The position numbers and the translations under genes are program-made. The notes beneath the pieces were generated by a model, which searched no databases, was not told the DNA's origin, and saw nothing but the letters and a program-made list of their open reading frames with translations. Shown here one piece after another: positions 1-61,376 of a DNA stretch of 61,376 bases. The stretch spans positions 1 to 61,376 of the forward strand of contig JAFQOP010000013.1 of assembly GCA_017403155.1 (NCBI GenBank). Reading direction: 5' to 3'. This DNA is from Clostridia bacterium (lineage in GTDB: Bacteria > Bacillota > Clostridia > Oscillospirales > CAG-272). The first letter of the stretch is position 1. Every line of letters starts with the position of its first letter.

Positions 1-142
1 AGAGCTACGGAAATATAATCAAGCGAAGCCGAGTCGATAAGCTCGCTTATCAGAGAGGCGCGCGCAGATTGCTCCGCGAGTGCACCGCCAAGCGGTGCAG
101 GGTGCATAGCACCGCCGTCACAGACGGCAGACTCACAAGGAG
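1..142 (+). ncRNA. Putative 3' part of a group I intron (5' part outside the window)
   Basis: The segment ends in G142, immediately before CATAACCGGTCGGTCCT, which is the anticodon and 3' anticodon-arm sequence of the intact tRNA at 186-262. Near the left edge GGAAATATAATC (9-20) resembles the conserved S element of group I introns (consensus about AAGATATAGTC), keeping the final C of the guanosine-binding pair. Stable hairpins follow, such as GATAAG-CTCG-CTTATC. A terminal G and a 3' exon starting at CAT fit the anticodon-loop insertion known for group I introns in tRNA(CAU) genes. The P, Q and R elements would lie left of the window, so the call is tentative. Confidence 0.42.
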
Positions 143-159
143 CATAACCGGTCGGTCCT
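143..159 (+). pseudogene. Truncated tRNA(CAU) 3' exon
   Basis: Seventeen bases are identical to positions 220-236 of the intact tRNA, from the first anticodon base through the variable region. Similarity then stops: the T-arm and acceptor are missing and AT-rich sequence follows. It is either the remnant of an intron-split tRNA copy or a partial duplication. It cannot make a tRNA as it stands. Confidence 0.55.
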
Positions 160-185
160 TCCCTACCTAACTTACAATTTAATAC

Positions 186-262
186 GGACCATTAGCTCAG
201 TTGGTTAGAGCTACCGGCTCATAACCGGTCGGTCCTAGGTTCGAGTCCTAGATGGTCCACCA
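186..262 (+). tRNA. tRNA with CAU anticodon (elongator Met, or Ile2)
   Basis: A full cloverleaf is visible: acceptor GGACCAT paired with ATGGTCC (252-258) plus encoded ACCA, D-arm AGCTCAGTTGGTTAGAGCT, anticodon stem ACCGG/CCGGT (213-217/225-229), loop CTCATAA with anticodon CAT at 220-222, and a CTAGG-TTCGAGT-CCTAG T-arm. The G1-C72 pair rules out the initiator. Met and lysidine-modified Ile2 tRNAs share this anticodon and cannot be separated by eye. Parts of this gene recur at 143-159 and within the downstream repeats. Confidence 0.95.
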
Positions 263-306
263 ACAAAAGAGAGATAGCCCTTGCGGTTATCTCTCTTTTG
301 TTTTGG
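262..306 (+). terminator. Intrinsic terminator of the tRNA
   Basis: A perfect long stem, AACAAAAGAGAGATA paired with TATCTCTCTTTTGTT, encloses a GC-rich loop, with a T-rich tail on the 3' arm, directly after the tRNA CCA end. The loop and 3' arm recur at 456-485 and 635-664 without the 5' arm. The whole hairpin recurs at 2420-2461. Confidence 0.85.
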
Positions 307-366
307 CGGACTTTCCAGTCCGCGAGAACGTAGTTTTCGCAGGCGAAGCCAAGAAAATAGGTTCGC

Positions 367-419
367 ATTTCCCACTCGTAGATCGGCAAGCTTGCTTGCC
401 AGGCGCAGAGTGTGGAAAT
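367..419 (+). ncRNA. Covarying hairpin module, copy A
   Basis: The fold has an outer stem ATTTCC/GGAAAT, then CACTC (373-377) with GAGTG (408-412), conserved internal loops GTAGAT and AGGCGCA, and an inner hairpin GGCAAG-CTTG-CTTGCC. Compared with copy B 179 bases downstream, six base pairs change on both sides while the loops stay identical, as expected for a conserved structured RNA. The function is unknown. Confidence 0.65.
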
Positions 420-545
420 ATTGATGCTGCGCGTCAAAATCCTAGATGGTCGGCAGCCCTTGCGGTTATCTCTCTTTTGTTTTGGCGGACTTTCCAGTCC
501 GTGAGAACGTAGTTTTCGCAGGCGAAGCCAAGAAAATAGGTTCGC

Positions 546-598
546 ATTCCCCGACCGTAGATCTGAAAGCTCGCTTTCAAGGCGCAGGTCGTAGGAAT
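546..598 (+). ncRNA. Covarying hairpin module, copy B
   Basis: Same architecture as copy A: ATTCC/GGAAT, then CGACC (552-556) with GGTCG (587-591), the same loops GTAGAT and AGGCGCA, and inner hairpin TGAAAG-CTCG-CTTTCA. One pair of the outer stem (C against A) is lost; all other stem differences are compensatory. A similar CTCG-capped hairpin, GATAAG-CTCG-CTTATC, lies in the putative intron tail near the left edge. Confidence 0.65.
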
Positions 599-658
599 AT
601 TGACGCTCGCCGTCAAAATCCTAGATGGTCGGCAGCCCTTGCGGTTATCTCTCTTTTG

Positions 659-703
659 TTTTGGCAACTTCCAATCGAACAAGCACACGCCACGTTGCCA
701 AAA
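659..703 (+). repeat. Inverted repeat between repeat array and lipoprotein promoter
   Basis: TTTTGGCAAC (659-668) is the exact reverse complement of GTTGCCAAAA (694-703). The loop, containing CTTCCAATCGAA and ACACGCCAC, is conserved in the homologous block at 2457-2510, where the stem is imperfect. It marks the start of the duplicated upstream cassette shared by the lipoprotein genes at 927 and 2632. Confidence 0.6.
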
Positions 704-725
704 CATATAAAATCCTTTATAGTAC

Positions 726-754
726 TTGAAAAATCTGTTAAAGTATGATATACT
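726..754 (+). promoter_or_regulatory. Promoter of the first lipoprotein unit
   Basis: TTGAAA (726-731), a 17-base spacer and TATACT (749-754). The arrangement is homologous to 2526-2554 ahead of the BspA-like lipoprotein, including flanking sequence. Confidence 0.65.
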
Positions 755-761
755 TAATCGT

Positions 762-853
762 GCGACACAGTTGAATATTATTTTCGTCCGAAGTCTATGC
801 TTGGTAAAAACGTAGGCTTTGCTTGTCATATCTTCGGACGTGAACTGTGTCGC
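762..853 (+). promoter_or_regulatory. Structured 5' leader with nested long-range stems
   Basis: GCGACACAGTT (762-772) pairs exactly with AACTGTGTCGC (843-853). Inside it, CGTCCGAAG (785-793) pairs exactly with CTTCGGACG (832-840). The element lies just after the promoter and 73 bases before the GTG start at 927. It matches no riboswitch class I recognise and could be a stability or attenuation structure. Confidence 0.5.
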
Positions 854-926
854 AACAGAAGCGAAACTGCGTTTTTCGGTGCGTGGTTTCGACTGCGCAC
901 CTTTTTGACTTTAGGAGGATAAAAAA

Positions 927-1436
927 GTGAGGAAAATTGTTTCTGTCATTTTGCTTTTATTGATGATTATTTCCGTTTCTTCGTGTTCTGGTACAAATCC
1001 GTTAGATACAGTTACATTGAAATTAGAAGATACCCAAAGATGCAAGGATTGCTCGATTAAATTTTCTACATCGACAGATATGAGTGCCAGTTATTACATA
1101 ACCCCTGAAGGATTTGAATGGGATAAATTGGAAGAAAAAGGTTATAAAATGAAAATAACTGTCTCCTACGATGTTTATTATAAAAAAGACTGGGATTTAG
1201 GATTTGGATATGCAGGCTCTCCTAAATACGAAGTGTCTGTTGTTAATTCCGACGGTATGGGTAAGATTGACGACAATATGCCAACCGAAACCGCTTCTCA
1301 AACAAGAACTCTTTCTTTCTCTTCGAAGATTGTTGATTTGAAAGATACAAGACTTGTACTAACATTTTCAACAGATAATATTCAAAACGTTATCTACTTC
1401 AAAAATATAGAAGTTGACTATCTGTGCTATAAATAA
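927..1436 (+). CDS. Small AT-rich lipoprotein, unknown function
   Basis: A 169-residue predicted lipoprotein starting at GTG, chosen because AGGAGG lies 8 bases upstream (913-918). Residues 1-20 are a type II signal peptide with lipobox VSSC, so the mature protein should be anchored to the outer face of the membrane at Cys20. The rest is beta-rich with no recognised domain; a CKDC pair sits near residue 40. Codon use is strongly AT-rich compared with the bulk of the window. It precedes another lipoprotein by 38 bases on the same strand and they probably share a transcript. No function can be assigned. Confidence 0.8.
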   Translation: MRKIVSVILLLLMIISVSSCSGTNPLDTVTLKLEDTQRCKDCSIKFSTSTDMSASYYITPEGFEWDKLEEKGYKMKITVSYDVYYKKDWDLGFGYAGSPKYEVSVVNSDGMGKIDDNMPTETASQTRTLSFSSKIVDLKDTRLVLTFSTDNIQNVIYFKNIEVDYLCYK

Positions 1437-1474
1437 AGTAAGCCAACACAAAATACGTACACAAGGCGAGAAAT

Positions 1475-2386
1475 ATGAAAAGACTATTATCAATACTTGT
1501 TTTATTAACACTTGCGTTTTATTCGTTGTCATCTTGCGCAACATATGAATATCTCCCGAAGCAAACAGCAAATGAAATCCCCGAACAAAGCATAACCTAT
1601 ACCAATTTCACATTTGGAAATGTAATTCAAGACGGAAAACAAGCTGTGTTTTTCAATTTTGCATCCGATTATACTGTAACAAAAATGGAAATTGCGGGGA
1701 TTCTATTAGACAAAGACGGAAATGTTATACATTCTTTTGACGAATCAATAACATTTGGAACTTCATCTTATAATCCCGAATTCGCTATTAGAATAGACAA
1801 GGAGCTTATAAAAAAAGCAACGAATGTTTCCTTTACAAAGATGAAAGCTTATACGACTCAAGAGCTTAATACAAGCACTAACGAAAAATTAAAACATATA
1901 GCTACTCTCAACAGTGCCACCATTGAAAATTTTTACGCATCGGGCTCGACAATAACGGTGACGAATCAAAAAATCAGCGTTCAAATGGATGATAACAATC
2001 AAAACGGTTGTGGTTTTCGATGGAATTTATCAGATGTAAGCCTAAAATCCAATACCAAGTATATAGTTAAGTTCGAAAATATTAGTGCAAAAGATATACA
2101 TAACAAAAGCATTCAAATAGAAACCACATGGATAGATTCCACATATACTTGGCCAAGATATTATAACGTTAAAGGAAAGTGTTTTGACATAATTTCAAGC
2201 GGTGAAATATCGAATGATTACTACCAATTCTTGACTTCAAAAACATATGATGAGTATTCAATAGAGTTCTCTTTTAAGCACAATGTTGATAACGCCAAAA
2301 ATAAAAATCTTTATTTCAACATTTGGGGAGTTAAAGGACAACTTTCGATTGGGAAAGTATCAATATACGAAATGACAAACGAATGA
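1475..2386 (+). CDS. Lipoprotein with C-terminal jelly-roll-like domain
   Basis: 303 residues with a lipoprotein signal (lipobox LSSC, Cys21). Residues about 45-140 form a beta-rich domain. From about 155 to the end the alternating strands, with motifs such as SVQMDDNN, YIVKFENISA and a final GKVSIYE, resemble carbohydrate-binding jelly-roll modules of the CBM4/9 type. That is a pattern judgement, not a database match. AAGGCGAG lies just before the ATG. AT-rich like its upstream neighbour, it ends 27 bases before a duplicated tRNA-end and terminator sequence. A surface role in glycan binding is a guess. Confidence 0.75.
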   Translation: MKRLLSILVLLTLAFYSLSSCATYEYLPKQTANEIPEQSITYTNFTFGNVIQDGKQAVFFNFASDYTVTKMEIAGILLDKDGNVIHSFDESITFGTSSYNPEFAIRIDKELIKKATNVSFTKMKAYTTQELNTSTNEKLKHIATLNSATIENFYASGSTITVTNQKISVQMDDNNQNGCGFRWNLSDVSLKSNTKYIVKFENISAKDIHNKSIQIETTWIDSTYTWPRYYNVKGKCFDIISSGEISNDYYQFLTSKTYDEYSIEFSFKHNVDNAKNKNLYFNIWGVKGQLSIGKVSIYEMTNE

Positions 2387-2412
2387 GATGGTTCGACTTT
2401 CGTTGAAGATGC

Positions 2413-2461
2413 TCCACCAACAAAAGAGAGATACCCCTTGCGGTTATCTCTCTTTTGTTTT
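2413..2461 (+). terminator. Duplicated tRNA 3' end plus terminator
   Basis: TCCACCA (2413-2419) followed by the CAAAAGAGAGATA/TATCTCTCTTTTG hairpin repeats positions 256-304 with one substitution in the loop. No intact tRNA precedes it; GGTTCGAC at about 2390 may be a T-arm trace. It ends the transcript of the two lipoproteins above and begins the second cassette. Confidence 0.8.
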
Positions 2462-2525
2462 GGCAGCTTCCAATCGAAGAAGCGAACACGCCACGGTGCA
2501 AAATTCAATTAAATCCTTATAATAC

Positions 2526-2554
2526 TTGAAAATTTCAGTATACTGCTGTATAAT
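2526..2554 (+). promoter_or_regulatory. Promoter of BspA-like lipoprotein
   Basis: TTGAAA (2526-2531), a 17-base spacer, then a consensus TATAAT (2549-2554). It aligns with the promoter at 726-754, showing that terminator and promoter were copied together. Confidence 0.75.
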
Positions 2555-2631
2555 GATAGCAACACGGTGTAAAACGCGCTTCTATGCACGCAATATTGCT
2601 ATGCACCCTTTTGATTTTGGGAGGAACGAAA

Positions 2632-3816
2632 ATGAAAAAGATTTTATTATCTGTTTTGTCTGTTTTACTGTTATTTTTGCTTGCTTCCTGTGGCATTAAA
2701 TCCACTTGCAATCAATGTGGGGAGCAATGTGATGCAACGAAAAATTACTGTTCCAATTGCGGCGCAGCATTATCTGGCAGCGTTGACGAAAACGAAAAGG
2801 GATCGGAAGGATTACAATATCACCTAAAGAGCGACGGTACTTATTCTGTTGCTTGGGGAACCACGAATCTATTAGACAAAATTGTTATCCCTAAAACGTA
2901 TAACGGAAAGCCGGTCACAGAAATAGAAACCAGAGGCATTGTCTCCCCCTGGAAGGCCAAAGAGGTCGTTATTCCCAATACAATTACTACAATTAGCGAA
3001 AGAGCTTTTGCTTATTTTCAATATTTGACAGATTTTGTTGTTCCGGAGCAGATTGTAAGCATTGGAGCAGGGGCATTTCACGGGTGCGTTAACTTGAAAG
3101 CTATAACTCTTCCCAATACAATAAAAACAATAGAAGCAAGGACTTTTCAATTTTGTATTAGCTTAGAAGAGATTTTTTTGCCGGATTCTATTGAAGAAAT
3201 AAAATACGAGGCTTTTGTTAATTGCTATCAATTAGCCTCAATTACAATTCCCGATTCAGTTAAAGCTATAGATAATACTGCGTTTAACAGTTGCGGCAGG
3301 CTTGTTGAGATTATTAATTACTCTAATTTAAATTTTGACAATTATTTCAACAAAAGAATAGTTCATCAGGGCGAATCCTTAATTAAGAACGTGGATGGAT
3401 TTAAATTCATCACTATAGATAATACGAATTATCTTATTTCTTACGTTGGAGGTGATGAAAAAATTACTTTGCCAAAGTATTATAACAACTCTACTTATGA
3501 ATTGCTTCCATATTACTCGTTAGCGTATTTAACCAATTTCGGTTATCCTTCTTCGATTAACGTAACGGAAGTGGTGATTCCCGAAACCATAACCGTAATA
3601 TCTCCGGCTTTGTTTCATGAGACGAGAAATTTAATCAAAATCACTCTCCCAAAAACTATAACAAGCATCGGGGAGGATTTCGGAAGAGAAACCGGTATTT
3701 CCGATATATACTATCTTGGAACCAAAGAAGAATGGGAGAAGGTAACATTAGAAGAGGGCTGGAAATACGATATAGGAAACGCAATCATCCATTGCACCGA
3801 TGGAGACCTTTCGTGA
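2632..3816 (+). CDS. BspA-type leucine-rich-repeat lipoprotein with zinc ribbon
   Basis: 394 residues from the ATG preceded by GGGAGGAACGAA; an upstream in-frame ATG at 2584 lacks a ribosome site and would bury the signal peptide. A lipobox LASC ends the signal peptide near residue 20. It is followed by a short zinc ribbon (CNQCG at about 25, CSNCG at about 39) and then LRR_5/BspA-type repeats of about 23 residues, with the recurrent pattern IP-x-T/S-I/V-x-x-I-x-x-x-A-F-x-x-C. The family is typical of surface adhesins of gut Firmicutes and Bacteroidetes. A zinc ribbon next to a membrane anchor is uncommon. AT-rich like the rest of the island. Confidence 0.88.
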   Translation: MKKILLSVLSVLLLFLLASCGIKSTCNQCGEQCDATKNYCSNCGAALSGSVDENEKGSEGLQYHLKSDGTYSVAWGTTNLLDKIVIPKTYNGKPVTEIETRGIVSPWKAKEVVIPNTITTISERAFAYFQYLTDFVVPEQIVSIGAGAFHGCVNLKAITLPNTIKTIEARTFQFCISLEEIFLPDSIEEIKYEAFVNCYQLASITIPDSVKAIDNTAFNSCGRLVEIINYSNLNFDNYFNKRIVHQGESLIKNVDGFKFITIDNTNYLISYVGGDEKITLPKYYNNSTYELLPYYSLAYLTNFGYPSSINVTEVVIPETITVISPALFHETRNLIKITLPKTITSIGEDFGRETGISDIYYLGTKEEWEKVTLEEGWKYDIGNAIIHCTDGDLS

Positions 3817-3892
3817 TGAACAAAGCGAATAACTGCTAACCGATTCAATTATAGATACAAAAAACGAGCAAAATAAAGAAAAGGTAAATAAT

Positions 3893-4456
3893 ATGAAAAG
3901 AATAGTATCATTTATACTGTCCGTGTGTTTGCTCTTTGGAGTGCTCGCGGCACTCGCCTCCTGCGACGGTGCTGTGACCACCGTATCAGCCGAGGAATGG
4001 GAGAGCGCGCTCAAGCGCGACAATTTCACCGTCTCGGGCTATTTGACCGAAAACGGAGAGCAGGAGTCCCTCGCCTTCAAGGCGGCAGAAGACGTGTATT
4101 ACAGCGAAAATGACGGTCACTCCGCCTGGGTAATAAAGCAGGAGGAAGGCTGGTATATGTACCCCGACGGTGATGTAGACGGGCAGTGGCTTCCAAGCTT
4201 CGGTGCAACGGTGGGCTTTACGCTTATATCCTTCCGTCTGCCCGAATTTTCCGCTTTTACCTACGATGACAAGCTGAGCGCCTACGTTACGGCAAACGAG
4301 GATAATCCTGCTGCATATTACGAATACCGTGTTTATTTCTCCGATGGGGTTATCACCAAATTCGAGTCTCTCACCGCTGACGGTACAGTCACATATTCAT
4401 ATAGCTTTTCCTCCTACGGCACGACAAACCTCGCGCCGCCGAGCGAGCTAACCTGA
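3893..4456 (+). CDS. Lipoprotein, unknown function
   Basis: 187 residues with signal peptide and lipobox LASC (Cys24). The mature part is a single beta-rich domain with paired aromatic motifs (WYMYPDG, YYEYRVYFSDG) resembling small LolA/DUF-type lipid- or ligand-binding lipoproteins, but no family is recognised. Its codon use is GC-rich, unlike the three genes upstream, so the AT-rich island ends before it. It ends at a strong terminator shared with the convergent gene at 4523. Confidence 0.8.
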   Translation: MKRIVSFILSVCLLFGVLAALASCDGAVTTVSAEEWESALKRDNFTVSGYLTENGEQESLAFKAAEDVYYSENDGHSAWVIKQEEGWYMYPDGDVDGQWLPSFGATVGFTLISFRLPEFSAFTYDDKLSAYVTANEDNPAAYYEYRVYFSDGVITKFESLTADGTVTYSYSFSSYGTTNLAPPSELT

Positions 4457-4472
4457 CGAATGCTTTAATAAC

Positions 4473-4506
4473 AAAAAAAGCAAGCGACACTGTCGCTTGC
4501 TTTTTT
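4473..4506. terminator. Bidirectional terminator
   Basis: GCAAGCGAC-act-GTCGCTTGC (480-488/492-500 of the 4 kb block) is flanked by A7 on the left and T6 on the right. It can end transcription from both convergent lipoprotein genes. Confidence 0.9.
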
Positions 4507-4522
4507 ATTTGTCGGCTGCAGG

Positions 4523-5362
4523 TTATGCACCGAAGCTGTAATTGATGTAGGAAAGCATTCTTACCGCGTTGCCGTCCGCGTCGGTATAGCTGAGAGAGAT
4601 GCTCGCAAGAGCGGTGCCCTCGAGCTGGACCGAAACAACTGCATCGGAGGGAAGAGCCGCACCGAGGACTGCCGCGGTGTCAGCCTGCTTAACGTTGATT
4701 CCGAGGGTGTACTCGGATACGATGTAATCGGTAATAGCGGCATTGTCGATGTCGAGCTTGATGCCCGTAGCACCGAGATTCTTTGCAACACCGTGGGGGT
4801 CATCAGTGAAGTTGCCCTCAGCATCGGAAACGATGGTGCCCTGAACGATAGCCTTATCTTCAGCTACGTCAAGACCCGTGCTCTGCTCGTACATATATAC
4901 GATAGTAGCGGTGCCGTTGGTGTTCTTAATGTACATATACTGTGCGTTAAGGAGAACGCCCTCACCGAAGTCAACCTCGATGGTGGTTATGTAATTGTTA
5001 ACTGTTGCAGAGCTGTAAGCAGTAATAAATGCTGCGGCAGCCTCCGTGTAGGTGGGGATAACCGCCTCATCACAGCCCTCGCTGTCACACACGCCGTCCT
5101 TGTCTGCATCAACGTGATTGGTGCAGGGGGGAGGCGCTACAGTCTCGTCGCAGCCCTCGGTGTCGCACACACCGTCCTTGTCTGCATCAACGTGGTCAGT
5201 GCACTCGGGAGCTACCGCTGCACCGCAGCCCTCAGTATCGCAGATGCCGTCCTTATCAGCATCTACGTGGGCTGTGCACTCGGTGTCGCCGCAGGACGCA
5301 AGCGCGAAGGTGCATGTGAATGCGCATGCAAGCATAAGTATAAGTGAAAGTATCTTCTTCAT
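4523..5362 (-). CDS. Lipoprotein with three Cys/His/DxDxDG repeats
   Basis: 279 residues, lipobox LASC (Cys24). The mature N-terminus has three units of about 24 residues built on C-T-x-HVDADKDG-I/V-CD-T/S-EGC. The DADKDG loop matches a calcium-binding DxDxDG loop as in dockerin and thrombospondin type 3 repeats, while the spaced Cys/His residues could instead bind zinc or form disulfides. The C-terminal part (about 110-279) is a beta-rich domain shared in outline with the next two proteins upstream, ending LSYTDADG...INYSFGA. Last gene of a three-gene paralogous operon transcribed from the promoter at 7428-7456. Function unknown. Confidence 0.82.
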   Translation of the reverse strand: MKKILSLILMLACAFTCTFALASCGDTECTAHVDADKDGICDTEGCGAAVAPECTDHVDADKDGVCDTEGCDETVAPPPCTNHVDADKDGVCDSEGCDEAVIPTYTEAAAAFITAYSSATVNNYITTIEVDFGEGVLLNAQYMYIKNTNGTATIVYMYEQSTGLDVAEDKAIVQGTIVSDAEGNFTDDPHGVAKNLGATGIKLDIDNAAITDYIVSEYTLGINVKQADTAAVLGAALPSDAVVSVQLEGTALASISLSYTDADGNAVRMLSYINYSFGA

Positions 5363-5383
5363 AGCTTTATCTCCTATCCTGGA

Positions 5384-6544
5384 TTATGCAACGAGGTCTA
5401 TACGCTGAACGGAGTAGTCGTACTTAACCTCATAGGTTACAAGGCACTTGGGGAAGTTACCCGTTGCCTTGATGCCGTAGGAGATCGTGATGCCCGTTAC
5501 AACAGCGCCATCGTTGGTGATAGAAACGGTTACTGCACTGTCGGTGGTGATAGCAGTGCCGAGCACCTCCTCAACGTTTTCCTTAGCTACTCTGAAGGTG
5601 AGAACGTTGTTATAGGGTGCCTCTACGTAGGTAACGTTCTGAAGAAGCGACTCGTCGAGATTGATTGCAATAGAGCCCTTAGCGGGAGCAAAGTTAGGTC
5701 CGCTGACCCATGTGTTTCCGTCTGCCGCATTTCTGCGTCTGCCGTAGCCCTGGAGGAACTCGTCGGTAATCGTGTAGGTAGTGATAACAGGCTTCTTCTT
5801 GCCGTTGGCATCAACTATGTCGAGAACCTCACGGTGAATAACCTCAACGGTAGCAACAAGGTTGTTGAGCTTACCCGTCTTGAGTGTGGAATCAAAGCCA
5901 AGCGAGTAGGCAACGAACTCCTTGCCCTCCTCGTCATACTCATAGAAGTTCTGCGTGCCGTTTGCCTGCACCATAAGAGGCTCACTGTTCGCATAGCAGA
6001 GAACTGTGTCGGCAATGCCCTGAGCGGGAGTTCTGGGAACGTCAACGTTTGCGCCGCAGTAGTCGCACACGTCATCGTTTTCTTCGTCGTAGTGTGCTAC
6101 GCATACTGCCGCAGTGCATATATCGCATATGCCATTGGTGTCAGCATCGGCGTGTACCGTGCAAAGAACGCCGCCGCACTTATCACAGGTGCCGTCAGCG
6201 GGGTCAAGGTCTGCGTGAGGCATGCAGGCAAGAGCACCGCAAGTCTCGCACTTTCCGTCGTTGTTGGCATCGGTGTGGGTCGCGCAAAGAGAGGCTGTGC
6301 ACTTATCGCACTTGCCGTCGAGATTTGCGTCAACGTGAGGTGCGCACACCTCAGCGGTACACTCGTCGCACTTGCCGTCGGTGTTGGCATCCACGTGCAC
6401 CTTGCAAAGCTCGTCTCCGCAAACGTCGCAGATACCGTCAGCGGGAGCAACGTCAGCGTGTGCATCGCATCCGCAGCTTGAAAGCACTGCCAGAGACAGA
6501 ACCGTAAGCGTGAGGGAAAGAAGAAGGCATATAATCTTTTTCAT
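5384..6544 (-). CDS. Lipoprotein with seven Cys/His/Asp repeats
   Basis: 386 residues from the second ATG, 9 bases after AAAGGAG; the ATG two codons earlier leaves only 3 bases. Lipobox LSSC. Seven consecutive units of about 22-24 residues follow the scheme C-x2-H-x-D-x(6-7)-G-x-C-x2-C, for example CKVHVDANTDGKCDEC, then a C-terminal beta-rich domain of about 230 residues. Several units keep the DxDxDG-like loop; others are degenerate (VAPADG, EENDD). It sits between two paralogs with three and two repeats, which suggests expansion by unequal recombination. The ligand, calcium or zinc, is unproven. Confidence 0.82.
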   Translation of the reverse strand: MKKIICLLLSLTLTVLSLAVLSSCGCDAHADVAPADGICDVCGDELCKVHVDANTDGKCDECTAEVCAPHVDANLDGKCDKCTASLCATHTDANNDGKCETCGALACMPHADLDPADGTCDKCGGVLCTVHADADTNGICDICTAAVCVAHYDEENDDVCDYCGANVDVPRTPAQGIADTVLCYANSEPLMVQANGTQNFYEYDEEGKEFVAYSLGFDSTLKTGKLNNLVATVEVIHREVLDIVDANGKKKPVITTYTITDEFLQGYGRRRNAADGNTWVSGPNFAPAKGSIAINLDESLLQNVTYVEAPYNNVLTFRVAKENVEEVLGTAITTDSAVTVSITNDGAVVTGITISYGIKATGNFPKCLVTYEVKYDYSVQRIDLVA

Positions 6545-6568
6545 CGTCATTGTCTCCTTTCTGTCGGC

Positions 6569-7378
6569 TTACTCTGCCGCGCCCGTATTCACGGGAGCGT
6601 AGGAATAAGAGGTGGTTACGTTAACAACCGCGCCGTTTGCCGCAGTGTACTGAACTTCAATAGCGGAAAGACGGCCGCCTATGGTCTTTACGGTGAGCTT
6701 TACCGTGTCTGCGCTTACCTCGGCGCCGAATACGGTCTCACACAGCTCTGGAGTGAGCTCAGCGGTGAGGGTTGCACCGTCTCTGGACATCGTGTAGTCG
6801 GTGATGTTCTCAACAGTGATATTATTCTTCACGTTCACGTACTCGATTACGGGAGGCATGGAGAGCGCAACACCGTCGGTGAATTCCTCGCTCTCGGAGT
6901 GCTTGACATACTTGGTGTAAATACCGCCTGCGTAAACGATTCTCGTCCACTCGGTTATCTTCGCCTCGTCGCTGTCATCCTCAAAGGTTGCCTCTCTCTC
7001 GGAGGTAACGTCGTGAATGAAGCCGTCCTCGGTGATAGTCGTCCTGTAAATGGTTACGTAAGGTGTGTTGTCTACGGAGATAGAGGACATCGTCGTAATA
7101 ACGGTGGGCTCTGCCGCAGCAATCGCATCAAAAAACGCCTTGTTTGCGGGCTCGACGGGCGCGGGCTCAACCGCCTCGTTACAGCCCTCGGTGTCACAAA
7201 CACCGTCGCCGTCAGCATCAACGTGGTCAGTGCACTCGGGTGCGGGAATCTCCACAGCTGCGCCGCACTCGTCACACACGCCGTCCTTGTCTGCGTCGAT
7301 GTGGGTCTCACATTCACCGCAGGAGACGAGCGCGAGCATTGCAGCTATCGCAACAAGCAAGCAAATTATCTTTTTCAT
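6569..7378 (-). CDS. Lipoprotein with two Cys/His/DxDxDG repeats
   Basis: 269 residues from the second of two adjacent ATGs, matching the MKK start of its paralogs. Lipobox LVSC; two repeat units (ETHIDADKDGVCDEC and TDHVDADGDGVCDTEGC), then a Pro/Glu-rich linker and a beta-rich C-terminal domain of about 190 residues. First gene of the three-gene paralogous operon, 18-25 bases from its neighbour. The conserved C-terminal layout suggests a shared fold with different numbers of metal-binding units; no function is recognised. Confidence 0.82.
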   Translation of the reverse strand: MKKIICLLVAIAAMLALVSCGECETHIDADKDGVCDECGAAVEIPAPECTDHVDADGDGVCDTEGCNEAVEPAPVEPANKAFFDAIAAAEPTVITTMSSISVDNTPYVTIYRTTITEDGFIHDVTSEREATFEDDSDEAKITEWTRIVYAGGIYTKYVKHSESEEFTDGVALSMPPVIEYVNVKNNITVENITDYTMSRDGATLTAELTPELCETVFGAEVSADTVKLTVKTIGGRLSAIEVQYTAANGAVVNVTTSYSYAPVNTGAAE

Positions 7379-7427
7379 CATAATACCTTGTGCCTTTCTA
7401 TCGTATTAGATATATTAAACTAATATA

Positions 7428-7456
7428 ATTATAACTTTTTGGCATCAAAAAGTCAA
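7428..7456 (-). promoter_or_regulatory. Promoter of repeat-lipoprotein operon
   Basis: Read on the minus strand: TTGACT, a 17-base spacer and TATAAT, ending about 47 bases before the first start codon. Between this promoter and the terminator at 7558 the sequence is AT-rich with no further gene. Confidence 0.8.
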
Positions 7457-7557
7457 TAGCAATGCACCCGATAGCCAATCGCCAAAGCGACGAATTTTAT
7501 TTTAATTATTTATTAAAAAGTAACAAAATTCTCTCTCCTCGCTCCCTTTTGCAAAAA

Positions 7558-7599
7558 ACTCCCCGAGCACGGACGGGCAAAGCCGACCTCTCGGGGAGT
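7558..7599 (-). terminator. Terminator of spoIIIA operon
   Basis: ACTCCCCGAG pairs with CTCGGGGAGT around a partly self-complementary loop, followed on the minus strand by a T6 run. It lies just after the spoIIIAH stop. Confidence 0.85.
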
Positions 7600-7610
7600 C
7601 TTTATACTTT

Positions 7611-8165
7611 TCACTTATTAATGATGCTGATATTCTCCGGTGAGATACCCGTAGTCTCGTATGCAATGGCGAGAATCTGCGCCGCCTCGTTTGCCTGGAG
7701 GGACTCCGCCTTTACTATGACGCTCACAGCGCCCTCGCTTATCACCGCAACACACTCCTCAAAGCCCTTTGCCTTCACGAGGGTCTCGATGTTAGCCTCG
7801 TTCTGCATATCTACGGCAATTTTCGAGATTGCAGCGGCAGCCTCTGCCTTTGCCTCCTCGGTCGCGTCCGCATTCTCGGTCACGAGCTTCAGCACGTCGA
7901 TCGCCTCGTCTCTCTGCTGCTCACGGGAAAGAGCTGCGGCGCTGAAATAGTCATTCTCGGAGCCTGAGCCGTCCGCGCCAGTTTCGGTTGAGTCGGAGTA
8001 GTTGTTTTCCATGTTGTTCTCACCGTAGCCGAGCGAGCCGACGGGGTCGTAAAACCATCTGTAATTGAGGTATACCGCCAGACCGATGACGAGAACGGCG
8101 AGGACAAGCACGGCACTCTTGCCTGCCTTTGAGGTGAAGAGCTTTTTGATTTTTTCGGTTTTCAT
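7611..8165 (-). CDS. spoIIIAH: Stage III sporulation protein AH
   Basis: 184 residues from the second in-frame ATG (AAGGAGA is too close to the first). One N-terminal membrane helix (about 17-35) precedes an acidic linker and a helical/beta C-terminal domain of the SpoIIIAH/secretin-like fold (A-A-I-S-K-I-A, VIVKAESLQANEA). In the known system the mother-cell SpoIIIAH binds forespore SpoIIQ to form the intercellular channel during engulfment. Last gene of the complete spoIIIA operon; expected to be under SigE, though I could not identify a convincing SigE promoter. Confidence 0.92.
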   Translation of the reverse strand: MKTEKIKKLFTSKAGKSAVLVLAVLVIGLAVYLNYRWFYDPVGSLGYGENNMENNYSDSTETGADGSGSENDYFSAAALSREQQRDEAIDVLKLVTENADATEEAKAEAAAAISKIAVDMQNEANIETLVKAKGFEECVAVISEGAVSVIVKAESLQANEAAQILAIAYETTGISPENISIINK

Positions 8166-8237
8166 TGTATGCATTTCTCCTTATTTTGTTACTGTTAAAG
8201 CGTATGCCCGAGGGGCGCGCTATATTACATTTTTTAT

Positions 8238-8660
8238 TTAATTTTCCAGCTTCGCCACGGACACGCGGTTTGCACCGATGCCGAAGAGCGCACTGACAAG
8301 CTCGCACAGCCTTGAGCGCACCTGAGAGCTATCGCCTCCCGAGCACACGATAGAAACGCCCATGACCTTCGGCGGCTTGCTCCCGACAAGGGAGCTGCCC
8401 TTGTAGGTGTTTTCCGCACCGCGCTCGAAGCTAATCATAACCCTGCATTTTCCGACCCCCTCGACGGAGGAGCATATATCGGTAAGCTCCCCCTCGAGCT
8501 GACGCTTGTATTCGTCGAGTGTCTGCTCCGTTTGTGCATCCCCCTTGTCCGAGGAGGCGGAGCTGATTATGAGAAGAAGCCCCAGCACCGCAAGCAGAAT
8601 AATGCCGACCAACCTTTTCTTATCCTTGAATATTACGTTCAGCTTATCCCGATAGCTCAA
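8238..8660 (-). CDS. spoIIIAG: Stage III sporulation protein AG
   Basis: 140 residues, a single N-terminal transmembrane helix (LVGIILLAVLGLLLIISSAS) and an extracytoplasmic domain with the family signature VEGVGKCRVMISFE, known to form rings in the feeding-tube apparatus. It overlaps spoIIIAF by 17 bases, so translation is probably coupled. Somewhat shorter than the B. subtilis protein, as is common in Clostridia. Confidence 0.92.
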   Translation of the reverse strand: MSYRDKLNVIFKDKKRLVGIILLAVLGLLLIISSASSDKGDAQTEQTLDEYKRQLEGELTDICSSVEGVGKCRVMISFERGAENTYKGSSLVGSKPPKVMGVSIVCSGGDSSQVRSRLCELVSALFGIGANRVSVAKLEN

Positions 8661-9117
8661 TTATTACCTCACATTCTCCGAGACCGCCCTCCTCGAGCTC
8701 CTCCTCAATTGCGCGGGAGTCAGCCGTGACGGCATCACCGGAAAGTACAATTTTTATTTTTTTTGCGCGCATTGTGCCAACGTCAAAGCCAACGGCGCTT
8801 ACCGAAACGTCGGAGGAAGCAAGAGAATGCCCCTCGCACACCGCTCTCCTTATACCGAGGCAAAACGCATCCTCCGCGCATTCTGCGTACTCGGTGTCAC
8901 CGAGGGGGATGTCGGTGTCCTGAATGCCGTCGAGAAGAAGAGGAATATCCTCATCCCCGAGCTCGAGCACCACGCGGATGATAGGACCGACGGAGGTGCA
9001 GGACAGTATTACAGCGAGAGCCACACCGAGTGTCCTGTCGGTCGGATTGTATGCAATGAAGGTTGCAACAGCAACGACAGCACACACGCAAATCAACGAT
9101 ATAAGATACTCATTCAT
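8644..9117 (-). CDS. spoIIIAF: Stage III sporulation protein AF
   Basis: 157 residues starting at MNEYLISLI, whose ATG overlaps the spoIIIAE stop as ATGA; the open frame continues upstream inside spoIIIAE but that part is out-of-frame shadow. Two N-terminal membrane segments are followed by a cytosolic-like domain with GFDVGTMRAKKIKIVLSGD and a C-terminal VIIELSG strand typical of the family. Confidence 0.9.
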   Translation of the reverse strand: MNEYLISLICVCAVVAVATFIAYNPTDRTLGVALAVILSCTSVGPIIRVVLELGDEDIPLLLDGIQDTDIPLGDTEYAECAEDAFCLGIRRAVCEGHSLASSDVSVSAVGFDVGTMRAKKIKIVLSGDAVTADSRAIEEELEEGGLGECEVIIELSG

Positions 9118-10211
9118 GTCACTGAAGCACCTCCGTTTATAAACACCACGAGCTGAACAATGCATATCAGCGACGAGGCGGAAAAGGTGGCAATAAGTGC
9201 GTCGAGGGATGCTCTGAAGGACGAAAAACATCGCACGCCCCCCACCGAAGATGTAAATTCCAGAAATGAAATACATATCGAGAGCGCAACTCTGTAAAGC
9301 AAAAGGCACAGAAGCGGAGAAAGGCAGATTGCCACCGTTACGCCAACCGCGGCGGTGCCGACGGCGCCGCGCGCCACAGCCAATCCACCCCCGAGCGTGC
9401 CGAGCGCGGAGGCGACCGTCGTACCTACTATCGGTATTGTGCCGGAGGCGGCATAGCGCGCCGCACGAAGCAGAGCACTGTCGTGCGCGGAGGCAACCAC
9501 ACTCTGTATCGAGATTATTGCCGCAAGAACTGTGCTTATAATGCCTATCCCCCAAGAGAAGGTGCTCCTGATACCGCGGACAATGCCCCCGATTCCGCTT
9601 CCCTCCCCACCGAGTGCTCCGACGAAGGAAAGAGTGAAGGCACCGAGCGCTATCGGCAGAAGAATGCCGACGCAGCCGCGCTCAATCAGGGTGAGTACAA
9701 GGCTCATATTCAGAGCCTGCGTGCTCGCCGTGCCAACGGAGCCCGAGGCGGTGTTTATCGCCGTGAGGACGGGCATTGCACCGCTAAGGAAATCCACGAC
9801 ACCCACAAGAGCCTCACGCACTGCATCCGCAAGGGTGTATAATGCCGAAAAAATTGACACGGATGCCAGGGTAAGCACTGCGCAGGAGGTCGTTCGCTCC
9901 ACTGATACGTCCAGACCCGCCAGCGGTCTTTCGCACATCGAAACTATGACGGCGAGGGCAAAGGAAAGGAGAAAGAATGAGGCAACGCGCCCCTTCTCGG
10001 CGCCGAATGCCGAAAGAAGCTCGGAGAGCAGCCACTCTACTCCTATGTACTGCCCTGCCCCACCCTCCATATCCGCACTCACGTCTATACCCTCGGGCAC
10101 GGTTCCGTTGAACTCCTCCACAAGCTCCTGTGCCTCTGCCGCCGAGGCACACGTCCCGAAGAGGAAAAAGACGGCAAGCGCCACCGTCACCGCAAGAATT
10201 CCCTTTTTCAT
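9114..10211 (-). CDS. spoIIIAE: Stage III sporulation protein AE
   Basis: 365 residues: signal peptide (cleavage near ASA-AEA), a short extracytoplasmic part, then seven or so hydrophobic helices rich in Gly/Ala/Ser, as in SpoIIIAE, the multi-pass membrane component of the SpoIIIA complex. Starts in a 4-base overlap with spoIIIAD and ends in a 4-base overlap with spoIIIAF. Confidence 0.93.
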   Translation of the reverse strand: MKKGILAVTVALAVFFLFGTCASAAEAQELVEEFNGTVPEGIDVSADMEGGAGQYIGVEWLLSELLSAFGAEKGRVASFFLLSFALAVIVSMCERPLAGLDVSVERTTSCAVLTLASVSIFSALYTLADAVREALVGVVDFLSGAMPVLTAINTASGSVGTASTQALNMSLVLTLIERGCVGILLPIALGAFTLSFVGALGGEGSGIGGIVRGIRSTFSWGIGIISTVLAAIISIQSVVASAHDSALLRAARYAASGTIPIVGTTVASALGTLGGGLAVARGAVGTAAVGVTVAICLSPLLCLLLYRVALSICISFLEFTSSVGGVRCFSSFRASLDALIATFSASSLICIVQLVVFINGGASVT

Positions 10212-10588
10212 TTCAAAAGCTCCAATCCAAGGGTTACTGTTTCAAAGAAATAGGGGAAAGCAATAATCAGCATCTCCGCCCGTCCGACAAGGCTGACCGC
10301 TGAGGCAAGTGAAGCCTCCCCCATACTGCGGCAGACCTCACCGACAAGCCCCGAGAGGTAGCCGACTCCGACAACCTTCAGAATGTCCCGCACCGTTTCG
10401 GGTGCGCCGACACCCTCAGAAAGCAGTCCCAGCTCCTCGCTTAATTTCTCGGCATAGGGCATAAGCATACCGAGCGAGCCAACCGTTACACACACGGCAA
10501 CCAGAGGCGTCGCGCGCCAGCCAAGCTCACGGAGCAGAAGCATCGACGCCAGCGCAACAAGCACAAGAGCACACGTCCTCTCTATCAA
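10208..10588 (-). CDS. spoIIIAD: Stage III sporulation protein AD
   Basis: 126-residue hydrophobic protein with about four membrane helices and the family motif YLSGLVGEVCRSMGEASLAS. Overlaps spoIIIAC by 4 bases. Forms the membrane core of the complex with AC and AE. Confidence 0.92.
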   Translation of the reverse strand: MIERTCALVLVALASMLLLRELGWRATPLVAVCVTVGSLGMLMPYAEKLSEELGLLSEGVGAPETVRDILKVVGVGYLSGLVGEVCRSMGEASLASAVSLVGRAEMLIIAFPYFFETVTLGLELLK

Positions 10589-10779
10589 AGTCCAAACACT
10601 TCCCTTATAGAATCAAAGAGCGCCCCTATTTCACCGAGAAGCATAAGAAATACAACGAGTATGCCCGCAACCGAGACCATGCTCGCCTGCTCGTCTCTAC
10701 CTATCTTTGATAAAATCTGGCAGGCTACGGCAACACTCATTCCTATGCCCACAATCTTAAGCAGAAAGGATATATCCAT
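10585..10779 (-). CDS. spoIIIAC: Stage III sporulation protein AC
   Basis: 64 residues with two membrane helices and the conserved K-I-G-R-D-E-Q-A segment between them, the usual length for SpoIIIAC. Eight bases separate it from spoIIIAB. Confidence 0.93.
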   Translation of the reverse strand: MDISFLLKIVGIGMSVAVACQILSKIGRDEQASMVSVAGILVVFLMLLGEIGALFDSIREVFGL

Positions 10780-10787
10780 AAACCCAC

Positions 10788-11264
10788 CTAAATAACGAGA
10801 ATAATAATAGCAAGAGAAAGAGATAGACCAAGCGTTCTGACAAGCCGCCCTGTACGGTGCGAGCCCGTCCTTTCCGACGCGAGGAGATTTGCCATCCTTC
10901 CCCTCGCAGAGTCGAGAAGCGACAGCTCCTCCGTATAGCTATGCTCACCGAGGCTGTTAAAGAGGGGCACAAGAATATGTGCACTCTCCTCTCCTACCGA
11001 CTCCCAAAGAGGACGGGCATCCTCCTCCGCGCGTCCGGACGAAAGTGCATCGGGGCAGCCATATTCGGAGAGGTAGCTCCAATCGAAGGCAGAGTAAAGC
11101 TCGGGCAAGGGGCGCATATAGAGAGCTATTCCCTCCCTGATATAATCGAGCAATACACAAAGGCGCTCGACGAGCACAGCTCTGTGCCTCCTGCTCTCCT
11201 CAAGGCTGCGACATATATAACAAATTGCAAATAATACTATACATAATCCTATAATTTTAATCAT
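10788..11264 (-). CDS. spoIIIAB: Stage III sporulation protein AB
   Basis: 158 residues: N-terminal and C-terminal hydrophobic helices flank an amphipathic helical domain with E-x-x-R-H-R near the start and LGEHSY...L. These features fit SpoIIIAB, which resembles type II/IV secretion GspF/PilC proteins. It starts directly after the spoIIIAA stop. Confidence 0.9.
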   Translation of the reverse strand: MIKIIGLCIVLFAICYICRSLEESRRHRAVLVERLCVLLDYIREGIALYMRPLPELYSAFDWSYLSEYGCPDALSSGRAEEDARPLWESVGEESAHILVPLFNSLGEHSYTEELSLLDSARGRMANLLASERTGSHRTGRLVRTLGLSLSLAIIILVI

Positions 11265-12134
11265 TTAAATTTTATCCACCTTGCACCGATAGTGCCCATC
11301 CGTGTTAAAAATTCCGACAAAAACGTCGAATATATTCTTTTCAATAAAGGGAGCGAGCGTGTCGCTATGCAGCAGCTCGTCCAGGCTTGCAGCATGCGAG
11401 GTGGCAAGAAGGCGCACTCCGCACTCGGCAAAGGAGCGCACGCTCAACGATTCCCCGACTGAGCCTAGCTCGTCTATCACAACGACACGCGCACCGAGGG
11501 TGCGCAGGGCAATCTCGGCTCCGAGGGCGCGTTTGTATCCGCGTAGATGCGAAACGCCGTGAGATGAGCACTCATGAGAGCTGAATTCGCACCGCTCGTC
11601 CACAACTGCAATATTGCCGACATCTCCCCTCCTTGCAAGCATTGGCACGAGAGTGCGAAGGGCTGTTGTCTTCCCTCCCCCTGCCGGTGAATAGATAAGC
11701 ATTCCCTTCTTCGCGCCTCTGAATGCTGCAAAAAGCTCCTCCCCCACGGACGAAGGGACGGTTGCTATTCTGTATATAAGCGAGCTTACGTCGTCGATAG
11801 CAACCAGCCTGCCTCCGTCGTATCTCGCCCTGCCGCACACACCGACGCGCACACCGTCGCAAGGAGAAACGAACCCCTCGGCAAGAGTTGACAGATGAGC
11901 ATACAGCGAGCCCGAGCAGAGTTGCAGCAGCGTGCGGTGCATCTGTGTGCCCGACACGAAGGTGTAGAGGGGAATCCGACACCCGTCGACGAGCAAGGAC
12001 GAGCCTCGTCCGCGCACAAGGCGCACCTCACCGACACGTGCCGCGCCGTCTACCCTTTTATTCGTTACTCCCTCGAGCTCGAGGCGCATTCCCACGGGGA
12101 GCGTTGAGAATATATTACCAGCGGAATATTCCAT
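11265..12134 (-). CDS. spoIIIAA: Stage III sporulation protein AA, ATPase
   Basis: 289 residues; P-loop SPAGGGKTT near residue 150, Walker B-like VVVIDELG, and the SHAASLDEL segment typical of secretion ATPases of the GspE/VirB11 kind. It should power assembly or transport through the SpoIIIA-SpoIIQ channel from the mother-cell side. AGGAAG precedes the ATG. First gene of the operon and divergent from the AbrB-type regulator. Confidence 0.94.
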   Translation of the reverse strand: MEYSAGNIFSTLPVGMRLELEGVTNKRVDGAARVGEVRLVRGRGSSLLVDGCRIPLYTFVSGTQMHRTLLQLCSGSLYAHLSTLAEGFVSPCDGVRVGVCGRARYDGGRLVAIDDVSSLIYRIATVPSSVGEELFAAFRGAKKGMLIYSPAGGGKTTALRTLVPMLARRGDVGNIAVVDERCEFSSHECSSHGVSHLRGYKRALGAEIALRTLGARVVVIDELGSVGESLSVRSFAECGVRLLATSHAASLDELLHSDTLAPFIEKNIFDVFVGIFNTDGHYRCKVDKI

Positions 12135-12162
12135 TTTCTTCCTATTTAATTTATTCTATTTC

Positions 12163-12191
12163 TTGACATTGCGTTCCCGATATGCTAGAAT
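12163..12191 (+). promoter_or_regulatory. SigA-type promoter of AbrB-family gene
   Basis: TTGACA (12163-12168), a 17-base spacer and TAGAAT (12186-12191), 47 bases before the start codon. It overlaps the upstream region of divergent spoIIIAA. Confidence 0.75.
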
Positions 12192-12237
12192 ATAATTGGT
12201 GTGTGCAGAGCACCACCACGGAAGGCAGGTGAGCGAT

Positions 12238-12480
12238 ATGAAGGCTACGGGAATCGTAAGACACATCGACGAGCTTGGGCGAATCGTTGTGCCTAAGGAG
12301 ATGAGAACGAAGATGGATATACTCTGCGGTGACCCCGTTGAGATATTCGTCGAGGACGACAAGATCATCCTTCGCAAATACGCGCCAAACTGTCTTTTCT
12401 GCGGCAGTGCGGAAAATCTCAGCGAATTCAAGGATAGGAAAATATGCTCCGAGTGCCTTGCAGAGCTGAGGGCAAAATAA
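12238..12480 (+). CDS. AbrB/SpoVT-type transition-state regulator with zinc ribbon
   Basis: 80 residues from MKATGIVRHIDELGR, preceded by AGGTGA; the frame is open 42 bases further upstream but without a ribosome site. Residues 1-50 are a SpoVT-AbrB swapped-hairpin DNA-binding domain (IDELGRIVVPKEMR, PVEIFVEDDKIILRKY). Residues 55-80 carry CLFCG...CSEC, a four-Cys treble-clef or zinc-ribbon tail. Members of this family control the entry into stationary phase and sporulation. Its position opposite spoIIIAA suggests a link to sporulation timing, which is inference. Confidence 0.9.
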   Translation: MKATGIVRHIDELGRIVVPKEMRTKMDILCGDPVEIFVEDDKIILRKYAPNCLFCGSAENLSEFKDRKICSECLAELRAK

Positions 12481-12552
12481 TGCATCTGCCGTACGGTAAA
12501 ATATATGCAGTGTAATTTAAAAAAATAAACATTTTTGAAAGGAATTTTTAAA

Positions 12553-13578
12553 ATGAAGGTTGTTACTTTTGGCGAGATCATGTTAAGAATCGCACCCGAG
12601 GGCTACCTCAGATTCGTTCAGTCTGAGAGATATGAGGCTCTGTACGGCGGCGGTGAGGCAAATGTATCGGTTTCTCTTGCTAACTACGGCATCGACTCCG
12701 CATTCGTTACCAAGCTCCCCAAGCACGAGATCGGACAGGGCGCAGTAAACTCCCTTCGCAGGTACGGCGTAGACACCTCTATGATCGTTCGCGGCGGTGA
12801 AAGAGTTGGCATCTATTACAATGAAAAGGGTGCATCCCAGCGTCCCTCCAAGGTTATATACGACAGAGCTTACTCCGCAATTGCAATGGCACAGCCCGAG
12901 GACTTCGACTGGGAGAAGATTTTCGCAGGCGCTGATTGGTTCCACTTCACGGGCATCACTCCCGCCCTCAACCCCACTGTTGCCAAGATCTGCCTTGAGG
13001 CATGTCAGGCAGCAAAGAAGCTCGGCGTTACTATTTCCTGCGACCTCAACTTCAGAAAGAAGCTGTGGACCAGAGAGCAGGCTTGCGAGACTATGACCAA
13101 GCTCTGTGAGTACGTTGACGTCTGCATCTCCAACGAGGAGGATGCACACGACGTATTCGGCATCGATGCAGACGACACCGATATCGCAGGCGGAAAGCTC
13201 AACCACGAGGGCTACAAGTCTGTTGCAAGAAAGCTCGCTGACAGATTCAACTTCAAGAAGGTTGCTATCACCCTCCGCTCCTCCATCAGTGCAAACGACA
13301 ACGACTGGGCAGCGCTTCTCTACAACGCAGAGAGCGGCGAATACTGCTTCTCCAAGTCCTACCACATGCACATTGTTGACCGCGTAGGCGGCGGCGACAG
13401 CTTTGGCGGCGGTCTTATCTACTCCTGCCTTATGGGCTACTCCACTCAGGAGGCTGTTGAGTTTGCAGTTGCGGCATCCTGCCTCAAGCACTCCATCCAG
13501 GGCGACTTCAACATGGTTTCCGTTGATGAGGTTAAGGCTCTTGCAGGCGGCAGCGGCACCGGCCGTATTCAGAGATAA
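12553..13578 (+). CDS. kdgK: PfkB-family sugar kinase, likely 2-dehydro-3-deoxygluconokinase
   Basis: 341 residues starting at MKVVTFGEIMLR with AAAGGA upstream. Ribokinase-fold signatures are the N-terminal YGGGEANVSVSLANYG and the C-terminal anion-hole and catalytic-base motif VGGGDSFGGG. GEIMLR...PEG and the DLNFRKKLW segment are typical of KDG kinases, which phosphorylate 2-keto-3-deoxygluconate to KDPG in hexuronate catabolism. No KDPG aldolase is in the window. Next to a secreted lyase-like protein, which would feed unsaturated uronates into the same pathway. A different sugar-acid substrate is possible. Confidence 0.82.
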   Translation: MKVVTFGEIMLRIAPEGYLRFVQSERYEALYGGGEANVSVSLANYGIDSAFVTKLPKHEIGQGAVNSLRRYGVDTSMIVRGGERVGIYYNEKGASQRPSKVIYDRAYSAIAMAQPEDFDWEKIFAGADWFHFTGITPALNPTVAKICLEACQAAKKLGVTISCDLNFRKKLWTREQACETMTKLCEYVDVCISNEEDAHDVFGIDADDTDIAGGKLNHEGYKSVARKLADRFNFKKVAITLRSSISANDNDWAALLYNAESGEYCFSKSYHMHIVDRVGGGDSFGGGLIYSCLMGYSTQEAVEFAVAASCLKHSIQGDFNMVSVDEVKALAGGSGTGRIQR

Positions 13579-13594
13579 TTCAAGCTATCAACAC

Positions 13595-13624
13595 AAAAGG
13601 CGCAGGATTTTTCCTGCGCCTTTT
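13595..13624 (+). terminator. Terminator of kdgK
   Basis: AAAGGCGCAGGA and TCCTGCGCCTTT form a stem with a short T-rich loop and a T-rich tail. Confidence 0.88.
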
Positions 13625-13643
13625 CTTATTTTGACAGATAAAA

Positions 13644-13669
13644 AAAGCGGATGCCGAGGCATCCGCTTT
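13644..13669 (-). terminator. Terminator of the secreted two-gene operon
   Basis: GCGGATGCC-ga-GGCATCCGC with A/T runs on both sides, ending on a T7 run when read on the minus strand. Confidence 0.88.
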
Positions 13670-13679
13670 TGCTGTTTAA

Positions 13680-16600
13680 TTATTTGCCGGAAAGCTTGCC
13701 GGTAAGAGTCTGAAGCTCACCGGAGCGACCAACGATAATCGTACGGTATTCGTTATACTCCTTCAGATACTTCTCGTAGTTAGAGTAGATGTTTGCGTTA
13801 ACTACGCTCTTTACTGCCTCCTCGCCGTTATAGCTTATGATGTAAGCGGAATGGCAAAGAACAGAGTAGAAGTCGTTAAGACCTGTGGTGAAGTGCATGT
13901 AGCTGTCATAGACGTACTGTGCCTTCGACATATTGGGTCCGAAGCTGGAGGTAAGGTTGTCGTACTCATCGCTTACGATATCTTCATCCGTAGACTTGTT
14001 GAAGTAGTTCTCCCAGTCAGCGGTGTTGGTAAAGGTATATCCGATCTCAAGGTCGGACTGAGTGCTATCAACAATCTCGAATACTACTGCGAAGGAGAGA
14101 GCAACTATCTGCTGTGCATCAATAACGAGTCTGTTAAGCTCGCCAAGCTCAATCTTGGTGTTCTCAAGCTTCGTCATCGAAACAATAGCTTCATCCGCGC
14201 TGCGGGTCTCGAATCTGATTCCTTCGAAGGAGCTTACAAGAGAAGCACGGAGAATTATTCTGCTGCCATCCTCGTTGTAGTGAATGAGGTATGCGGTCTT
14301 ACCGCCACCGAGGTCATCGATGATGATTTCCTCATAGGTGTTCATTACCCACATTGCGCCACCAACGCTGGGACGTGCAATCTCATCCTGAATTACAACG
14401 GTCTTTCTGTCATTGGTGACAAGCATACCGCGGAATGCGGAGGAGAGATACGCGGTGGAATAGCAGGAGCCGTTGTCAATTATAGCGTATGCGCCCTTTC
14501 CGTCGGGATCGATGTAGGTCTCGTACATATCACCGTTACCCGCTCTTCTCTGACCTAAGGACTCGTCGTCGGGAAGGAAGAGAGTGTTGTTACCCTCTGC
14601 GCTGTTTCTGTAGAACTGGTATCTGTAATCACCGAAATACTTATCTGCGTAGTAGTAGTCACTGCCGAGATCCACTGCCCACTTAACACCAAGGTTTTCG
14701 TAAATGAAGTTACCCGAGTCAATCTGACCGAACACCTCATCTGCGTCGCCGTTGCCGTAGGGGGAGTAGGAGTTTGCACCGCCCATGATACCTACGAACA
14801 TTGCATCCTTTTCCCAAGCGGATCTGGATACGAATGCATCAAGGCTGTCCATATAGTAGTCAAGCTCGAGAGTGGTATCTGCCTCAACGGTGCCGTCGGG
14901 ATAGAAGAGCACGTCAAACATCGTGATTCCCTTGCCCTCTGCAACCTGATTCTGGCGGATTGCGATAAGCTTGTTGTCTCCGAGAAGCGCGCCTGCATAG
15001 TTGAACATCTGAGTATCTACGGTAAGAACGTCACCGTCGATAATAGAGCCAAGACCCGTCTCGTGGTAGCCCCATGCCTCGCCGTCAGCATTGGCGATGT
15101 AGCATGCGAAGTAGAAGGTCTGGTCGATGCCCCAAGCATCCTTGAAGCCAAGGTCATCACCGGTGGAGGACTGAAGCGCCATAATGAGCTTCATAAACGC
15201 ATTGGTTCCAAGTGCCCAATAGCTTACCGACTCGATATATGAGCCGTCGGGAGCATACTGGTCAAGACCGTAGTCAGCAAGGTTACGAAGGTTGTTACCT
15301 ACGAGGTAGCAAATGCTGTCATAGTCGGTGTTATCAGCCGACTCAACGTATGCATAGCCCTCCTCGCCCATAATTGCGAGTGCACCGATGAGCATACCGG
15401 AGGTGCAGATTGCGTTGTAGCTGTCGGTACGGGTGATGTAGTGATCGCCGTAGCCGGAGGTTCTCGGGAAGTTACAGAACTCACCCATCGAGGATCTTAT
15501 TGCCTGAGAAAGACCCTTCTCGTAAATAACCGTTGCAAGCTCTGCAACAGCAGTGTCGCCTGCATTTGCCTTAATTACGTTGTAAAGCCAGTCGTATGCG
15601 ATAGCAAAGTTACCTGTTGCGGTAGCACAGTTAGGCATATAGCCGGGGCCCCAGTGCACCCACTCGCCGATAACGACCATCATATCGTATGCCAGAGCTG
15701 CATAGCGCTCGTCGCGGGTTATCTGGTATGCGAATGCAAGATCAACGAGCTCCTGGGTGAAGGTCTCGATCTCATAGAGTGCGGAGGTAGTGGGATTATA
15801 TCCGTCGGACGTATCCTTAACTCTTACGTCCTCGGGGTCGGTGGCAATGGGGTTGGAGGAGTCGTTGTATACGTTGACGGGCATCTTGTTGCCTCTGCCC
15901 TTCTCGTCGCCCTCCTGGATGCCTGCGTACTCGCCGCCCACAACCTCAGCTCTGTAATCATAGATAGCGTCAGCCTTTTCAACGAGGGTGGTAAGATAGC
16001 CCTTCAGAGCGGTGTCGGCATCTGCGGCATAGACTGCGTTCAGCGCATCGAACTTATCCTGATCTGCGATAATGTAGGGATGAAGGAACTCGGAGCTCTC
16101 AAGAGCCGCATCGTAAACCGACTTACCGGTTTCCTTATAGTTAGCATCAAGGTTGCCGTTCTCTACGTCAAACACGAACTGCTTCATCTTGTTAAGGATG
16201 CTGTCAAGTCCGTCAGCACGGGAAACGATAACCTCGTCGGGATTCTTGGCGGAAATCTCGTGTACAACCACAAGACCCATATTGTCATAAACGCCTCTCC
16301 AGCCGGGGAAGAGCGCCTCGACGTCCGCAAGAGCAATGAAGGGCGTGCCCTCAATGCTTACAGGGGGGGTGGAGAGCTTTACAAGCTCGCCCTCAACCTC
16401 TGCCTCTGCGAGATTCATAGTGAGGTAGGTGGTTTTGCCAGTAGGAAGGTTGATGTCATAGGACCTTCCGTCGGGGTGAGGATAGTAGGGATAATCGAGA
16501 TATGCAAGCACGTCCGTAAGGGGTGCCATTACGGTATCGCCAAGTCTGACGGGAGCCGCATCAATCTCAACCCTCTCGTTGCCGAACAGAGCCTTGTTTA

Positions 16601-17498
16601 CGCCGAGCTTCATAAAGAGTGCTTCAGCAAGAAGCTGCTCGGGCGACTTTTCGCTATCATTCTTATAAATAGGAACGGTTTTGTCAAGAGCGGTGTTTAT
16701 AAATATACCGTTACCCATTCCGCTTACGTCCTTGGGACCCTGAAGAGTGGGAGCCTGGTAGAATGCAAGGTTGTCAACGCAGATGCTCATACCTGCCTTG
16801 TTAACGCCCGCACCGCTTGCCATCCAACCGAGGTTGACCTTAGCTACACCAACATTCTCGGGCTTGAGGTTGGGACGGGTGAATTCACTGACCTTCTCAC
16901 CGTTTGCATATGCGGTGATAAAGAGCTTGGAGGTATCTGCCCAGTCGACAACGAGATCAACGTCAACCCACGCACCGTCCTCGAGGGAGGCTATGTGATT
17001 GGCCGGAGCCTCATCAAACGCATAGAGGTCATAACCGCTTATACGGAGAAGAGGAATGTTGGTGGTGCCCTCCTGGTAGAGGTTGAGCCAGAGGATGTTG
17101 CCGACGTCGCAAAGGTCGTCTGCCATAAGAGAGAGGCTTACAACAACCTTACCGCTTCTCTGAATCATCTTTCTCGCTTCAAGGTTGAGCTGGAGCTTGA
17201 GCTCCTTTGCGTTGCCCGCATGCTCAAGACGCATGAAGTAGTTGTAGTTGAAGTCGTCACCGACCTCGTAGTCTATCGAGGCGGTGTGACCCGAGAGGGT
17301 ATGGCTGAAGCCGTTAAGGGCATCCCATCCCTCGTCATACGTTCTGCTGTAAATAAGGTGGTCGCTGGGAACAAAGTTCTCAACCACGGTGTCGCCCGCG
17401 CCCTCGTCACCCTCTGCTGCGAAGGTGAATACGGAGAACACGGAGATAATAGAAGCAAGAGCTATTATCAACGCAAGTATTCTGTTAAAATTCTTCAT
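13680..17498 (-). CDS. Very large secreted heparinase II/III-like polysaccharide lyase
   Basis: 1272 residues with a Sec signal peptide (cleavage near FTFAAEG). In order: a concanavalin/LamG-like beta domain (about 45-260); a copper-amine-oxidase-N-like stalk domain (about 300-400, with RVEIDAAPVRLGDTVMAPLTD); an alpha/alpha-barrel region (about 440-820, with NFAIAYDWLYN and SGYGDHYITRTDSYNAIC); and a beta-sandwich region (about 860-1150, with AFVSRSAWEKDAMFVGIMGG). The last two resemble heparinase II/III and alginate-lyase-like PL families. A substrate such as a glycosaminoglycan or other polyuronate is inferred, helped by kdgK next door. There is no wall-anchoring motif. It lies 14 bases after the 1180-residue gene and is co-transcribed with it. 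Confidence 0.72.
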   Translation of the reverse strand: MKNFNRILALIIALASIISVFSVFTFAAEGDEGAGDTVVENFVPSDHLIYSRTYDEGWDALNGFSHTLSGHTASIDYEVGDDFNYNYFMRLEHAGNAKELKLQLNLEARKMIQRSGKVVVSLSLMADDLCDVGNILWLNLYQEGTTNIPLLRISGYDLYAFDEAPANHIASLEDGAWVDVDLVVDWADTSKLFITAYANGEKVSEFTRPNLKPENVGVAKVNLGWMASGAGVNKAGMSICVDNLAFYQAPTLQGPKDVSGMGNGIFINTALDKTVPIYKNDSEKSPEQLLAEALFMKLGVNKALFGNERVEIDAAPVRLGDTVMAPLTDVLAYLDYPYYPHPDGRSYDINLPTGKTTYLTMNLAEAEVEGELVKLSTPPVSIEGTPFIALADVEALFPGWRGVYDNMGLVVVHEISAKNPDEVIVSRADGLDSILNKMKQFVFDVENGNLDANYKETGKSVYDAALESSEFLHPYIIADQDKFDALNAVYAADADTALKGYLTTLVEKADAIYDYRAEVVGGEYAGIQEGDEKGRGNKMPVNVYNDSSNPIATDPEDVRVKDTSDGYNPTTSALYEIETFTQELVDLAFAYQITRDERYAALAYDMMVVIGEWVHWGPGYMPNCATATGNFAIAYDWLYNVIKANAGDTAVAELATVIYEKGLSQAIRSSMGEFCNFPRTSGYGDHYITRTDSYNAICTSGMLIGALAIMGEEGYAYVESADNTDYDSICYLVGNNLRNLADYGLDQYAPDGSYIESVSYWALGTNAFMKLIMALQSSTGDDLGFKDAWGIDQTFYFACYIANADGEAWGYHETGLGSIIDGDVLTVDTQMFNYAGALLGDNKLIAIRQNQVAEGKGITMFDVLFYPDGTVEADTTLELDYYMDSLDAFVSRSAWEKDAMFVGIMGGANSYSPYGNGDADEVFGQIDSGNFIYENLGVKWAVDLGSDYYYADKYFGDYRYQFYRNSAEGNNTLFLPDDESLGQRRAGNGDMYETYIDPDGKGAYAIIDNGSCYSTAYLSSAFRGMLVTNDRKTVVIQDEIARPSVGGAMWVMNTYEEIIIDDLGGGKTAYLIHYNEDGSRIILRASLVSSFEGIRFETRSADEAIVSMTKLENTKIELGELNRLVIDAQQIVALSFAVVFEIVDSTQSDLEIGYTFTNTADWENYFNKSTDEDIVSDEYDNLTSSFGPNMSKAQYVYDSYMHFTTGLNDFYSVLCHSAYIISYNGEEAVKSVVNANIYSNYEKYLKEYNEYRTIIVGRSGELQTLTGKLSGK

Positions 17499-17512
17499 TT
17501 TCTCTCGCCTCC

Positions 17513-20500
17513 TTATGCTTCAAGAATTGCACTGACGATTGCAAGAACGATGGAGGATATCTCCGATGCTCTCGTTGCGTTTACAAACTGGCCTGCCTCG
17601 GCGGTCGCATCGGCGTAAGCCGCGTTGTCACCGTTGTAAGCAGCAACTGCAGCCTCGTAGATTTCAATTGCCTCGTCTACGTCAGCATCGTTGTTAACAA
17701 GGTCATCAGCATAAAGCATGCACTCCTTGATTGCAACGTAGATTGCATTACGCTTGTCTATACCGGAAAGCTCTTCAGCCTCCTCGATTGCATTCGCTGC
17801 TACTACGAACAGCGCGCTGCTCTCGCGTGTCCTTGCAAGACTGTCGCGATACTCTCTGTACGTCTGTGCCGCTGCAAGTGCCTCCTCAGTATCAACGTTT
17901 ATTGCATTGTAGTAGGAGGTAGCAATCTCAAACTGCTCTTCAAGCTCACGGTAGCTCGTCAGAGTCTTCATATAATTTACGGTATTGATGAAATACTGGG
18001 TCTGCTGCTCAAGTACGTCCTCGAATGCGGACTCAAGTCCCTCGAGCTCGCCTGCATATACGTTGTATGTAACCTCAAGCTCCCTGAGCTGCTCTGCCTC
18101 GTCTGCAACAGCCTCGCGGACTGCTCTGGAGAGGGTGGTGTTCTTGGTTGCAAGATCCTCGGTTGCAAGGTAGTTCTTAACAGCCGTTACCGCAGAGAGC
18201 TTCTCGATATAGGACTCGGTTGCGGTATATCTTGCAAGGTACTCGGTGATAGCAGCGATGTGATTCTGCTGAAGGAGCTCATAGAAGAACACATCAACCT
18301 CGGAGAATATCTCAAGAGCCTCATCGATGCCCTCATACTCTTTATCGTATGCGCCCTCGTTTACTATGCCGCGAATGATGGTCATGTAGGAGGAAATTGT
18401 TTCCTCGTTTGCACCCCAGAACTCGGGAGTTGCCTCATAGCCGTCAAGGGAAAGCATATAATCGATACAGTTAACGATACGTCTGGAGTTCTCATACTTC
18501 TCACGCTCTTCAATCTGAGTGTCAAAGGATGCGTAGCGCTGGGCGATGGTCTCATAGCTGGGATCCGTGGGAGGAAGATAGCGAGTGATGATCTCATATG
18601 CCTCCTCAACCTCGGGAGTGAGGTCGAGAACCTCAAGGGTGTCAACGAGAACCTGACCCTCCTTGAGAACTACCGTCTTGCCGTCGAGGTTAACGACGCT
18701 GTTGTTGATGGACTCCTCATATGCAGCTACTGCGGGGTCGCCCTTAACAATATTCCAGATTTCAGCATCCTCAAATCCGGATCTCTTGTATATCTCGTCT
18801 GCAGATGCATCGTGACGGCGCAGAGCCACAAGGGTGGTCGCTCTGTCAAACTTCTTAACCGCCTCGATGAACTGAAGCACGTTGTTTACGTGGTCAATGA
18901 CAGCCTGCTTTGCGTAGACCTGACCCATAAGGTCCTGATAGCCGCCCGCGCTGGTGTCTGCCTTGTTGATAAGCTCGCCGTTCTTCTCTACGAAGGCGTT
19001 GATCTTGTTGATAGTATCCTGAACATCGTCAAGATTCTCGGAGGTGGGAACCTCAAGAGAGTTTACAAGCTCCGCAAGGTTCTGGAGGTTTGCCACCATT
19101 GCCTTCTCCTTGATCTCGGTCTCATAAACCGCAGCAAGCTCCTTGAATCTTGCTACGTAGCTCTCAAAGCCTGCCTTGTTCTCATACATAGGAAGCAGAA
19201 GCTCTGCTCTCTTGTATGCCGAGTTACGGGAGAGGTAGCTGGGCTTTGTACTGTCGGTAGCATAATCTACATAGTATTTGAACTGATCGTCCTGGCTCAT
19301 CTCGACGAACTTATGGATATTACGGGGCTCGGTGCCGAGGTATATCTGGTAGTTATCGATATCCCAACCGAAGTTGGTAGCATTACTGGGACCTACACGC
19401 ATGCCGCGTATCTTGTCGGCATCCATATCCTTGAAGGCGTAGTATATATCGAAGATGTATTCATAATTGACGTAGAACTTACCCGTTCTTGAGGAGGGGT
19501 CGTAGGTGAGGATGTAGTGCTGCCATACGTCATTCTGAACCACACCGTAAATATCCTGCCTCTTCTTATCGAAGTCGGTGGAACGTACATAGATACTTTC
19601 CGTTTTTCCTCCCCAGGACAGGGTGTCGGAGGTGAAGTGGGTATTACCTGCTCCGTAGCTGTCATCGGCAGCATAAATAGTGAAGCCGGTAAACTCGTGA
19701 GTAAATCTCATATCCCACTCGAATACAAGACCGTCGTCCTCACCCGCACCGTTAACTCTGGGCTCCATGTAAAAATGCTTTACAGAGGCTGTTTCCTCGG
19801 GATAGATGAAGGACTGATAGCCGTTCCTGTTATCACCCTCGCCCTCAAAAAGCTGTGCGACATAATACTCGCTGTTGCCGTTATGGCCGGTGAAGAGCTC
19901 GTTTGCAGCATTGTATGCCGTCTTCTCCTCGGAGGGAAGAGCAGATACCTCGTCTGCGGTAAGAGTGCCGTCATAGTTTTTGTCGAAGATTGCACGGAGG
20001 TCGTAATCGTCGAAGGGAGCAAGCTCGTCGAGAGCGGTAGCCTTTGCCTCAACCTCGGCATCGCGCGCAGTGAGAGCCGCCTTGAAGCCGTTTACAAGCT
20101 CGGGATACTTGTCTTCGGCATCAATGAGGTCCGCAAGCTCAAGATAGCTCTTAACGACAAGAATATCGTTGGTTCTGTCGAAGTATGCAAGGAACTGCAG
20201 ATGCTCCTTACGTGCCGCCTCCGCTTCTGCCTTTGCAACCTCAGCAGGCTTTCCTGCCTTCGTCGCAGCATTCTCCGCAGCCTTGTAGATCGCATCGAGC
20301 TGCGCTCTGAGATTGTCACTCTCCAGGTTCTTGAACTCGAGGTATGCGTTAACCTTATTAACTATTTCTTCGTCCTCGCTGTCGAAGTCACTGTCGTGAG
20401 GAATAGCGATGTATCTGTCTAATTCTCTCTGTATAGTGCCCGCAATAGCTTCCTCATACTTGTCGAGAGTAGCGGTATCGCTGAGGGGATAGCACTCAAC

Positions 20501-21055
20501 GAGAAGATCATACAGGCTGAGCATATTGACATCCGCCGTGACGTAATCGGGCGTTGCCTTGTCAACACTGATGGTATAGTTGTTGTAGAACTTATCCTCA
20601 AGGAACGCAAGGTTCTCGTCCTCAAGAAGAGCGAGAAGCTCCGCAAGGCCCTCCGTATCCTCGGATGCGGTACAGCCCACGAAGTGCGCATTGACCTTCT
20701 TCAGTTCTCTGATTTTGATCAAATCGGGCTTCGTTGCGTCCGCCTTACACTCAAGGTATGCATCGTAAAGTGTCTGACCAACCTCTACGGTCTTTGCCGC
20801 AGCTGTTGTCATATACACGGCATAGTCCTCGCTATCATCCCAGGTCGTGCTGTTATGATACGCGTAAAAGTCGCAAAGTATCGCGGACTTCGATGCAGCA
20901 TCGCCTGCGGTGTTCACGTCGTTGAGGAATTTTTCAAGCTGCGTGAGGTCGCCGGACTGCTTGCTCTCATCATCGGCTGCTATTACAGCAAATACCGAGG
21001 TGGCGATCAAAGCAAGCGCTACGATAACAATGAGAATTTTTTTAAGGTGTTTCAT
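17513..21055 (-). CDS. Very large secreted helical protein with central LamG-like domain
   Basis: 1180 residues, Sec signal peptide ending near FAVIAADD. Residues about 30-400 and 600-1160 are almost wholly charged amphipathic helix with coiled-coil character. Residues about 405-590 form a beta-rich concanavalin/LamG-like insert (FYMEPRVNGAGEDDGLVFEWDM, WQHYILTYDPSSRTGKFYVN). A DKNYDGTLTADE segment near 365 resembles an EF-hand/dockerin calcium loop. The C-terminus is a short hydrophobic stretch (ISSIVLAIVSAILEA). I do not recognise the family. As the first gene of an operon with the lyase-like enzyme it may bind the same polymer or act as a scaffold. Confidence 0.8.
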   Translation of the reverse strand: MKHLKKILIVIVALALIATSVFAVIAADDESKQSGDLTQLEKFLNDVNTAGDAASKSAILCDFYAYHNSTTWDDSEDYAVYMTTAAAKTVEVGQTLYDAYLECKADATKPDLIKIRELKKVNAHFVGCTASEDTEGLAELLALLEDENLAFLEDKFYNNYTISVDKATPDYVTADVNMLSLYDLLVECYPLSDTATLDKYEEAIAGTIQRELDRYIAIPHDSDFDSEDEEIVNKVNAYLEFKNLESDNLRAQLDAIYKAAENAATKAGKPAEVAKAEAEAARKEHLQFLAYFDRTNDILVVKSYLELADLIDAEDKYPELVNGFKAALTARDAEVEAKATALDELAPFDDYDLRAIFDKNYDGTLTADEVSALPSEEKTAYNAANELFTGHNGNSEYYVAQLFEGEGDNRNGYQSFIYPEETASVKHFYMEPRVNGAGEDDGLVFEWDMRFTHEFTGFTIYAADDSYGAGNTHFTSDTLSWGGKTESIYVRSTDFDKKRQDIYGVVQNDVWQHYILTYDPSSRTGKFYVNYEYIFDIYYAFKDMDADKIRGMRVGPSNATNFGWDIDNYQIYLGTEPRNIHKFVEMSQDDQFKYYVDYATDSTKPSYLSRNSAYKRAELLLPMYENKAGFESYVARFKELAAVYETEIKEKAMVANLQNLAELVNSLEVPTSENLDDVQDTINKINAFVEKNGELINKADTSAGGYQDLMGQVYAKQAVIDHVNNVLQFIEAVKKFDRATTLVALRRHDASADEIYKRSGFEDAEIWNIVKGDPAVAAYEESINNSVVNLDGKTVVLKEGQVLVDTLEVLDLTPEVEEAYEIITRYLPPTDPSYETIAQRYASFDTQIEEREKYENSRRIVNCIDYMLSLDGYEATPEFWGANEETISSYMTIIRGIVNEGAYDKEYEGIDEALEIFSEVDVFFYELLQQNHIAAITEYLARYTATESYIEKLSAVTAVKNYLATEDLATKNTTLSRAVREAVADEAEQLRELEVTYNVYAGELEGLESAFEDVLEQQTQYFINTVNYMKTLTSYRELEEQFEIATSYYNAINVDTEEALAAAQTYREYRDSLARTRESSALFVVAANAIEEAEELSGIDKRNAIYVAIKECMLYADDLVNNDADVDEAIEIYEAAVAAYNGDNAAYADATAEAGQFVNATRASEISSIVLAIVSAILEA

Positions 21056-21103
21056 TGTTGTTCTCCTTTGAATATTTCTCCTAAATTATTTTTAAGTAAT
21101 ATA

Positions 21104-21132
21104 ATTATAGCATTTGACCCCCTCCAGTTCAA
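21104..21132 (-). promoter_or_regulatory. Promoter of the giant secreted-protein operon
   Basis: On the minus strand: TTGAAC, a 17-base spacer, TATAAT. A strong AAAGGAG site precedes the ATG at 21055. Confidence 0.8.
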
Positions 21133-21204
21133 GGGCTTTTCACAGTTTTGGATATTTTGCCAGTTATTTTTTCACTTTTGCACAAAAAACGCTCAGATAT
21201 AAAG

Positions 21205-21237
21205 AGAGCGTCGCCACGTGAACCGTGCCGACGCTCT
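21205..21237 (-). terminator. Terminator after trpB
   Basis: AGAGCGTCG pairs with CGACGCTCT around an inner ACGT/CCGT-type stem; on the minus strand a CTTTAT tail follows. Confidence 0.7.
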
Positions 21238-21263
21238 GTGCGATGCTTTTTTTGCAGCATTTA

Positions 21264-22508
21264 TTACTTGGTTTCGTACTTCTCGAGGAATCTTTCACCC
21301 GTGCCGTAGTTCTCGTAGACGTAGTCGATATCCTTGTCTCCTCTGCCCGAGAGGCAAACGAGGATAGAGCCGTGACTGTGCTCCTTTGCATACCTGATGG
21401 CATAGGCAAGCGCGTGGGCACTCTCGATAGCGGGAATAATGCCCTCGTAATGAGAGAGCAGGAAGAATGCTTCCATAGCCTCCTCGTCGCTCGCAGTTTC
21501 GTAATGGACACGACCCGTGTCACGTAAATAGGCGTGCTCGGGGCCAACACCGGGATAGTCGAGACCCGATGCAATCGAGTACACGGGCAGCGGCTCACCG
21601 CTCTCATCAGCGAGCAGATAGCTGTCAAAGCCGTGCAAGCGGCCCTTCTTGCCAAACTGCATAGTTGCGGCGTGGTCTCCGATACCGCTGCCTCTGCCGA
21701 GAGGCTCGATGCCGTATATCTCAACGGGGTCTGCAAGGAAGGGAGTAAACATACCGAGAGAGTTGGAGCCACCACCGACGCAGGCACAGACGGCATCGGG
21801 CATTATGCCCGTCATATCGAGAAACTGCTCCCTCGCCTCAATGCCGACAACAGACTGGAAGTCGCGCACCATCTTGGGGAAGGGATGAGGGCCGAGGGCA
21901 GAGCCGATGCAGTATATAGCGTCCTTATATTCCTTCATGTATGCCTCAAAGGCTGCGTCAACCGCCTCCTTCAGGGTTTTCAGACCGTGGGTAACGGGGA
22001 TAACGTTGGCGCCGAGCATCTTCATTCTGATGACGTTGGGATGCTGCTTTGCAATATCGACCTCGCCCATATAGATGTCGCACTCCATCCCGAAGTATGC
22101 CGCCGCGGTAGCGAGAGCAACACCGTGCTGACCTGCTCCCGTCTCGGCAATGAGCTTCTTCTTGCCCATAAACTTGGCGAGAAGTCCCTCTCCCATGCAG
22201 TGGTTGAGCTTGTGTGCACCCGTGTGGTTGAGGTCCTCGCGCTTGAGGTATATCTGGCAATTGCCAAACAGTTTGGACAGTCTCTCGCAGTGATAGACGG
22301 GAGTAGGTCTGCCCTGGAATTCCTTTCTTATTCTTCTCAGCTCGTTAATAAACTGTGCCGAATGGCAGATAGCCTCGTAGGCATTATCCGCCTCGCGGAA
22401 GGCGGGGATGAGCTCCTCGGGCAGATATGCTCCACCGTACTCGCCAAAGTAGCCGTGCTCGTCGGGGAACTCCTTCAGGTAATTGTCAAACTCCTTGTAC
22501 TTGTTCAT
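21264..22508 (-). CDS. trpB: Tryptophan synthase beta subunit, stand-alone
   Basis: 414 residues from MNKYKEF, with GGAGG upstream. The PLP lysine is in [10 protein letters not shown] (Lys100), the phosphate-binding loop is GGGSNS, and [10 protein letters not shown] is conserved. It converts indole plus L-serine to tryptophan. No trpA or other trp gene is nearby, and the gene forms a single unit between its own Trp T-box and a terminator, so it may mainly salvage indole. A few positions differ from classical TrpB1 ([11 protein letters not shown]), but the catalytic motifs are intact. Confidence 0.93.
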
Positions 22509-22531
22509 AGTAAGTACCTCCAAATTAAAAT

Positions 22532-22806
22532 AAAAAACCCCGAGGACAGCCAAAAGGCTGCACTCGGGGCGATAAAAAACATTTTTCGCGGTGCCACCCG
22601 ATTTCGGATAAAATCCCTGAGGCGTACTTCAATACGCCCGACACTGTAACGGGTGTCCTCCGTCAAGGCCTACTCACGCAAAAAGCGCCTTCGGTTTGCC
22701 CTCGAGGGTCCATTCACACACCGTCCTCTGCCGCAATCGCACCGCCTGCGGCTCTCTTGGAGAAGGCTTGGGGTGAGCTACTACTCCCTCTCATCGGTTT
22801 ATAGGG
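22532..22806 (-). promoter_or_regulatory. Tryptophan T-box riboswitch with terminator
   Basis: The canonical T-box GGTGGCACCGC lies at 22588-22598 on the minus strand; its UGGC bulge matches the G73-CCA end of tRNA-Trp. Stem I contains AGAGAGCC and a specifier loop GAATGGACC with UGG (Trp) at 22710-22712. The terminator is CCCCGAG-tgcagcc...-CTCGGGG (22538-22569) followed by T6. Uncharged tRNA-Trp should stabilise the antiterminator and allow trpB transcription. Confidence 0.93.
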
Positions 22807-22808
22807 TG

Positions 22809-22838
22809 ATTATACATCCTTTGGGGTGGATTTGTCAA
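22809..22838 (-). promoter_or_regulatory. Promoter of trpB T-box transcript
   Basis: Minus strand TTGACA, an 18-base spacer and TATAAT, placed between the comM-like stop and the T-box leader. Confidence 0.85.
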
Positions 22839-22854
22839 GGCATATTCGAAAAAT

Positions 22855-24399
22855 TTATCTGTTCCAATATTTTCTGTCGAGGGAGCGGTACATTATTGCT
22901 TCAGCAATGTGGTCTGCGCTGATATTCTCCTCCCCGTCCAGGTCGGCAATCGTGCGTGCAACGCGCAGGACTCTGTCGTGACCTCTGGCGGACAGTCCGA
23001 GAGACTCAAAGGCATCGCGCATAAGCTGCTCCGCCTCGCTGTCAAGAGCACAGTGGCGGCGTATCATAGCGGGAGTCATCTTTGCGTTTGGCACGGGATT
23101 TTTCTCCCCTGCCCTTTCAAGACGGGAATAGGTGAAGGCTCGTGCGCCGTTTACCCTCTTGCGTATTTCCGCGGAGGGCTCGCCCGCCTCGCTCCTGCCC
23201 GAGAGCTCGTCATAGTTTACCGACGGAAGTTCTATCTCTATATCTATTCTGTCGAGCAAAGGTCCGCTCACGCGGTCGAGATATTTCTTTATTGTCTGGG
23301 GGGTGCAGGTGCATTTTCTGCTCCCGTCACCGAAGTAGCCGCACTTGCACGGGTTCATGGCGCAGACGAGCATAAACGAGGAGGGATAGGTAACCTTTGC
23401 TCTCGCTCGTGTAACCGTAACAACACCGTCCTCAAGAGGCTGGCGGAGTGACTCTGTCACGCTCTTGGGAAACTCGGGCAGCTCGTCGAGGAAGAGCACG
23501 CCGTTGTGCGCGAGGGATATCTCACCCGGACGGGGTGTGGCACTGCCGCCGACAAGTCCGACGGGGCTCACCGTGTGATGAGGGGAGCGGAAGGGACGCG
23601 AGCTGACGAGGCTGCCCTTCAGCGTGCCCGCCACGGAATGTATCTTCGTCGTCTCCAGAGCCTCGGCAAAGGAGAGGTCGGGCAGGATTGTCGGAAGCCT
23701 CTTTGCAAGCATCGACTTTCCCGCACCGGGAGGGCCTATCATAAGCACGTTGTGTCCGCCCGCGGCGGCTATCTCCAGTGCTCTTTTCGCCTTATACTGT
23801 CCTCTCACCTCGGAGAAGTCAATTCCAGCAGAATTCTCGCGATACGCCAGCCCCGTGTCAAATTTCGGGGTCGGCTCGAGTGCCGCCTTGCCCTTGAGAT
23901 GCTCGACGAGCGAGCGCACTCCCGAGACACCGTAAACGCGGATTCCGTCAACGACCGACGCCTCCCTTGCATTCTCTGCAGGGACAAAAATCTCCCTTCT
24001 TCCCGCATCGCGTGCGGCTATTGTCATCGGCAGTATTCCGCTGACTGATCTGACCTCTCCCGACAGAGAAAGCTCACCGATGAAGCACTTGTCGGTAAGG
24101 TCTAGCGAGTGGGAGATGGTGCCGTCGCTCTGCAGTATTGCAACGAGGATAGCGAGGTCAAAGGAGCTGCCCTCCTTCTTTATATCGGCGGGAGCGAGAT
24201 TGACTACGATATCCAGGGGCGGAAACTTAAAGCCCGAGTTCTCGCACGCGGCGGCAACTCTGTTTTTCGCCTCCTTTACGGCGGTGTCGGGCAGACCGAC
24301 GAGGTCAAAATGGGGCACTCGGTCCCACGCAGAGCACTCGACCGTCACCTCAAAGCCGTCTATTCCCATAACGGATGTCGTATATACCTTGGAGAGCAT
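22855..24399 (-). CDS. YifB/ComM-family Mg-chelatase-like AAA+ ATPase
   Basis: 514 residues: N-terminal Lon-like fold (about 1-170; VGLPDTAVKEAKNRV), AAA+ core with Walker A GPPGAGKSM and Walker B VLFLDELPEF, a CNPCKCGYFGD...CTC zinc-type insert (seen as MNPCKCG and CTC), and the C-terminal Mg_chelatase_C domain. ComM homologs are hexameric helicases promoting branch migration of recombination intermediates in natural transformation; the role in Clostridia is less clear. It has its own promoter and is divergent from nagA. Confidence 0.92.
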   Translation of the reverse strand: MLSKVYTTSVMGIDGFEVTVECSAWDRVPHFDLVGLPDTAVKEAKNRVAAACENSGFKFPPLDIVVNLAPADIKKEGSSFDLAILVAILQSDGTISHSLDLTDKCFIGELSLSGEVRSVSGILPMTIAARDAGRREIFVPAENAREASVVDGIRVYGVSGVRSLVEHLKGKAALEPTPKFDTGLAYRENSAGIDFSEVRGQYKAKRALEIAAAGGHNVLMIGPPGAGKSMLAKRLPTILPDLSFAEALETTKIHSVAGTLKGSLVSSRPFRSPHHTVSPVGLVGGSATPRPGEISLAHNGVLFLDELPEFPKSVTESLRQPLEDGVVTVTRARAKVTYPSSFMLVCAMNPCKCGYFGDGSRKCTCTPQTIKKYLDRVSGPLLDRIDIEIELPSVNYDELSGRSEAGEPSAEIRKRVNGARAFTYSRLERAGEKNPVPNAKMTPAMIRRHCALDSEAEQLMRDAFESLGLSARGHDRVLRVARTIADLDGEENISADHIAEAIMYRSLDRKYWNR

Positions 24400-24433
24400 A
24401 AGGGTAAACTCCTTTTTCTTTATCTATACCGAT

Positions 24434-24462
24434 ATTATACAACTATTCGCTCACAACTTCAA
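24434..24462 (-). promoter_or_regulatory. Promoter of ComM-family gene
   Basis: Minus strand TTGAAG, a 17-base spacer, TATAAT; AAAGGAG follows before the start. It lies back to back with the nagA promoter. Confidence 0.78.
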
Positions 24463-24470
24463 TAGCTTTA

Positions 24471-24499
24471 TTGACTTTTTCTCCTACACGCGGTATAAT
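24471..24499 (+). promoter_or_regulatory. Promoter of nagA-tcdA-glycosyltransferase operon
   Basis: TTGACT (24471-24476), a 17-base spacer and TATAAT (24494-24499), 45 bases before nagA. Confidence 0.82.
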
Positions 24500-24544
24500 A
24501 GGGGGTGATAAAAGCAATTACAACCGAAGGGAGACGAAAATCCT

Positions 24545-25603
24545 ATGAAGATAATCAAGAACGTAAGCCTCTGTGGCACACTCACCGACATAGCCGTCGA
24601 GGACGGCAAAATAGCAAAAATCGGAAAATGCGAGGAGGAGGGCGTCGATTTTGGCGGCGCGAGAATCTTCCCCGGACTTATAGACGTGCACAGCCACGGC
24701 TGCATCGGCAACGACTCGACCGCGGACGACGCGCTTTCGGAGATGGCAGACTGGGAGCTCGCCCACGGTATCACAACCTGGTACCCCACCACTATGACGA
24801 TGAGCGCGGAGGACATCATCGGTGCAACCCACCGCAACATTGACCTCGGTCATGGCGCAACGATTCCCGGCTTCCACATGGAGGGACCCTTCGTAAACGA
24901 GAAGTACAAGGGTGCGCAGAACCCCGAATTCATTATTCCTCCATCTATGGAGCTGTTCAACAAATGCAAGAACGTAAAGAGAGTCACTCTCGCGTGCGAA
25001 ATTGAGGGTGCGGAGGAGTTTATCCGCGAGTGCCCCGCGCAGGTTTCCATCGGTCACACCGACTGCGACTATGACACCGCGAGGCGCGCCTTCGCGCTCG
25101 GTGCCTCCTCCCTCACCCACACCTACAACGCAATGCCCGGCATCCACCACAGAAAGCCCGGCCCCATAGGTGCGGCATCCGACAGCGAGGGAGTATACTG
25201 CGAGCTCATCTGCGACGGCAAGCACATCCACCCCTCCGCGGTAAGAATGCTCATCAAGATTATGGGAGAGGACAGAATTATACTCATCAGCGACTCGATG
25301 AACGCAACGGGACTTGGCGACGGTGTTTACACCTTCGGCGGTCAGCGCGTTACCGTGCGCGACGGTGCGGCATATATTGACTCGGGAGCTCTCGCAGGCT
25401 CCTCGAGCAACCTCTTCGACTGTGTCAGAGTCGCTATCTCCTTCGGCATTGCGCCCGAGGTAGCGGTCAAGATGGCAAGCGAAAACCCTGCAAGGCTTAT
25501 GGGTCTTAACAAAGGTAGAATTGAGGTCGGTATGGATGCTGACTTCATTATAGTGGACGACGACTTCAACCTCATCAGGGCTATTGCCAGAGGCGAGCTT
25601 TAA
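24545..25603 (+). CDS. nagA: N-acetylglucosamine-6-phosphate deacetylase
   Basis: 352 residues of the amidohydrolase fold: metal motif DVHSHG near residue 48, EGPFVN near 115, SIGHTDCD, the substrate loop THTYNAMPGIHHR and the catalytic Asp in ISDSMNATG. It makes glucosamine-6-P and acetate from GlcNAc-6-P during amino-sugar or cell-wall recycling. nagB is not in the window. Co-transcribed with tcdA (3-base gap). Confidence 0.93.
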   Translation: MKIIKNVSLCGTLTDIAVEDGKIAKIGKCEEEGVDFGGARIFPGLIDVHSHGCIGNDSTADDALSEMADWELAHGITTWYPTTMTMSAEDIIGATHRNIDLGHGATIPGFHMEGPFVNEKYKGAQNPEFIIPPSMELFNKCKNVKRVTLACEIEGAEEFIRECPAQVSIGHTDCDYDTARRAFALGASSLTHTYNAMPGIHHRKPGPIGAASDSEGVYCELICDGKHIHPSAVRMLIKIMGEDRIILISDSMNATGLGDGVYTFGGQRVTVRDGAAYIDSGALAGSSSNLFDCVRVAISFGIAPEVAVKMASENPARLMGLNKGRIEVGMDADFIIVDDDFNLIRAIARGEL

Positions 25604-25606
25604 GCG

Positions 25607-26344
25607 ATGACGGATTTTGAATTGGAGCGTCACTCAAGGACGGAAATGCTGCTCGGAGAGGGCGCGGCAGAGCGCCTTGGGCGCACCCGTGTCGCAATTT
25701 TCGGCATGGGGGGAGTTGGCGGCTACGCACTCGAGGCACTCGTTCGCACGGGTGTTCTGAACATTGACGTAATCGATGCAGACACCGTCAGCCCCTCCAA
25801 CCTCAACCGACAGATTATAGCGCTCGAGAGCACCGTCGGACGGATGAAAACGGAGGCTGCAAGAGAGAGAGCACTGGCGATCAATTCCGCCGCATGCATC
25901 AAAGTGCACAGCTGCTTCTACTCCCCGGAGGACGAGTGCGGTATCTGCCTCTCGGACTACGATTATATAATCGATGCTATCGACACGGTGGATGCCAAGT
26001 GTCATCTGATAAAGAGAGCAGCCGAGGCAGGAGTGCCGATAATTTCCTCGATGGGAACGGGAGGAAAAACCGACCCGACGAAAATAAAAATCGCCGATAT
26101 ATACAAGACCTCCGTATGCCCTCTCGCGAGGACCGTGCGCACCAGACTGCGCAAGATGGGAATAAAATCCCTGAGGGTCGTCTACTCCGAGGAGGAGCCT
26201 CGCCGCGCAGTGGTGGAGGACACCCACGGAGATCGGGTCGTGCACCGTGCCCCGGGCAGCATTATGCTCGTCCCTGCGGCGGCAGGGCTGGCTATGGCAT
26301 ACGAGGTCATAAACTATCTTCTCACGGAGGGTGGCAAGGAATGA
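25607..26344 (+). CDS. tcdA: tRNA threonylcarbamoyladenosine dehydratase
   Basis: 245 residues of the ThiF/E1 superfamily: nucleotide-binding GMGGVGGYALEALVR, DADTVSPSNLNRQ and DAIDTVDAK. Length and SMGTGGKTDPTKIKIADIYKTSVCPLARTVR match TcdA/CsdL, which cyclises t6A37 to ct6A in an ATP-dependent step. Its stop overlaps the next start as ATGA. Confidence 0.92.
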   Translation: MTDFELERHSRTEMLLGEGAAERLGRTRVAIFGMGGVGGYALEALVRTGVLNIDVIDADTVSPSNLNRQIIALESTVGRMKTEAARERALAINSAACIKVHSCFYSPEDECGICLSDYDYIIDAIDTVDAKCHLIKRAAEAGVPIISSMGTGGKTDPTKIKIADIYKTSVCPLARTVRTRLRKMGIKSLRVVYSEEEPRRAVVEDTHGDRVVHRAPGSIMLVPAAAGLAMAYEVINYLLTEGGKE

Positions 26345-27594
26345 AGCTATCAATAGTTATCTGCGTATACAACACCGACGTCGGATATCTCGACGAGTGC
26401 CTGCGTTCCCTCACGGAGAGCACCCTCGCGCACCCTGAAGTCATCGGACGGGAGGATATCACCTACGAAATAGTGATGGTTGACGACGGCTCGCGCCTCT
26501 ACTACGGCGACCTTATCAACAAATACGGACTCAGGTATATCAAGACAGAGAATCGCGGCATCTTTGCCGCTCGCACACTCGGTGTATCGCTGGCAGACGG
26601 AGACTACATTGCCTTCTGCGATAGCGACGATACGGTATCCTTCAACTACCATCTGCCCATGCTTCTCGCGGCAGAGCGCTCCGGCGCAGATATCGTTATC
26701 AACGACTGGGCATTCCACACCGCGAAGGCAAGATACTACTGCACCATGGACACCACGATAAACGACACCTTCTCCCTCGAGGGAGAGGCGCCCCTTGCCA
26801 GATTCCTCGCCCAAAAAGGGCGCGAGCACTCCTACTACGTGCTCTGGAACAAGATATACTCTGCCCCCCTTCTTAAGCGGGCGACAGAAAAGGCAAACGC
26901 GGCAACGGAGGGCATCGAGAGATACAACTACTCCGAGGACGCGCTGATAAACTTTTTCGCCTTCAAGGACGCAAAAAGGTGCGAAAATCTTCACACGGGA
27001 TACTACTTCTACCGAATTCACGACTCTCAGAGCGTTAACGTTGTAAGGCAGGAGACCCTCGAAAGGCAGGTGCGTCTGACCACCAAGACACTCTCGGTAA
27101 TGACCGAGGAGGTGAAGGGAACAGAGGGCGCTGCGGGCTACCTCGCAGCGATACGCGACTGGGGCGAATATATGGCAAGGAGCCACTTCTCCCACGCAAA
27201 ATCCAACGGCTATGAGGAGCTCTACCCCCTCATCAAGGAGCTGTACGGTGTCAAAAGGCTGCGCCGCGCAAAATACTCGGACGGTCGCTGCTACCAGAAG
27301 AACCGTCTGCTCGGCAACAACCACGTCGACATTGACCGCGCGCTGCTCGCGCTGTGGCTCGAGCGAGGAGGCGAGATATGCATCGAAAAGAGCTCAAGGT
27401 ATCTCAAGAAAACGCTTGCCTACATGGAGGGCGTCGGCATCCGCGTAAGTGAGGCAAGGACGGGCAAGGCAATTCCGCGCGAGCAGATTTCGCTGAAGCG
27501 CCGCATACTCCTCATACCGATTGTTTACCGACTCGGCATGCTCCTCTTCCCCAAGGGGTCGAGGCTGCGCGCCCTTTTGAAAAAGAAGATATAG
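26341..27594 (+). CDS. Family 2 glycosyltransferase
   Basis: 417 residues from MKLSIVICVYN; the open frame extends far upstream through tcdA in a shadow frame and that part is discarded. GT-A fold: nucleotide-binding VYNTDVGYLDECLRS, EIVMVDDGS, and the DXD-like FCDSDDT. The C-terminal half (about 230-417) is helical and basic with no membrane segment. The acceptor is unknown. Convergent with the polysaccharide operon and may serve the same surface glycan. Confidence 0.85.
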   Translation: MKLSIVICVYNTDVGYLDECLRSLTESTLAHPEVIGREDITYEIVMVDDGSRLYYGDLINKYGLRYIKTENRGIFAARTLGVSLADGDYIAFCDSDDTVSFNYHLPMLLAAERSGADIVINDWAFHTAKARYYCTMDTTINDTFSLEGEAPLARFLAQKGREHSYYVLWNKIYSAPLLKRATEKANAATEGIERYNYSEDALINFFAFKDAKRCENLHTGYYFYRIHDSQSVNVVRQETLERQVRLTTKTLSVMTEEVKGTEGAAGYLAAIRDWGEYMARSHFSHAKSNGYEELYPLIKELYGVKRLRRAKYSDGRCYQKNRLLGNNHVDIDRALLALWLERGGEICIEKSSRYLKKTLAYMEGVGIRVSEARTGKAIPREQISLKRRILLIPIVYRLGMLLFPKGSRLRALLKKKI

Positions 27595-27607
27595 TTCAGA
27601 TGCAAAG

Positions 27608-27646
27608 AAAATCACCCCGTGTCGTAATAACACGGGGTGATTTTTT
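27608..27646. terminator. Terminator, probably bidirectional
   Basis: AAATCACCCCGTGT pairs with ACACGGGGTGATTT around a short AT loop, with a T6 tail on the plus strand. It ends the nagA operon and could also stop the convergent polysaccharide operon. Confidence 0.9.
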
Positions 27647-27650
27647 GATA

Positions 27651-27754
27651 CGAAAGCCCGTAGGGCAAACGGATTTAGAGCAGAAATCGTCGTTCTCCGA
27701 CCGAGAGGCGTATGTGCATACGTCGGAGGGTTATGCCTAAATACGGAAGCCCGA
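27651..27754. other. Hairpin-dense noncoding segment after the terminator
   Basis: Within about 100 bases there are GCCC-gta-GGGC, GATTT-agagcag-AAATC, and a compound stem in which CTCCGA (27695-27700) pairs with TCGGAG (27723-27728) around CGTATG-tg-CATACG. A CCGAGAGG-like bulge sits only on the 5' side. It resembles in layout the modules at 367-419 and 546-598, but sequence similarity is weak. Confidence 0.4.
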
Positions 27755-28924
27755 CTATTCAAGTCCCAAAGACTTCAGCATAGCCTCCGCCTCCAGAGCC
27801 TCGTCTGCCGTGAGTGCGGCATTTGTTTTCAGCTCGTTTATAGAACGGCTGAGCTTGCCTCTGAAGATAAGCCTGAACCACCTGACGACCTCAAATACGG
27901 GGGTGAGCCATTTATGCTTTTTCAGTATCGGGAACATCTCGCGAAGGGATTTATACGGCAGGAAGATGCGACGCATAGCATAGGAGAGCTTGCCGCCCCT
28001 GCGGCTCTGCTGCACCTTGACCCTCGTCTCAACGTTACCGTATATTCCGCACCTTATGATATGGCGCGCATATACCTCGCCCTCACCGTCAAGCTCCTCT
28101 CCCATAAACCACGCGCGCGCAAGCGCACTCGACCGAGCGGCAAAGGTGCCGAGCCCTGCTTTGGCAAGCAGAGCCTCTCTGGCGGCGGTGTCAACTCCCT
28201 CCATACGGTCAAGAAGGCAGAGGTCAACAAAGAATCGGACACCGAGTCCTCCCTCGAAGAGATGCTTCATCATATGTGCCACCTGGTAGAGGTAGAAGAG
28301 GTCGTCACGCATCAAGTAGGTATAGGAGCCTTCAGGAGCTGTCGCGCTATCCCACACGCCACCAAGAAGAGCATTTATCTTCGGATAGGAGAAGTCCTCG
28401 ATAAGGGTGAAGTGCAGCTCAACGTGCACACCTCCCTCCGATTTGAAGGATACGTCGTGGAAGCTCTTTGCCACTCTTGTGTAGCCGAGCTCCTCAACGA
28501 GCAGAGACGACGCGCGCTCGAGCTCCTCCTCGCGCACAAGAATATCAATATCACAGCTTGTACGCATCCAGGGGGAGGGATAGAGAGCACGGATTACCGA
28601 GCCCTTCAGAGGAATATGTGCGACTCCGCCCTCACAGAAGGCGCGAGTAATCTGTCCGAGCTCGTATTCTATTCCGCGATAGCGGTAGATTGCCGAATAG
28701 CGGGCGCGGCGCAGGCGCAAGGAGGTCTCGTCCTCTGCGAGAAGCCCAAGCCTTGAAAGACCCTCGCCCACTATGTGCCCGAGGTCGTGTGCCGTTGCCT
28801 CGCGGCACAGAGCGGCATAGCTCTCGGGCTCGCGGACTATGGAGCGAAGGAGCTGTACGTCACATTCTTCGCCAAAAACGTCCGAGCGAACAAGCGACAA
28901 AATCGCCTCTGTTGTTCGTTCCAT
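27755..28924 (-). CDS. Nucleotidyltransferase-family protein of polysaccharide locus
   Basis: 389 residues. PLKGSVIRALYPSPWMRTSCDIDILVREEEL at residues about 110-140 is the nucleotidyltransferase-fold motif of the PF14907-type (NTP_transf_5) family, with the acidic DIDIL pair. HVELHF supplies a third acidic position. Such genes are frequent in exopolysaccharide and peptide-modification clusters, but their reaction is not well established. Last gene of the 14-gene operon; GAAAGGAG upstream of ATG. Confidence 0.78.
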   Translation of the reverse strand: MERTTEAILSLVRSDVFGEECDVQLLRSIVREPESYAALCREATAHDLGHIVGEGLSRLGLLAEDETSLRLRRARYSAIYRYRGIEYELGQITRAFCEGGVAHIPLKGSVIRALYPSPWMRTSCDIDILVREEELERASSLLVEELGYTRVAKSFHDVSFKSEGGVHVELHFTLIEDFSYPKINALLGGVWDSATAPEGSYTYLMRDDLFYLYQVAHMMKHLFEGGLGVRFFVDLCLLDRMEGVDTAAREALLAKAGLGTFAARSSALARAWFMGEELDGEGEVYARHIIRCGIYGNVETRVKVQQSRRGGKLSYAMRRIFLPYKSLREMFPILKKHKWLTPVFEVVRWFRLIFRGKLSRSINELKTNAALTADEALEAEAMLKSLGLE

Positions 28925-28983
28925 CTCCTCACTCCTTTCTGCATTTTATATGCTATTTGCTAACTAAAGTTGTCAAAATCCGA

Positions 28984-30021
28984 TTATTTTCCGAGCTTGG
29001 CAAGCTCCTCGCGGATATACTCGAGAGAGAGCAGCTTTGCCTGCACGGCCTCGACACCGAGCAGCTCGGTGTTGTTCGAATTAAACTCGGAGAGGGGGTT
29101 GCGGTCCGCATCTCCGTCCTTGAAGTACTTATCGTAGTTGAGTCCGCGGTTGTCCGAGGGAACACGGTAGAACTCGCCCATATCAACGGCATTGGCGCAC
29201 TCCTCGTTGGTGAGGAGGGTCTCATACATCTTCTCTCCGTGGCGGATACCGATTACCTTTATTTCGGTGTCGGGATTGAACAGACCCGTAACAGCCTTGG
29301 CAAGAGTCTCGATGGTGCAGGCAGGCGCCTTCTGAACAAGAATATCTCCGTTCACACCGTTTTCAAAGGCAAAGAGAACGAGGTCGACCGCCTCGTCCAG
29401 AGACATGATGAATCTTGTCATCGAGGGCTCGGTGATGGTGATGGGGTTGCCCGCCTTAATCTGCTCTATCCAGAGTGGAATAACCGAGCCGCGCGAGCAC
29501 ATTACGTTGCCGTATCTTGTGCAGCATATCTTCGTCGTGTCCGTGTTTCTCGACTTTGCAACTGCGACCCTCTCCTCAAGTGCCTTGGTGATGCCCATTG
29601 CATTGACGGGATAAGCCGCCTTGTCGGTGGAGAGACAAATGACCGACTTCACGCCCGCCTCGATAGCGGCGGTAAGCACGTTGTCAGTGCCTATTACGTT
29701 TGTCCTCACAGCCTCCATCGGAAAGAACTCGCAGGAGGGAACCTGCTTGAGGGCTGCGGCGTGGAAGATGTAGTCGACGCCGTGCATAGCACCGCGCACG
29801 CTCTCAAGACTTCTCACGTCACCGATATAGAACTTGATTTTCTCCGCGACCTCGGGCATTTTCGCCTGAAACTCGTGGCGCATATCGTCCTGCTTCTTCT
29901 CGTCGCGCGAGAAAATTCTTATCTCTCCGATATCCGTGCGCAGAAAGCGGTTGAGCACCGCGTTTCCAAACGAGCCCGTGCCGCCCGTTATAAGAAGTGT
30001 TTTTCCTTTAAAAACTGACAT
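28984..30021 (-). CDS. CapE/FnlA-type UDP-GlcNAc 4,6-dehydratase (5-inverting)
   Basis: 345 residues, extended SDR fold: GGTGSFGNAV near residue 13, SRDEKKQDDMR, HAAALKQVPSCEFFP and STDKAAYPVNAMGITK, in which Met occupies the usual catalytic Tyr position (MxxxK), as in CapE. Closely resembles S. aureus CapE along its length by memory. CapE makes the 4-keto-6-deoxy-L-arabino intermediate of UDP-L-FucNAc synthesis. The CapF reductase partner is not in the window. GGAGG start; overlaps the 2-epimerase gene by 14 bases. Confidence 0.86.
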   Translation of the reverse strand: MSVFKGKTLLITGGTGSFGNAVLNRFLRTDIGEIRIFSRDEKKQDDMRHEFQAKMPEVAEKIKFYIGDVRSLESVRGAMHGVDYIFHAAALKQVPSCEFFPMEAVRTNVIGTDNVLTAAIEAGVKSVICLSTDKAAYPVNAMGITKALEERVAVAKSRNTDTTKICCTRYGNVMCSRGSVIPLWIEQIKAGNPITITEPSMTRFIMSLDEAVDLVLFAFENGVNGDILVQKAPACTIETLAKAVTGLFNPDTEIKVIGIRHGEKMYETLLTNEECANAVDMGEFYRVPSDNRGLNYDKYFKDGDADRNPLSEFNSNNTELLGVEAVQAKLLSLEYIREELAKLGK

Positions 30022-31114
30022 ATCCTACCTCCAAAATGTCTGCGATGCGCTTGCAGGCGAGTCCGTCACCGTAGGGGTTGGACGCATGTGCCATCGCGTT
30101 ATATTCGTCTTTGTTTTCCAGCAGCTGCTTGAAGCTGTTGTATATTACCTCCTCATCCGTGCCGACGAGGCGCAGAGTCCCTGCCTTTATACCCTCGGGG
30201 CGCTCGGTGGTGTCGCGCATTACAAGCACGGGCTTGCCGAGGGAGGGTGCCTCCTCCTGAATTCCGCCGGAGTCGGTGAGTATCATATAGCTGTTTGCCA
30301 TAAAGTTGTGGAAGTCGAGCACCTCAAGAGGCTCGATTATTTTTATTCTGTCGAAGCCTCCGAGCTCCTCCTCGGCTGCCGCCCTTACGACGGGGTTCAT
30401 ATGTATCGGGTATATCGCCTTGAGGTCAGGATGCTCCTCCATTACCCTTCTTATCGCGCGGAACATATTGTGCATAGGCTCGCCGAGATTCTCTCGGCGG
30501 TGCGCGGTGATGAGGATGAGTCGGGAGCCCTTGGCCCATTCGAGCTCGGGGTGCGTGTATCCCTCCTTCACGGTCGTTTTCAGCGCGTCAATGGCGGTGT
30601 TGCCCGTGACGTATATCGACTCGGGGTCGCGCCCCTCTCTGATGAGGTTGTCGCGGGAGGGCTCTGTGGGAGCAAAATTGTATTTTGATATAATTGATAC
30701 CGCCTGGCGGTTGAACTCCTCGGGATAGGGGCTGTAAATATTGTAGGTGCGAAGTCCTGCCTCAACGTGACCGACGGGTATCTGCTTATAGAAGCAGGCA
30801 AGGGCGGTAACAAAGGTCGTCGAGGTATCTCCGTGGACGAGCACGACGTCAGGCTTCACCTCGTCGAGCACCTCACCTATGCGGTTCAGAATGTTCGTCG
30901 TAATATCGAAGAGGGTCTGCCCCGCCTTCATTATAGAGAGGTCGTAGTCGGGCACGACACCAAAGGTGTCGAGAACCATATCGAGCATCTGACGGTGCTG
31001 ACCCGTCACGCAGACGACGGTCTTAATTCCCTCTCTTGTTTTCAGCTCATTTACAAGCGGACACATCTTAATTGCCTCGGGTCTTGTGCCAAAGACAAGC
31101 ATCACTGTTTTCAT
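30008..31114 (-). CDS. UDP-N-acetylglucosamine 2-epimerase (non-hydrolysing)
   Basis: 368 residues, GT-B-like fold: FGTRPEAIKMCPL at the N-terminus, VHGDTSTTF, VGHVEAGLRT, HRRENLG and DSGGIQEEAPSLGKPVLVMR. These are hallmarks of WecB/MnaA, which interconverts UDP-GlcNAc and UDP-ManNAc. Because CapE is the next gene, a CapG/FnlC-like role on a 6-deoxy sugar is also possible, but the sequence looks more MnaA-like. Confidence 0.88.
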   Translation of the reverse strand: MKTVMLVFGTRPEAIKMCPLVNELKTREGIKTVVCVTGQHRQMLDMVLDTFGVVPDYDLSIMKAGQTLFDITTNILNRIGEVLDEVKPDVVLVHGDTSTTFVTALACFYKQIPVGHVEAGLRTYNIYSPYPEEFNRQAVSIISKYNFAPTEPSRDNLIREGRDPESIYVTGNTAIDALKTTVKEGYTHPELEWAKGSRLILITAHRRENLGEPMHNMFRAIRRVMEEHPDLKAIYPIHMNPVVRAAAEEELGGFDRIKIIEPLEVLDFHNFMANSYMILTDSGGIQEEAPSLGKPVLVMRDTTERPEGIKAGTLRLVGTDEEVIYNSFKQLLENKDEYNAMAHASNPYGDGLACKRIADILEVGYVSF

Positions 31115-31119
31115 ATCGG

Positions 31120-32538
31120 TTATTCTACCTTTTTCCTTTTTATTCTTCCGAGAACTCCCTTGATTATTGCTCCGAGAGAATCATAGTACAGGGCGAGCAG
31201 CAGCGGCACTGCCGCAAGCGAAATAATAAAGGAGTAGTCAAAATCGAGATACATCACCACCGCCGATGCAAGAACAAGCAGCAGTGAGAGCACGTCGCGC
31301 ACCCAGCTGATGCGAATGCGGACAATCCTGCGAGAGGTGAAGAGCCTTATCAGCCATGTGATGAGGAACGCGACGCAGGTCGTCAGCGCCGCCATTATAA
31401 CTCCGAACATAGGTATGAGTATAATGTTAAGGATGAGATTTACAGCCGCACCGACCATGCTGGAATGGAAGAGCGCGCCCGTCTTCTTTGCCGCGGAGAA
31501 TACCGAGGCAAGAAAGCCCGAGACACCCGAGAACATATACGCGATAACAAGTGCCGGCACGTACTTCCATGCGACGAAGAATTCGTTCTGAAAAAGAATG
31601 GAGCCGAGAATCTTCGAGAAGGCGATGAGTCCGCCGCACAGAACAATATTAACTATCCAGAAATACTTATAAATCGTGGTAATAAAGGTGGAGTAATCCT
31701 CCTCCTCGGAGTTCTCAAAGGCGGATATCTGCCAGGCTCTGGTAAAGATGAGGCTGACCGTGGAGAGGATTGTCGGTATCTTGTATGCAACGGCATACAG
31801 ACCCGCTGCCGCCGCTCCCCAAGCCGCGATAATAACGTACTTGTCGGACAGCTGCATTATCCACCAGGCAAGCATTGTGGGAATCATCGGCACGCTGTAT
31901 GAGAGCATCTCGCGCGCTGTCGCGCGCTCGAGCGAAAGCTCGCACAGATCTCGGTGCATACCGCCCGCCACAATGACGAACAGCGCCGATATAGCCTCGG
32001 CAATCACTATCGAGAGCATATATCCAGAAATGCCCATTCCGAGAGGTATCAGGAACAGTATATTAAGTCCGACGGTGACAGCCGTCTGCAATATTCCCTT
32101 CATTGCAAAGGCGCGCACTCGGTTGGTGCCGCGAGCGTATGAGGAGAATATGCTGCCTATTATCGTCGACGCAAAGAGCGCGGGAATCCAGTACCAATAG
32201 GGGGTGAGCTCGGTATCAAAGAGCAGAAGCCCGGGAGATACCGCCCCCACGAAGAGGCAGGCAATGAGAGTGATAAAAAGCGCGTTGCCGAGTATAGCTC
32301 CCCTCTTTTTGTCCTTATCAAACGGGAAGCGAAGCACCGCCTCGCTGACAGAAAGGGTGAGAAGGGGAATAAGAAGGCTGTTGGTGCTGCTGATTATATC
32401 GACGATACCGTATTCAAAATCGCTCAGATAGCTCGTGTATAGGGGTACTAAGAAGAATGTGACGAGCTTCGAGCCAAAGCTGCTTATTGAGAAAAGCGCT
32501 GTATCCGACAGGAGCTTTTTATATTTGCTGCCTCCCAT
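31120..32538 (-). CDS. Wzx-type polysaccharide flippase
   Basis: 472 residues from MGGSKYKKLLSD with AAAGGAG upstream; the longer frame (to 32607) adds a soluble tail without a ribosome site. Twelve to fourteen hydrophobic helices and the conserved N-terminal FSISSFGSKLVTFFLVPLYTSYL belong to the MATE/Wzx (PF01943/PF13440) superfamily. It should flip undecaprenyl-linked repeat units to the outer face. Confidence 0.88.
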   Translation of the reverse strand: MGGSKYKKLLSDTALFSISSFGSKLVTFFLVPLYTSYLSDFEYGIVDIISSTNSLLIPLLTLSVSEAVLRFPFDKDKKRGAILGNALFITLIACLFVGAVSPGLLLFDTELTPYWYWIPALFASTIIGSIFSSYARGTNRVRAFAMKGILQTAVTVGLNILFLIPLGMGISGYMLSIVIAEAISALFVIVAGGMHRDLCELSLERATAREMLSYSVPMIPTMLAWWIMQLSDKYVIIAAWGAAAAGLYAVAYKIPTILSTVSLIFTRAWQISAFENSEEEDYSTFITTIYKYFWIVNIVLCGGLIAFSKILGSILFQNEFFVAWKYVPALVIAYMFSGVSGFLASVFSAAKKTGALFHSSMVGAAVNLILNIILIPMFGVIMAALTTCVAFLITWLIRLFTSRRIVRIRISWVRDVLSLLLVLASAVVMYLDFDYSFIISLAAVPLLLALYYDSLGAIIKGVLGRIKRKKVE

Positions 32539-32557
32539 GGCTTCTCCTTTCTGAAAA

Positions 32558-33724
32558 TTAATTTTCGTCCTCCACGAACGAATCCATAAAGCGAACGAAG
32601 GGCGCAACGTTTTCTGCCTCCGCCGTCACAGCGGCAAGGATACGCCCGTCCATCGGGGTGCTCATCGCGCGCTCGGCAAGCTCGAGTGCACGTGCCGCAT
32701 AGGTGCCATCACGCACCTCGCTGTAATTGTAATACATATCCCGGAGACCCATTCTGTTAAACACGACGTCGCGTATCTTGCCCTCCGAGCCCTTGGTAAA
32801 ATCGCTTCTGTCAACGGCTACGGTCGGCGTGCCGTTCTTGAGAGAGAGAAGAGTTCCGTGAAAATACTCGGTTACCGTGAGAGAGGCATATTTGAAGACT
32901 CCCACCCACTCGAGGGGAGTGAGGTCGACAAGGTGCGTCCTGATAAGAGGGTTGCGCAGGTACAGAGAAACGAACTGACACTCCCCCTTGTACCTTTCGT
33001 ATATCGGCTCGACGATACGGGGGTCTGCAGTCATAACGGCAATTATCGGACGCTCGGGATTGATGCCCGCGCGCTCGAGCTTTCTTTTAGCCGCGCCGTA
33101 GTCAATATTTTCCATATCAAGCAGCAACGAGGGGTCGCAGTTGTGCTCGGGGCGCGCCTCGGGCAGACAGTGCCTGACAAACGCCTCCGTGTGTGCATCT
33201 CTGACACCTATATAGTCGAAATCCGCGAGCGCAGTCCTGCAGTATTCTATTCTTTCGGGGCTCTCTCCAAGATATTTCATTCCGTGGGCGGAGGCGGCAT
33301 ATGATGCCTTCATAGCACCGAGCTGCTCACCGAGGAAGTATGCCGTCGGGAAGACCCTCGTGCGCCAGTTGAATATAGCGTCGCTGCCCACGATTATAAG
33401 GTCGTATTTATTTCTGATACGCGAAAAGAGCTTCGCCGCGCTGTCGGTGGTTATACTCATTTTTGAAAGTGGAAGAGATTTTGCAAAGCGCTTCATTCGC
33501 CTGTTGCGGACGAGCTCGTCCCGTGCGGCACCGAGACCGCACTTGAGTGCGTTTCTTATTATGCTTTTGAGGTAATACCTCCGTTCGGCGCTCGCCTGGT
33601 AGTCGATAATCTCAAAGCGCACCGACGGATATTTCTTTTTAAGGAAGCTGATGAGAGCATAGCTCTGTATCATTGCGCCATAGTTTTTTGCGCGATGATA
33701 GGTCATTATTCCGACTCTTTTCAC
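32558..33724 (-). CDS. Polysaccharide pyruvyl transferase-family protein
   Basis: 388 residues, GTG start after GGGAGG. MKRVGIMTYHRAKNYGAMIQSYAL at the N-terminus, DLIIVGSDAIFN, and TEYFHGTLLSLKNGTPTVAVD are hallmarks of PS_pyruv_trans (PF04230). It would add a ketal-linked pyruvate to a sugar of the repeat unit from PEP, giving negative charge. Confidence 0.85.
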   Translation of the reverse strand: MKRVGIMTYHRAKNYGAMIQSYALISFLKKKYPSVRFEIIDYQASAERRYYLKSIIRNALKCGLGAARDELVRNRRMKRFAKSLPLSKMSITTDSAAKLFSRIRNKYDLIIVGSDAIFNWRTRVFPTAYFLGEQLGAMKASYAASAHGMKYLGESPERIEYCRTALADFDYIGVRDAHTEAFVRHCLPEARPEHNCDPSLLLDMENIDYGAAKRKLERAGINPERPIIAVMTADPRIVEPIYERYKGECQFVSLYLRNPLIRTHLVDLTPLEWVGVFKYASLTVTEYFHGTLLSLKNGTPTVAVDRSDFTKGSEGKIRDVVFNRMGLRDMYYNYSEVRDGTYAARALELAERAMSTPMDGRILAAVTAEAENVAPFVRFMDSFVEDEN

Positions 33725-33761
33725 CGTTCTGACCTCCCGATTGGATAAGTATGTTCCTTTG

Positions 33762-34991
33762 TTATTCTTCTGTCGGCTCTCGCCTGCCGTTCAGGATTAT
33801 GCCGACCACCAGCATACCGATGTGCGTTCCCAGCTTGGAGAAGCCTCCGCTCGTTACGGAGAGGACGGTGATTATCACCGTCAGGGTTGCAACGAGCATT
33901 GTCTCGGGGCTTCTCTTTTTTATAAAGCGGCGCAACGAGCGAACGAGCGTTGAAACAAACAGAGCGATAAATATCAGCGCATAGAATATGCCCTCGAAGG
34001 CAAAAACTCCCGTCAGCATATTATGACCGTAAATCGTTTCTCCGATTTCGGTGCGATACTCGTTGTTAAGAGCACCCGAGCCGATACCGAACCAAACATT
34101 CTCACCGAACAGACGAAGGTGCAGCTGCATCTCCTCAAAGCGGTAGGCACTCGATTCGTCCTCACCGATTTCACCGAACTTGCCGATAACAAAGCTGAGA
34201 TATTCCTGCAGCTGGGTGGAGTAGGCAACGACGAACATTATTGCCACGACGGCAGCGCACACCAGCACGACAGTATTCTTCATTCTTCCCCCCTCGGCGA
34301 AGAAAATCATATACAGTGCCCAGAGTGCGACGATAACGGCACCGTAGACCATTCTCGCTCTCGACTGTCCCGAAACTATCACAAACAGCGACACCGCGAC
34401 GGTGACCCAGGCGAATATCTTGTTGCTCTGCCTTATGTTCAACAGATAAAAGGAAACGATGAGACCTATAAGACCTATCGTGTTATCTACCTTGAGAATA
34501 GTGATGTTATATCCGTCGACACCCGACTCGACAAGTCCCACAACGATGAGAAAGGATACAATTCCCGCGATAAGGGTCATAAGCTGAATGAAGAAGCAGA
34601 CCCTGTGGAGGGGAATATCAACGTAGCGCGGCAGGAAAAGGAGAAGAAACGGCAGCGAGTAGAGCAGGATGCCGTAAACCGAATCGAACACACTCCAGTC
34701 CATCATAATACTGACGAGTGCACACACGATTACCGCAACCGAGAAGGTGAGGGGGACATAGTCGAATCGCACGAGCCCCTTATAGAAGCATATACCTAGC
34801 GCAAAAAAGCCGAAGGCGGTAAGATACATAGCAAAAAGCTGTATTCCTGCCACAGCAATCGGGAAGGCGGAGAATATCGCCATCCACACGGCAAGAATGC
34901 CAACGGCAAGCTGCGTGAGGTTCGACAGATTCACCCTGACGTCGGAAATATTCAGTTTTCCACTTCCCTTTTTGTTTGACACGGGGCGCAT
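33762..34991 (-). CDS. Wzy-type O-antigen polymerase/ligase-like membrane protein
   Basis: 409 residues with about eleven membrane helices and a large outer loop (about 250-310, containing VWFGIGSGALNNEYRTEIGETIYGHNMLTG), the pattern of Wzy/WaaL proteins (PF04932-like). Expected to polymerise repeat units outside the membrane. GAGGTAACAG precedes the ATG. Confidence 0.82.
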   Translation of the reverse strand: MRPVSNKKGSGKLNISDVRVNLSNLTQLAVGILAVWMAIFSAFPIAVAGIQLFAMYLTAFGFFALGICFYKGLVRFDYVPLTFSVAVIVCALVSIMMDWSVFDSVYGILLYSLPFLLLFLPRYVDIPLHRVCFFIQLMTLIAGIVSFLIVVGLVESGVDGYNITILKVDNTIGLIGLIVSFYLLNIRQSNKIFAWVTVAVSLFVIVSGQSRARMVYGAVIVALWALYMIFFAEGGRMKNTVVLVCAAVVAIMFVVAYSTQLQEYLSFVIGKFGEIGEDESSAYRFEEMQLHLRLFGENVWFGIGSGALNNEYRTEIGETIYGHNMLTGVFAFEGIFYALIFIALFVSTLVRSLRRFIKKRSPETMLVATLTVIITVLSVTSGGFSKLGTHIGMLVVGIILNGRREPTEE

Positions 34992-34994
34992 CTG

Positions 34995-35990
34995 TTACCT
35001 CTTCTCTATAATCTTGGAAATTTCTTTTATATGATAGTCCTTTGAGTAATACTCGCCGTAGCGACTGCGGTATTCCTCAAGAACGGCAAGGGGGGCTATA
35101 TCGGCTCGGCAAAGCTCGACAATCCTCTCAATACCGTACCCGTCCTCCTCATCGGAGGCAACGGCATATTTCATACCGGCACTTATCGACGCAAAGTCCT
35201 TCACGTATTTCGAATAAATCGGAATAACTCCGCAGGAAACGTAGCTCGAGAGCTTAGTCGGTGTAGAAACGTGGTTAACGGGGTGGGAGCGACGGAGCGA
35301 GAAGCCAAACTTTGCCGCCTCAAGCTCCTCGGGCATACACTCAAGGGGGCGAAAATCTATCGAATAGCTTCTCACTCCGTGAGCCCTTATGACCCTCTCT
35401 GCCGCCTCGCGGTTTTTGGTTAGCACGCGGAGGGTGGCGTTCGGCACCTCGTCCTCTATCCTCTTATAGAGCGCAACAGTCTCGTCAAAGCACTGCCACG
35501 CGTCAAGTCCGCCCGCGTAGAGGAAGAGATTGTTTTTATACTTATCGGTATGCATAAACCTCTTCTCGTCTATGTGCGAGTTGAAGCAGGGCATAACGTA
35601 AAAATCTTCGAGATTCATGCCGTATTTATCCTTAAAATGTGTGTGCATTGCATGGGATACGAGGAAGGTGAAGTCGGCACTTTTAAGTCCCTTTTTCTCA
35701 ATACGGGAGAGAATAAATGAGCGCAGACGGCTGCTGTTGCGCATATAGGATTCCTCGGGAATTATCCCCTGCACCCAGAGATATACCCTCGAGTAGCCCA
35801 GGCGGCGCGCGCGAGTCGCATCTGCGTTGGCAACGACGAGCACGCTCGCATCGTTGCCCTTCGGCATCTTAACCAGGGTCTGTATTCTCTCGGTCTCATA
35901 CCCTGCCGCATGGAAGGCGCACTTTATTGTGTCAACGTAATCCTCTGTTACGGTCGTATTTGAATATGGATTGTGTATATATAGCTTCAT
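34995..35990 (-). CDS. GT-B glycosyltransferase
   Basis: 331 residues. N-terminal MKLYIHNPYSNTTVTEDYV, then YLWVQGIIPEESY and a C-terminal half with FLYAGGLDAWQCFDETVALYK, a GT4-like layout, though the E-x7-E motif is not clear. The ribosome site is weak (GAAAGAG set far upstream). Acts on the surface repeat unit; acceptor unknown. Confidence 0.75.
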   Translation of the reverse strand: MKLYIHNPYSNTTVTEDYVDTIKCAFHAAGYETERIQTLVKMPKGNDASVLVVANADATRARRLGYSRVYLWVQGIIPEESYMRNSSRLRSFILSRIEKKGLKSADFTFLVSHAMHTHFKDKYGMNLEDFYVMPCFNSHIDEKRFMHTDKYKNNLFLYAGGLDAWQCFDETVALYKRIEDEVPNATLRVLTKNREAAERVIRAHGVRSYSIDFRPLECMPEELEAAKFGFSLRRSHPVNHVSTPTKLSSYVSCGVIPIYSKYVKDFASISAGMKYAVASDEEDGYGIERIVELCRADIAPLAVLEEYRSRYGEYYSKDYHIKEISKIIEKR

Positions 35991-36014
35991 AATAGCAAAA
36001 TCCGTTTCTCTTTC

Positions 36015-36530
36015 TTAATCCTCAAACCTTTTCCTTATGAACCTTGCGGGCACGCCCCCGACAATTGAGTACGGTTCAACGTCCCTCGTAACCACAGCTC
36101 CTGCGGATATTACGCTGCCCGTATGAATGGTAACTCCCTTCAGCACGGTTACGTTTGCCCCCAGCCATACGTCGTCCTCAATAACGACGTCCATATCATT
36201 CTCGGGCAGCTTCTCGTCATCTCTGACAGACGCCATAGCTCTTCCCGGGATATCTATTCTGTGGTCCCCCGTTACAATTACGACGTTCGGTGCAAACATT
36301 ACGTCGTTTCCTATATACAGCTTTGCCTTCGTTGTGAGGACCGTCGTGCCGACGCCGAAGGATACGTTGTTGCCAACGTGAATGTTTTCTATTCCCGAAA
36401 AGCGACAGCCCCTCGGAACCGTAACGGCTTTTCCGCATTTTGCAAACGAGCCCTTTATTATCGGTGCCCAGAAAATTCTGTAAGCAGCTCTTCTGATTTT
36501 GCCTGCGAGCTTATAGATAAAACGGCACAT
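36015..36530 (-). CDS. Left-handed beta-helix acyltransferase
   Basis: 171 residues of hexapeptide repeats (IENIHVGNNVSFGVGTTVLTT..., VWLGANVTVLKGVTIHTGSVISAGAVVTRDV) with a catalytic-type His in the GDHRIDIPG loop, resembling maltose/galactoside or WcaF-like O-acetyltransferases. Expected acetyl-CoA donor. It may acetylate a sugar hydroxyl, or the amino group made by the DegT enzyme; the sequence does not decide. Confidence 0.85.
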   Translation of the reverse strand: MCRFIYKLAGKIRRAAYRIFWAPIIKGSFAKCGKAVTVPRGCRFSGIENIHVGNNVSFGVGTTVLTTKAKLYIGNDVMFAPNVVIVTGDHRIDIPGRAMASVRDDEKLPENDMDVVIEDDVWLGANVTVLKGVTIHTGSVISAGAVVTRDVEPYSIVGGVPARFIRKRFED

Positions 36531-36539
36531 ACAGTCTCC

Positions 36540-37592
36540 TTAAGGTTTTTTATATTCTTCCGAAAAAATCCTCATCACCGCATCGGCGGTGTATTCCTCC
36601 GCGGTGCGGCGACGGGCTGCGTTGCTTATCGCAGACCTCACTGCTTGGGAGGAAAGCTCGGTGATGGCAGCTGCCATCGCGTCAACGTCCCCTTTTTGCA
36701 CTATTATACCGCATCCGTCCGAGAGCATATCGGCTCCTGCGCCGACGTCGGTGGCAAGCGCGGGAAGTCCGCGCGCCATGCTCTCCATAAGAGCGACGGA
36801 GAAGCCCTCCGTGTGGCTCGGAAAAACGAAGATATCCGCCTCGTCCATCTCACGGAGCACATCAGCGTGGGGGAGGGGACCGAGCAGCGTCACGCCCTCG
36901 GGCTTTTCCTCCTCTGTCATAGCGGAAGAAACAGCTCCCGCAAGGCGGAACTCAATATCGGGGAATCTGCGAGAGAGCTCATATATCTCCCTCGCGCCCT
37001 TTGAGGGCTGCACCCTGCCGACGAAGAAGGCGCGACGAACCGCGCCCGATATCTCCTTCGGGTCGCGTCTTATATAATCCTCGTTTATAAAGTTTGGAAC
37101 GGCTCTGCTATCCGCACCGAATTCGCGGCGCAGATACTCGGCACTGCCCGAGCAGAGCACAAGGCTTCGAACACCGAGGGCGAGGAGCTTGCCGAGATAT
37201 TTCTTCGCACGGGGTGTGCGTATCTGAGCAGGAATATCGCAGTGATACTGCACCACAAGCCTTGCCTCTGGCTGTTTTTTCTTTATCCTTTTCGCCATAA
37301 GGTAGTCGCGTATTATGCCAAAGGTGCCGCAGGAGGTGTTGATGTGTACGGCGTCATAGCGCTCGCCCTTGAGAGCCGCCTTCAGGCTCCTGAAGATTTT
37401 TCTTGTTCTTACGATTTCATCAAGAGGGCTGCGACGGGCACTACCGTTCTCGAGTCTTTTGCCGATGGCGGCGGTGTTCACGAGTGTAACCTCAAGCCCC
37501 GCACTCTCGCACGCGGCAAGATACGACTCTGTCCATACGGCGATACCGCCGTTTGAATTTTCCTGCCTCGGTGAAGCGAGCAAAATCCTCAT
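36540..37592 (-). CDS. GT4 glycosyltransferase
   Basis: 350 residues. GT-B fold with N-terminal loop NSNGGIAVWTESYLAACESAG, donor-binding FFVGRVQPSKGAREIYELS and E-x7-E motif HTEGFSVALMESMARGLP. Nine bases separate it from the acyltransferase gene. Confidence 0.87.
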   Translation of the reverse strand: MRILLASPRQENSNGGIAVWTESYLAACESAGLEVTLVNTAAIGKRLENGSARRSPLDEIVRTRKIFRSLKAALKGERYDAVHINTSCGTFGIIRDYLMAKRIKKKQPEARLVVQYHCDIPAQIRTPRAKKYLGKLLALGVRSLVLCSGSAEYLRREFGADSRAVPNFINEDYIRRDPKEISGAVRRAFFVGRVQPSKGAREIYELSRRFPDIEFRLAGAVSSAMTEEEKPEGVTLLGPLPHADVLREMDEADIFVFPSHTEGFSVALMESMARGLPALATDVGAGADMLSDGCGIIVQKGDVDAMAAAITELSSQAVRSAISNAARRRTAEEYTADAVMRIFSEEYKKP

Positions 37593-37618
37593 ATAGCCTC
37601 CTTCCCGTGCCGCAGGGT

Positions 37619-38872
37619 CTACTTGCTGTTCGCGGCAGCCTCCCTCAGCACGTCAATATATTTTGCGGTGGCAACACCGCTCGAGCAAAAGCGCTCGGCA
37701 TACTCGCGCGCAGCTTTTCCCATTTTCTCCCTCTCCTCGGGAGAATTTTTTAGCTTCAGTATATTCACTGCAAGTGCTTCACCGTCCTCTGCAGGCGAGC
37801 AAAGCCCCGCGCCTGCGCGCTCCACCGTGTCGGTAAGCTCGCTGCCCTCGTCGAATGCGACGAGAAGAGGTGTGGCACACGCCATAATGCTCCACGTCTT
37901 GCTGGGCACTCCCGCACCGACGGTTCCGCGCTTGCAGGTGACGGCACAAGCATCACCGAGAGAATAGACCTCGGACACGCGCTCGGGCGGCATAAGGGGA
38001 AACAGACGCACGTTCGTCATAGCCTCTGCGCGCGACTTGATTGTCTCTGCTCTGGCACCGGTGCCGAATATAACTATCTCGGTGTCCGTATGCTCGCGAA
38101 GACGCTCGGCGGCATCTAGGAGCACCTCTGCTCCCTGCGCCATACCGAGGTTGCCCGCGTAGACAACCCTGAATTTATCGGGGTCAAGACCGAGCTCCTC
38201 ACAGAGCCTGTTCTCCCCCTTTTCAACGTGACCGACCTCATCGACGTTTATCCAGTTATGAATAACGCGAATCTTCTCCTCGGGCACGCCCTTTTCCATA
38301 ATATTCTTCTTGATATCCTCGCTGATTGCGATGATGATATCCGCGTTTTTGTAAATGTAATTTGCAATCCCCGTGCCTATCTTATAGATAAGCGAGCCGC
38401 GCCTTGCAAGCCCCGTCGTCGAGAGCGAGTCGGGAAAAACGTCCTGAAGGACGTAAACGAAGGGCACGTGGCGGCGGTATTTTTTCGATAGCTTTTTTGC
38501 CACCTTGGCGCACGCTATGCCGAGGATGGGGGGAGTCGACGAGCCCATAACGATGTCGACGTCCCTTGCTCTCTTGCCGCGTCTGTACTGCTTCAGCACG
38601 ACACGGATATACCTTATCGCACGCAGTATCGGGTTTCTCTTCTCCCTGCCCATTCTGAAGCGGTGCACCCTGATATGCCCGTCCAGCTTCTCCTCGTAGG
38701 GGATTTTTTTGTATTTTTTCCTCACCTCGTCGCTGACACCGCGCGTCGGCGTGGGAGCGTAGAGCTCAACCTCAAACCCCTCGGCGGCATACGCGCGCTC
38801 AAGGTCAGCGGTGAGGTGAGAGCTTGAGACCGTCTCAGGCTCATAATAGGAGGGAAATCTTAAAATCTTCAT
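37619..38872 (-). CDS. GT4 glycosyltransferase, WbuB-like
   Basis: 417 residues. N-terminal SYYEPETVSSSHLTADLERAY, MGSSTPPILGIACAKVAKKL, VLQDVFPDSLSTTGL, and VVYAGNLGMAQGAEVLLDAAERL resemble the WbuB group, whose E. coli member transfers L-FucNAc. This fits a CapE-derived 6-deoxy aminosugar. The donor remains inferred. Confidence 0.85.
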   Translation of the reverse strand: MKILRFPSYYEPETVSSSHLTADLERAYAAEGFEVELYAPTPTRGVSDEVRKKYKKIPYEEKLDGHIRVHRFRMGREKRNPILRAIRYIRVVLKQYRRGKRARDVDIVMGSSTPPILGIACAKVAKKLSKKYRRHVPFVYVLQDVFPDSLSTTGLARRGSLIYKIGTGIANYIYKNADIIIAISEDIKKNIMEKGVPEEKIRVIHNWINVDEVGHVEKGENRLCEELGLDPDKFRVVYAGNLGMAQGAEVLLDAAERLREHTDTEIVIFGTGARAETIKSRAEAMTNVRLFPLMPPERVSEVYSLGDACAVTCKRGTVGAGVPSKTWSIMACATPLLVAFDEGSELTDTVERAGAGLCSPAEDGEALAVNILKLKNSPEEREKMGKAAREYAERFCSSGVATAKYIDVLREAAANSK

Positions 38873-38895
38873 AAGAACTCCGTTTTGCTCTTTTG

Positions 38896-40194
38896 TTAGT
38901 CTCGCTCAAGACGGGAGGTATCAAACAGGAGTCTGTTCATCCTCTCTCCGTTTGTGTCGTAGACGACGATGCTGTCGCGGAAATATTCGAGACACTCGAC
39001 AGCCTCCCTCTCCGAGTCGCAGATAAACGTCACGCGGCAGAAGTGCTGACCGAGTGTTCCGATATTTTTCTTCTCCACCGTGTCGCCAACGTTGTAGTAT
39101 TGCATATAGTCCACAACAGCGGGGTGCGCCGTAACCTTGTCTACACCCTCAATTCTTCCTATCGTTCCGACGTCGAGGGGCATCATAAGCTGTGCGCCTA
39201 TCCTGCCGCCGAGGGTGAGGTCCAGGCCCTGAAGCTCACCGTCTGTGACTGCATCACCGCCCACAGCGTATCTTATCATGAGCTTCATATCGTTAATTCC
39301 GACGAGGGGCTCTGTGAGCTTGAACATCATACCTCCGCTGAGGCGGTAGCCCATCTCGTGGAAATATATCTTTCCCCCGTAGGGCAAGGACTGGATGAAG
39401 GCGGTGCCGTTCTTCAGTCCCATTCCCTTCAGCATACGTCTGACCGCGCCGTCCATATGACGCATATAATACTCCGCGTGCTTTGAGGGCGCGTGGGTAA
39501 AGCCGCTGATAAGGCTTGTCCTGTGAATGGGGTCGGCAACGTAGGTATCCATCATAAAGTACGGATACGCCTCTCCGTCGCGGAGCAGGTATCTGACACT
39601 GAATATCTCTCCGCCGTTTTCTATGTATTTTTCTGCAATTATCTTCTTCGATTTTGACGCGGCATATGCCTTGTCGAGCGCTGCGGGAACCTCGGCGGCA
39701 CTGCGGCACACCGATATACCTGCCGAGCTCGAGCCGTCGACGGGCTTTATAATGATGGGATAATCTATCCCCTCAAGCTCGCAGGAGGGTGTGTCTCTGT
39801 CTATCGCGTACTCGGGGGTGCAGTCCACACCGTATTCTCTGCAATAGCTCTTGAACACGTCCTTGTTGGCGCATCTGTCCCAGACCTCGGTGGTGGTATA
39901 GCAGGGCAGCCCCGTCTGCTCGCAGAGCTTTATCACGTTGCGAAGATTGAACTCGCTCGGGCCGCAGAAGACTCCGTCCGCACCGCATTCTCTGACGAGG
40001 GCGGCAAGCGCATCTATATCCGCGGTGCTGACAAGCGCCGTCTCATCGGCAATCTGCTTTGCCACGCGGGTCTCGGTGGGCGCGTCGTCGGTAACGACGG
40101 TATATATACCCATGCTCCTTGCATTTTTGACTATGTCGAGGGAGGCTGACGTTCCTCCGAGGACAAGCAGCTTTTTTCCTTTTACATCGACCAT
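38896..40194 (-). CDS. ATP-grasp ligase
   Basis: 432 residues from ATG at 40194 after AAGGAG; an in-frame TTG six codons upstream lies inside that ribosome site and is rejected. N-terminal Rossmann-like domain (LLVLGGTSASLDIVKNARSMG), ATP-grasp core (YPIIIKPVDGSSSAGISVCRS; IIAEKYIENGGEIFSV), and a C-terminal domain with FHEMGYRLSGG. The family forms acyl-phosphate intermediates to make amide-like bonds. In this operon it may couple an amino acid or other acid to a sugar amino group. Confidence 0.82.
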   Translation of the reverse strand: MVDVKGKKLLVLGGTSASLDIVKNARSMGIYTVVTDDAPTETRVAKQIADETALVSTADIDALAALVRECGADGVFCGPSEFNLRNVIKLCEQTGLPCYTTTEVWDRCANKDVFKSYCREYGVDCTPEYAIDRDTPSCELEGIDYPIIIKPVDGSSSAGISVCRSAAEVPAALDKAYAASKSKKIIAEKYIENGGEIFSVRYLLRDGEAYPYFMMDTYVADPIHRTSLISGFTHAPSKHAEYYMRHMDGAVRRMLKGMGLKNGTAFIQSLPYGGKIYFHEMGYRLSGGMMFKLTEPLVGINDMKLMIRYAVGGDAVTDGELQGLDLTLGGRIGAQLMMPLDVGTIGRIEGVDKVTAHPAVVDYMQYYNVGDTVEKKNIGTLGQHFCRVTFICDSEREAVECLEYFRDSIVVYDTNGERMNRLLFDTSRLERD

Positions 40195-40250
40195 TTTTGC
40201 TCCTTGTGACAATTCCCCTCCCGTGCGGCAGAGCCGCCGTACAGGTCATG

Positions 40251-41435
40251 TCAGTCCTTGCGAATTTTGAATTTTACTGTTTCGAGTGCTCTGTCGCAGG
40301 CGCGAACGGCATCCTCGGCAGACTCTCCGTCGGCTATCACAAAGCCGACTCTGTCGGAGCTTGAGCCTATGGCTCCCACACGGTCTCCGACGCCCTTGAC
40401 GAGGGTTATCTCGCGCACACCGGGAAGAGCGCGCGCCGCGTCTGCTCCCTCGACCCCCTCGATGACACCCTCGGGCACGTCAAAGTACCTTATCGCGCTG
40501 CCGCGCGAGTGCTTGGGTGTGAGGTCAACCCTATCACCGAGTGAGATACGCACCGTCGCCTCAATCATATCGACTCCGGTCGACAGAGGCACCAGGTGGC
40601 TGGTTATGCAGTCGCCGCCCATACGCGCGCCGAGCTCTATCATTTTGGGGCCCTCGTCCGTCACCATTATCTCGACGTGAGCGGGGCAGTCGTCTATCCC
40701 CACAGCCGTCACCGCACGGGTAGCGAGGTCCGAGACCTCGGCGAGGATGTCGGAGGGAAGAGAGGAGGGCTGTGTGTGTCCCATCTCAACAAAATGAGGC
40801 GCACCCGTGGTGAGCTTGTCGGTGATGGCAAGGATGTGCACGACACCCCCCGTAACGACTATCTCCACGCTAACCTCCCTACCCGTGAGGTACTCCTCGA
40901 TTATAACCGCGCCGCGGCGCGACGAAGCCCTCGCGTACTCGTAGCGCGAGGGTAGCTCCTCATATGAATGCACAAGCGCGACACCGCGGCTGCCCGCATT
41001 GTCTGTCGGCTTTATAATGCAGGGGAAGGAAAGCTCCCCCTCCTCGGGAAGTGCGGCACCGTCCTCAACGACGTGATACCACGGATGTGCGACACCCGCC
41101 TCGCGGAACGCGCGTATCATCTCTCCCTTATCGGTCGAGCGCACGGCGGTCTCGCAGGATATACCGCGCAGCCCAAGCTCGCGGCAAGCCGCGGCAAGAG
41201 AACGCATAGGCATATCGGTGGCAAGAGTCATAATACCGTCGGGACGAAATTCTCTCGCCGCGCGGCACACCCCCTCGGGGTCTATCGTGCTCTCGTTAAA
41301 ATATTCGTCGGCATAGGGGATTCCCACAGCCCTCGGATCATAGTCCAATACGGCAACGTACAGCCCCATCTCCTTCGCCCTTTTTATAGCGGGCAGCTGG
41401 AGCACCGACGCGCCGATTATAAGCAGTCTTTTCAT
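40251..41435 (-). CDS. ATP-grasp ligase, amino-acid-ligase-like
   Basis: 394 residues. MKRLLIIGASVLQLPAIKRAKEMG, core FPCIIKPTDNAGSRGVALVHS, VIIEEYLTGREVSVEIVV and MIELGARMGGDCITSHLVP match PurK/BacD-type carboxylate-amine ligases. It starts in a 4-base overlap with the sugar-phosphate transferase gene, so the two are translationally coupled. The second ATP-grasp enzyme in the operon; substrate unknown. Confidence 0.85.
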   Translation of the reverse strand: MKRLLIIGASVLQLPAIKRAKEMGLYVAVLDYDPRAVGIPYADEYFNESTIDPEGVCRAAREFRPDGIMTLATDMPMRSLAAACRELGLRGISCETAVRSTDKGEMIRAFREAGVAHPWYHVVEDGAALPEEGELSFPCIIKPTDNAGSRGVALVHSYEELPSRYEYARASSRRGAVIIEEYLTGREVSVEIVVTGGVVHILAITDKLTTGAPHFVEMGHTQPSSLPSDILAEVSDLATRAVTAVGIDDCPAHVEIMVTDEGPKMIELGARMGGDCITSHLVPLSTGVDMIEATVRISLGDRVDLTPKHSRGSAIRYFDVPEGVIEGVEGADAARALPGVREITLVKGVGDRVGAIGSSSDRVGFVIADGESAEDAVRACDRALETVKFKIRKD

Positions 41436-42106
41436 TTTTCACCCGCTCCCACGCTCACGCGCTCCTCGGTCTTTGCCTCCTCTGTGGGAGCTGTCGCCAC
41501 GGGCGCATCCGCGCTCACGTAGACGTTTTTTCTTCCGAGCACGGAGGCTACGGTCTTGAAAAACACCTTGACGTCCATTAGGAAGGAAAGGTTATCAACG
41601 TAATACACGTCGTTTTTCAGCTTTTCCTCCGAGCCCACCGAGTTGCGGAAATATGCCTGATTGTACCCCGTCAGTCCGGGGCGGACGTCGAGCCTTCTTT
41701 TGCGAAGCTCATCGAGGGCATCATAGCCCTTGTAATTGGTGGTGAGGTGTGCCCTCGGACCGATGAGGCTCATATGCCCGAGGAGGATATTAAGTATCTG
41801 GGGTGTCTCATCCAGGCTTGTCTTGCGGATGAAGCGGCCGATTTTCGTCACTCTCGGGTCGTGCTCGCCATTGTATGTAGAGCCGTCTGCATTGAGAAGA
41901 TTAGGCGAGTTTACCCTCATCGAACGGAATTTATACATCTTGAAGACCTTGCCGCGCCTGCCGAGTCTCGGTGCGTTGTAGAAAACGGGGCCGCCGTCGG
42001 TCAGCTTGATAATCGGGGCAAGGAAGATGAATATCAGAAAAAAGAACGGGAGGGCGACGAGCGCCACTGTTATGTCAAAAAGCCTTTTGAAGAAATGCCT
42101 GTACAT
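41432..42106 (-). CDS. Initiating sugar-phosphate transferase (PglC-like)
   Basis: 224 residues: a single reentrant hydrophobic helix (ITVALVALPFFFLIFIFLAP), KMYKFRSMR, DPRVTKIGRFIRKTSLDETPQILNIL and the IGPRAHLT and RPGLTGYNQ motifs of the bacterial sugar transferase family (PF02397). It starts the repeat unit by moving a sugar-1-phosphate to undecaprenyl phosphate. The C-terminal 35 residues are an acidic Ala/Thr tail. Confidence 0.92.
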   Translation of the reverse strand: MYRHFFKRLFDITVALVALPFFFLIFIFLAPIIKLTDGGPVFYNAPRLGRRGKVFKMYKFRSMRVNSPNLLNADGSTYNGEHDPRVTKIGRFIRKTSLDETPQILNILLGHMSLIGPRAHLTTNYKGYDALDELRKRRLDVRPGLTGYNQAYFRNSVGSEEKLKNDVYYVDNLSFLMDVKVFFKTVASVLGRKNVYVSADAPVATAPTEEAKTEERVSVGAGEK

Positions 42107-42116
42107 CGGATGTGCC

Positions 42117-43325
42117 TCACTTGATATACTCTGCCACGACAGCCTTGTAGCTCTCTATGACATACTCAATCTGCTCATCGGTCAGAGTTGTGTGCATCGG
42201 AAGGGTTATCTCGTTCTCATAATATGCGTACGCATTCGGGTAGTCCGCAATGTCAAAGCCGAGATTTTTGTAGGCTGTGAACATCGGCAGGGGCTTGTAA
42301 TGAACGTTGCAGAATACTCCCCTCTCTGCCATCTTGGTGATTATCTCGTTTCGCTGGGTCTCATTTATCCCGGGTATCCTCGTGATATAAAGGTGACCCG
42401 AGGAGGTATGAGTGGCATTGTAATGCTCGAGTGTTTTGATACCGAGGGGACGGAAGGCTGCGTCATAGCGCTCCGCGGTGTGCCTGCGCTTTTCGAGCAT
42501 CTCGGGATAGCGGTCAAACTGCGCGATTCCGATAGCGGCGGCGATATCCGTCATATTGCACTTATACCAGGGTCCGATAACGTCGTACTCCCAGGAGCCG
42601 AGCTGAGACTTGGCAAGGGCATCCTTCGACTGTCCGTGGAGGGAATAGAGCTGGAGCCTCTTGTATATCTTCTCATCGGAAACACCCGGAAGAGGGCGCC
42701 AGGTAAGTGCACCACCCTCCGCGGTGGTAAAGTTCTTCACCGCGTGGAAGGAAAACGCAGAAAAGTCGGCAACACTGCCGACGGGCTTTCCCTTGTATTT
42801 TGCTCCGAAGGCGTGTGCCGTGTCAGCAAGGACGGCTACTCTGCCCAGAGCCGACTGAATCTCTCCCTCGGGCTTAAAGAGCTCTCTCTTCGACTCCACA
42901 ACCTCGAATATACGGTCGTAGTCGCATGGCACGCCTGCAAGGTCGACGGGAATGACCGCCTTGGTGCGCTCGGTTATAGCATCTGCGAGCTTGCCGTAGT
43001 CCATCTCAAACGAGTCGGGCTGGGTATCGACAAGGACGAGCTTAGCACCGACGTGGCAGACCACCGAGGCAGTTGCCGTGTAGGTATATGCCGTCGTTAT
43101 GACCTCATCCCCCTCGCCTACTCCGATTAAGTGAAGGGCAAGCTCGGCACACGCGGTCTGCGAGTTGAGGCAGACTGCGCGGTCTGTGCCGCAAAGAGTG
43201 GCGACGAGAGCCTCCAGCTTTTTGGTGCGCGGACCTGTAGTGATCCACCCCGACCTTATCGCGGCAGCTACCTCCTCGACCTCTTTGTCCGTCATATCAG
43301 GCGGAGAAAACGGAATTTTAAACAT
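42117..43325 (-). CDS. DegT/DnrJ/EryC1 aminotransferase
   Basis: 402 residues of the sugar aminotransferase family: GWITTGPRTKKLE, LNSQTACAELAL, ADTAHAFGAKYKGK and PLP lysine Lys197 in SFHAVKNFTTAEGG. It aminates a UDP-4-keto-6-deoxy sugar using Glu. Sitting before a PglC-like gene it recalls PglE of bacillosamine synthesis. First gene of the operon. Confidence 0.92.
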   Translation of the reverse strand: MFKIPFSPPDMTDKEVEEVAAAIRSGWITTGPRTKKLEALVATLCGTDRAVCLNSQTACAELALHLIGVGEGDEVITTAYTYTATASVVCHVGAKLVLVDTQPDSFEMDYGKLADAITERTKAVIPVDLAGVPCDYDRIFEVVESKRELFKPEGEIQSALGRVAVLADTAHAFGAKYKGKPVGSVADFSAFSFHAVKNFTTAEGGALTWRPLPGVSDEKIYKRLQLYSLHGQSKDALAKSQLGSWEYDVIGPWYKCNMTDIAAAIGIAQFDRYPEMLEKRRHTAERYDAAFRPLGIKTLEHYNATHTSSGHLYITRIPGINETQRNEIITKMAERGVFCNVHYKPLPMFTAYKNLGFDIADYPNAYAYYENEITLPMHTTLTDEQIEYVIESYKAVVAEYIK

Positions 43326-43367
43326 GATTTTGTCTCCAAAACATTATTGCTTTATTTATAATATAAT

Positions 43368-43396
43368 ATTTTAGCACTACGCGAGCGAAATTTCAA
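43368..43396 (-). promoter_or_regulatory. Promoter of the polysaccharide operon
   Basis: Minus strand TTGAAA, a 17-base spacer, TAAAAT, about 43 bases before the DegT start. No further convincing promoter is seen until the operon ends at 27755. Confidence 0.72.
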
Positions 43397-43489
43397 TGTT
43401 TTTCGCGCACATAAATATATAATCGTTATTTTGCACAAAAAATTCGCACGCGCATACAGAGGTTTGCACATCAGTTACGAAACAAAGAA

Positions 43490-43520
43490 GGCACCGGAGG
43501 AAGATACTCCCTCCGATGCC
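43490..43520 (-). terminator. Terminator after the dehydrogenase gene
   Basis: GGCAxCGGAGG pairs with CCTCCGxTGCC with one mismatch; a T-rich TTCTTTGTTT follows on the minus strand. Confidence 0.75.
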
Positions 43521-43582
43521 AAAACGACAAGTTTTGTTTTCTTTTCTTGCCTTTCCCACGTATTTTCTTCACACGGGGTGGC

Positions 43583-44755
43583 TCATCCGAGCTTTTCAAG
43601 TGTTCTCATAACGTAGTCACCGAACTCACAGCAGGTCGCGCCGCTCGGTCTGCCGGTGATGACGAGCGCCTTCTCCTCAAAGGAGCAGATGTCGAGAGCT
43701 CTCTCGAGTCTGTCGGCTCTGTCCTGCATTCCGATATGAGAGAGGAGCATAACGCAGGCACGAAGCATAGAGCAAGGGTCTGCATACTTGGCGCGTCCTT
43801 CGTTTACCATTCTCGGTGCCGAGCCGTGGATTGCCTCAAACATCGCGTATCTCTTTCCGATATTGGCGCAGCCCGCAGTGCCGACGCCGCCCTGGAACTC
43901 TGCCGCCTCGTCGGATATAATGTCTCCGTAGAGGTTGGGAAGAAGGAGCACCTTGAAGTCGCGGCGTCGCTTTTTGTCAACGAGCTTGGCTGTCATAATA
44001 TCCGCATACCACTCGTCGGTCGTAATCTCGGGGTAATTCACCGCAACCTTGTGGCAGTCCTCGAGGAAGTTGCCGTCGGTGGTTTTTATAATGTTCGCCT
44101 TTGTTACAAGGGAAACTCTGTCCATATTATTCTTACGGGCGTATTCATATGCGAGGCGGGCAATTCTGTCAGAGCCCTGCTTTGTCGTGACGGTGAAGTC
44201 AACCGCGAGGTCCTCGGTAACGTTGAAGCCCGAGGAGCCGACGGCATAGCCGCCCTCGGTATTCTCACGGAAGATAACCCAGTTTATGCCCTCCTCGGGC
44301 ACCTTGACGGGACGCACGTTTGCAAACAGGTCGAGCGCCTTGCGCATTGCTACGTTTGCCGACTCGATATTCGGCATGCCGCTACCCTTCTGGGGAGTGG
44401 TGGTGGGACCCTTGAGAATTACGTGGCACTCCTTGAGAGCCGCCATAACGTCGTCGGGGATTGCCTTGTTGTGTGCTATTCTGTTCTCGAGGGTAAGTCC
44501 GTCTATGGTGCGGAACTCAACCTTGCCGCATTCGACGAGGTCAGAGAGCATAAACGAGAGCACCCTCTCCGCCTCCTTCGATATGATGGGGCCTATTCCG
44601 TCACCGCCGCAAACGCCGATGATGAGCTTGTCGAGGGCTGCATAGTCAACAAAGTCGCCCTGCCCCTTCATGTCCTCTACCCTCGCGAGCTGTCCCTCAA
44701 GAATTTTTCTGAATTTGGCACACGCCAGATCTAATTCCTTATCGTAATTATTCAT
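43583..44755 (-). CDS. Isocitrate/isopropylmalate dehydrogenase-family enzyme, probably isocitrate dehydrogenase
   Basis: 390 residues of the beta-decarboxylating dehydrogenase family: GGDGIGPII near residue 50, FANVRPVKVPEEGINWVIFRENTEGGY with the substrate-binding Arg and Ser region, and metal/signature NLYGDIISDEAAEFQGGVGTAGCANIG. Downstream of aconitase in the same operon, so isocitrate to 2-oxoglutarate is the likely reaction; isopropylmalate is the alternative, but no leuA, leuB or leuD genes are nearby. Cofactor not decided. Confidence 0.86.
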   Translation of the reverse strand: MNNYDKELDLACAKFRKILEGQLARVEDMKGQGDFVDYAALDKLIIGVCGGDGIGPIISKEAERVLSFMLSDLVECGKVEFRTIDGLTLENRIAHNKAIPDDVMAALKECHVILKGPTTTPQKGSGMPNIESANVAMRKALDLFANVRPVKVPEEGINWVIFRENTEGGYAVGSSGFNVTEDLAVDFTVTTKQGSDRIARLAYEYARKNNMDRVSLVTKANIIKTTDGNFLEDCHKVAVNYPEITTDEWYADIMTAKLVDKKRRRDFKVLLLPNLYGDIISDEAAEFQGGVGTAGCANIGKRYAMFEAIHGSAPRMVNEGRAKYADPCSMLRACVMLLSHIGMQDRADRLERALDICSFEEKALVITGRPSGATCCEFGDYVMRTLEKLG

Positions 44756-44781
44756 TTTCTTATCTTCCCTTTCTCATTTCC

Positions 44782-46713
44782 TCATCGGGAGTTTTTTGTA
44801 TAGTTGAGCATTCCGCCGGCAAGAAGTATCTGCCTCTGTCTTTCCGTCAGAGAGAGCTTGAGGGGTACCCGTGCGCCGTTATTTTCGTCCACGAGGGTTG
44901 CGCGCTCGGCGCCGCGTATAGCCTCGGCAAAGCCCTCGATATAAATTCTGTCGCCCTCTGCGAGCCTGTCATAGTCCTCCTCGCACTCGAGGGTCATGGG
45001 AACTATACCGAAGTTGATTAGGTTGGCAACGTGGATGCGTGCGAAGCTCTTGGCAACTACCGCCTTGATGCCGAGATACAGAGGAACGAGCGCCGCGTGC
45101 TCACGCGAGGAGCCCTGACCGTAGTTGGAGCCGCCGAGAATGATTCCGCCTCCCTTTGCCTTCGCCCTCTCGGGAAAGTCCTTGTCACAAACGGTGAAGC
45201 AGAACTCGGAGAGCTTGGGAACGTTGGAACGGTAGGGGAGCACCTTGGTGCCCGCAGGCATTATGTGGTCGGTGGTGATATTGTCTCCCACCTTGAGAAT
45301 GAGCTCTGCCGCGAGATTCTCAGCAGGTGCAGCTCCGACGGGGATAGGCTTGATGTTGGGGCCGCGCTCGACTACAACCTCCTTCGCCTCCTCCTCGGTG
45401 GCAGGCAGCTCTATGAGATTGTCGTTTACAAGGAAGCTGTCGGGCATGGCAACCTCGGGCGCCTTGCCGAGGGTGGTCGGGTCAACGAACACTCCTGCAA
45501 GAGCCGAAGCCGCCGCAGTCTCGGGGGAAACGAGATAGACCTCTGCGTCCTTCGTGCCCGAGCGGGCGAGGAAATTACGGTTGAAGGTGCGGAGGCTGAT
45601 GCCTGCCGACTTGGGAGAAAAGCCCATACCGATGCAGGGGCCGCAGGCGCACTCGAGAATTCTCGCACCCGCCGAGATGAGGTCGGCAAGCGCACCGCAC
45701 TCGGCAAGCATGGTATATACCTGCTTTGAGCCGGGGGAAATCGAGAGAGATACGTCGGGGTGGACTGTCTTGCCCTTCAGCATTGCAGCAACGGTGAGCA
45801 TATCGAGCATCGAGGAATTTGTGCATGAGCCGATGCACACCTGGTTTATCTTCATTCCCGAAAGGTCCGAGACCGCCTTCACGTTATCGGGGCTGTGGGG
45901 ACAAGCCGCAAGGGGCTTGAGCGAGGAAAGGTCGACGGTATACTCCTCGTCGTAGACCGCGTCGGGGTCGGGACAGAGTGGTACAAACACATCCTCCCTG
46001 CCCTGCGCACGAAGGAAGGCGAGGGTAAGCTCGTCGGAGGGGAATATCGAGCTTGTGGCACCGAGCTCGGCACCCATGTTCGTTATAGTTGCACGCTGGG
46101 GCACCGAGAGGCTTCTGACGCCCTCGCCCGCGTATTCCATCACCGCACCGACGCCGCCCTTAACACCGAGCATGCGGAGCACCTCAAGGATGATATCCTT
46201 GGCTCCGACGTAGTCACCGAGGCGACCCGTGAGGTTTATCTTTATAATTTTCGGCATTGTTATATAGTAGGTGCCGCCTCCCATCGCAACCGCAACGTCA
46301 AGACCGCCGGCACCCATACCGAGCATACCGATACCTCCCGCGGTGGGGGTATGGCTGTCCGAGCCTATGAGTGTCTTTCCGGGAGCACCGAAGCGCTCGA
46401 GGTGCACCTGGTGGCATATACCGTTACCGGGTCGGGAAAAGCGCACGCCGTGCTTTTTTGCCACAGTCTGGATATATCTGTGGTCGTCCGCATTCTCAAA
46501 GCCTGCCTGAATGGTGTTGTGGTCAATATAGGCAACCGAGAGCTCCGTTTTTACTCTGTCTATGCCCATCGCCTCAAGCTGAAGATATGCCATCGTGCCC
46601 GTGGCATCCTGGGTGAGAGTCTGGTCAATTCTGAGCCCTATCTCCGCTCCAGCCTTCATCTCTCCCGATACAAGGTGATTTTTAATGATTTTTTGTGCTA
46701 TGGTGTACCCCAT
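44782..46713 (-). CDS. Aconitate hydratase (aconitase family, about 640-residue type)
   Basis: 643 residues. Iron-sulfur ligands are Cys in GSCTNS and in CACGPCIGMG; GSDSHTPTAGGIGMLGMGAGGLDVA is the family signature. A swivel domain (about 470-640, with GGSNYGQGSSREHAALVP) is fused, so one chain is complete. It isomerises citrate to isocitrate. Its ATG follows the GntR stop by one base (TGAcATG) and must be translationally coupled to it. Confidence 0.9.
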   Translation of the reverse strand: MGYTIAQKIIKNHLVSGEMKAGAEIGLRIDQTLTQDATGTMAYLQLEAMGIDRVKTELSVAYIDHNTIQAGFENADDHRYIQTVAKKHGVRFSRPGNGICHQVHLERFGAPGKTLIGSDSHTPTAGGIGMLGMGAGGLDVAVAMGGGTYYITMPKIIKINLTGRLGDYVGAKDIILEVLRMLGVKGGVGAVMEYAGEGVRSLSVPQRATITNMGAELGATSSIFPSDELTLAFLRAQGREDVFVPLCPDPDAVYDEEYTVDLSSLKPLAACPHSPDNVKAVSDLSGMKINQVCIGSCTNSSMLDMLTVAAMLKGKTVHPDVSLSISPGSKQVYTMLAECGALADLISAGARILECACGPCIGMGFSPKSAGISLRTFNRNFLARSGTKDAEVYLVSPETAAASALAGVFVDPTTLGKAPEVAMPDSFLVNDNLIELPATEEEAKEVVVERGPNIKPIPVGAAPAENLAAELILKVGDNITTDHIMPAGTKVLPYRSNVPKLSEFCFTVCDKDFPERAKAKGGGIILGGSNYGQGSSREHAALVPLYLGIKAVVAKSFARIHVANLINFGIVPMTLECEEDYDRLAEGDRIYIEGFAEAIRGAERATLVDENNGARVPLKLSLTERQRQILLAGGMLNYTKNSR

Positions 46714-46714
46714 G

Positions 46715-47389
46715 TCAATTTTCTCCGTTTCTTTTTCTGTCGTCGAGGGCGCTCACAAGATTCTCGAATGCCGCCTCGATGTGCTTTGCTGTGAGGCTGT
46801 CGGCAAGGGAGGATTCCCCACGCTCTATCGCCTCGAGTATTTGTCTGTGCTCCTCCGCAGAGCGCTCAAGTCTCCCCGGCACAGAGAGAGACAGCTTTCT
46901 GTACGATTTTATCTTTTTATGCAGCTCGGAAAGAGTCCTGCAGAGGAGGCGGTTGCCCGACTCCTTGTATATCGTCTCGTGGAAGGTCGAGTCCAGCTCC
47001 TTCAGCTTCTCGGTATTTCCTCGCTTGATATAAAATTCTGCCAGCTCCACCGACTCGCGCAGGGTGGCAAGCGCCCCCTCGCTTATTCTTTCCGCCGCGG
47101 ATGCCGACGCAAGCCCCTCAAGCCGCACTCTTATTTTATATATGTCGGCAAGGTCCTCCTCGGTTATGCCAACTACGGTCGCACCGCGATTGGCACTCAT
47201 GCTGATAAGCCCCTCCTCCGCCAGTCGTCGCAGGGCGCTGCGTATCGGTGTACGGGAGACTCCGAGTCTTGCCGACAGAGCCATCTCGCTCAAGGGGGCA
47301 CCGCGCTCGAGCGCACCCGAGAGTATCTCCTCCTCAAGCTCAAGATACACCTTCTCCTCGAGGGAGAGAGGTCCTCCGTTTATAATCAT
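46715..47389 (-). CDS. GntR-family (FCD/FadR) transcriptional regulator
   Basis: 224 residues starting at MIINGGPLSLEEKVY with ACGGAGAAGAAG upstream; the frame stays open 63 bases earlier across the operator, which is rejected. The winged helix (about 15-75: LSEMALSARLGVSRTPIRSALRRLAEEGLI) precedes an all-helical FCD ligand domain (about 85-215). First gene of the aconitase operon and likely autoregulator through the palindrome just upstream. The effector could be citrate or a related acid. Confidence 0.88.
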   Translation of the reverse strand: MIINGGPLSLEEKVYLELEEEILSGALERGAPLSEMALSARLGVSRTPIRSALRRLAEEGLISMSANRGATVVGITEEDLADIYKIRVRLEGLASASAAERISEGALATLRESVELAEFYIKRGNTEKLKELDSTFHETIYKESGNRLLCRTLSELHKKIKSYRKLSLSVPGRLERSAEEHRQILEAIERGESSLADSLTAKHIEAAFENLVSALDDRKRNGEN

Positions 47390-47416
47390 CTTCTTCTCCG
47401 TTTCGTTTTTTTGAAA

Positions 47417-47450
47417 TTGTATACAAGGATACAATACCCTTGTATTATAC
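47417..47450 (-). promoter_or_regulatory. GntR operator
   Basis: TTGTATACAA (47417-47426) is a perfect palindrome of the kind bound by FadR/FCD-type GntR proteins. A wider inverted repeat GTATACAAGG/CCTTGTAT-t-ATAC spans to 47450 and overlaps the -10 box, suggesting repression of its own operon. Confidence 0.65.
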
Positions 47451-47473
47451 ACCTATACTCCATCGGTTGTCAA
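47444..47473 (-). promoter_or_regulatory. Promoter of GntR-aconitase-dehydrogenase operon
   Basis: Minus strand TTGACA, an 18-base spacer, TATAAT. Confidence 0.8.
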
Positions 47474-47540
47474 TAGGAAATTACATATTTGATAAAATAT
47501 TAATGTGGCATCTTGCCAAAGACGCACAAGGCGGCAAAAA

Positions 47541-47567
47541 AGTGCGGCACCTCCTCGGCACCGCACT
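47541..47567 (-). terminator. Terminator after copA
   Basis: AGTGCGG pairs with CCGCACT around a GC-rich loop; on the minus strand a T6 run follows directly. Confidence 0.82.
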
Positions 47568-47577
47568 CCATATCGCT

Positions 47578-47778
47578 TTATACAACCTTATAGCCCGCTG
47601 CGGTGATAGCCGCCTTGATTTCTCCGTCGGCTACCTCCCTCGAAAGAGTCACGCAAACGCGCTTTGCCTTGTGGTCGGCTACTGCCGACACAACGCCCTC
47701 AACAGCCTCGAGCGCCGCCTTGACGTGCGCCTCACAGTGGGGGCACATCATGCCCTCTACGTTAAAAGACTTTTCCAT
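47578..47778 (-). CDS. Embedded CopZ-like copper chaperone (internal start in copA)
   Basis: 66 residues, in frame with copA. AAGGAGGAG (47785-47793) lies 6 bases before ATG 47778, ideal spacing. The product [19 protein letters not shown]... is a complete HMA fold with the MxCxxC metal site. It could be made both as the C-terminal domain of CopA and as a free chaperone. The site could also be left over from fusion of once-separate copA and copZ. Confidence 0.6.
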
Positions 47779-50064
47779 TTTATTCTCCTCCTTTACGGTA
47801 AAATTGTTTGTTTTTTCATATTTTTCTTTTGTTTTTACAAAAATGTGCTTGAGTCCGAGACGAAGTGCGTTCATAACGACGGTAAAGCTCGATAGGCTCA
47901 TCGCTGCCGCACCGAACATAGGCGTAAGCTCCCAGCCAAAAAGCGCAATGAACGCGCCTGCGGCAAGGGGAATGCCCAGCACGTTATAGATAAATGCCCA
48001 GAAAAGATTCTCGTGCACCGTCTTAAGGGTTGCTCTCGAGAGCCTTACGGCACCGACAAGCTCGCTGAGTGTCGGTCGCATAAGCACGACGTCGGCAGAC
48101 TCGATTGCAATCTCGGTGCCCGAGCCTATCGCAATGCCGACCTCAGCACGCGCAAGCGAGGGAGCGTCGTTGATACCGTCGCCAACCATCGCAACACCAC
48201 CGCGCTCCGAAAGACGTCTCACCGCCTCCTCCTTGCCGCTCGGAAGGACCCCGGCAACAACCTCGTCGATGCCGACGGAGGCGGCAACCGCGCGAGCGGT
48301 GCGCTCGTTGTCTCCCGTTATCATAACTACGTGCATACCCATGCGGCGAAGAGCGGATACCGACTCGGCGGCATCCTCCTTCAGCTTATCGCTGACGGCA
48401 ATTATACCGATAAGCTCCTCATCCTTTATAATATATATCGGTGTCGCACCGCTGTCTGTTATATCGGCAAACTCGGAGGAGGAGGGTGCTACGTCAAGAA
48501 TGTCGCAAGCACCCTTATAGCTTGTGGCAACAACTCGCGCACCGTCAACCCTTGCGCTGACACCGATTCCGACTGTCATCCTGAATTCGCTTGCCGAGGG
48601 AATAGCATATCCGTGCTCCTCGGCATATCGGACTATTGCACCCGCTATCGGATGCTCACTCTGCCGCTCCACAGCCGCGGCAAGACGCAGAAGCTCATCC
48701 CCGTCGGTATATGCCACGACCCGACTCACCTCGGGTGTGCCGTGGGTGAGAGTGCCCGTCTTGTCGAGGGCGATATTCTTCACTCTGCCGAGCACCTCGA
48801 GGGCGGTAGCACTCTTGAAGAGGGCGCCGTGGCGCGCACCGACGCCAGAGCCGACCATTATAGCAACGGGGGTTGCAAGCCCGAGCGCACAAGGACAGCT
48901 TATGACCAGAACGGATATTCCTCTCTCAAGAGCATAACCCAAACTATTGTTTACAAAAATCCAAATCAAGGTTGTTACAAAAGCGATGAGAAGAACGGCA
49001 GGAACAAAGATTCCTGCGACACGGTCTGCCACCTTTGCTATCGGAGCCTTACTTGCCGAGGCATCCTCGACCAGTTTTATCACCTGGGAAACCGTCGTGT
49101 CCTCTCCGACCCTTGTAGCACGGCACAGAGCATAGCCCGAGGCGGCTGTGCAGCCCGCGTAGACGCTGTCCCCCACCGTCTTGTCGACGGGTAGGCTCTC
49201 GCCCGTGAGCGCGGACTCATTTGTGGAAACAGATCCCTCTGTTATCTCACCGTCTACGGGTATCGACTCGCCCGAGCGAAGGACGAAAACGTCACCGCGA
49301 GAGACGTCTTTTGATAATATCTCAACCTCTTTTCCGTCCCGTATCACCCTCGCAGTCCTCGGAGTGAGGGCGATGAGGCTCTTGATTGCGCTCGTCGTCC
49401 TTCCCTTTGCTACCGTCTCGAGCAGCTTGCCGACCGTAATCAGCGTCAGTATCATTGCCGCCGATTCAAAATACAGCTCGTGCAAAAAGTGAGCTCTCTC
49501 GGAGGCGGGAGAGGTTATCATTACAAAAACAAGGTACAGGCTCCACAGAAACGACACACCCGAGCCAAGCGAGACGAGAGTGTCCATATTCGGTGCGCGC
49601 CTTATTGCACCGAGGAAGCCCGATATAAAGAATTTCTGATTTATCACAAGAACAGCGGCACTGAGCACAAGCTCGGAAAGCGCCACGGCTATGGGAAAAT
49701 TCCCAAGTCCAAACGGCAGGGGTGCTCCCCACATAACGTGCCCCATGCTTATATACATCAGCGGTGCGAGGAAGAGCAACGACAGACAAAGGCGGAGCAC
49801 CATAGCGCGCCTCTGGCGGCGGACGGCGTCATCAATGACGTCTCCGCTCTCTTCCCTTTTTCCTTCATTCCCCTTGAGGCTGGCACCGTAGCCCGCCGCC
49901 ACAACGGCGGCAATGACAGCCTCGGGGCTTGCACCCTCGACCGTCATCGAATTTGTCAGAAGATTCACCGAGCAGGAGCTGACGCCCTCAACTGCCATCA
50001 CAGCTCGCTCGACCCTTGCCGAGCAGGCGGCGCAGCTCATGCCCGTTACGTTGTATTTTTCCAT
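47578..50064 (-). CDS. copA: Copper-exporting P1B-type ATPase with N- and C-terminal HMA domains
   Basis: 828 residues. N-terminal HMA domain [11 protein letters not shown] (about 8-18), membrane metal site [19 protein letters not shown] phosphorylation motif, [15 protein letters not shown] and [22 protein letters not shown]. After the last helices a linker (about 740-762) leads into a second HMA domain, [11 protein letters not shown] strong internal ribosome site and ATG at 47778 would produce that domain alone as a CopZ-like chaperone. Downstream of csoR (10-base gap) in one operon, induced by copper. Confidence 0.94.
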
Positions 50065-50074
50065 TTCTTCACCT

Positions 50075-50383
50075 CTATTTCAAGAGCTTTGCAAGAGTGG
50101 CAACAAGCTCGTCGACCTTCTCTGCCCTGCCCTCTCTTATATCCTCGGCAACGCAGCTTCTGATATGCGAGGAGAGCAGCTCGCGCTCAAACGCAGAGAG
50201 CGCCGATGCCGCGGCAGACGCCTGGGTCACTATATCTATGCAGTAGGCATCCGAGTCGAGCATATTCCTTATTCCTCTTATCTGCCCCTCTATGCGCGAG
50301 AGTCGGTTGACGAGGCTCTTGTATTCAGCCTCCTCCCTCACTCTTTTTCTGCACTCGGGACACCCTTCCTTAATTATATCCAA
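50075..50383 (-). CDS. csoR: Copper-sensing repressor CsoR
   Basis: 102 residues, all helical, with the Cys48, His73, Cys77 copper ligands (AYCIDI, SSHIRSC) and [11 protein letters not shown]. It represses its own operon with copA until Cu(I) binds. An additional N-terminal CPEC pair precedes the fold. Confidence 0.93.
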
Positions 50384-50466
50384 TTGTCTGTCTCCTCTTC
50401 AGGCTTTTTCTTTGTGGGAGGAATATTTTGACTCCCGGGATTTTGCGTTTTTTGTTTTTCACTTTA

Positions 50467-50495
50467 ATTATATACCCCTAGGGGGTATTTGTCAA
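50467..50495 (-). promoter_or_regulatory. Copper-responsive promoter with CsoR operator in the spacer
   Basis: Minus strand TTGACA, 17-base spacer, TATAAT. The spacer contains ATACCCCCTAGGGGTAT, the G/C-tract palindrome typical of CsoR operators (50472-50488), so bound CsoR would block RNA polymerase. Confidence 0.88.
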
Positions 50496-50503
50496 GCAAA
50501 AAA

Positions 50504-50531
50504 TTTGCCGCCCCGATCGGGGGGCGGCAAA
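50504..50531 (-). terminator. Terminator after the DUF1893 gene
   Basis: TTTGCCGCCCC and GGGGCGGCAAA form a stem ending, on the minus strand, in ATTTTTTG. It insulates the csoR promoter. Confidence 0.85.
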
Positions 50532-50537
50532 GCAGTA

Positions 50538-50948
50538 TCAAAGAGAAGCGAGTCTTTCCCTGATTGCGGCAAGAGCCTCACGCGGCTCGGTAATATTCAT
50601 CACGGCACATTCGATAGGACAGTAGCCGTCGCGCGTGCGGTTGACGATTCTCGGCACAAGGGAGCCGTAGGTGTAGCGGATGCGGTGCTCATCGAGCAGC
50701 TCTGCTGCCGCCTCGCTCATAACAGAGGCATAAAGCTCGGTGACGCCAAGCAGGATATACAGAAATGCCGCACCGCGTCCGACAACTCTGTCCGCCGCCG
50801 CAAAGTCGCGCACATCCCTACCCGTGTCAACTAAACGGAGCAGAGGGCGAACTCCGCGCTCGCAGCTCTCGACAAGCTCGCAGCCTCGGGCGAGCACGAG
50901 TGTTGTGTCTGATGTGAGGCGCGCCCTTGCTATTTCGATATTCTGCAT
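50538..50948 (-). CDS. DUF1893-family protein
   Basis: 136 residues with the family features RGVRPLLRLVDTGRDVRDFAAADRVVGRGAA, in which a GRGAA turn follows a hydrophobic core, and GYCPIECAV near residue 110. The DUF1893 family is widespread in Firmicutes and has been modelled as a nucleotide/deaminase-like fold; the activity is not established. AAGGAGATAG precedes the ATG. It follows ileS on the same strand, separated by a hairpin at 50970. Confidence 0.85.
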   Translation of the reverse strand: MQNIEIARARLTSDTTLVLARGCELVESCERGVRPLLRLVDTGRDVRDFAAADRVVGRGAAFLYILLGVTELYASVMSEAAAELLDEHRIRYTYGSLVPRIVNRTRDGYCPIECAVMNITEPREALAAIRERLASL

Positions 50949-50969
50949 AGCTATCTCCTTCCTTCAAAT

Positions 50970-50993
50970 AATGCCCGCCGTGCGGCGGGCATT
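50970..50993 (-). terminator. Hairpin after ileS
   Basis: AATGCCCGCCG pairs with CGGCGGGCATT. The downstream tract on the minus strand (ATTTGAAGG) is poor in T, so termination may be partial. Confidence 0.55.
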
Positions 50994-50997
50994 ACGG

Positions 50998-53900
50998 TTA
51001 TACCTTTTCTACCGAAACGGTGACCTTCTCACCGTTGATGCTCCACTCCTTGGAGAACTCAAGGGTGCCCTCGGTGACCGAGTCGGCAAGCGTCTCGTCG
51101 GCAATCTCGGCAGCATTACGCATTGCAATAGCAATAACGGTATCGTTGCCCGAGAAGGCAACTCTTATGCGGTCCATAACCTCAAAGCCCGAATCCTTGC
51201 GCATCGTCTGAATCTTCGAGATTATCTCGCGCACGTTACCCTCCTCGATAAGCTCGGGGGTGAGGCGCTTGTCGATAACGACGGTGACGCCTCTGTCGGA
51301 AAGGGACTCAAATCCGTCCTTCTTCGTCATTTCGATAAGAAGGTCGTCTCTTGTGAGGCTGATGGTCTCACCCGCGTTGGTAAGGGTGAGAGCTCCGCTT
51401 GCCTCAAGCTCATCCATTGCGGCATTGCCGTCAAGGGTTGTGAGCGCGCCTCTGATAAATCCGAGGTGCTTACCGTACTTGGGGCCTACTGTGCGAAGCT
51501 GGGGCTTGAAGCTGTATGTGGTAAACTCACGGACGTTGTCGGTGAACTCAACGCACTTAACGTTAAGCTCCTCGGCAATTACCGAGATAAAGCTCTCGTC
51601 GGGAGTCTTATCCGCCTTTACGTACATTCTTGCAACGGGCTGTCGGTTCTTGATGGTTGCTGCATTGCGGCAGGCTCTGCCGAGGGTAACAACCTCTATT
51701 ACCTCCTCCATATTCTCCTCAAGCGCCTTATCGATAAGGCTCTCGTCAAATACGGGGAAATCGCACAGATGAATCGACACGGGTGCCGACTTATCAACCG
51801 AGCAGACGAGGTTTCTGTAAATATCCTCGGTCATGAAGGGTATCATGGGCGCGCTTATCTTTGCCACGGTTACAAGCGCCGTGTAGAGGGTGAGATATGC
51901 CGTAATCTTGTCCTCAGTCATATCCTTTACCCAGAAGCGCTCGCGGCAACGGCGAACGTACCAGTTGGACAGCTCGTCGACAAAGCCCTCAAGCACGCGG
52001 GTAGCCTCGGTGATCTTGTAGCCGTCAAGATATTCGTCAACCGCCTTTACTGCGGAGTTGAGCTTGGAGAGTATCCACTTATCCATAACCGTGAGGCTGT
52101 TTCTGTTAAGGGTGTATTTCGTGGGGTCGAAGCCGTCTATGTTAGCGTAGAGCACGTAGAAGGCATAGGTGTTCCACAGCGTTCCCATAAACTTGCGCTG
52201 TCCCTCAACGACCGCATCACCGAAGAAGCGGTTGGGGAGCCAGGGCGCGGAGTTGGAGTAGAAATACCAGCGGATGGCATCTGCACCGTAGGACTCGAGT
52301 GCCTCGAAGGGGTCTACCGCATTGCCCTTCGACTTAGACATCTTCTGTCCGTCCTTGTCAAGCACGTGACCGAGCACGAGCACGTTCTTGTAGGGAGCGC
52401 AGTCAAAGATAAGGGTGGATATCGCCATAAGAGAATAGAACCAGCCGCGAGTCTGGTCAACGCCCTCGCTTATGAAGTTGGCGGGGAACTGGGACTCAAA
52501 TATTTCCTTATTCTCAAAGGGGTAGTGCCACTGTGCAAAGGGCATCGAGCCCGAGTCAAACCAGCAGTCGATAACCTCGCTGACTCTCCTCATCTCACCG
52601 CCGCACTCGGGGCACTTTATTGTAACCGCATCGATAAAGGGACGGTGCAGCTCGATATTCTCGGGGCAGTTGTCCGACATCGACCTCAGCTCCTCTATGG
52701 AGCCTATCGAATGGCGGTGACCGCAGGAGCACTCCCAGATATTAAGGGGTGTGCCCCAGTATCTGTTACGGGAGATACCCCAGTCCTGCACGTTCTCGAG
52801 CCAGTCGCCAAAGCGACCCTTGCCGATGCTCTCGGGGAACCAGCGGACGGTGTTGTTGTTTCTGATAAGATTCTCGCGCACGTCGGTCATTTTGATAAAC
52901 CAGGTGTCGCGCGCATAGTAGATAAGGGGTGTGTTGCATCTCCAGCAGTGGGGATAATCGTGCTCAAACTTGGGAGCGGAGAAGAGCTTGCCCTCCTTTT
53001 CTAGGTCTGCAAGAATGAGGGGGTCTGCCTTCTTTACGAATACTCCGGCATAGTCTGTCTCGCCCGTCATCTCGCCCTTTCCGTCAACGAACTGAACGAA
53101 GGGGAGGTCGTATTTTCTGCCGACGCGGCTGTCATCCTCACCGAAGGCGGGTGCGATATGAACGATACCCGTTCCGTCGGACATGGTGACGTAGCTGTCG
53201 CAGGTAACAAAGTGCGCCTTCTTTTTCTGGCGCTCTGCCTCCTTGCCCGTGCAGGCGAAGAGGGGCTCGTAGCATCTGCCCTCGAGGTCGGCACCAAGCA
53301 TTTCCTCAACAATCTCGTATGCCGCAGTGCCCTCCTCGGCAAGAGGAGAAAGAACCTTGTCAAGCAGCTCCTTTGCCATATAGTAGGTATATCCGTCGGC
53401 AGCCTTCACCTTGCAGTAGGTGTCGGTGGGATTAACGCAGAGTGCGGTGTTGGAGGGGAGAGTCCAGGGGGTGGTCGTCCAGGCAAGGAAGTATGCGTCC
53501 TCACCGATGCACTTAAATCTTACGACCGCGCTCTTCTCCTTTACACTCTTGTAGCCCTGAGCTACCTCGTGAGAGGAGAGGGGGGTACCGCAGCGAGGGC
53601 AGTAGGGCACGATCTTGAAGCCCTTGTAGAGCAGACCCTTGTCCCATATCTTCTTGAGAGCCCACCACTCCGACTCAATAAAGTCGTTGGTGTAGGTAAC
53701 GTAGGGGTTCTCCATATCAGCCCAGAAGCCAACGGTGGCGGAGAAGTCCTCCCACATTTCCTTGTACTTCCAGACCGACTCCTTGCAGTGCGCAATGAAG
53801 GGCTCGAGTCCGTAGCTCTCTATCTGGTCCTTGCCATCTATGCCGAGCTTCTTCTCTACCTCAAGCTCAACGGGCAGACCGTGGGTATCCCAGCCCGCCT

Positions 53901-54153
53901 TGCGAAGAACGCGGTTGCCCTTCATGGTGCGGTATCTGGGTATCATATCCTTGATAACTCTGGTAAGCACGTGGCCGATGTGCGGCTTTCCGTTTGCGGT
54001 GGGGGGACCGTCGTAGAACGTGAAGTTCTCCCCCTCGCGGCGGCTCTCGATGCTCTTCTCAAATATGCCCGCCTCTTCCCAGAAGCGGCGCGTTTCCTTC
54101 TCCCTCTCAACAAAGTTGAGATTTGTGGAAACCTTTGTGTAAAGCTCTTTCAT
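50998..54153 (-). CDS. ileS: Isoleucine-tRNA ligase
   Basis: 1051 residues, class I synthetase: GKPHIGHVLTRVIKDM (HIGH motif) near residue 55, CP1 editing domain (about 190-410, with VTCDSYVTMSDGTGIVHIAPAFGEDD), KMSKSKGN near 600 and an anticodon-binding C-terminal region. Length and N-terminus resemble the long IleS2-type enzymes, a group that includes mupirocin-tolerant forms; tolerance here is inference. Controlled by its own T-box. Confidence 0.95.
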   Translation of the reverse strand: MKELYTKVSTNLNFVEREKETRRFWEEAGIFEKSIESRREGENFTFYDGPPTANGKPHIGHVLTRVIKDMIPRYRTMKGNRVLRKAGWDTHGLPVELEVEKKLGIDGKDQIESYGLEPFIAHCKESVWKYKEMWEDFSATVGFWADMENPYVTYTNDFIESEWWALKKIWDKGLLYKGFKIVPYCPRCGTPLSSHEVAQGYKSVKEKSAVVRFKCIGEDAYFLAWTTTPWTLPSNTALCVNPTDTYCKVKAADGYTYYMAKELLDKVLSPLAEEGTAAYEIVEEMLGADLEGRCYEPLFACTGKEAERQKKKAHFVTCDSYVTMSDGTGIVHIAPAFGEDDSRVGRKYDLPFVQFVDGKGEMTGETDYAGVFVKKADPLILADLEKEGKLFSAPKFEHDYPHCWRCNTPLIYYARDTWFIKMTDVRENLIRNNNTVRWFPESIGKGRFGDWLENVQDWGISRNRYWGTPLNIWECSCGHRHSIGSIEELRSMSDNCPENIELHRPFIDAVTIKCPECGGEMRRVSEVIDCWFDSGSMPFAQWHYPFENKEIFESQFPANFISEGVDQTRGWFYSLMAISTLIFDCAPYKNVLVLGHVLDKDGQKMSKSKGNAVDPFEALESYGADAIRWYFYSNSAPWLPNRFFGDAVVEGQRKFMGTLWNTYAFYVLYANIDGFDPTKYTLNRNSLTVMDKWILSKLNSAVKAVDEYLDGYKITEATRVLEGFVDELSNWYVRRCRERFWVKDMTEDKITAYLTLYTALVTVAKISAPMIPFMTEDIYRNLVCSVDKSAPVSIHLCDFPVFDESLIDKALEENMEEVIEVVTLGRACRNAATIKNRQPVARMYVKADKTPDESFISVIAEELNVKCVEFTDNVREFTTYSFKPQLRTVGPKYGKHLGFIRGALTTLDGNAAMDELEASGALTLTNAGETISLTRDDLLIEMTKKDGFESLSDRGVTVVIDKRLTPELIEEGNVREIISKIQTMRKDSGFEVMDRIRVAFSGNDTVIAIAMRNAAEIADETLADSVTEGTLEFSKEWSINGEKVTVSVEKV

Positions 54154-54176
54154 AATTCCTCCTGAAAAAAGAAAAA

Positions 54177-54392
54177 TCCCACCTCGGGTGGGAAAAATTA
54201 TATAGCTATCGCATTATAAAAACGTATCCACCAATACGCGCCCCGTAACGCAGAGCCTGCGGCTCACCCTACTCATATTTCGGGCTGCAGCTCGGGAGTG
54301 ATATTCACGCGCGGCTCCTCATATCGGCTCACACCGTACCCGACTCGCTAAATGCCTCTGCCACCGCTACTGTCTCCGTCATAGCTTTTACC
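54177..54392 (-). promoter_or_regulatory. Isoleucine T-box riboswitch, divergent antiterminator
   Basis: On the minus strand the specifier loop GTGAATATCACTCC carries AUC (Ile) at 54300-54302, and GAGTAG is found in the linker. The antiterminator is CGTAT-TGGTGG-ATACG (54223-54238), whose UGGU can pair with the A73-CCA end of tRNA-Ile. It lacks the usual GGGTGGxACCGCG form. The terminator TCCCACC-cga-GGTGGGA (54177-54193) plus T5 lies 29 bases downstream; its 5' arm can also pair with GGTGG of the antiterminator. Confidence 0.85.
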
Positions 54393-54397
54393 ACATA

Positions 54398-54426
54398 AAT
54401 ATAGCACAAAAAAATTCTCTTGTCAA
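54398..54426 (-). promoter_or_regulatory. Promoter of ileS T-box transcript
   Basis: Minus strand TTGACA, a 17-base spacer, TATATT. Confidence 0.82.
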
Positions 54427-54453
54427 TACTTTTTATTTATAATATAAGAGCGG

Positions 54454-54483
54454 TTGACTTTTGTGCCCCTGCTGTGGTATTAT
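54454..54483 (+). promoter_or_regulatory. Promoter of P-type ATPase
   Basis: TTGACT (54454-54459), an 18-base spacer, TATTAT (54478-54483), 30 bases before ATG and divergent from ileS. Confidence 0.68.
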
Positions 54484-54513
54484 ATAGAGGTAAAAATTTA
54501 TGAGGTCATAGAC

Positions 54514-56838
54514 ATGATTTTAAAGGATAAGGATATTATAACCAAGGGTCTTTCCTCCGCCGAGGCAGCTCGCCTTGCCGCCGAGGGAAAGGCAAACGTA
54601 ACCAAGGAAAGGGCGGGCAAGAGCTATCTGCGCATTGTCACCGACAACCTTTTCACCTTTTTCAACCTTATATGGGCGCTGCTTGCGGTGGTGGTAATCA
54701 TCTGCCAAAGCTACACCAACCTCACCTTCCTCATCGTCGTTACCCTCAACACGGTGATAGCCATCGTGCAGGAGATAAAGGCAAAGAGAACGGTGGAGCG
54801 GCTGTCCGTTACAACCGACCCGAGAGCCTGCGTCCTGCGCGACGGTGAGCTCATCGAGATAGCGGCAACCGAACTTGTGCTCGGCGACCTTATGTACGTT
54901 GAAATGGGTCGGCAGGTGCTCTCCGACGCGGTAGTCGTCTCAGGCGTTGCGGAGGCAAACGAGAGCCTGCTTACGGGCGAGGCAGACGCGATAAAGAAGA
55001 CGGAGGGAGAGCGGCTGCTCGCAGGCTCCTACCTTGTCAGCGGCGCGGTCTATGCTCGCGTTACGGCAGTCGGCGCAGATAACTACGTACATAAAATCGA
55101 GAAGGCGGCAAAGTCCTTCAAGCCCGCGTTCTCCAACCTCTTCCGCGACCTTACCCGTCTCATCCGCGCAATAGCGATATTTATGATACCCTTCACGCCG
55201 ATTATGATGACGGTAAACTACTTTGCCTATGGCAAGGATCTTGTCACAGCGGCAATAAAGACGGTCGGCTCCCTCTCCGCGATGATACCCGCAGGTATGT
55301 ATCTGCTCGTCACCCTCACCCTCACCCTCAGCGTCATCAAGCTGGCAAGGAAGAGAACCCTCGTGCAGGATATGTACTCGATAGAGATGCTCGCCTCGGC
55401 AGACGTGCTCTGCCTTGACAAGACGGGCACCATCACCGACGGCACGATGGAGGTCGTTTCCTATAAGATTCTCGACGGCACCTCCGACGAGAGCTTCAGA
55501 AAAATTATGGCACAGATCGAGGGCAGCGAGAGCACTCTTAACAACACCTCCCGCGCGCTCCTCTCCTACTTCGGCAAATCAAGCGACGCCAACGTGACCG
55601 AGAAGCTCCCCTTCTCCTCCGAGAGAAAATACTCGGCGGTTGAGTTTGAGGGCGTCGGTGCCTTCTCGCTCGGTGCGCCCCACTTCGTCCCCTGCCCCGT
55701 ATCCGAGGAGCTGGACGGTGAGATAGCCCTCCATGCCGCGCGCGGTGAGCGCGTCATCCTCCTCTCGAGGAGCGAGGCTATCGGTGAGGAGGGTGTGCCC
55801 CTTGCCATCATCGCAATATCCGACAGAATAAGACCCGCCGCGCGCGAAATAATCGCCTCCTTCCAGGAGCAGGGCGTCACCCTCAAGGTCATCTCGGGCG
55901 ACCACGCGGCAACCGTATCAACGATTGCAACCCTCGTCGGCATAAAGGACGCCGACAAATATATCTCCTGCGAGGGTCTCACGGACGGGGAGCTGGAGGC
56001 GGCGGCAGAGTGCTATGCCGTGTTCGGCAGAGTCACCCCCGAGCAGAAGGTCACCCTCGTCAAGGCGCTCAAGAAGGCAGGACACACCGTGGCTATGACC
56101 GGTGACGGTGTAAACGACACCCTCGCCCTCAAGGAGAGCAACTGTGCCATCGCGATGGCAGACGGCTCCGAGGTCGCGCGCAAGGTGTCGCAGATCGTGC
56201 TTATGAACTCTGACTTTGCAACACTTCCCGACGTCGTTGCCGAGGGACGCAGGTGCATAAACAACGTGCGCCAGTCCGCCTCCCTCTTCCTTATGAAGAC
56301 CTTCTTCACCATACTCGTTGCCACCATGGCGATAATAACCGTGAAGGGCTTCCCCTTCTCCTCAAACCAGACCGCCCTGCTCGAGCTGTTCATTATCGGT
56401 GTCGCCTCCTTCGCACTCGCGCTGGAGCCGAACAACAAGCGCATAGAGGGCTCCTTCCTCAAGACGGTTATAGTCAAGAGCGTGCCAAACGCACTTGCCA
56501 TGTTCATACCGGTGATGATGCTGTTCATACTCGAGGGGCCTCTCGGCATCAGCGTCGACTGCCGCAACTCTATTGCGATGGCTGTAATGACAACGGTCGG
56601 CTTTGCCAACCTCGCCGCTATCTGCATCCCGTATAGCGGCTGGCGCGCGCTTGTCGTAGGTGTGGTCGGCGGCTGCCTCGCCATTGCCGTGCCCGTCTCC
56701 ATATTTGCCCTCGGCGATATGTTCGGCTTCGGCTACGTCGCAGAAAACTACACCCTCTTCTTCGTCACCCTCTTTGCGGCGGTAGCCTTTGCCGCACTGC
56801 TGCACGCGGTGAGAATTATCATAACACGAAGAAAATAA
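54514..56838 (+). CDS. CtpE-like P-type cation ATPase
   Basis: 774 residues from ATG 54514 after GAGGT; the open frame begins 60 bases earlier inside the promoter. Phosphorylation motif DKTGTITDG with Asp302, TGEAD at 154, membrane MIPAGMYLLVTLTL in place of PEGL, MTGDGVNDTLALKESNCAIAMADGSEVARK, and ten membrane helices. These fit the CtpE group, whose mycobacterial member transports calcium. No heavy-metal CPC motif, so not a copper or zinc pump. Substrate not proven. Confidence 0.87.
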   Translation: MILKDKDIITKGLSSAEAARLAAEGKANVTKERAGKSYLRIVTDNLFTFFNLIWALLAVVVIICQSYTNLTFLIVVTLNTVIAIVQEIKAKRTVERLSVTTDPRACVLRDGELIEIAATELVLGDLMYVEMGRQVLSDAVVVSGVAEANESLLTGEADAIKKTEGERLLAGSYLVSGAVYARVTAVGADNYVHKIEKAAKSFKPAFSNLFRDLTRLIRAIAIFMIPFTPIMMTVNYFAYGKDLVTAAIKTVGSLSAMIPAGMYLLVTLTLTLSVIKLARKRTLVQDMYSIEMLASADVLCLDKTGTITDGTMEVVSYKILDGTSDESFRKIMAQIEGSESTLNNTSRALLSYFGKSSDANVTEKLPFSSERKYSAVEFEGVGAFSLGAPHFVPCPVSEELDGEIALHAARGERVILLSRSEAIGEEGVPLAIIAISDRIRPAAREIIASFQEQGVTLKVISGDHAATVSTIATLVGIKDADKYISCEGLTDGELEAAAECYAVFGRVTPEQKVTLVKALKKAGHTVAMTGDGVNDTLALKESNCAIAMADGSEVARKVSQIVLMNSDFATLPDVVAEGRRCINNVRQSASLFLMKTFFTILVATMAIITVKGFPFSSNQTALLELFIIGVASFALALEPNNKRIEGSFLKTVIVKSVPNALAMFIPVMMLFILEGPLGISVDCRNSIAMAVMTTVGFANLAAICIPYSGWRALVVGVVGGCLAIAVPVSIFALGDMFGFGYVAENYTLFFVTLFAAVAFAALLHAVRIIITRRK

Positions 56839-56845
56839 ATACAGC

Positions 56846-56881
56846 AAAGGCGCAGACGGACAATCCGTCTGCGCCTTTTTT
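56846..56881. terminator. Terminator after P-type ATPase
   Basis: AAAGGCGCAGACGGA-caa-TCCGTCTGCGCCTTT with a T-rich tail; a perfect 15-bp stem. Confidence 0.92.
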
Positions 56882-56904
56882 ATTGCCAAAAGGAAGCGGC
56901 ACCT

Positions 56905-56970
56905 TTATATACCGCTGAAAAACTCAAACACACCGAACAGAAGTGCCACAGCTGCCAATATTATTCCCAT
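56905..56970 (-). CDS. Candidate 21-residue hydrophobic peptide
   Basis: MGIILAAVALLFGVFEFFSGI, almost entirely one membrane helix, starts at ATG 56970 after GAAAGGTTAAGAATT. It lies between the P-type ATPase terminator and the M16 gene on the minus strand. Upstream there is a TATAAT (about 57045-57050) without a good -35 and two hairpins (CGGGA-cttc-TCCCG and CGCGCC...GGCGCG). Small membrane peptides of this kind modulate transporters or act as toxins, but there is no direct evidence here. Confidence 0.4.
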   Translation of the reverse strand: MGIILAAVALLFGVFEFFSGI

Positions 56971-57090
56971 AATTCTTAACCTTTCTGTCGCGCCATTTGC
57001 TCTCGGCGCGGCTGCCTAAGTCGGGAGAAGTCCCGCTTACGTCCTCATTATAGGATTGCAGCTGTCCAAAAAAGCGGACTTTCTGCCGTC

Positions 57091-60003
57091 TTATATCTCT
57101 AGTATTACTTCAATATCCTTCATTTCCTTGAGCCTCTCGAGCGGACCTATCACGCAATACGGTGCATCGGCAAGCATCCTGTCAATAAGGTCGGCAACTC
57201 GAACAAGCTCGGCGGAGTCGGTGTCAATGAGGGAGGCGCGCACGGCACACTCCTCTTCATAGGTCGTGCCGCGCAGAGCGCGTATGTTGGCAAGCGTGCC
57301 GACAGCGCGCGGTGTCCTGACGGGCTCTGCGTTGCCTATGGCACCGATGATATACTTCGTCAGGTCCTCGCCCGAGGCAGCAAAGTCACGGAGGAAGTCG
57401 CTGACACCGCCGTATACGTCAAGAGAGCGCGCGGGGCTCGGATCGCGGTAGGAGTAGAAGGCAACGCTGCCCGTTGCGGCGGCGCTCATTCCTGCGCCGT
57501 ATGCGCCACCCTTCACTCTTATCTCCCCCCACAGATACTCATAGCCGACAAGCGAGCGGATAACCTCAAGAGAGCCTGTGACGTCCTCGTCAATGCTATA
57601 AAGGTTGTTGCCCTTGATTGCAAAGGATACCTGCGCGGGAATCGCAATGCCCTCTTTCCTTGCGGGAAGGGGCGCAATTTTGCACACGGGTGCGACCTTC
57701 TCCCCCGTTTTTGCTATGCCGATAAGTCTTGTGACAAAGTCATCCTTCGCCTCTCCCGTAATGCACACGGTAAGCCTCTCTCTTGTCAGATAGCGCCCAA
57801 GAAGGGAGGCGAGGGTGTCCTTTATCCGTCCGTGCTCCGTGTCAAAGCTCTTATCCATTTCCTTATAGGAGAGGTGCGACTCATATCCCGTATAATACTC
57901 GCTTATAGCTCCGCTCACGCTCGTTGAAGCGCGGACTCTGCCTAGGGCGGCTATGTGACCGCTGGAGGCAAAATACTCCTCGTTTGAGGTAACGGTCTGC
58001 TTAATTATGCTTCGGAGTCCCTCGGTGTCCGAGAATACCGTCTCGCGAAGCATCTCGGCAGTAATGTCAGCCAAAGAGTCAAGCTCGCTGACAAGAGCAG
58101 AGGCACAGACAACGAAATACAGCTTCGTCTCGCTTCCGCCCTCCACCCGTCTCGTTACAGAGGTCAGTGTGGTGTTAAGATTGCCGAGGTGAGTCTTTAT
58201 CAGCCTTTGCAGGGCTCTTGCATCCCTCTTTGCCGTCGGCATGCTGATAAGTGCCGAATTAAGCAGGGAGAAGAGCGGCAGCTCCTCGCAGGATACGTCG
58301 GATATGTCGAAATACATCTCGGCATACACTATGCCCGAGGTCTGTATCGGATGGGTAATGATGCGCACGCCCGAAAGCTCGCGCTCCTCGGTGGGTATGC
58401 GCTTCGGCTCGCGGGATATGTCGTCGAGGGTAAGGGAGGGCACGGTTGCTATCGCCTCGTCGGAGTCGGGCGCCTCCTGCCACCTCTGCAGCTCCTCGCA
58501 CTCACGGCGAAGGGCAGCAAGGCTCTCTTCGCTCATTTTCTCCCTCGCCAGAGCGAGAGCTCTCTCCTCTCTTTCTTTTCGCTCCTCGGCAAGACTCAGC
58601 GAGGGATAGAGGGTTACCGTGGCGCGGCGCGGGTTGTCGAGTATAAGCTCTCGCACAAGGTCCTCGAAGTATCCCGTGCCCAGCCTGCCTCGCAGGGAGG
58701 CAAACACCCCGTCCGTCCTCAGCTGAAGGGTGGGGTCGGAGGAATAAAGAAGAGACTCAAGCGAGTTAATGGCGAGCTCTATGCCGAGGGGAGTTGAGCC
58801 CGTGTCCTGCTCCTTTGTCGCAAACTCAAGGCTGTTGAGGGCGGCGGTGAGCTCCTCGGGGTCTATCCCCTCCTCCACCACCTCGCGAAGGGTGGCGTAG
58901 AGCATCTCGCGCACCTCACTCTCGCGCCCGTCCTTTACGTTGATAAACTCAAAGGTTAGGGAATGCTCAAAAATGCCGCTCTTCGTTACGGCATACAGAT
59001 TCTCGCACAGACCCGATTCAAGAAGCTTGCGCTTCACCCTTGCCTCATTAGAGCCGAGAAGAGCGCTCTTTATTACAGCGATAGCAAGCTGTCGCTCAAC
59101 ATCGTCGAAGGGGACGGTCATATATCCTTCGGATATTCTTGTTTTGTTCTTTGTGTCCTCGCCTGCCTTTGCCTCGTAGAAGGAGCTATACTCCTTTGGT
59201 GCCGATATTGTTACACGGGGTATGTCAAACGACTCCTTCGGCACCTCGCTCCTCTCATACGGCTCGAGGAAGGAGGCAATAAGGGGCAGAACCTCGTCAA
59301 GCCTTACAGAGCCGTCGAGGAAGAGCTCTGCACAGCTTGGGTGATAAAACCTTGCGTGGGAGGCACAAAACTCCTCATAGGTAAGGGTGGGTATAAATTC
59401 CGGGTCTCCTCCCGAATCGTAGGAATAGGGCGTGTCAGCATAGAGGAGCTCGTCCATATATCTCTCCGAGAGTGTGTCGGCAGAGGAATATGCCCCCCTC
59501 ATCTCGTTGAGCACGACACCCTTGTAGCTGAGCTCTCCGTCCCCGTCAAGCTCATAATGCCAGCCCTCCTGATAGAAGGCATTCGGGCTCTTCACCGCAA
59601 GCGGGTGGAGCACCGCATCCATATATATGCTGATGAGATTCAGAAAATCGCGGTCGTTGCGCGACGAAACGGGATACATCGTCTTGTCCTGAAAGGTCAT
59701 CGCGTTGAGGAAGGTATTGAGCGAGCCCTTGAGCAGCTCGACAAAGGGGTCCTTCAACGGATACTTATCCGAGCCGCAGAGCACCGAGTGCTCTATTATA
59801 TGAAACACGCCCGTATTATCCTCAGGCAGGGTCTTGAAGCTTACCGAGAAGGTCTTGTTGTCATCCTCGCGGTCAAAATAGGTGAGCCTTGCGCCGCACT
59901 TGTCATAGATAAGAGTGTAGACGTCGCACTTAAACTCCTCCAGTCGGGATACCCCTGTCACGGTAAAACCGTAAAGTCTGTCATTTATTTTCAAAGCCTG
60001 CAA
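57091..60003 (-). CDS. M16C-family zinc metalloprotease (presequence-protease-like)
   Basis: 970 residues in two M16 halves. The inverted zinc motif HIIEHSVLCGS has His68, Glu71 and His72, with a distal Glu in VVLNEMRGAY. Sequence around VELLKGSLNTFLNAMTFQDKTMYPVSSRN fits the PreP/falcilysin/Cym1 group. There is no signal peptide, so cytosolic peptide clearance is likely. Its start overlaps the hydrolase stop by 13 bases and the two are one operon. Confidence 0.92.
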   Translation of the reverse strand: MQALKINDRLYGFTVTGVSRLEEFKCDVYTLIYDKCGARLTYFDREDDNKTFSVSFKTLPEDNTGVFHIIEHSVLCGSDKYPLKDPFVELLKGSLNTFLNAMTFQDKTMYPVSSRNDRDFLNLISIYMDAVLHPLAVKSPNAFYQEGWHYELDGDGELSYKGVVLNEMRGAYSSADTLSERYMDELLYADTPYSYDSGGDPEFIPTLTYEEFCASHARFYHPSCAELFLDGSVRLDEVLPLIASFLEPYERSEVPKESFDIPRVTISAPKEYSSFYEAKAGEDTKNKTRISEGYMTVPFDDVERQLAIAVIKSALLGSNEARVKRKLLESGLCENLYAVTKSGIFEHSLTFEFINVKDGRESEVREMLYATLREVVEEGIDPEELTAALNSLEFATKEQDTGSTPLGIELAINSLESLLYSSDPTLQLRTDGVFASLRGRLGTGYFEDLVRELILDNPRRATVTLYPSLSLAEERKEREERALALAREKMSEESLAALRRECEELQRWQEAPDSDEAIATVPSLTLDDISREPKRIPTEERELSGVRIITHPIQTSGIVYAEMYFDISDVSCEELPLFSLLNSALISMPTAKRDARALQRLIKTHLGNLNTTLTSVTRRVEGGSETKLYFVVCASALVSELDSLADITAEMLRETVFSDTEGLRSIIKQTVTSNEEYFASSGHIAALGRVRASTSVSGAISEYYTGYESHLSYKEMDKSFDTEHGRIKDTLASLLGRYLTRERLTVCITGEAKDDFVTRLIGIAKTGEKVAPVCKIAPLPARKEGIAIPAQVSFAIKGNNLYSIDEDVTGSLEVIRSLVGYEYLWGEIRVKGGAYGAGMSAAATGSVAFYSYRDPSPARSLDVYGGVSDFLRDFAASGEDLTKYIIGAIGNAEPVRTPRAVGTLANIRALRGTTYEEECAVRASLIDTDSAELVRVADLIDRMLADAPYCVIGPLERLKEMKDIEVILEI

Positions 60004-60926
60004 TCCTCCAAAAATTCATTTACTGTTGCGGTATATCTTTCGTGGTCAACAAGACAGGAAGCAACGTGGTCTGCCCCCTCGAAGCTCTCAAAGCGCACCG
60101 CAGGGTTTGTCGCGGCAATCTCCACCGCCATCTCATACGGCACAAGAGCGTCCGCCGTGCCGTGGATAAGCAAAAAGGGCACCTTTATATTCCTCGCGAC
60201 CCCTTTAGCCGACACCCGTGTAGCAGAAAAGCCTCCGAAGAGCCTCGCGCCCAGGCGCGCAAAGAAGGAAATGACGGGCACCGCGCGCTTATTTCCGCGC
60301 GAGCCTACCTTGCATATAATATCCGTCGCGGATGAGAATGGACTGTCGGCAACAACCGCCTTCACGTTGTCGGGCAAGCCCCGACCTGCGGCGCATATCA
60401 CCGTTGCCGCACCCATGGAAATGCCGACGAGGACAATTCTTACGTCCTCACCAAAGCGACGGATAACGTAGTCAACCCACCTTGCCGCATCGCCACTCTC
60501 GTTTATTCCGTAGCTTATAACTCTGCCCTCACTCTCGCCGTGAGCACGCTGGTCGACGAGCAGGACGTTGTGTCCGCGCGCTGTCACAATGGGCACGATG
60601 GCGGACATATCCCTCTGCCATGAGCTGCGGAAGCCGTGGAAGAGTATATCCACCGGTGCGCCGTCCGCCACGTGGTGGTAATAGCCCACAAGGGTAAGCC
60701 CGTCCTCCGACTTGATGCTAACCCTCTCGACGGGCAAAGCAATCATTCCGTCTATAAGGTCGCGCATCGTGGGCGGAAAGCGCGTCGGGTCGTCTATTCC
60801 CTTATAATAATCCGTCGGAATGCTCCTGTCGGCATAGAATGCCTTTTTGTAAGCATATCTCGCCCCGATAAACGTGACGGTAACTCCACCGAGCAAAAGT
60901 CCAAGCAAAACGTAAAGTGCTGTCAT
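59991..60926 (-). CDS. Membrane-anchored alpha/beta hydrolase
   Basis: 311 residues from MTALYVLLGLL, with GGAAG upstream; the frame stays open into the repeat region but without a start signal. One N-terminal membrane helix, then an alpha/beta-hydrolase fold: HGFRSSWQRDM (oxyanion region), nucleophile Ser in GISMGAA, acid Asp in HGTADALVP and catalytic His in EGADHVASCL. Resembles BAAT/acyl-peptidase-like serine hydrolases of Firmicutes. Substrate unknown. Confidence 0.85.
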   Translation of the reverse strand: MTALYVLLGLLLGGVTVTFIGARYAYKKAFYADRSIPTDYYKGIDDPTRFPPTMRDLIDGMIALPVERVSIKSEDGLTLVGYYHHVADGAPVDILFHGFRSSWQRDMSAIVPIVTARGHNVLLVDQRAHGESEGRVISYGINESGDAARWVDYVIRRFGEDVRIVLVGISMGAATVICAAGRGLPDNVKAVVADSPFSSATDIICKVGSRGNKRAVPVISFFARLGARLFGGFSATRVSAKGVARNIKVPFLLIHGTADALVPYEMAVEIAATNPAVRFESFEGADHVASCLVDHERYTATVNEFLEDCRL

Positions 60927-60959
60927 GCCTTTTCTTCCTTCATTTATAATATATATAAG

Positions 60960-60989
60960 AGTATACCACAAACCGAAGCCACATTTCAA
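60960..60989 (-). promoter_or_regulatory. Promoter of hydrolase-protease operon
   Basis: Minus strand TTGAAA, an 18-base spacer, TATACT, about 34 bases before ATG 60926. Confidence 0.7.
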
Positions 60990-61023
60990 TAATAACAAAA
61001 AAATTATTGCCGCCCCTGTAACA

Positions 61024-61376
61024 CAAAAAAGACACCCACACGGGGTGTCGGAGCGTCGGGGCTCCAAGGCGTGCGCAAAGCGAGACATAGGCGCACGCAG
61101 GAGTTTGCCCTTGGCACCGCGGTCGGCGCCATTTGCTATTCGCAAAATCGGGCAAGCCTCCACTCGCGACGGGTGCCTTGCGGAAAAATTTCGTCTTTCG
61201 GTTGTCGCTCGGGGTTCGAGACCCCTGTAAAATAAAAAAAGAAAGACACCCACACGGGGTGTCTTTCTTTTTGGAGCGGATTACGGGGCTCCAAGGCGTG
61301 CGCACAGCGAGACATAGGCGCACGCAGGAGTTTGCCCTTGGCACCGCGGTCGGTGCCATTTGCTATTCGCAAAATC
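61024..61376 (+). repeat. Right-edge repeat: terminator hairpins plus a duplicated hairpin block
   Basis: A block starting GGGGCTCCAAGGCGTGCGC occurs at 61058 and again at 61285 (spacing 227), running to the window edge with two substitutions in 92 bases. It contains CCAAGG...CCTTGG, GCGTGCGC/GCGCACGC and ATTTGC/GCAAAA stems. Each copy follows a GACACCC-ACACG-GGTGTC hairpin (61031-61049 and 61236-61273), the second with a long A/T-flanked stem. Before the second, GGGG-TTCGAGA-CCCC (61211-61225) looks like a T-arm. No coding signal is seen. Confidence 0.82.

Follow-up and report, generated by a model that had tools for sequence, protein, structure and literature searches.

What kind of element lies behind the tRNA-Met gene at the start of this contig, and why do its two tandem copies keep their loops while the stems around them change pair by pair? 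The source tRNA gene and the folding DNA repeat that adjoins it belong to an uncultured gut bacterium, and the window, the whole stretch of DNA that we analysed, is 61,376 nt long. A sequence-only reading of the window had claimed that copy A (367-419, ATTTCCCACTCGTAGATCGGCAAGCTTGCTTGCCAGGCGCAGAGTGTGGAAAT) and copy B (546-598, ATTCCCCGACCGTAGATCTGAAAGCTCGCTTTCAAGGCGCAGGTCGTAGGAAT) share the loops GTAGAT and AGGCGCA, that six named stem pairs are altered on both sides, and that a single outer-stem pair is lost. A direct read bore out all three observations, the lost pair being a change from C-G to C-A, and found that the tip loop varies as well, CTTG in A becoming CTCG in B. Both copies were more stable than dinucleotide shuffles (RNA z -4.0 and -2.4), and a degenerate 32-nt pattern for the module had two matches in the window itself and none in 100 shuffled versions.

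The same reading held that the fold matches no known riboswitch, tRNA or intron element. At 1-900 only the tRNA reached its Rfam gathering score, in agreement with this, and a search of the whole window (Rfam release 15, gathering cut-offs) gave no match beyond tRNA and T-box. The T-box leader, at 22562-22803 on the minus strand, was barely over its cut-off (93.7 vs 93), and the ORF downstream of it resembles by eye a TrpB-type tryptophan synthase.

The array behind tRNA-Met

Copies A and B are parts of 179-nt tandem units at 276-454 and 455-633, and the tandem array ends with a third, truncated unit of 32 nt at 634-665 that holds an H1 piece only. All features of the array lie on the plus strand. 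The source of the arm copies, a tRNA-Met (CAT) gene at 186-262, is followed by H1 (262-302), a terminator-like hairpin formed by an inverted repeat that a simple terminator scan missed. Next come what is probably a decayed copy, in inverted orientation, of the 3' end of the tRNA (303-322), recognised by eye as a case of a general pattern that was tested across copies, and the P0 spacer hairpins (321-349).

The fold itself proved to be larger than first described. The original fold, now P2 (367-419 in copy A, with a conserved internal loop at 378-383 and 401-407), is joined by an extra hairpin, P3 (421-437), and by a closing helix, P1, that pairs 358-361 with 441-444. The left strand of P1 is TAGG, the T-stem 5' strand, and leads into TTCGC at 362-366, while 441-451 (CCTAGATGGTC) comprises the right strand of P1 and the displaced tRNA-Met acceptor 3' strand, so that P1 and 441-451 together duplicate two parts of the 186-262 tRNA, its T-arm and its acceptor 3' strand. 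The module proper, about 72-75 nt long, consists of two adjacent hairpins, P2 and P3, and sits in the loop of a displaced tRNA arm copy; the stem of this arm completes a three-way junction around it. The second spacer (455-545) contains a partial H1, an inverted-copy remnant and P0, and is followed by P2 (546-598), P3 (600-616) and the P1 right strand with displaced tRNA-Met 3' strand (620-630) of copy B.

An additional displaced tRNA 3' end (..GATGCTCCACCA) with a full H1 hairpin is found at 2389-2464 on the plus strand, past two lipoprotein-like ORFs. On its 3' side, 2584-3816 encodes a leucine-rich-repeat lipoprotein-like ORF whose match to HupY-type adhesins is far under cut-off, and three adjacent lipoprotein-like ORFs at 4523-7381 on the minus strand carry HVDADKDGVCD.EGC-type repeats, by eye a possible metal-binding repeat.

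Upstream of the tRNA gene and likewise on the plus strand, 1-161 is occupied by a second kind of structured insert, here called A-type, whose 5' end is lost at the contig start and which is flanked on the right, at 143-159, by the 3' half of the tRNA-Met anticodon arm. A-type elements have the same layout around the tRNA-Met anticodon loop, and displaced tRNA-Met halves bear both element kinds; 17 A-type copies were found by pattern and eight were aligned. At another locus (L012, 1262-1560), the anticodon loop of a tRNA-Met 5' half holds an A-type insert; this half stands directly upstream of an intact tRNA-Met, which is accompanied by a copied promoter-side region.

Relatives and their tRNA neighbours

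If the fold were more than a local accident, copies with compensatory changes should occur elsewhere, as the sequence-only reading implied. A covariance model, built from the 28-pair structure of an alignment of 30 copies, found such copies in related Clostridia. In the same genus it matched 56 of 69 genomes, all counts being from MAGs of varying completeness, with up to 18 copies per genome; by DNA search the core was detected in 36 of 60 genomes. Samples of the order and class gave 8 of 245 genomes (7 of 126 genera, the window's own genome included) and 2 of 391, the latter two being the window's genome again and a weak match (E 5.4e-4). The degenerate 32-nt pattern matched at least 118 stretches in species genomes. 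The matches listed (80) were all MAGs whose titles read Clostridia, Clostridiales, Oscillospiraceae or Ruminococcus, and where a title mentions a host animal, it is a ruminant. The module would best be sought in ruminant-gut Clostridia. A phage or plasmid origin was rejected, as blastn found no match in phage and plasmid records and viral contigs held no exact match to the 32-nt pattern.

Searching with the model at 80 loci among the matches listed, out of the at least 118 pattern stretches, and removing from the 242 matches any shorter than 81 or longer than 111 nt, as well as any row that duplicated another together with its 15-nt flanks, left 194 unique copies, two of which (L062:1511 and L078:1513) are reverse-strand echoes of another copy. 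Locus L133 has, at 5155-5381 on the minus strand and behind a tRNA-Val, a pair of three-way-junction modules of simpler form, their P2 being short (ATACCGCC); the model matched them weakly (E 0.0067). They suggest that the class is wider than the model covers.

A tRNA gene lies upstream on the same strand within 600 nt for 134 of the 194 copies, within 150 nt for 97, and at 66-97 nt for 79, and these neighbours span 19 anticodons and 12 amino acids. The flanks of the core follow the adjoining tRNA: on the left they repeat its T-stem 5' strand and TTCG, and on the right its T-stem 3' strand and part or all of the acceptor 3' strand. Over 131 copies, the first 12 right-flank positions matched the copy's own tRNA at 8.2 positions, compared with 4.5 for other isotypes, and the five left-flank positions at 4.3 compared with 2.6. 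Identical runs of at least nine in the right flank were seen against the own tRNA in 40 of 131 copies and in none of the other-isotype comparisons; runs reached at least five in 100 copies and were two or shorter in 17.

The match extends to the junction, where nucleotides 58-60 of the tRNA loop predict the triplet that adjoins the core: ATT gives ATT in 31 of 34 cases, AGT gives AAT in 19 of 25, and AAT gives TAC in 48 of 69. Read as an unaltered target, the right flank fits loop ATT and fails for AAT, since the junction at AAT-loop tRNAs is mostly TAC and is no plain copy of the target.

Moving outward from the tRNA gene, the order in these arrays is tRNA arm and end, H1, inverted tRNA end, P0, and tRNA arm with module. 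An inverted copy of the tRNA 3' end between tRNA and module reached the score threshold in 73 of 97 copies. Among controls, the threshold was passed in 2 of 97 spacers after shuffling, in 69 of 1067 other-isotype comparisons, and at 9 of 37 tRNAs without the element. Arrays at tRNA-Val and tRNA-Cys plainly display the succession of direct end, hairpin, inverted end, hairpin and direct arm with module.

Sixty copies have no same-strand tRNA upstream, and in 20 of them the start lies no more than 200 nt from the 5' edge of the locus. Thirteen of the 60 lie 71-265 nt beyond the 5' end of a tRNA-Ser on the opposite strand, and their flanks resemble the reverse complement of its D-arm, where TTCGAT is likewise present. 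Compared by eye with the particular tRNA, the right flank agrees at all of ten bases in six of the 13 rows and has mismatches in the others, including that of a third copy in the window's genome (L104, on contig 11 of G000), and P1 is lost in these antisense copies. The loss suggests that P1 pairing is a consequence of the target and not a need of the module, and antisense copies with D-arm flanks suggest that the target, TTCG|A, is DNA and not a transcript. The remaining 47 of the 194 copies had neither kind of tRNA neighbour in the locus sequence examined.

Covariation and probable exchange of cores

The fold is kept. Over the 30 aligned copies the three-way junction of P1, P2 and P3 covaries, with 97.6% of cells paired, 18 of 28 pairs changing on both sides, and double changes in 155 cells compared with 47 in shuffles; RNAalifold recovered nearly the same fold without a guide, and P2 retains a conserved GNA/GNA internal loop. 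The sequence-only reading expected covariation to exceed a phylogenetic null, and in P2 it does. Under a tree-based null for 189 copies (20 null alignments, giving a resolution of E 0.05, and a tree built on that same short alignment), six of 26 tested pairs reached E < 0.05, all of them in P2, and three more (two in P2, one in P1) stood at the resolution limit. No P3 pair rose above this null (best E 0.15), and no P1 pair cleared it singly. Covariation scores exceeded 140 for ten model pairs, while the strongest off-model pairing scored 101 and null maxima ranged over 73-189. When 73 copies outside the model set were aligned by MAFFT alone, 85.7% of cells paired, compared with at most 75.1% in shuffles, these copies having been picked by a pattern that fixes part of P2 and P1 being poorly aligned in them (175 cells).

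G-T pairs are rare in the fold. Outside P1, they accounted for 25 of 2074 paired cells when the 90 best rows were counted and for 46 of 2718 over all 124 unique rows (1.2-1.7%), as counted in covariance-model alignments, which are biased toward structure; the 73-copy MAFFT alignment had 18 such cells outside P1. In tRNAs from the same loci (79 unique), G-T pairs filled 23 of 544 acceptor cells (4.2%) and 40 of 380 T-stem cells (10.5%), and within P1, again in a covariance-model alignment, 42 of 446. Together, pair types, antisense copies and target sequence point to DNA hairpins as probably the folded form, in preference to RNA.

A role as functional RNA, such as that of a tRNA trailer element whose T-arm copy binds a tRNA-maturing enzyme, would account for P2 covariation beyond the tree null, for the GNA/GNA loop, and for the sense position of 134 of 194 copies behind tRNAs. 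We nevertheless regard it as very unlikely: the window copies sit behind a terminator-like hairpin, the 13 antisense tRNA-Ser copies have D-arm in place of T-arm flanks and have by eye lost P1, and G-U pairs would be few. An RNA role is also not needed, because the flanks follow DNA sequence even in antisense and G-T pairs are rare. An RNA-like covarying structure that is better explained as DNA is a caution for covariation-based RNA discovery.

How, then, did A and B come to differ? The sequence-only reading allowed either a selected fold or a variable module exchanged as a unit, and comparisons of cores and flanks support the exchange and not two recent copies drifting under RNA selection. 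The two units differ at 19 positions, 18 of them within the 363-437 core and one in the remainder, on which count we rejected A and B as recent drifted duplicates. They carry two different core alleles: B shares 96% identity with a tRNA-Met copy in another species (at L133) and 77% with A.

Similar discordance is found throughout the family. In 28 tandem pairs (two including a truncated copy, L034 850/1015 and L008 1256/1080), core and spacer similarity diverge in either direction, with 0.77 for core and 0.92 for spacer in the window and 0.99 and 0.65 at L177. Five core pairs, hand-picked from the 14 closest, are 93-99% alike at different tRNAs, and their flanks are 46-59% alike upstream and 35-50% downstream, where random upstream similarity has a median of 47% and a 95th percentile of 60%. 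The module seems to have been exchanged, not drifted: all but one of the differences between A and B sit in the core, and like cores have flanks of background similarity.

Nearest-neighbour cores share tRNA type across genomes more than expected (31.9 of 83 vs 8.5; 21.0 of 51 vs 5.3), which indicates that much of core history is vertical. Neighbours also share a genome slightly more than expected (10.2 vs 3.6, the largest permuted value being 13.7; 1.5 vs 0.65). Cores appear mostly to have descended vertically, with occasional exchange.

Compensatory changes need not mean selection, for template switching during replication, as PMC8794818 describes, can write them in one step, and for the covariation alone this is a live neutral alternative. 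Extended to the whole array, it would have tRNA palindromes prompting template switches that leave direct-inverted-direct copies and keep arms complementary, with no dedicated recombinase or function. This published route to compensatory changes (PMC8794818), the layout, which two template switches would produce, and the scarcity of G-T pairs all fit. Near-identical cores at different tRNAs and genomes with unrelated flanks are left unexplained by palindrome dynamics alone, as are the conserved unpaired nucleotides, and we consider it unlikely as a full account.

Enzymes, origin and known systems

Compared copy by copy, the family shows tRNA-specific flanks, what seems to be a TTCG|A target on either strand, cores common to sites with unlike flanks, tandem units, and no recurrent cargo, and the array is best read as belonging to a family of small DNA modules, non-coding and specific to this lineage. 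The core would be inserted or exchanged as DNA through site-specific recombination of the tyrosine-recombinase type at the T-loop sequence, the customised flanks would be matching att cores, and selection or palindrome correction would act on the DNA hairpins. We give this mechanism, site-specific DNA exchange at TTCG|A by a putative enzyme of tyrosine-recombinase type, a probability of roughly 45%, a little short of even. A related claim, that this is novel non-coding mobile DNA in which a recombinase moves folded double-hairpin cassettes between the arms of many tRNAs, we hold to be doubtful. Since cassette flanks would follow the host tRNA, tRNA ends in general could under this claim be landing pads on either strand, and if cores do move, they would be a gene-free mobile module using tRNA arms as general target sites.

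Tyrosine recombinases are encoded in 62 of the 69 genus genomes. Their number correlated weakly with that of the module copies when the 45 genomes of 80% or greater completeness were taken (rho 0.38, P 0.01, phylogeny ignored; partial correlation for size and completeness 0.33, P 0.03), and the correlation was not significant over all 69 (rho 0.18, P 0.15, phylogeny ignored). In the window's genome (87% complete) a single tyrosine recombinase was found, Xer-like and on another contig (L162). It was rejected as an integron integrase, scoring 89 bits against a cut-off of 265 (TIGR02249) and falling under every NCBIfam cut-off.

Other enzymes and cargo were considered and rejected. Reverse transcriptases (PF00078) occur in 11 of 69 genomes, one of them in G064 (11 copies), and none was found in G000, G012, G070, G002, G030 and G073, five of which have 11-18 copies; reverse transcription was dropped as a copying route on the absence from these five high-copy genomes. 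Y1 transposases (PF01797) occur in 18 of 69 genomes, 15 of these above cut-off, and the one in the window's genome has an internal stop. A Y1 mover was rejected, as copy number did not correlate with this family. Among 112 ORFs scanned of the 212 listed near arrays, 144 Pfam families were found at E 1e-5, none of them in more than two ORFs, which gave no recurrent cargo or linked gene.

A different use of a tyrosine recombinase is suggested by integrons. Arrays of attC units have imperfect hairpins in which pairing is kept over sequence, with core boxes RYYYAAC and GTTRRRY at the hairpin base. The module resembles them in forming arrays of units with imperfect hairpins whose pairing is kept, and an integrase might recognise the three-way junction as single-stranded DNA, with the tRNA arm as double-stranded partner and each tandem unit as an empty cassette. 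The covariation, with its scarcity of G-T pairs, the tandem units, like cores with unlike flanks, and the folding of the module as single-stranded DNA would agree with this. The attC core boxes, however, were not seen by eye, the base being GGTTCGCA with AATCC and GTTCGCA misfitting GTTRRRY. The window's genome yielded no integron integrase, and the 28 tandem pairs are spaced 120-305 nt apart, too short for ordinary gene cassettes, with no recurrent ORF family or other cargo. In single-strand DNA folds, moreover, B was equal on both strands, A was slightly better on the plus strand (-15.9 vs -13.8 kcal/mol), and P1 did not form in either copy. We judge a folded single-strand site to be distinctly unlikely.

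Tandem repeats behind a tRNA also have a precedent in rtT, where repeats of about 178 nt, all of which include some of the tRNA 3' end, follow tyrT of E. coli at one locus. The module shares the tandem repeats and the tRNA 3' end and differs from rtT in occurring at many tRNAs.

Closer in target are tRNA-gene islands and Ms6-type T-loop sites. The phage Ms6 integrase uses a T-loop TTCGAA core and can be retargeted to other tRNAs by altering that core (PMC1762012). The arrays share with such sites and islands the T-loop target TTCGA(A/G), a core that can be adapted to other tRNAs, and a displaced tRNA 3' end. The arrays also have an intact tRNA with a displaced 3' fragment in direct orientation, the signature of islands (PMC4383910, PMC9897764), and might be eroded attR ends of ordinary islands and nothing more. 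At L115 a phage-type integrase does lie 350 nt beyond the array. Such erosion leaves the shared structured core, the tandem units and the spread over 19 anticodons unexplained, however, and with no recurrent nearby family we see only a slim chance that it is the whole explanation. Unlike Ms6 and the islands, the arrays come without a recurrent integrase or cargo (among the 112 nearby ORFs, L115 is the sole exception to the lack of an integrase inside the element), carry a folding module in the displaced loop, and have an inverted tRNA end in between. L115 itself (5745-7530), with tRNA-Glu, module copies and then the integrase gene, may be an autonomous relative; 3' of its integrase is an ORF that by eye resembles the one at 2584-3816 of the window.

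In architecture the module recalls the mobile hairpin elements of mitochondria, double-hairpin or repetitive hairpin-forming, which are presented in PMC2800124 as short palindromic repeats, single or double hairpins, that invade intergenic regions and RNA genes. Like double-hairpin elements it has two adjacent hairpins, no ORF and many copies. Unlike these mitochondrial hairpins, to which it is likened by description and not by sequence, it is bacterial, lies in copied tRNA arms, is customised for each tRNA, and has a conserved internal loop.

The module family was undescribed in the literature that we covered on attC sites with tRNAs, tRNA-linked repeats, tyrT and rtT, tRNA-integrase fragments, palindromic elements, template switching and double-hairpin elements, which took in few subscription papers. 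If cores do move, its arrays would be natural material for studying how palindromes are corrected, how recombinases are targeted and what tRNA genes tolerate. With REP and MITE palindromic repeats the module shares being short, dispersed, palindromic and non-coding, and it departs from them in its tRNA-specific flanks and in a copy number independent of Y1 transposases. It is filed here as a small palindromic repeat, unusual in its tRNA-specific setting.
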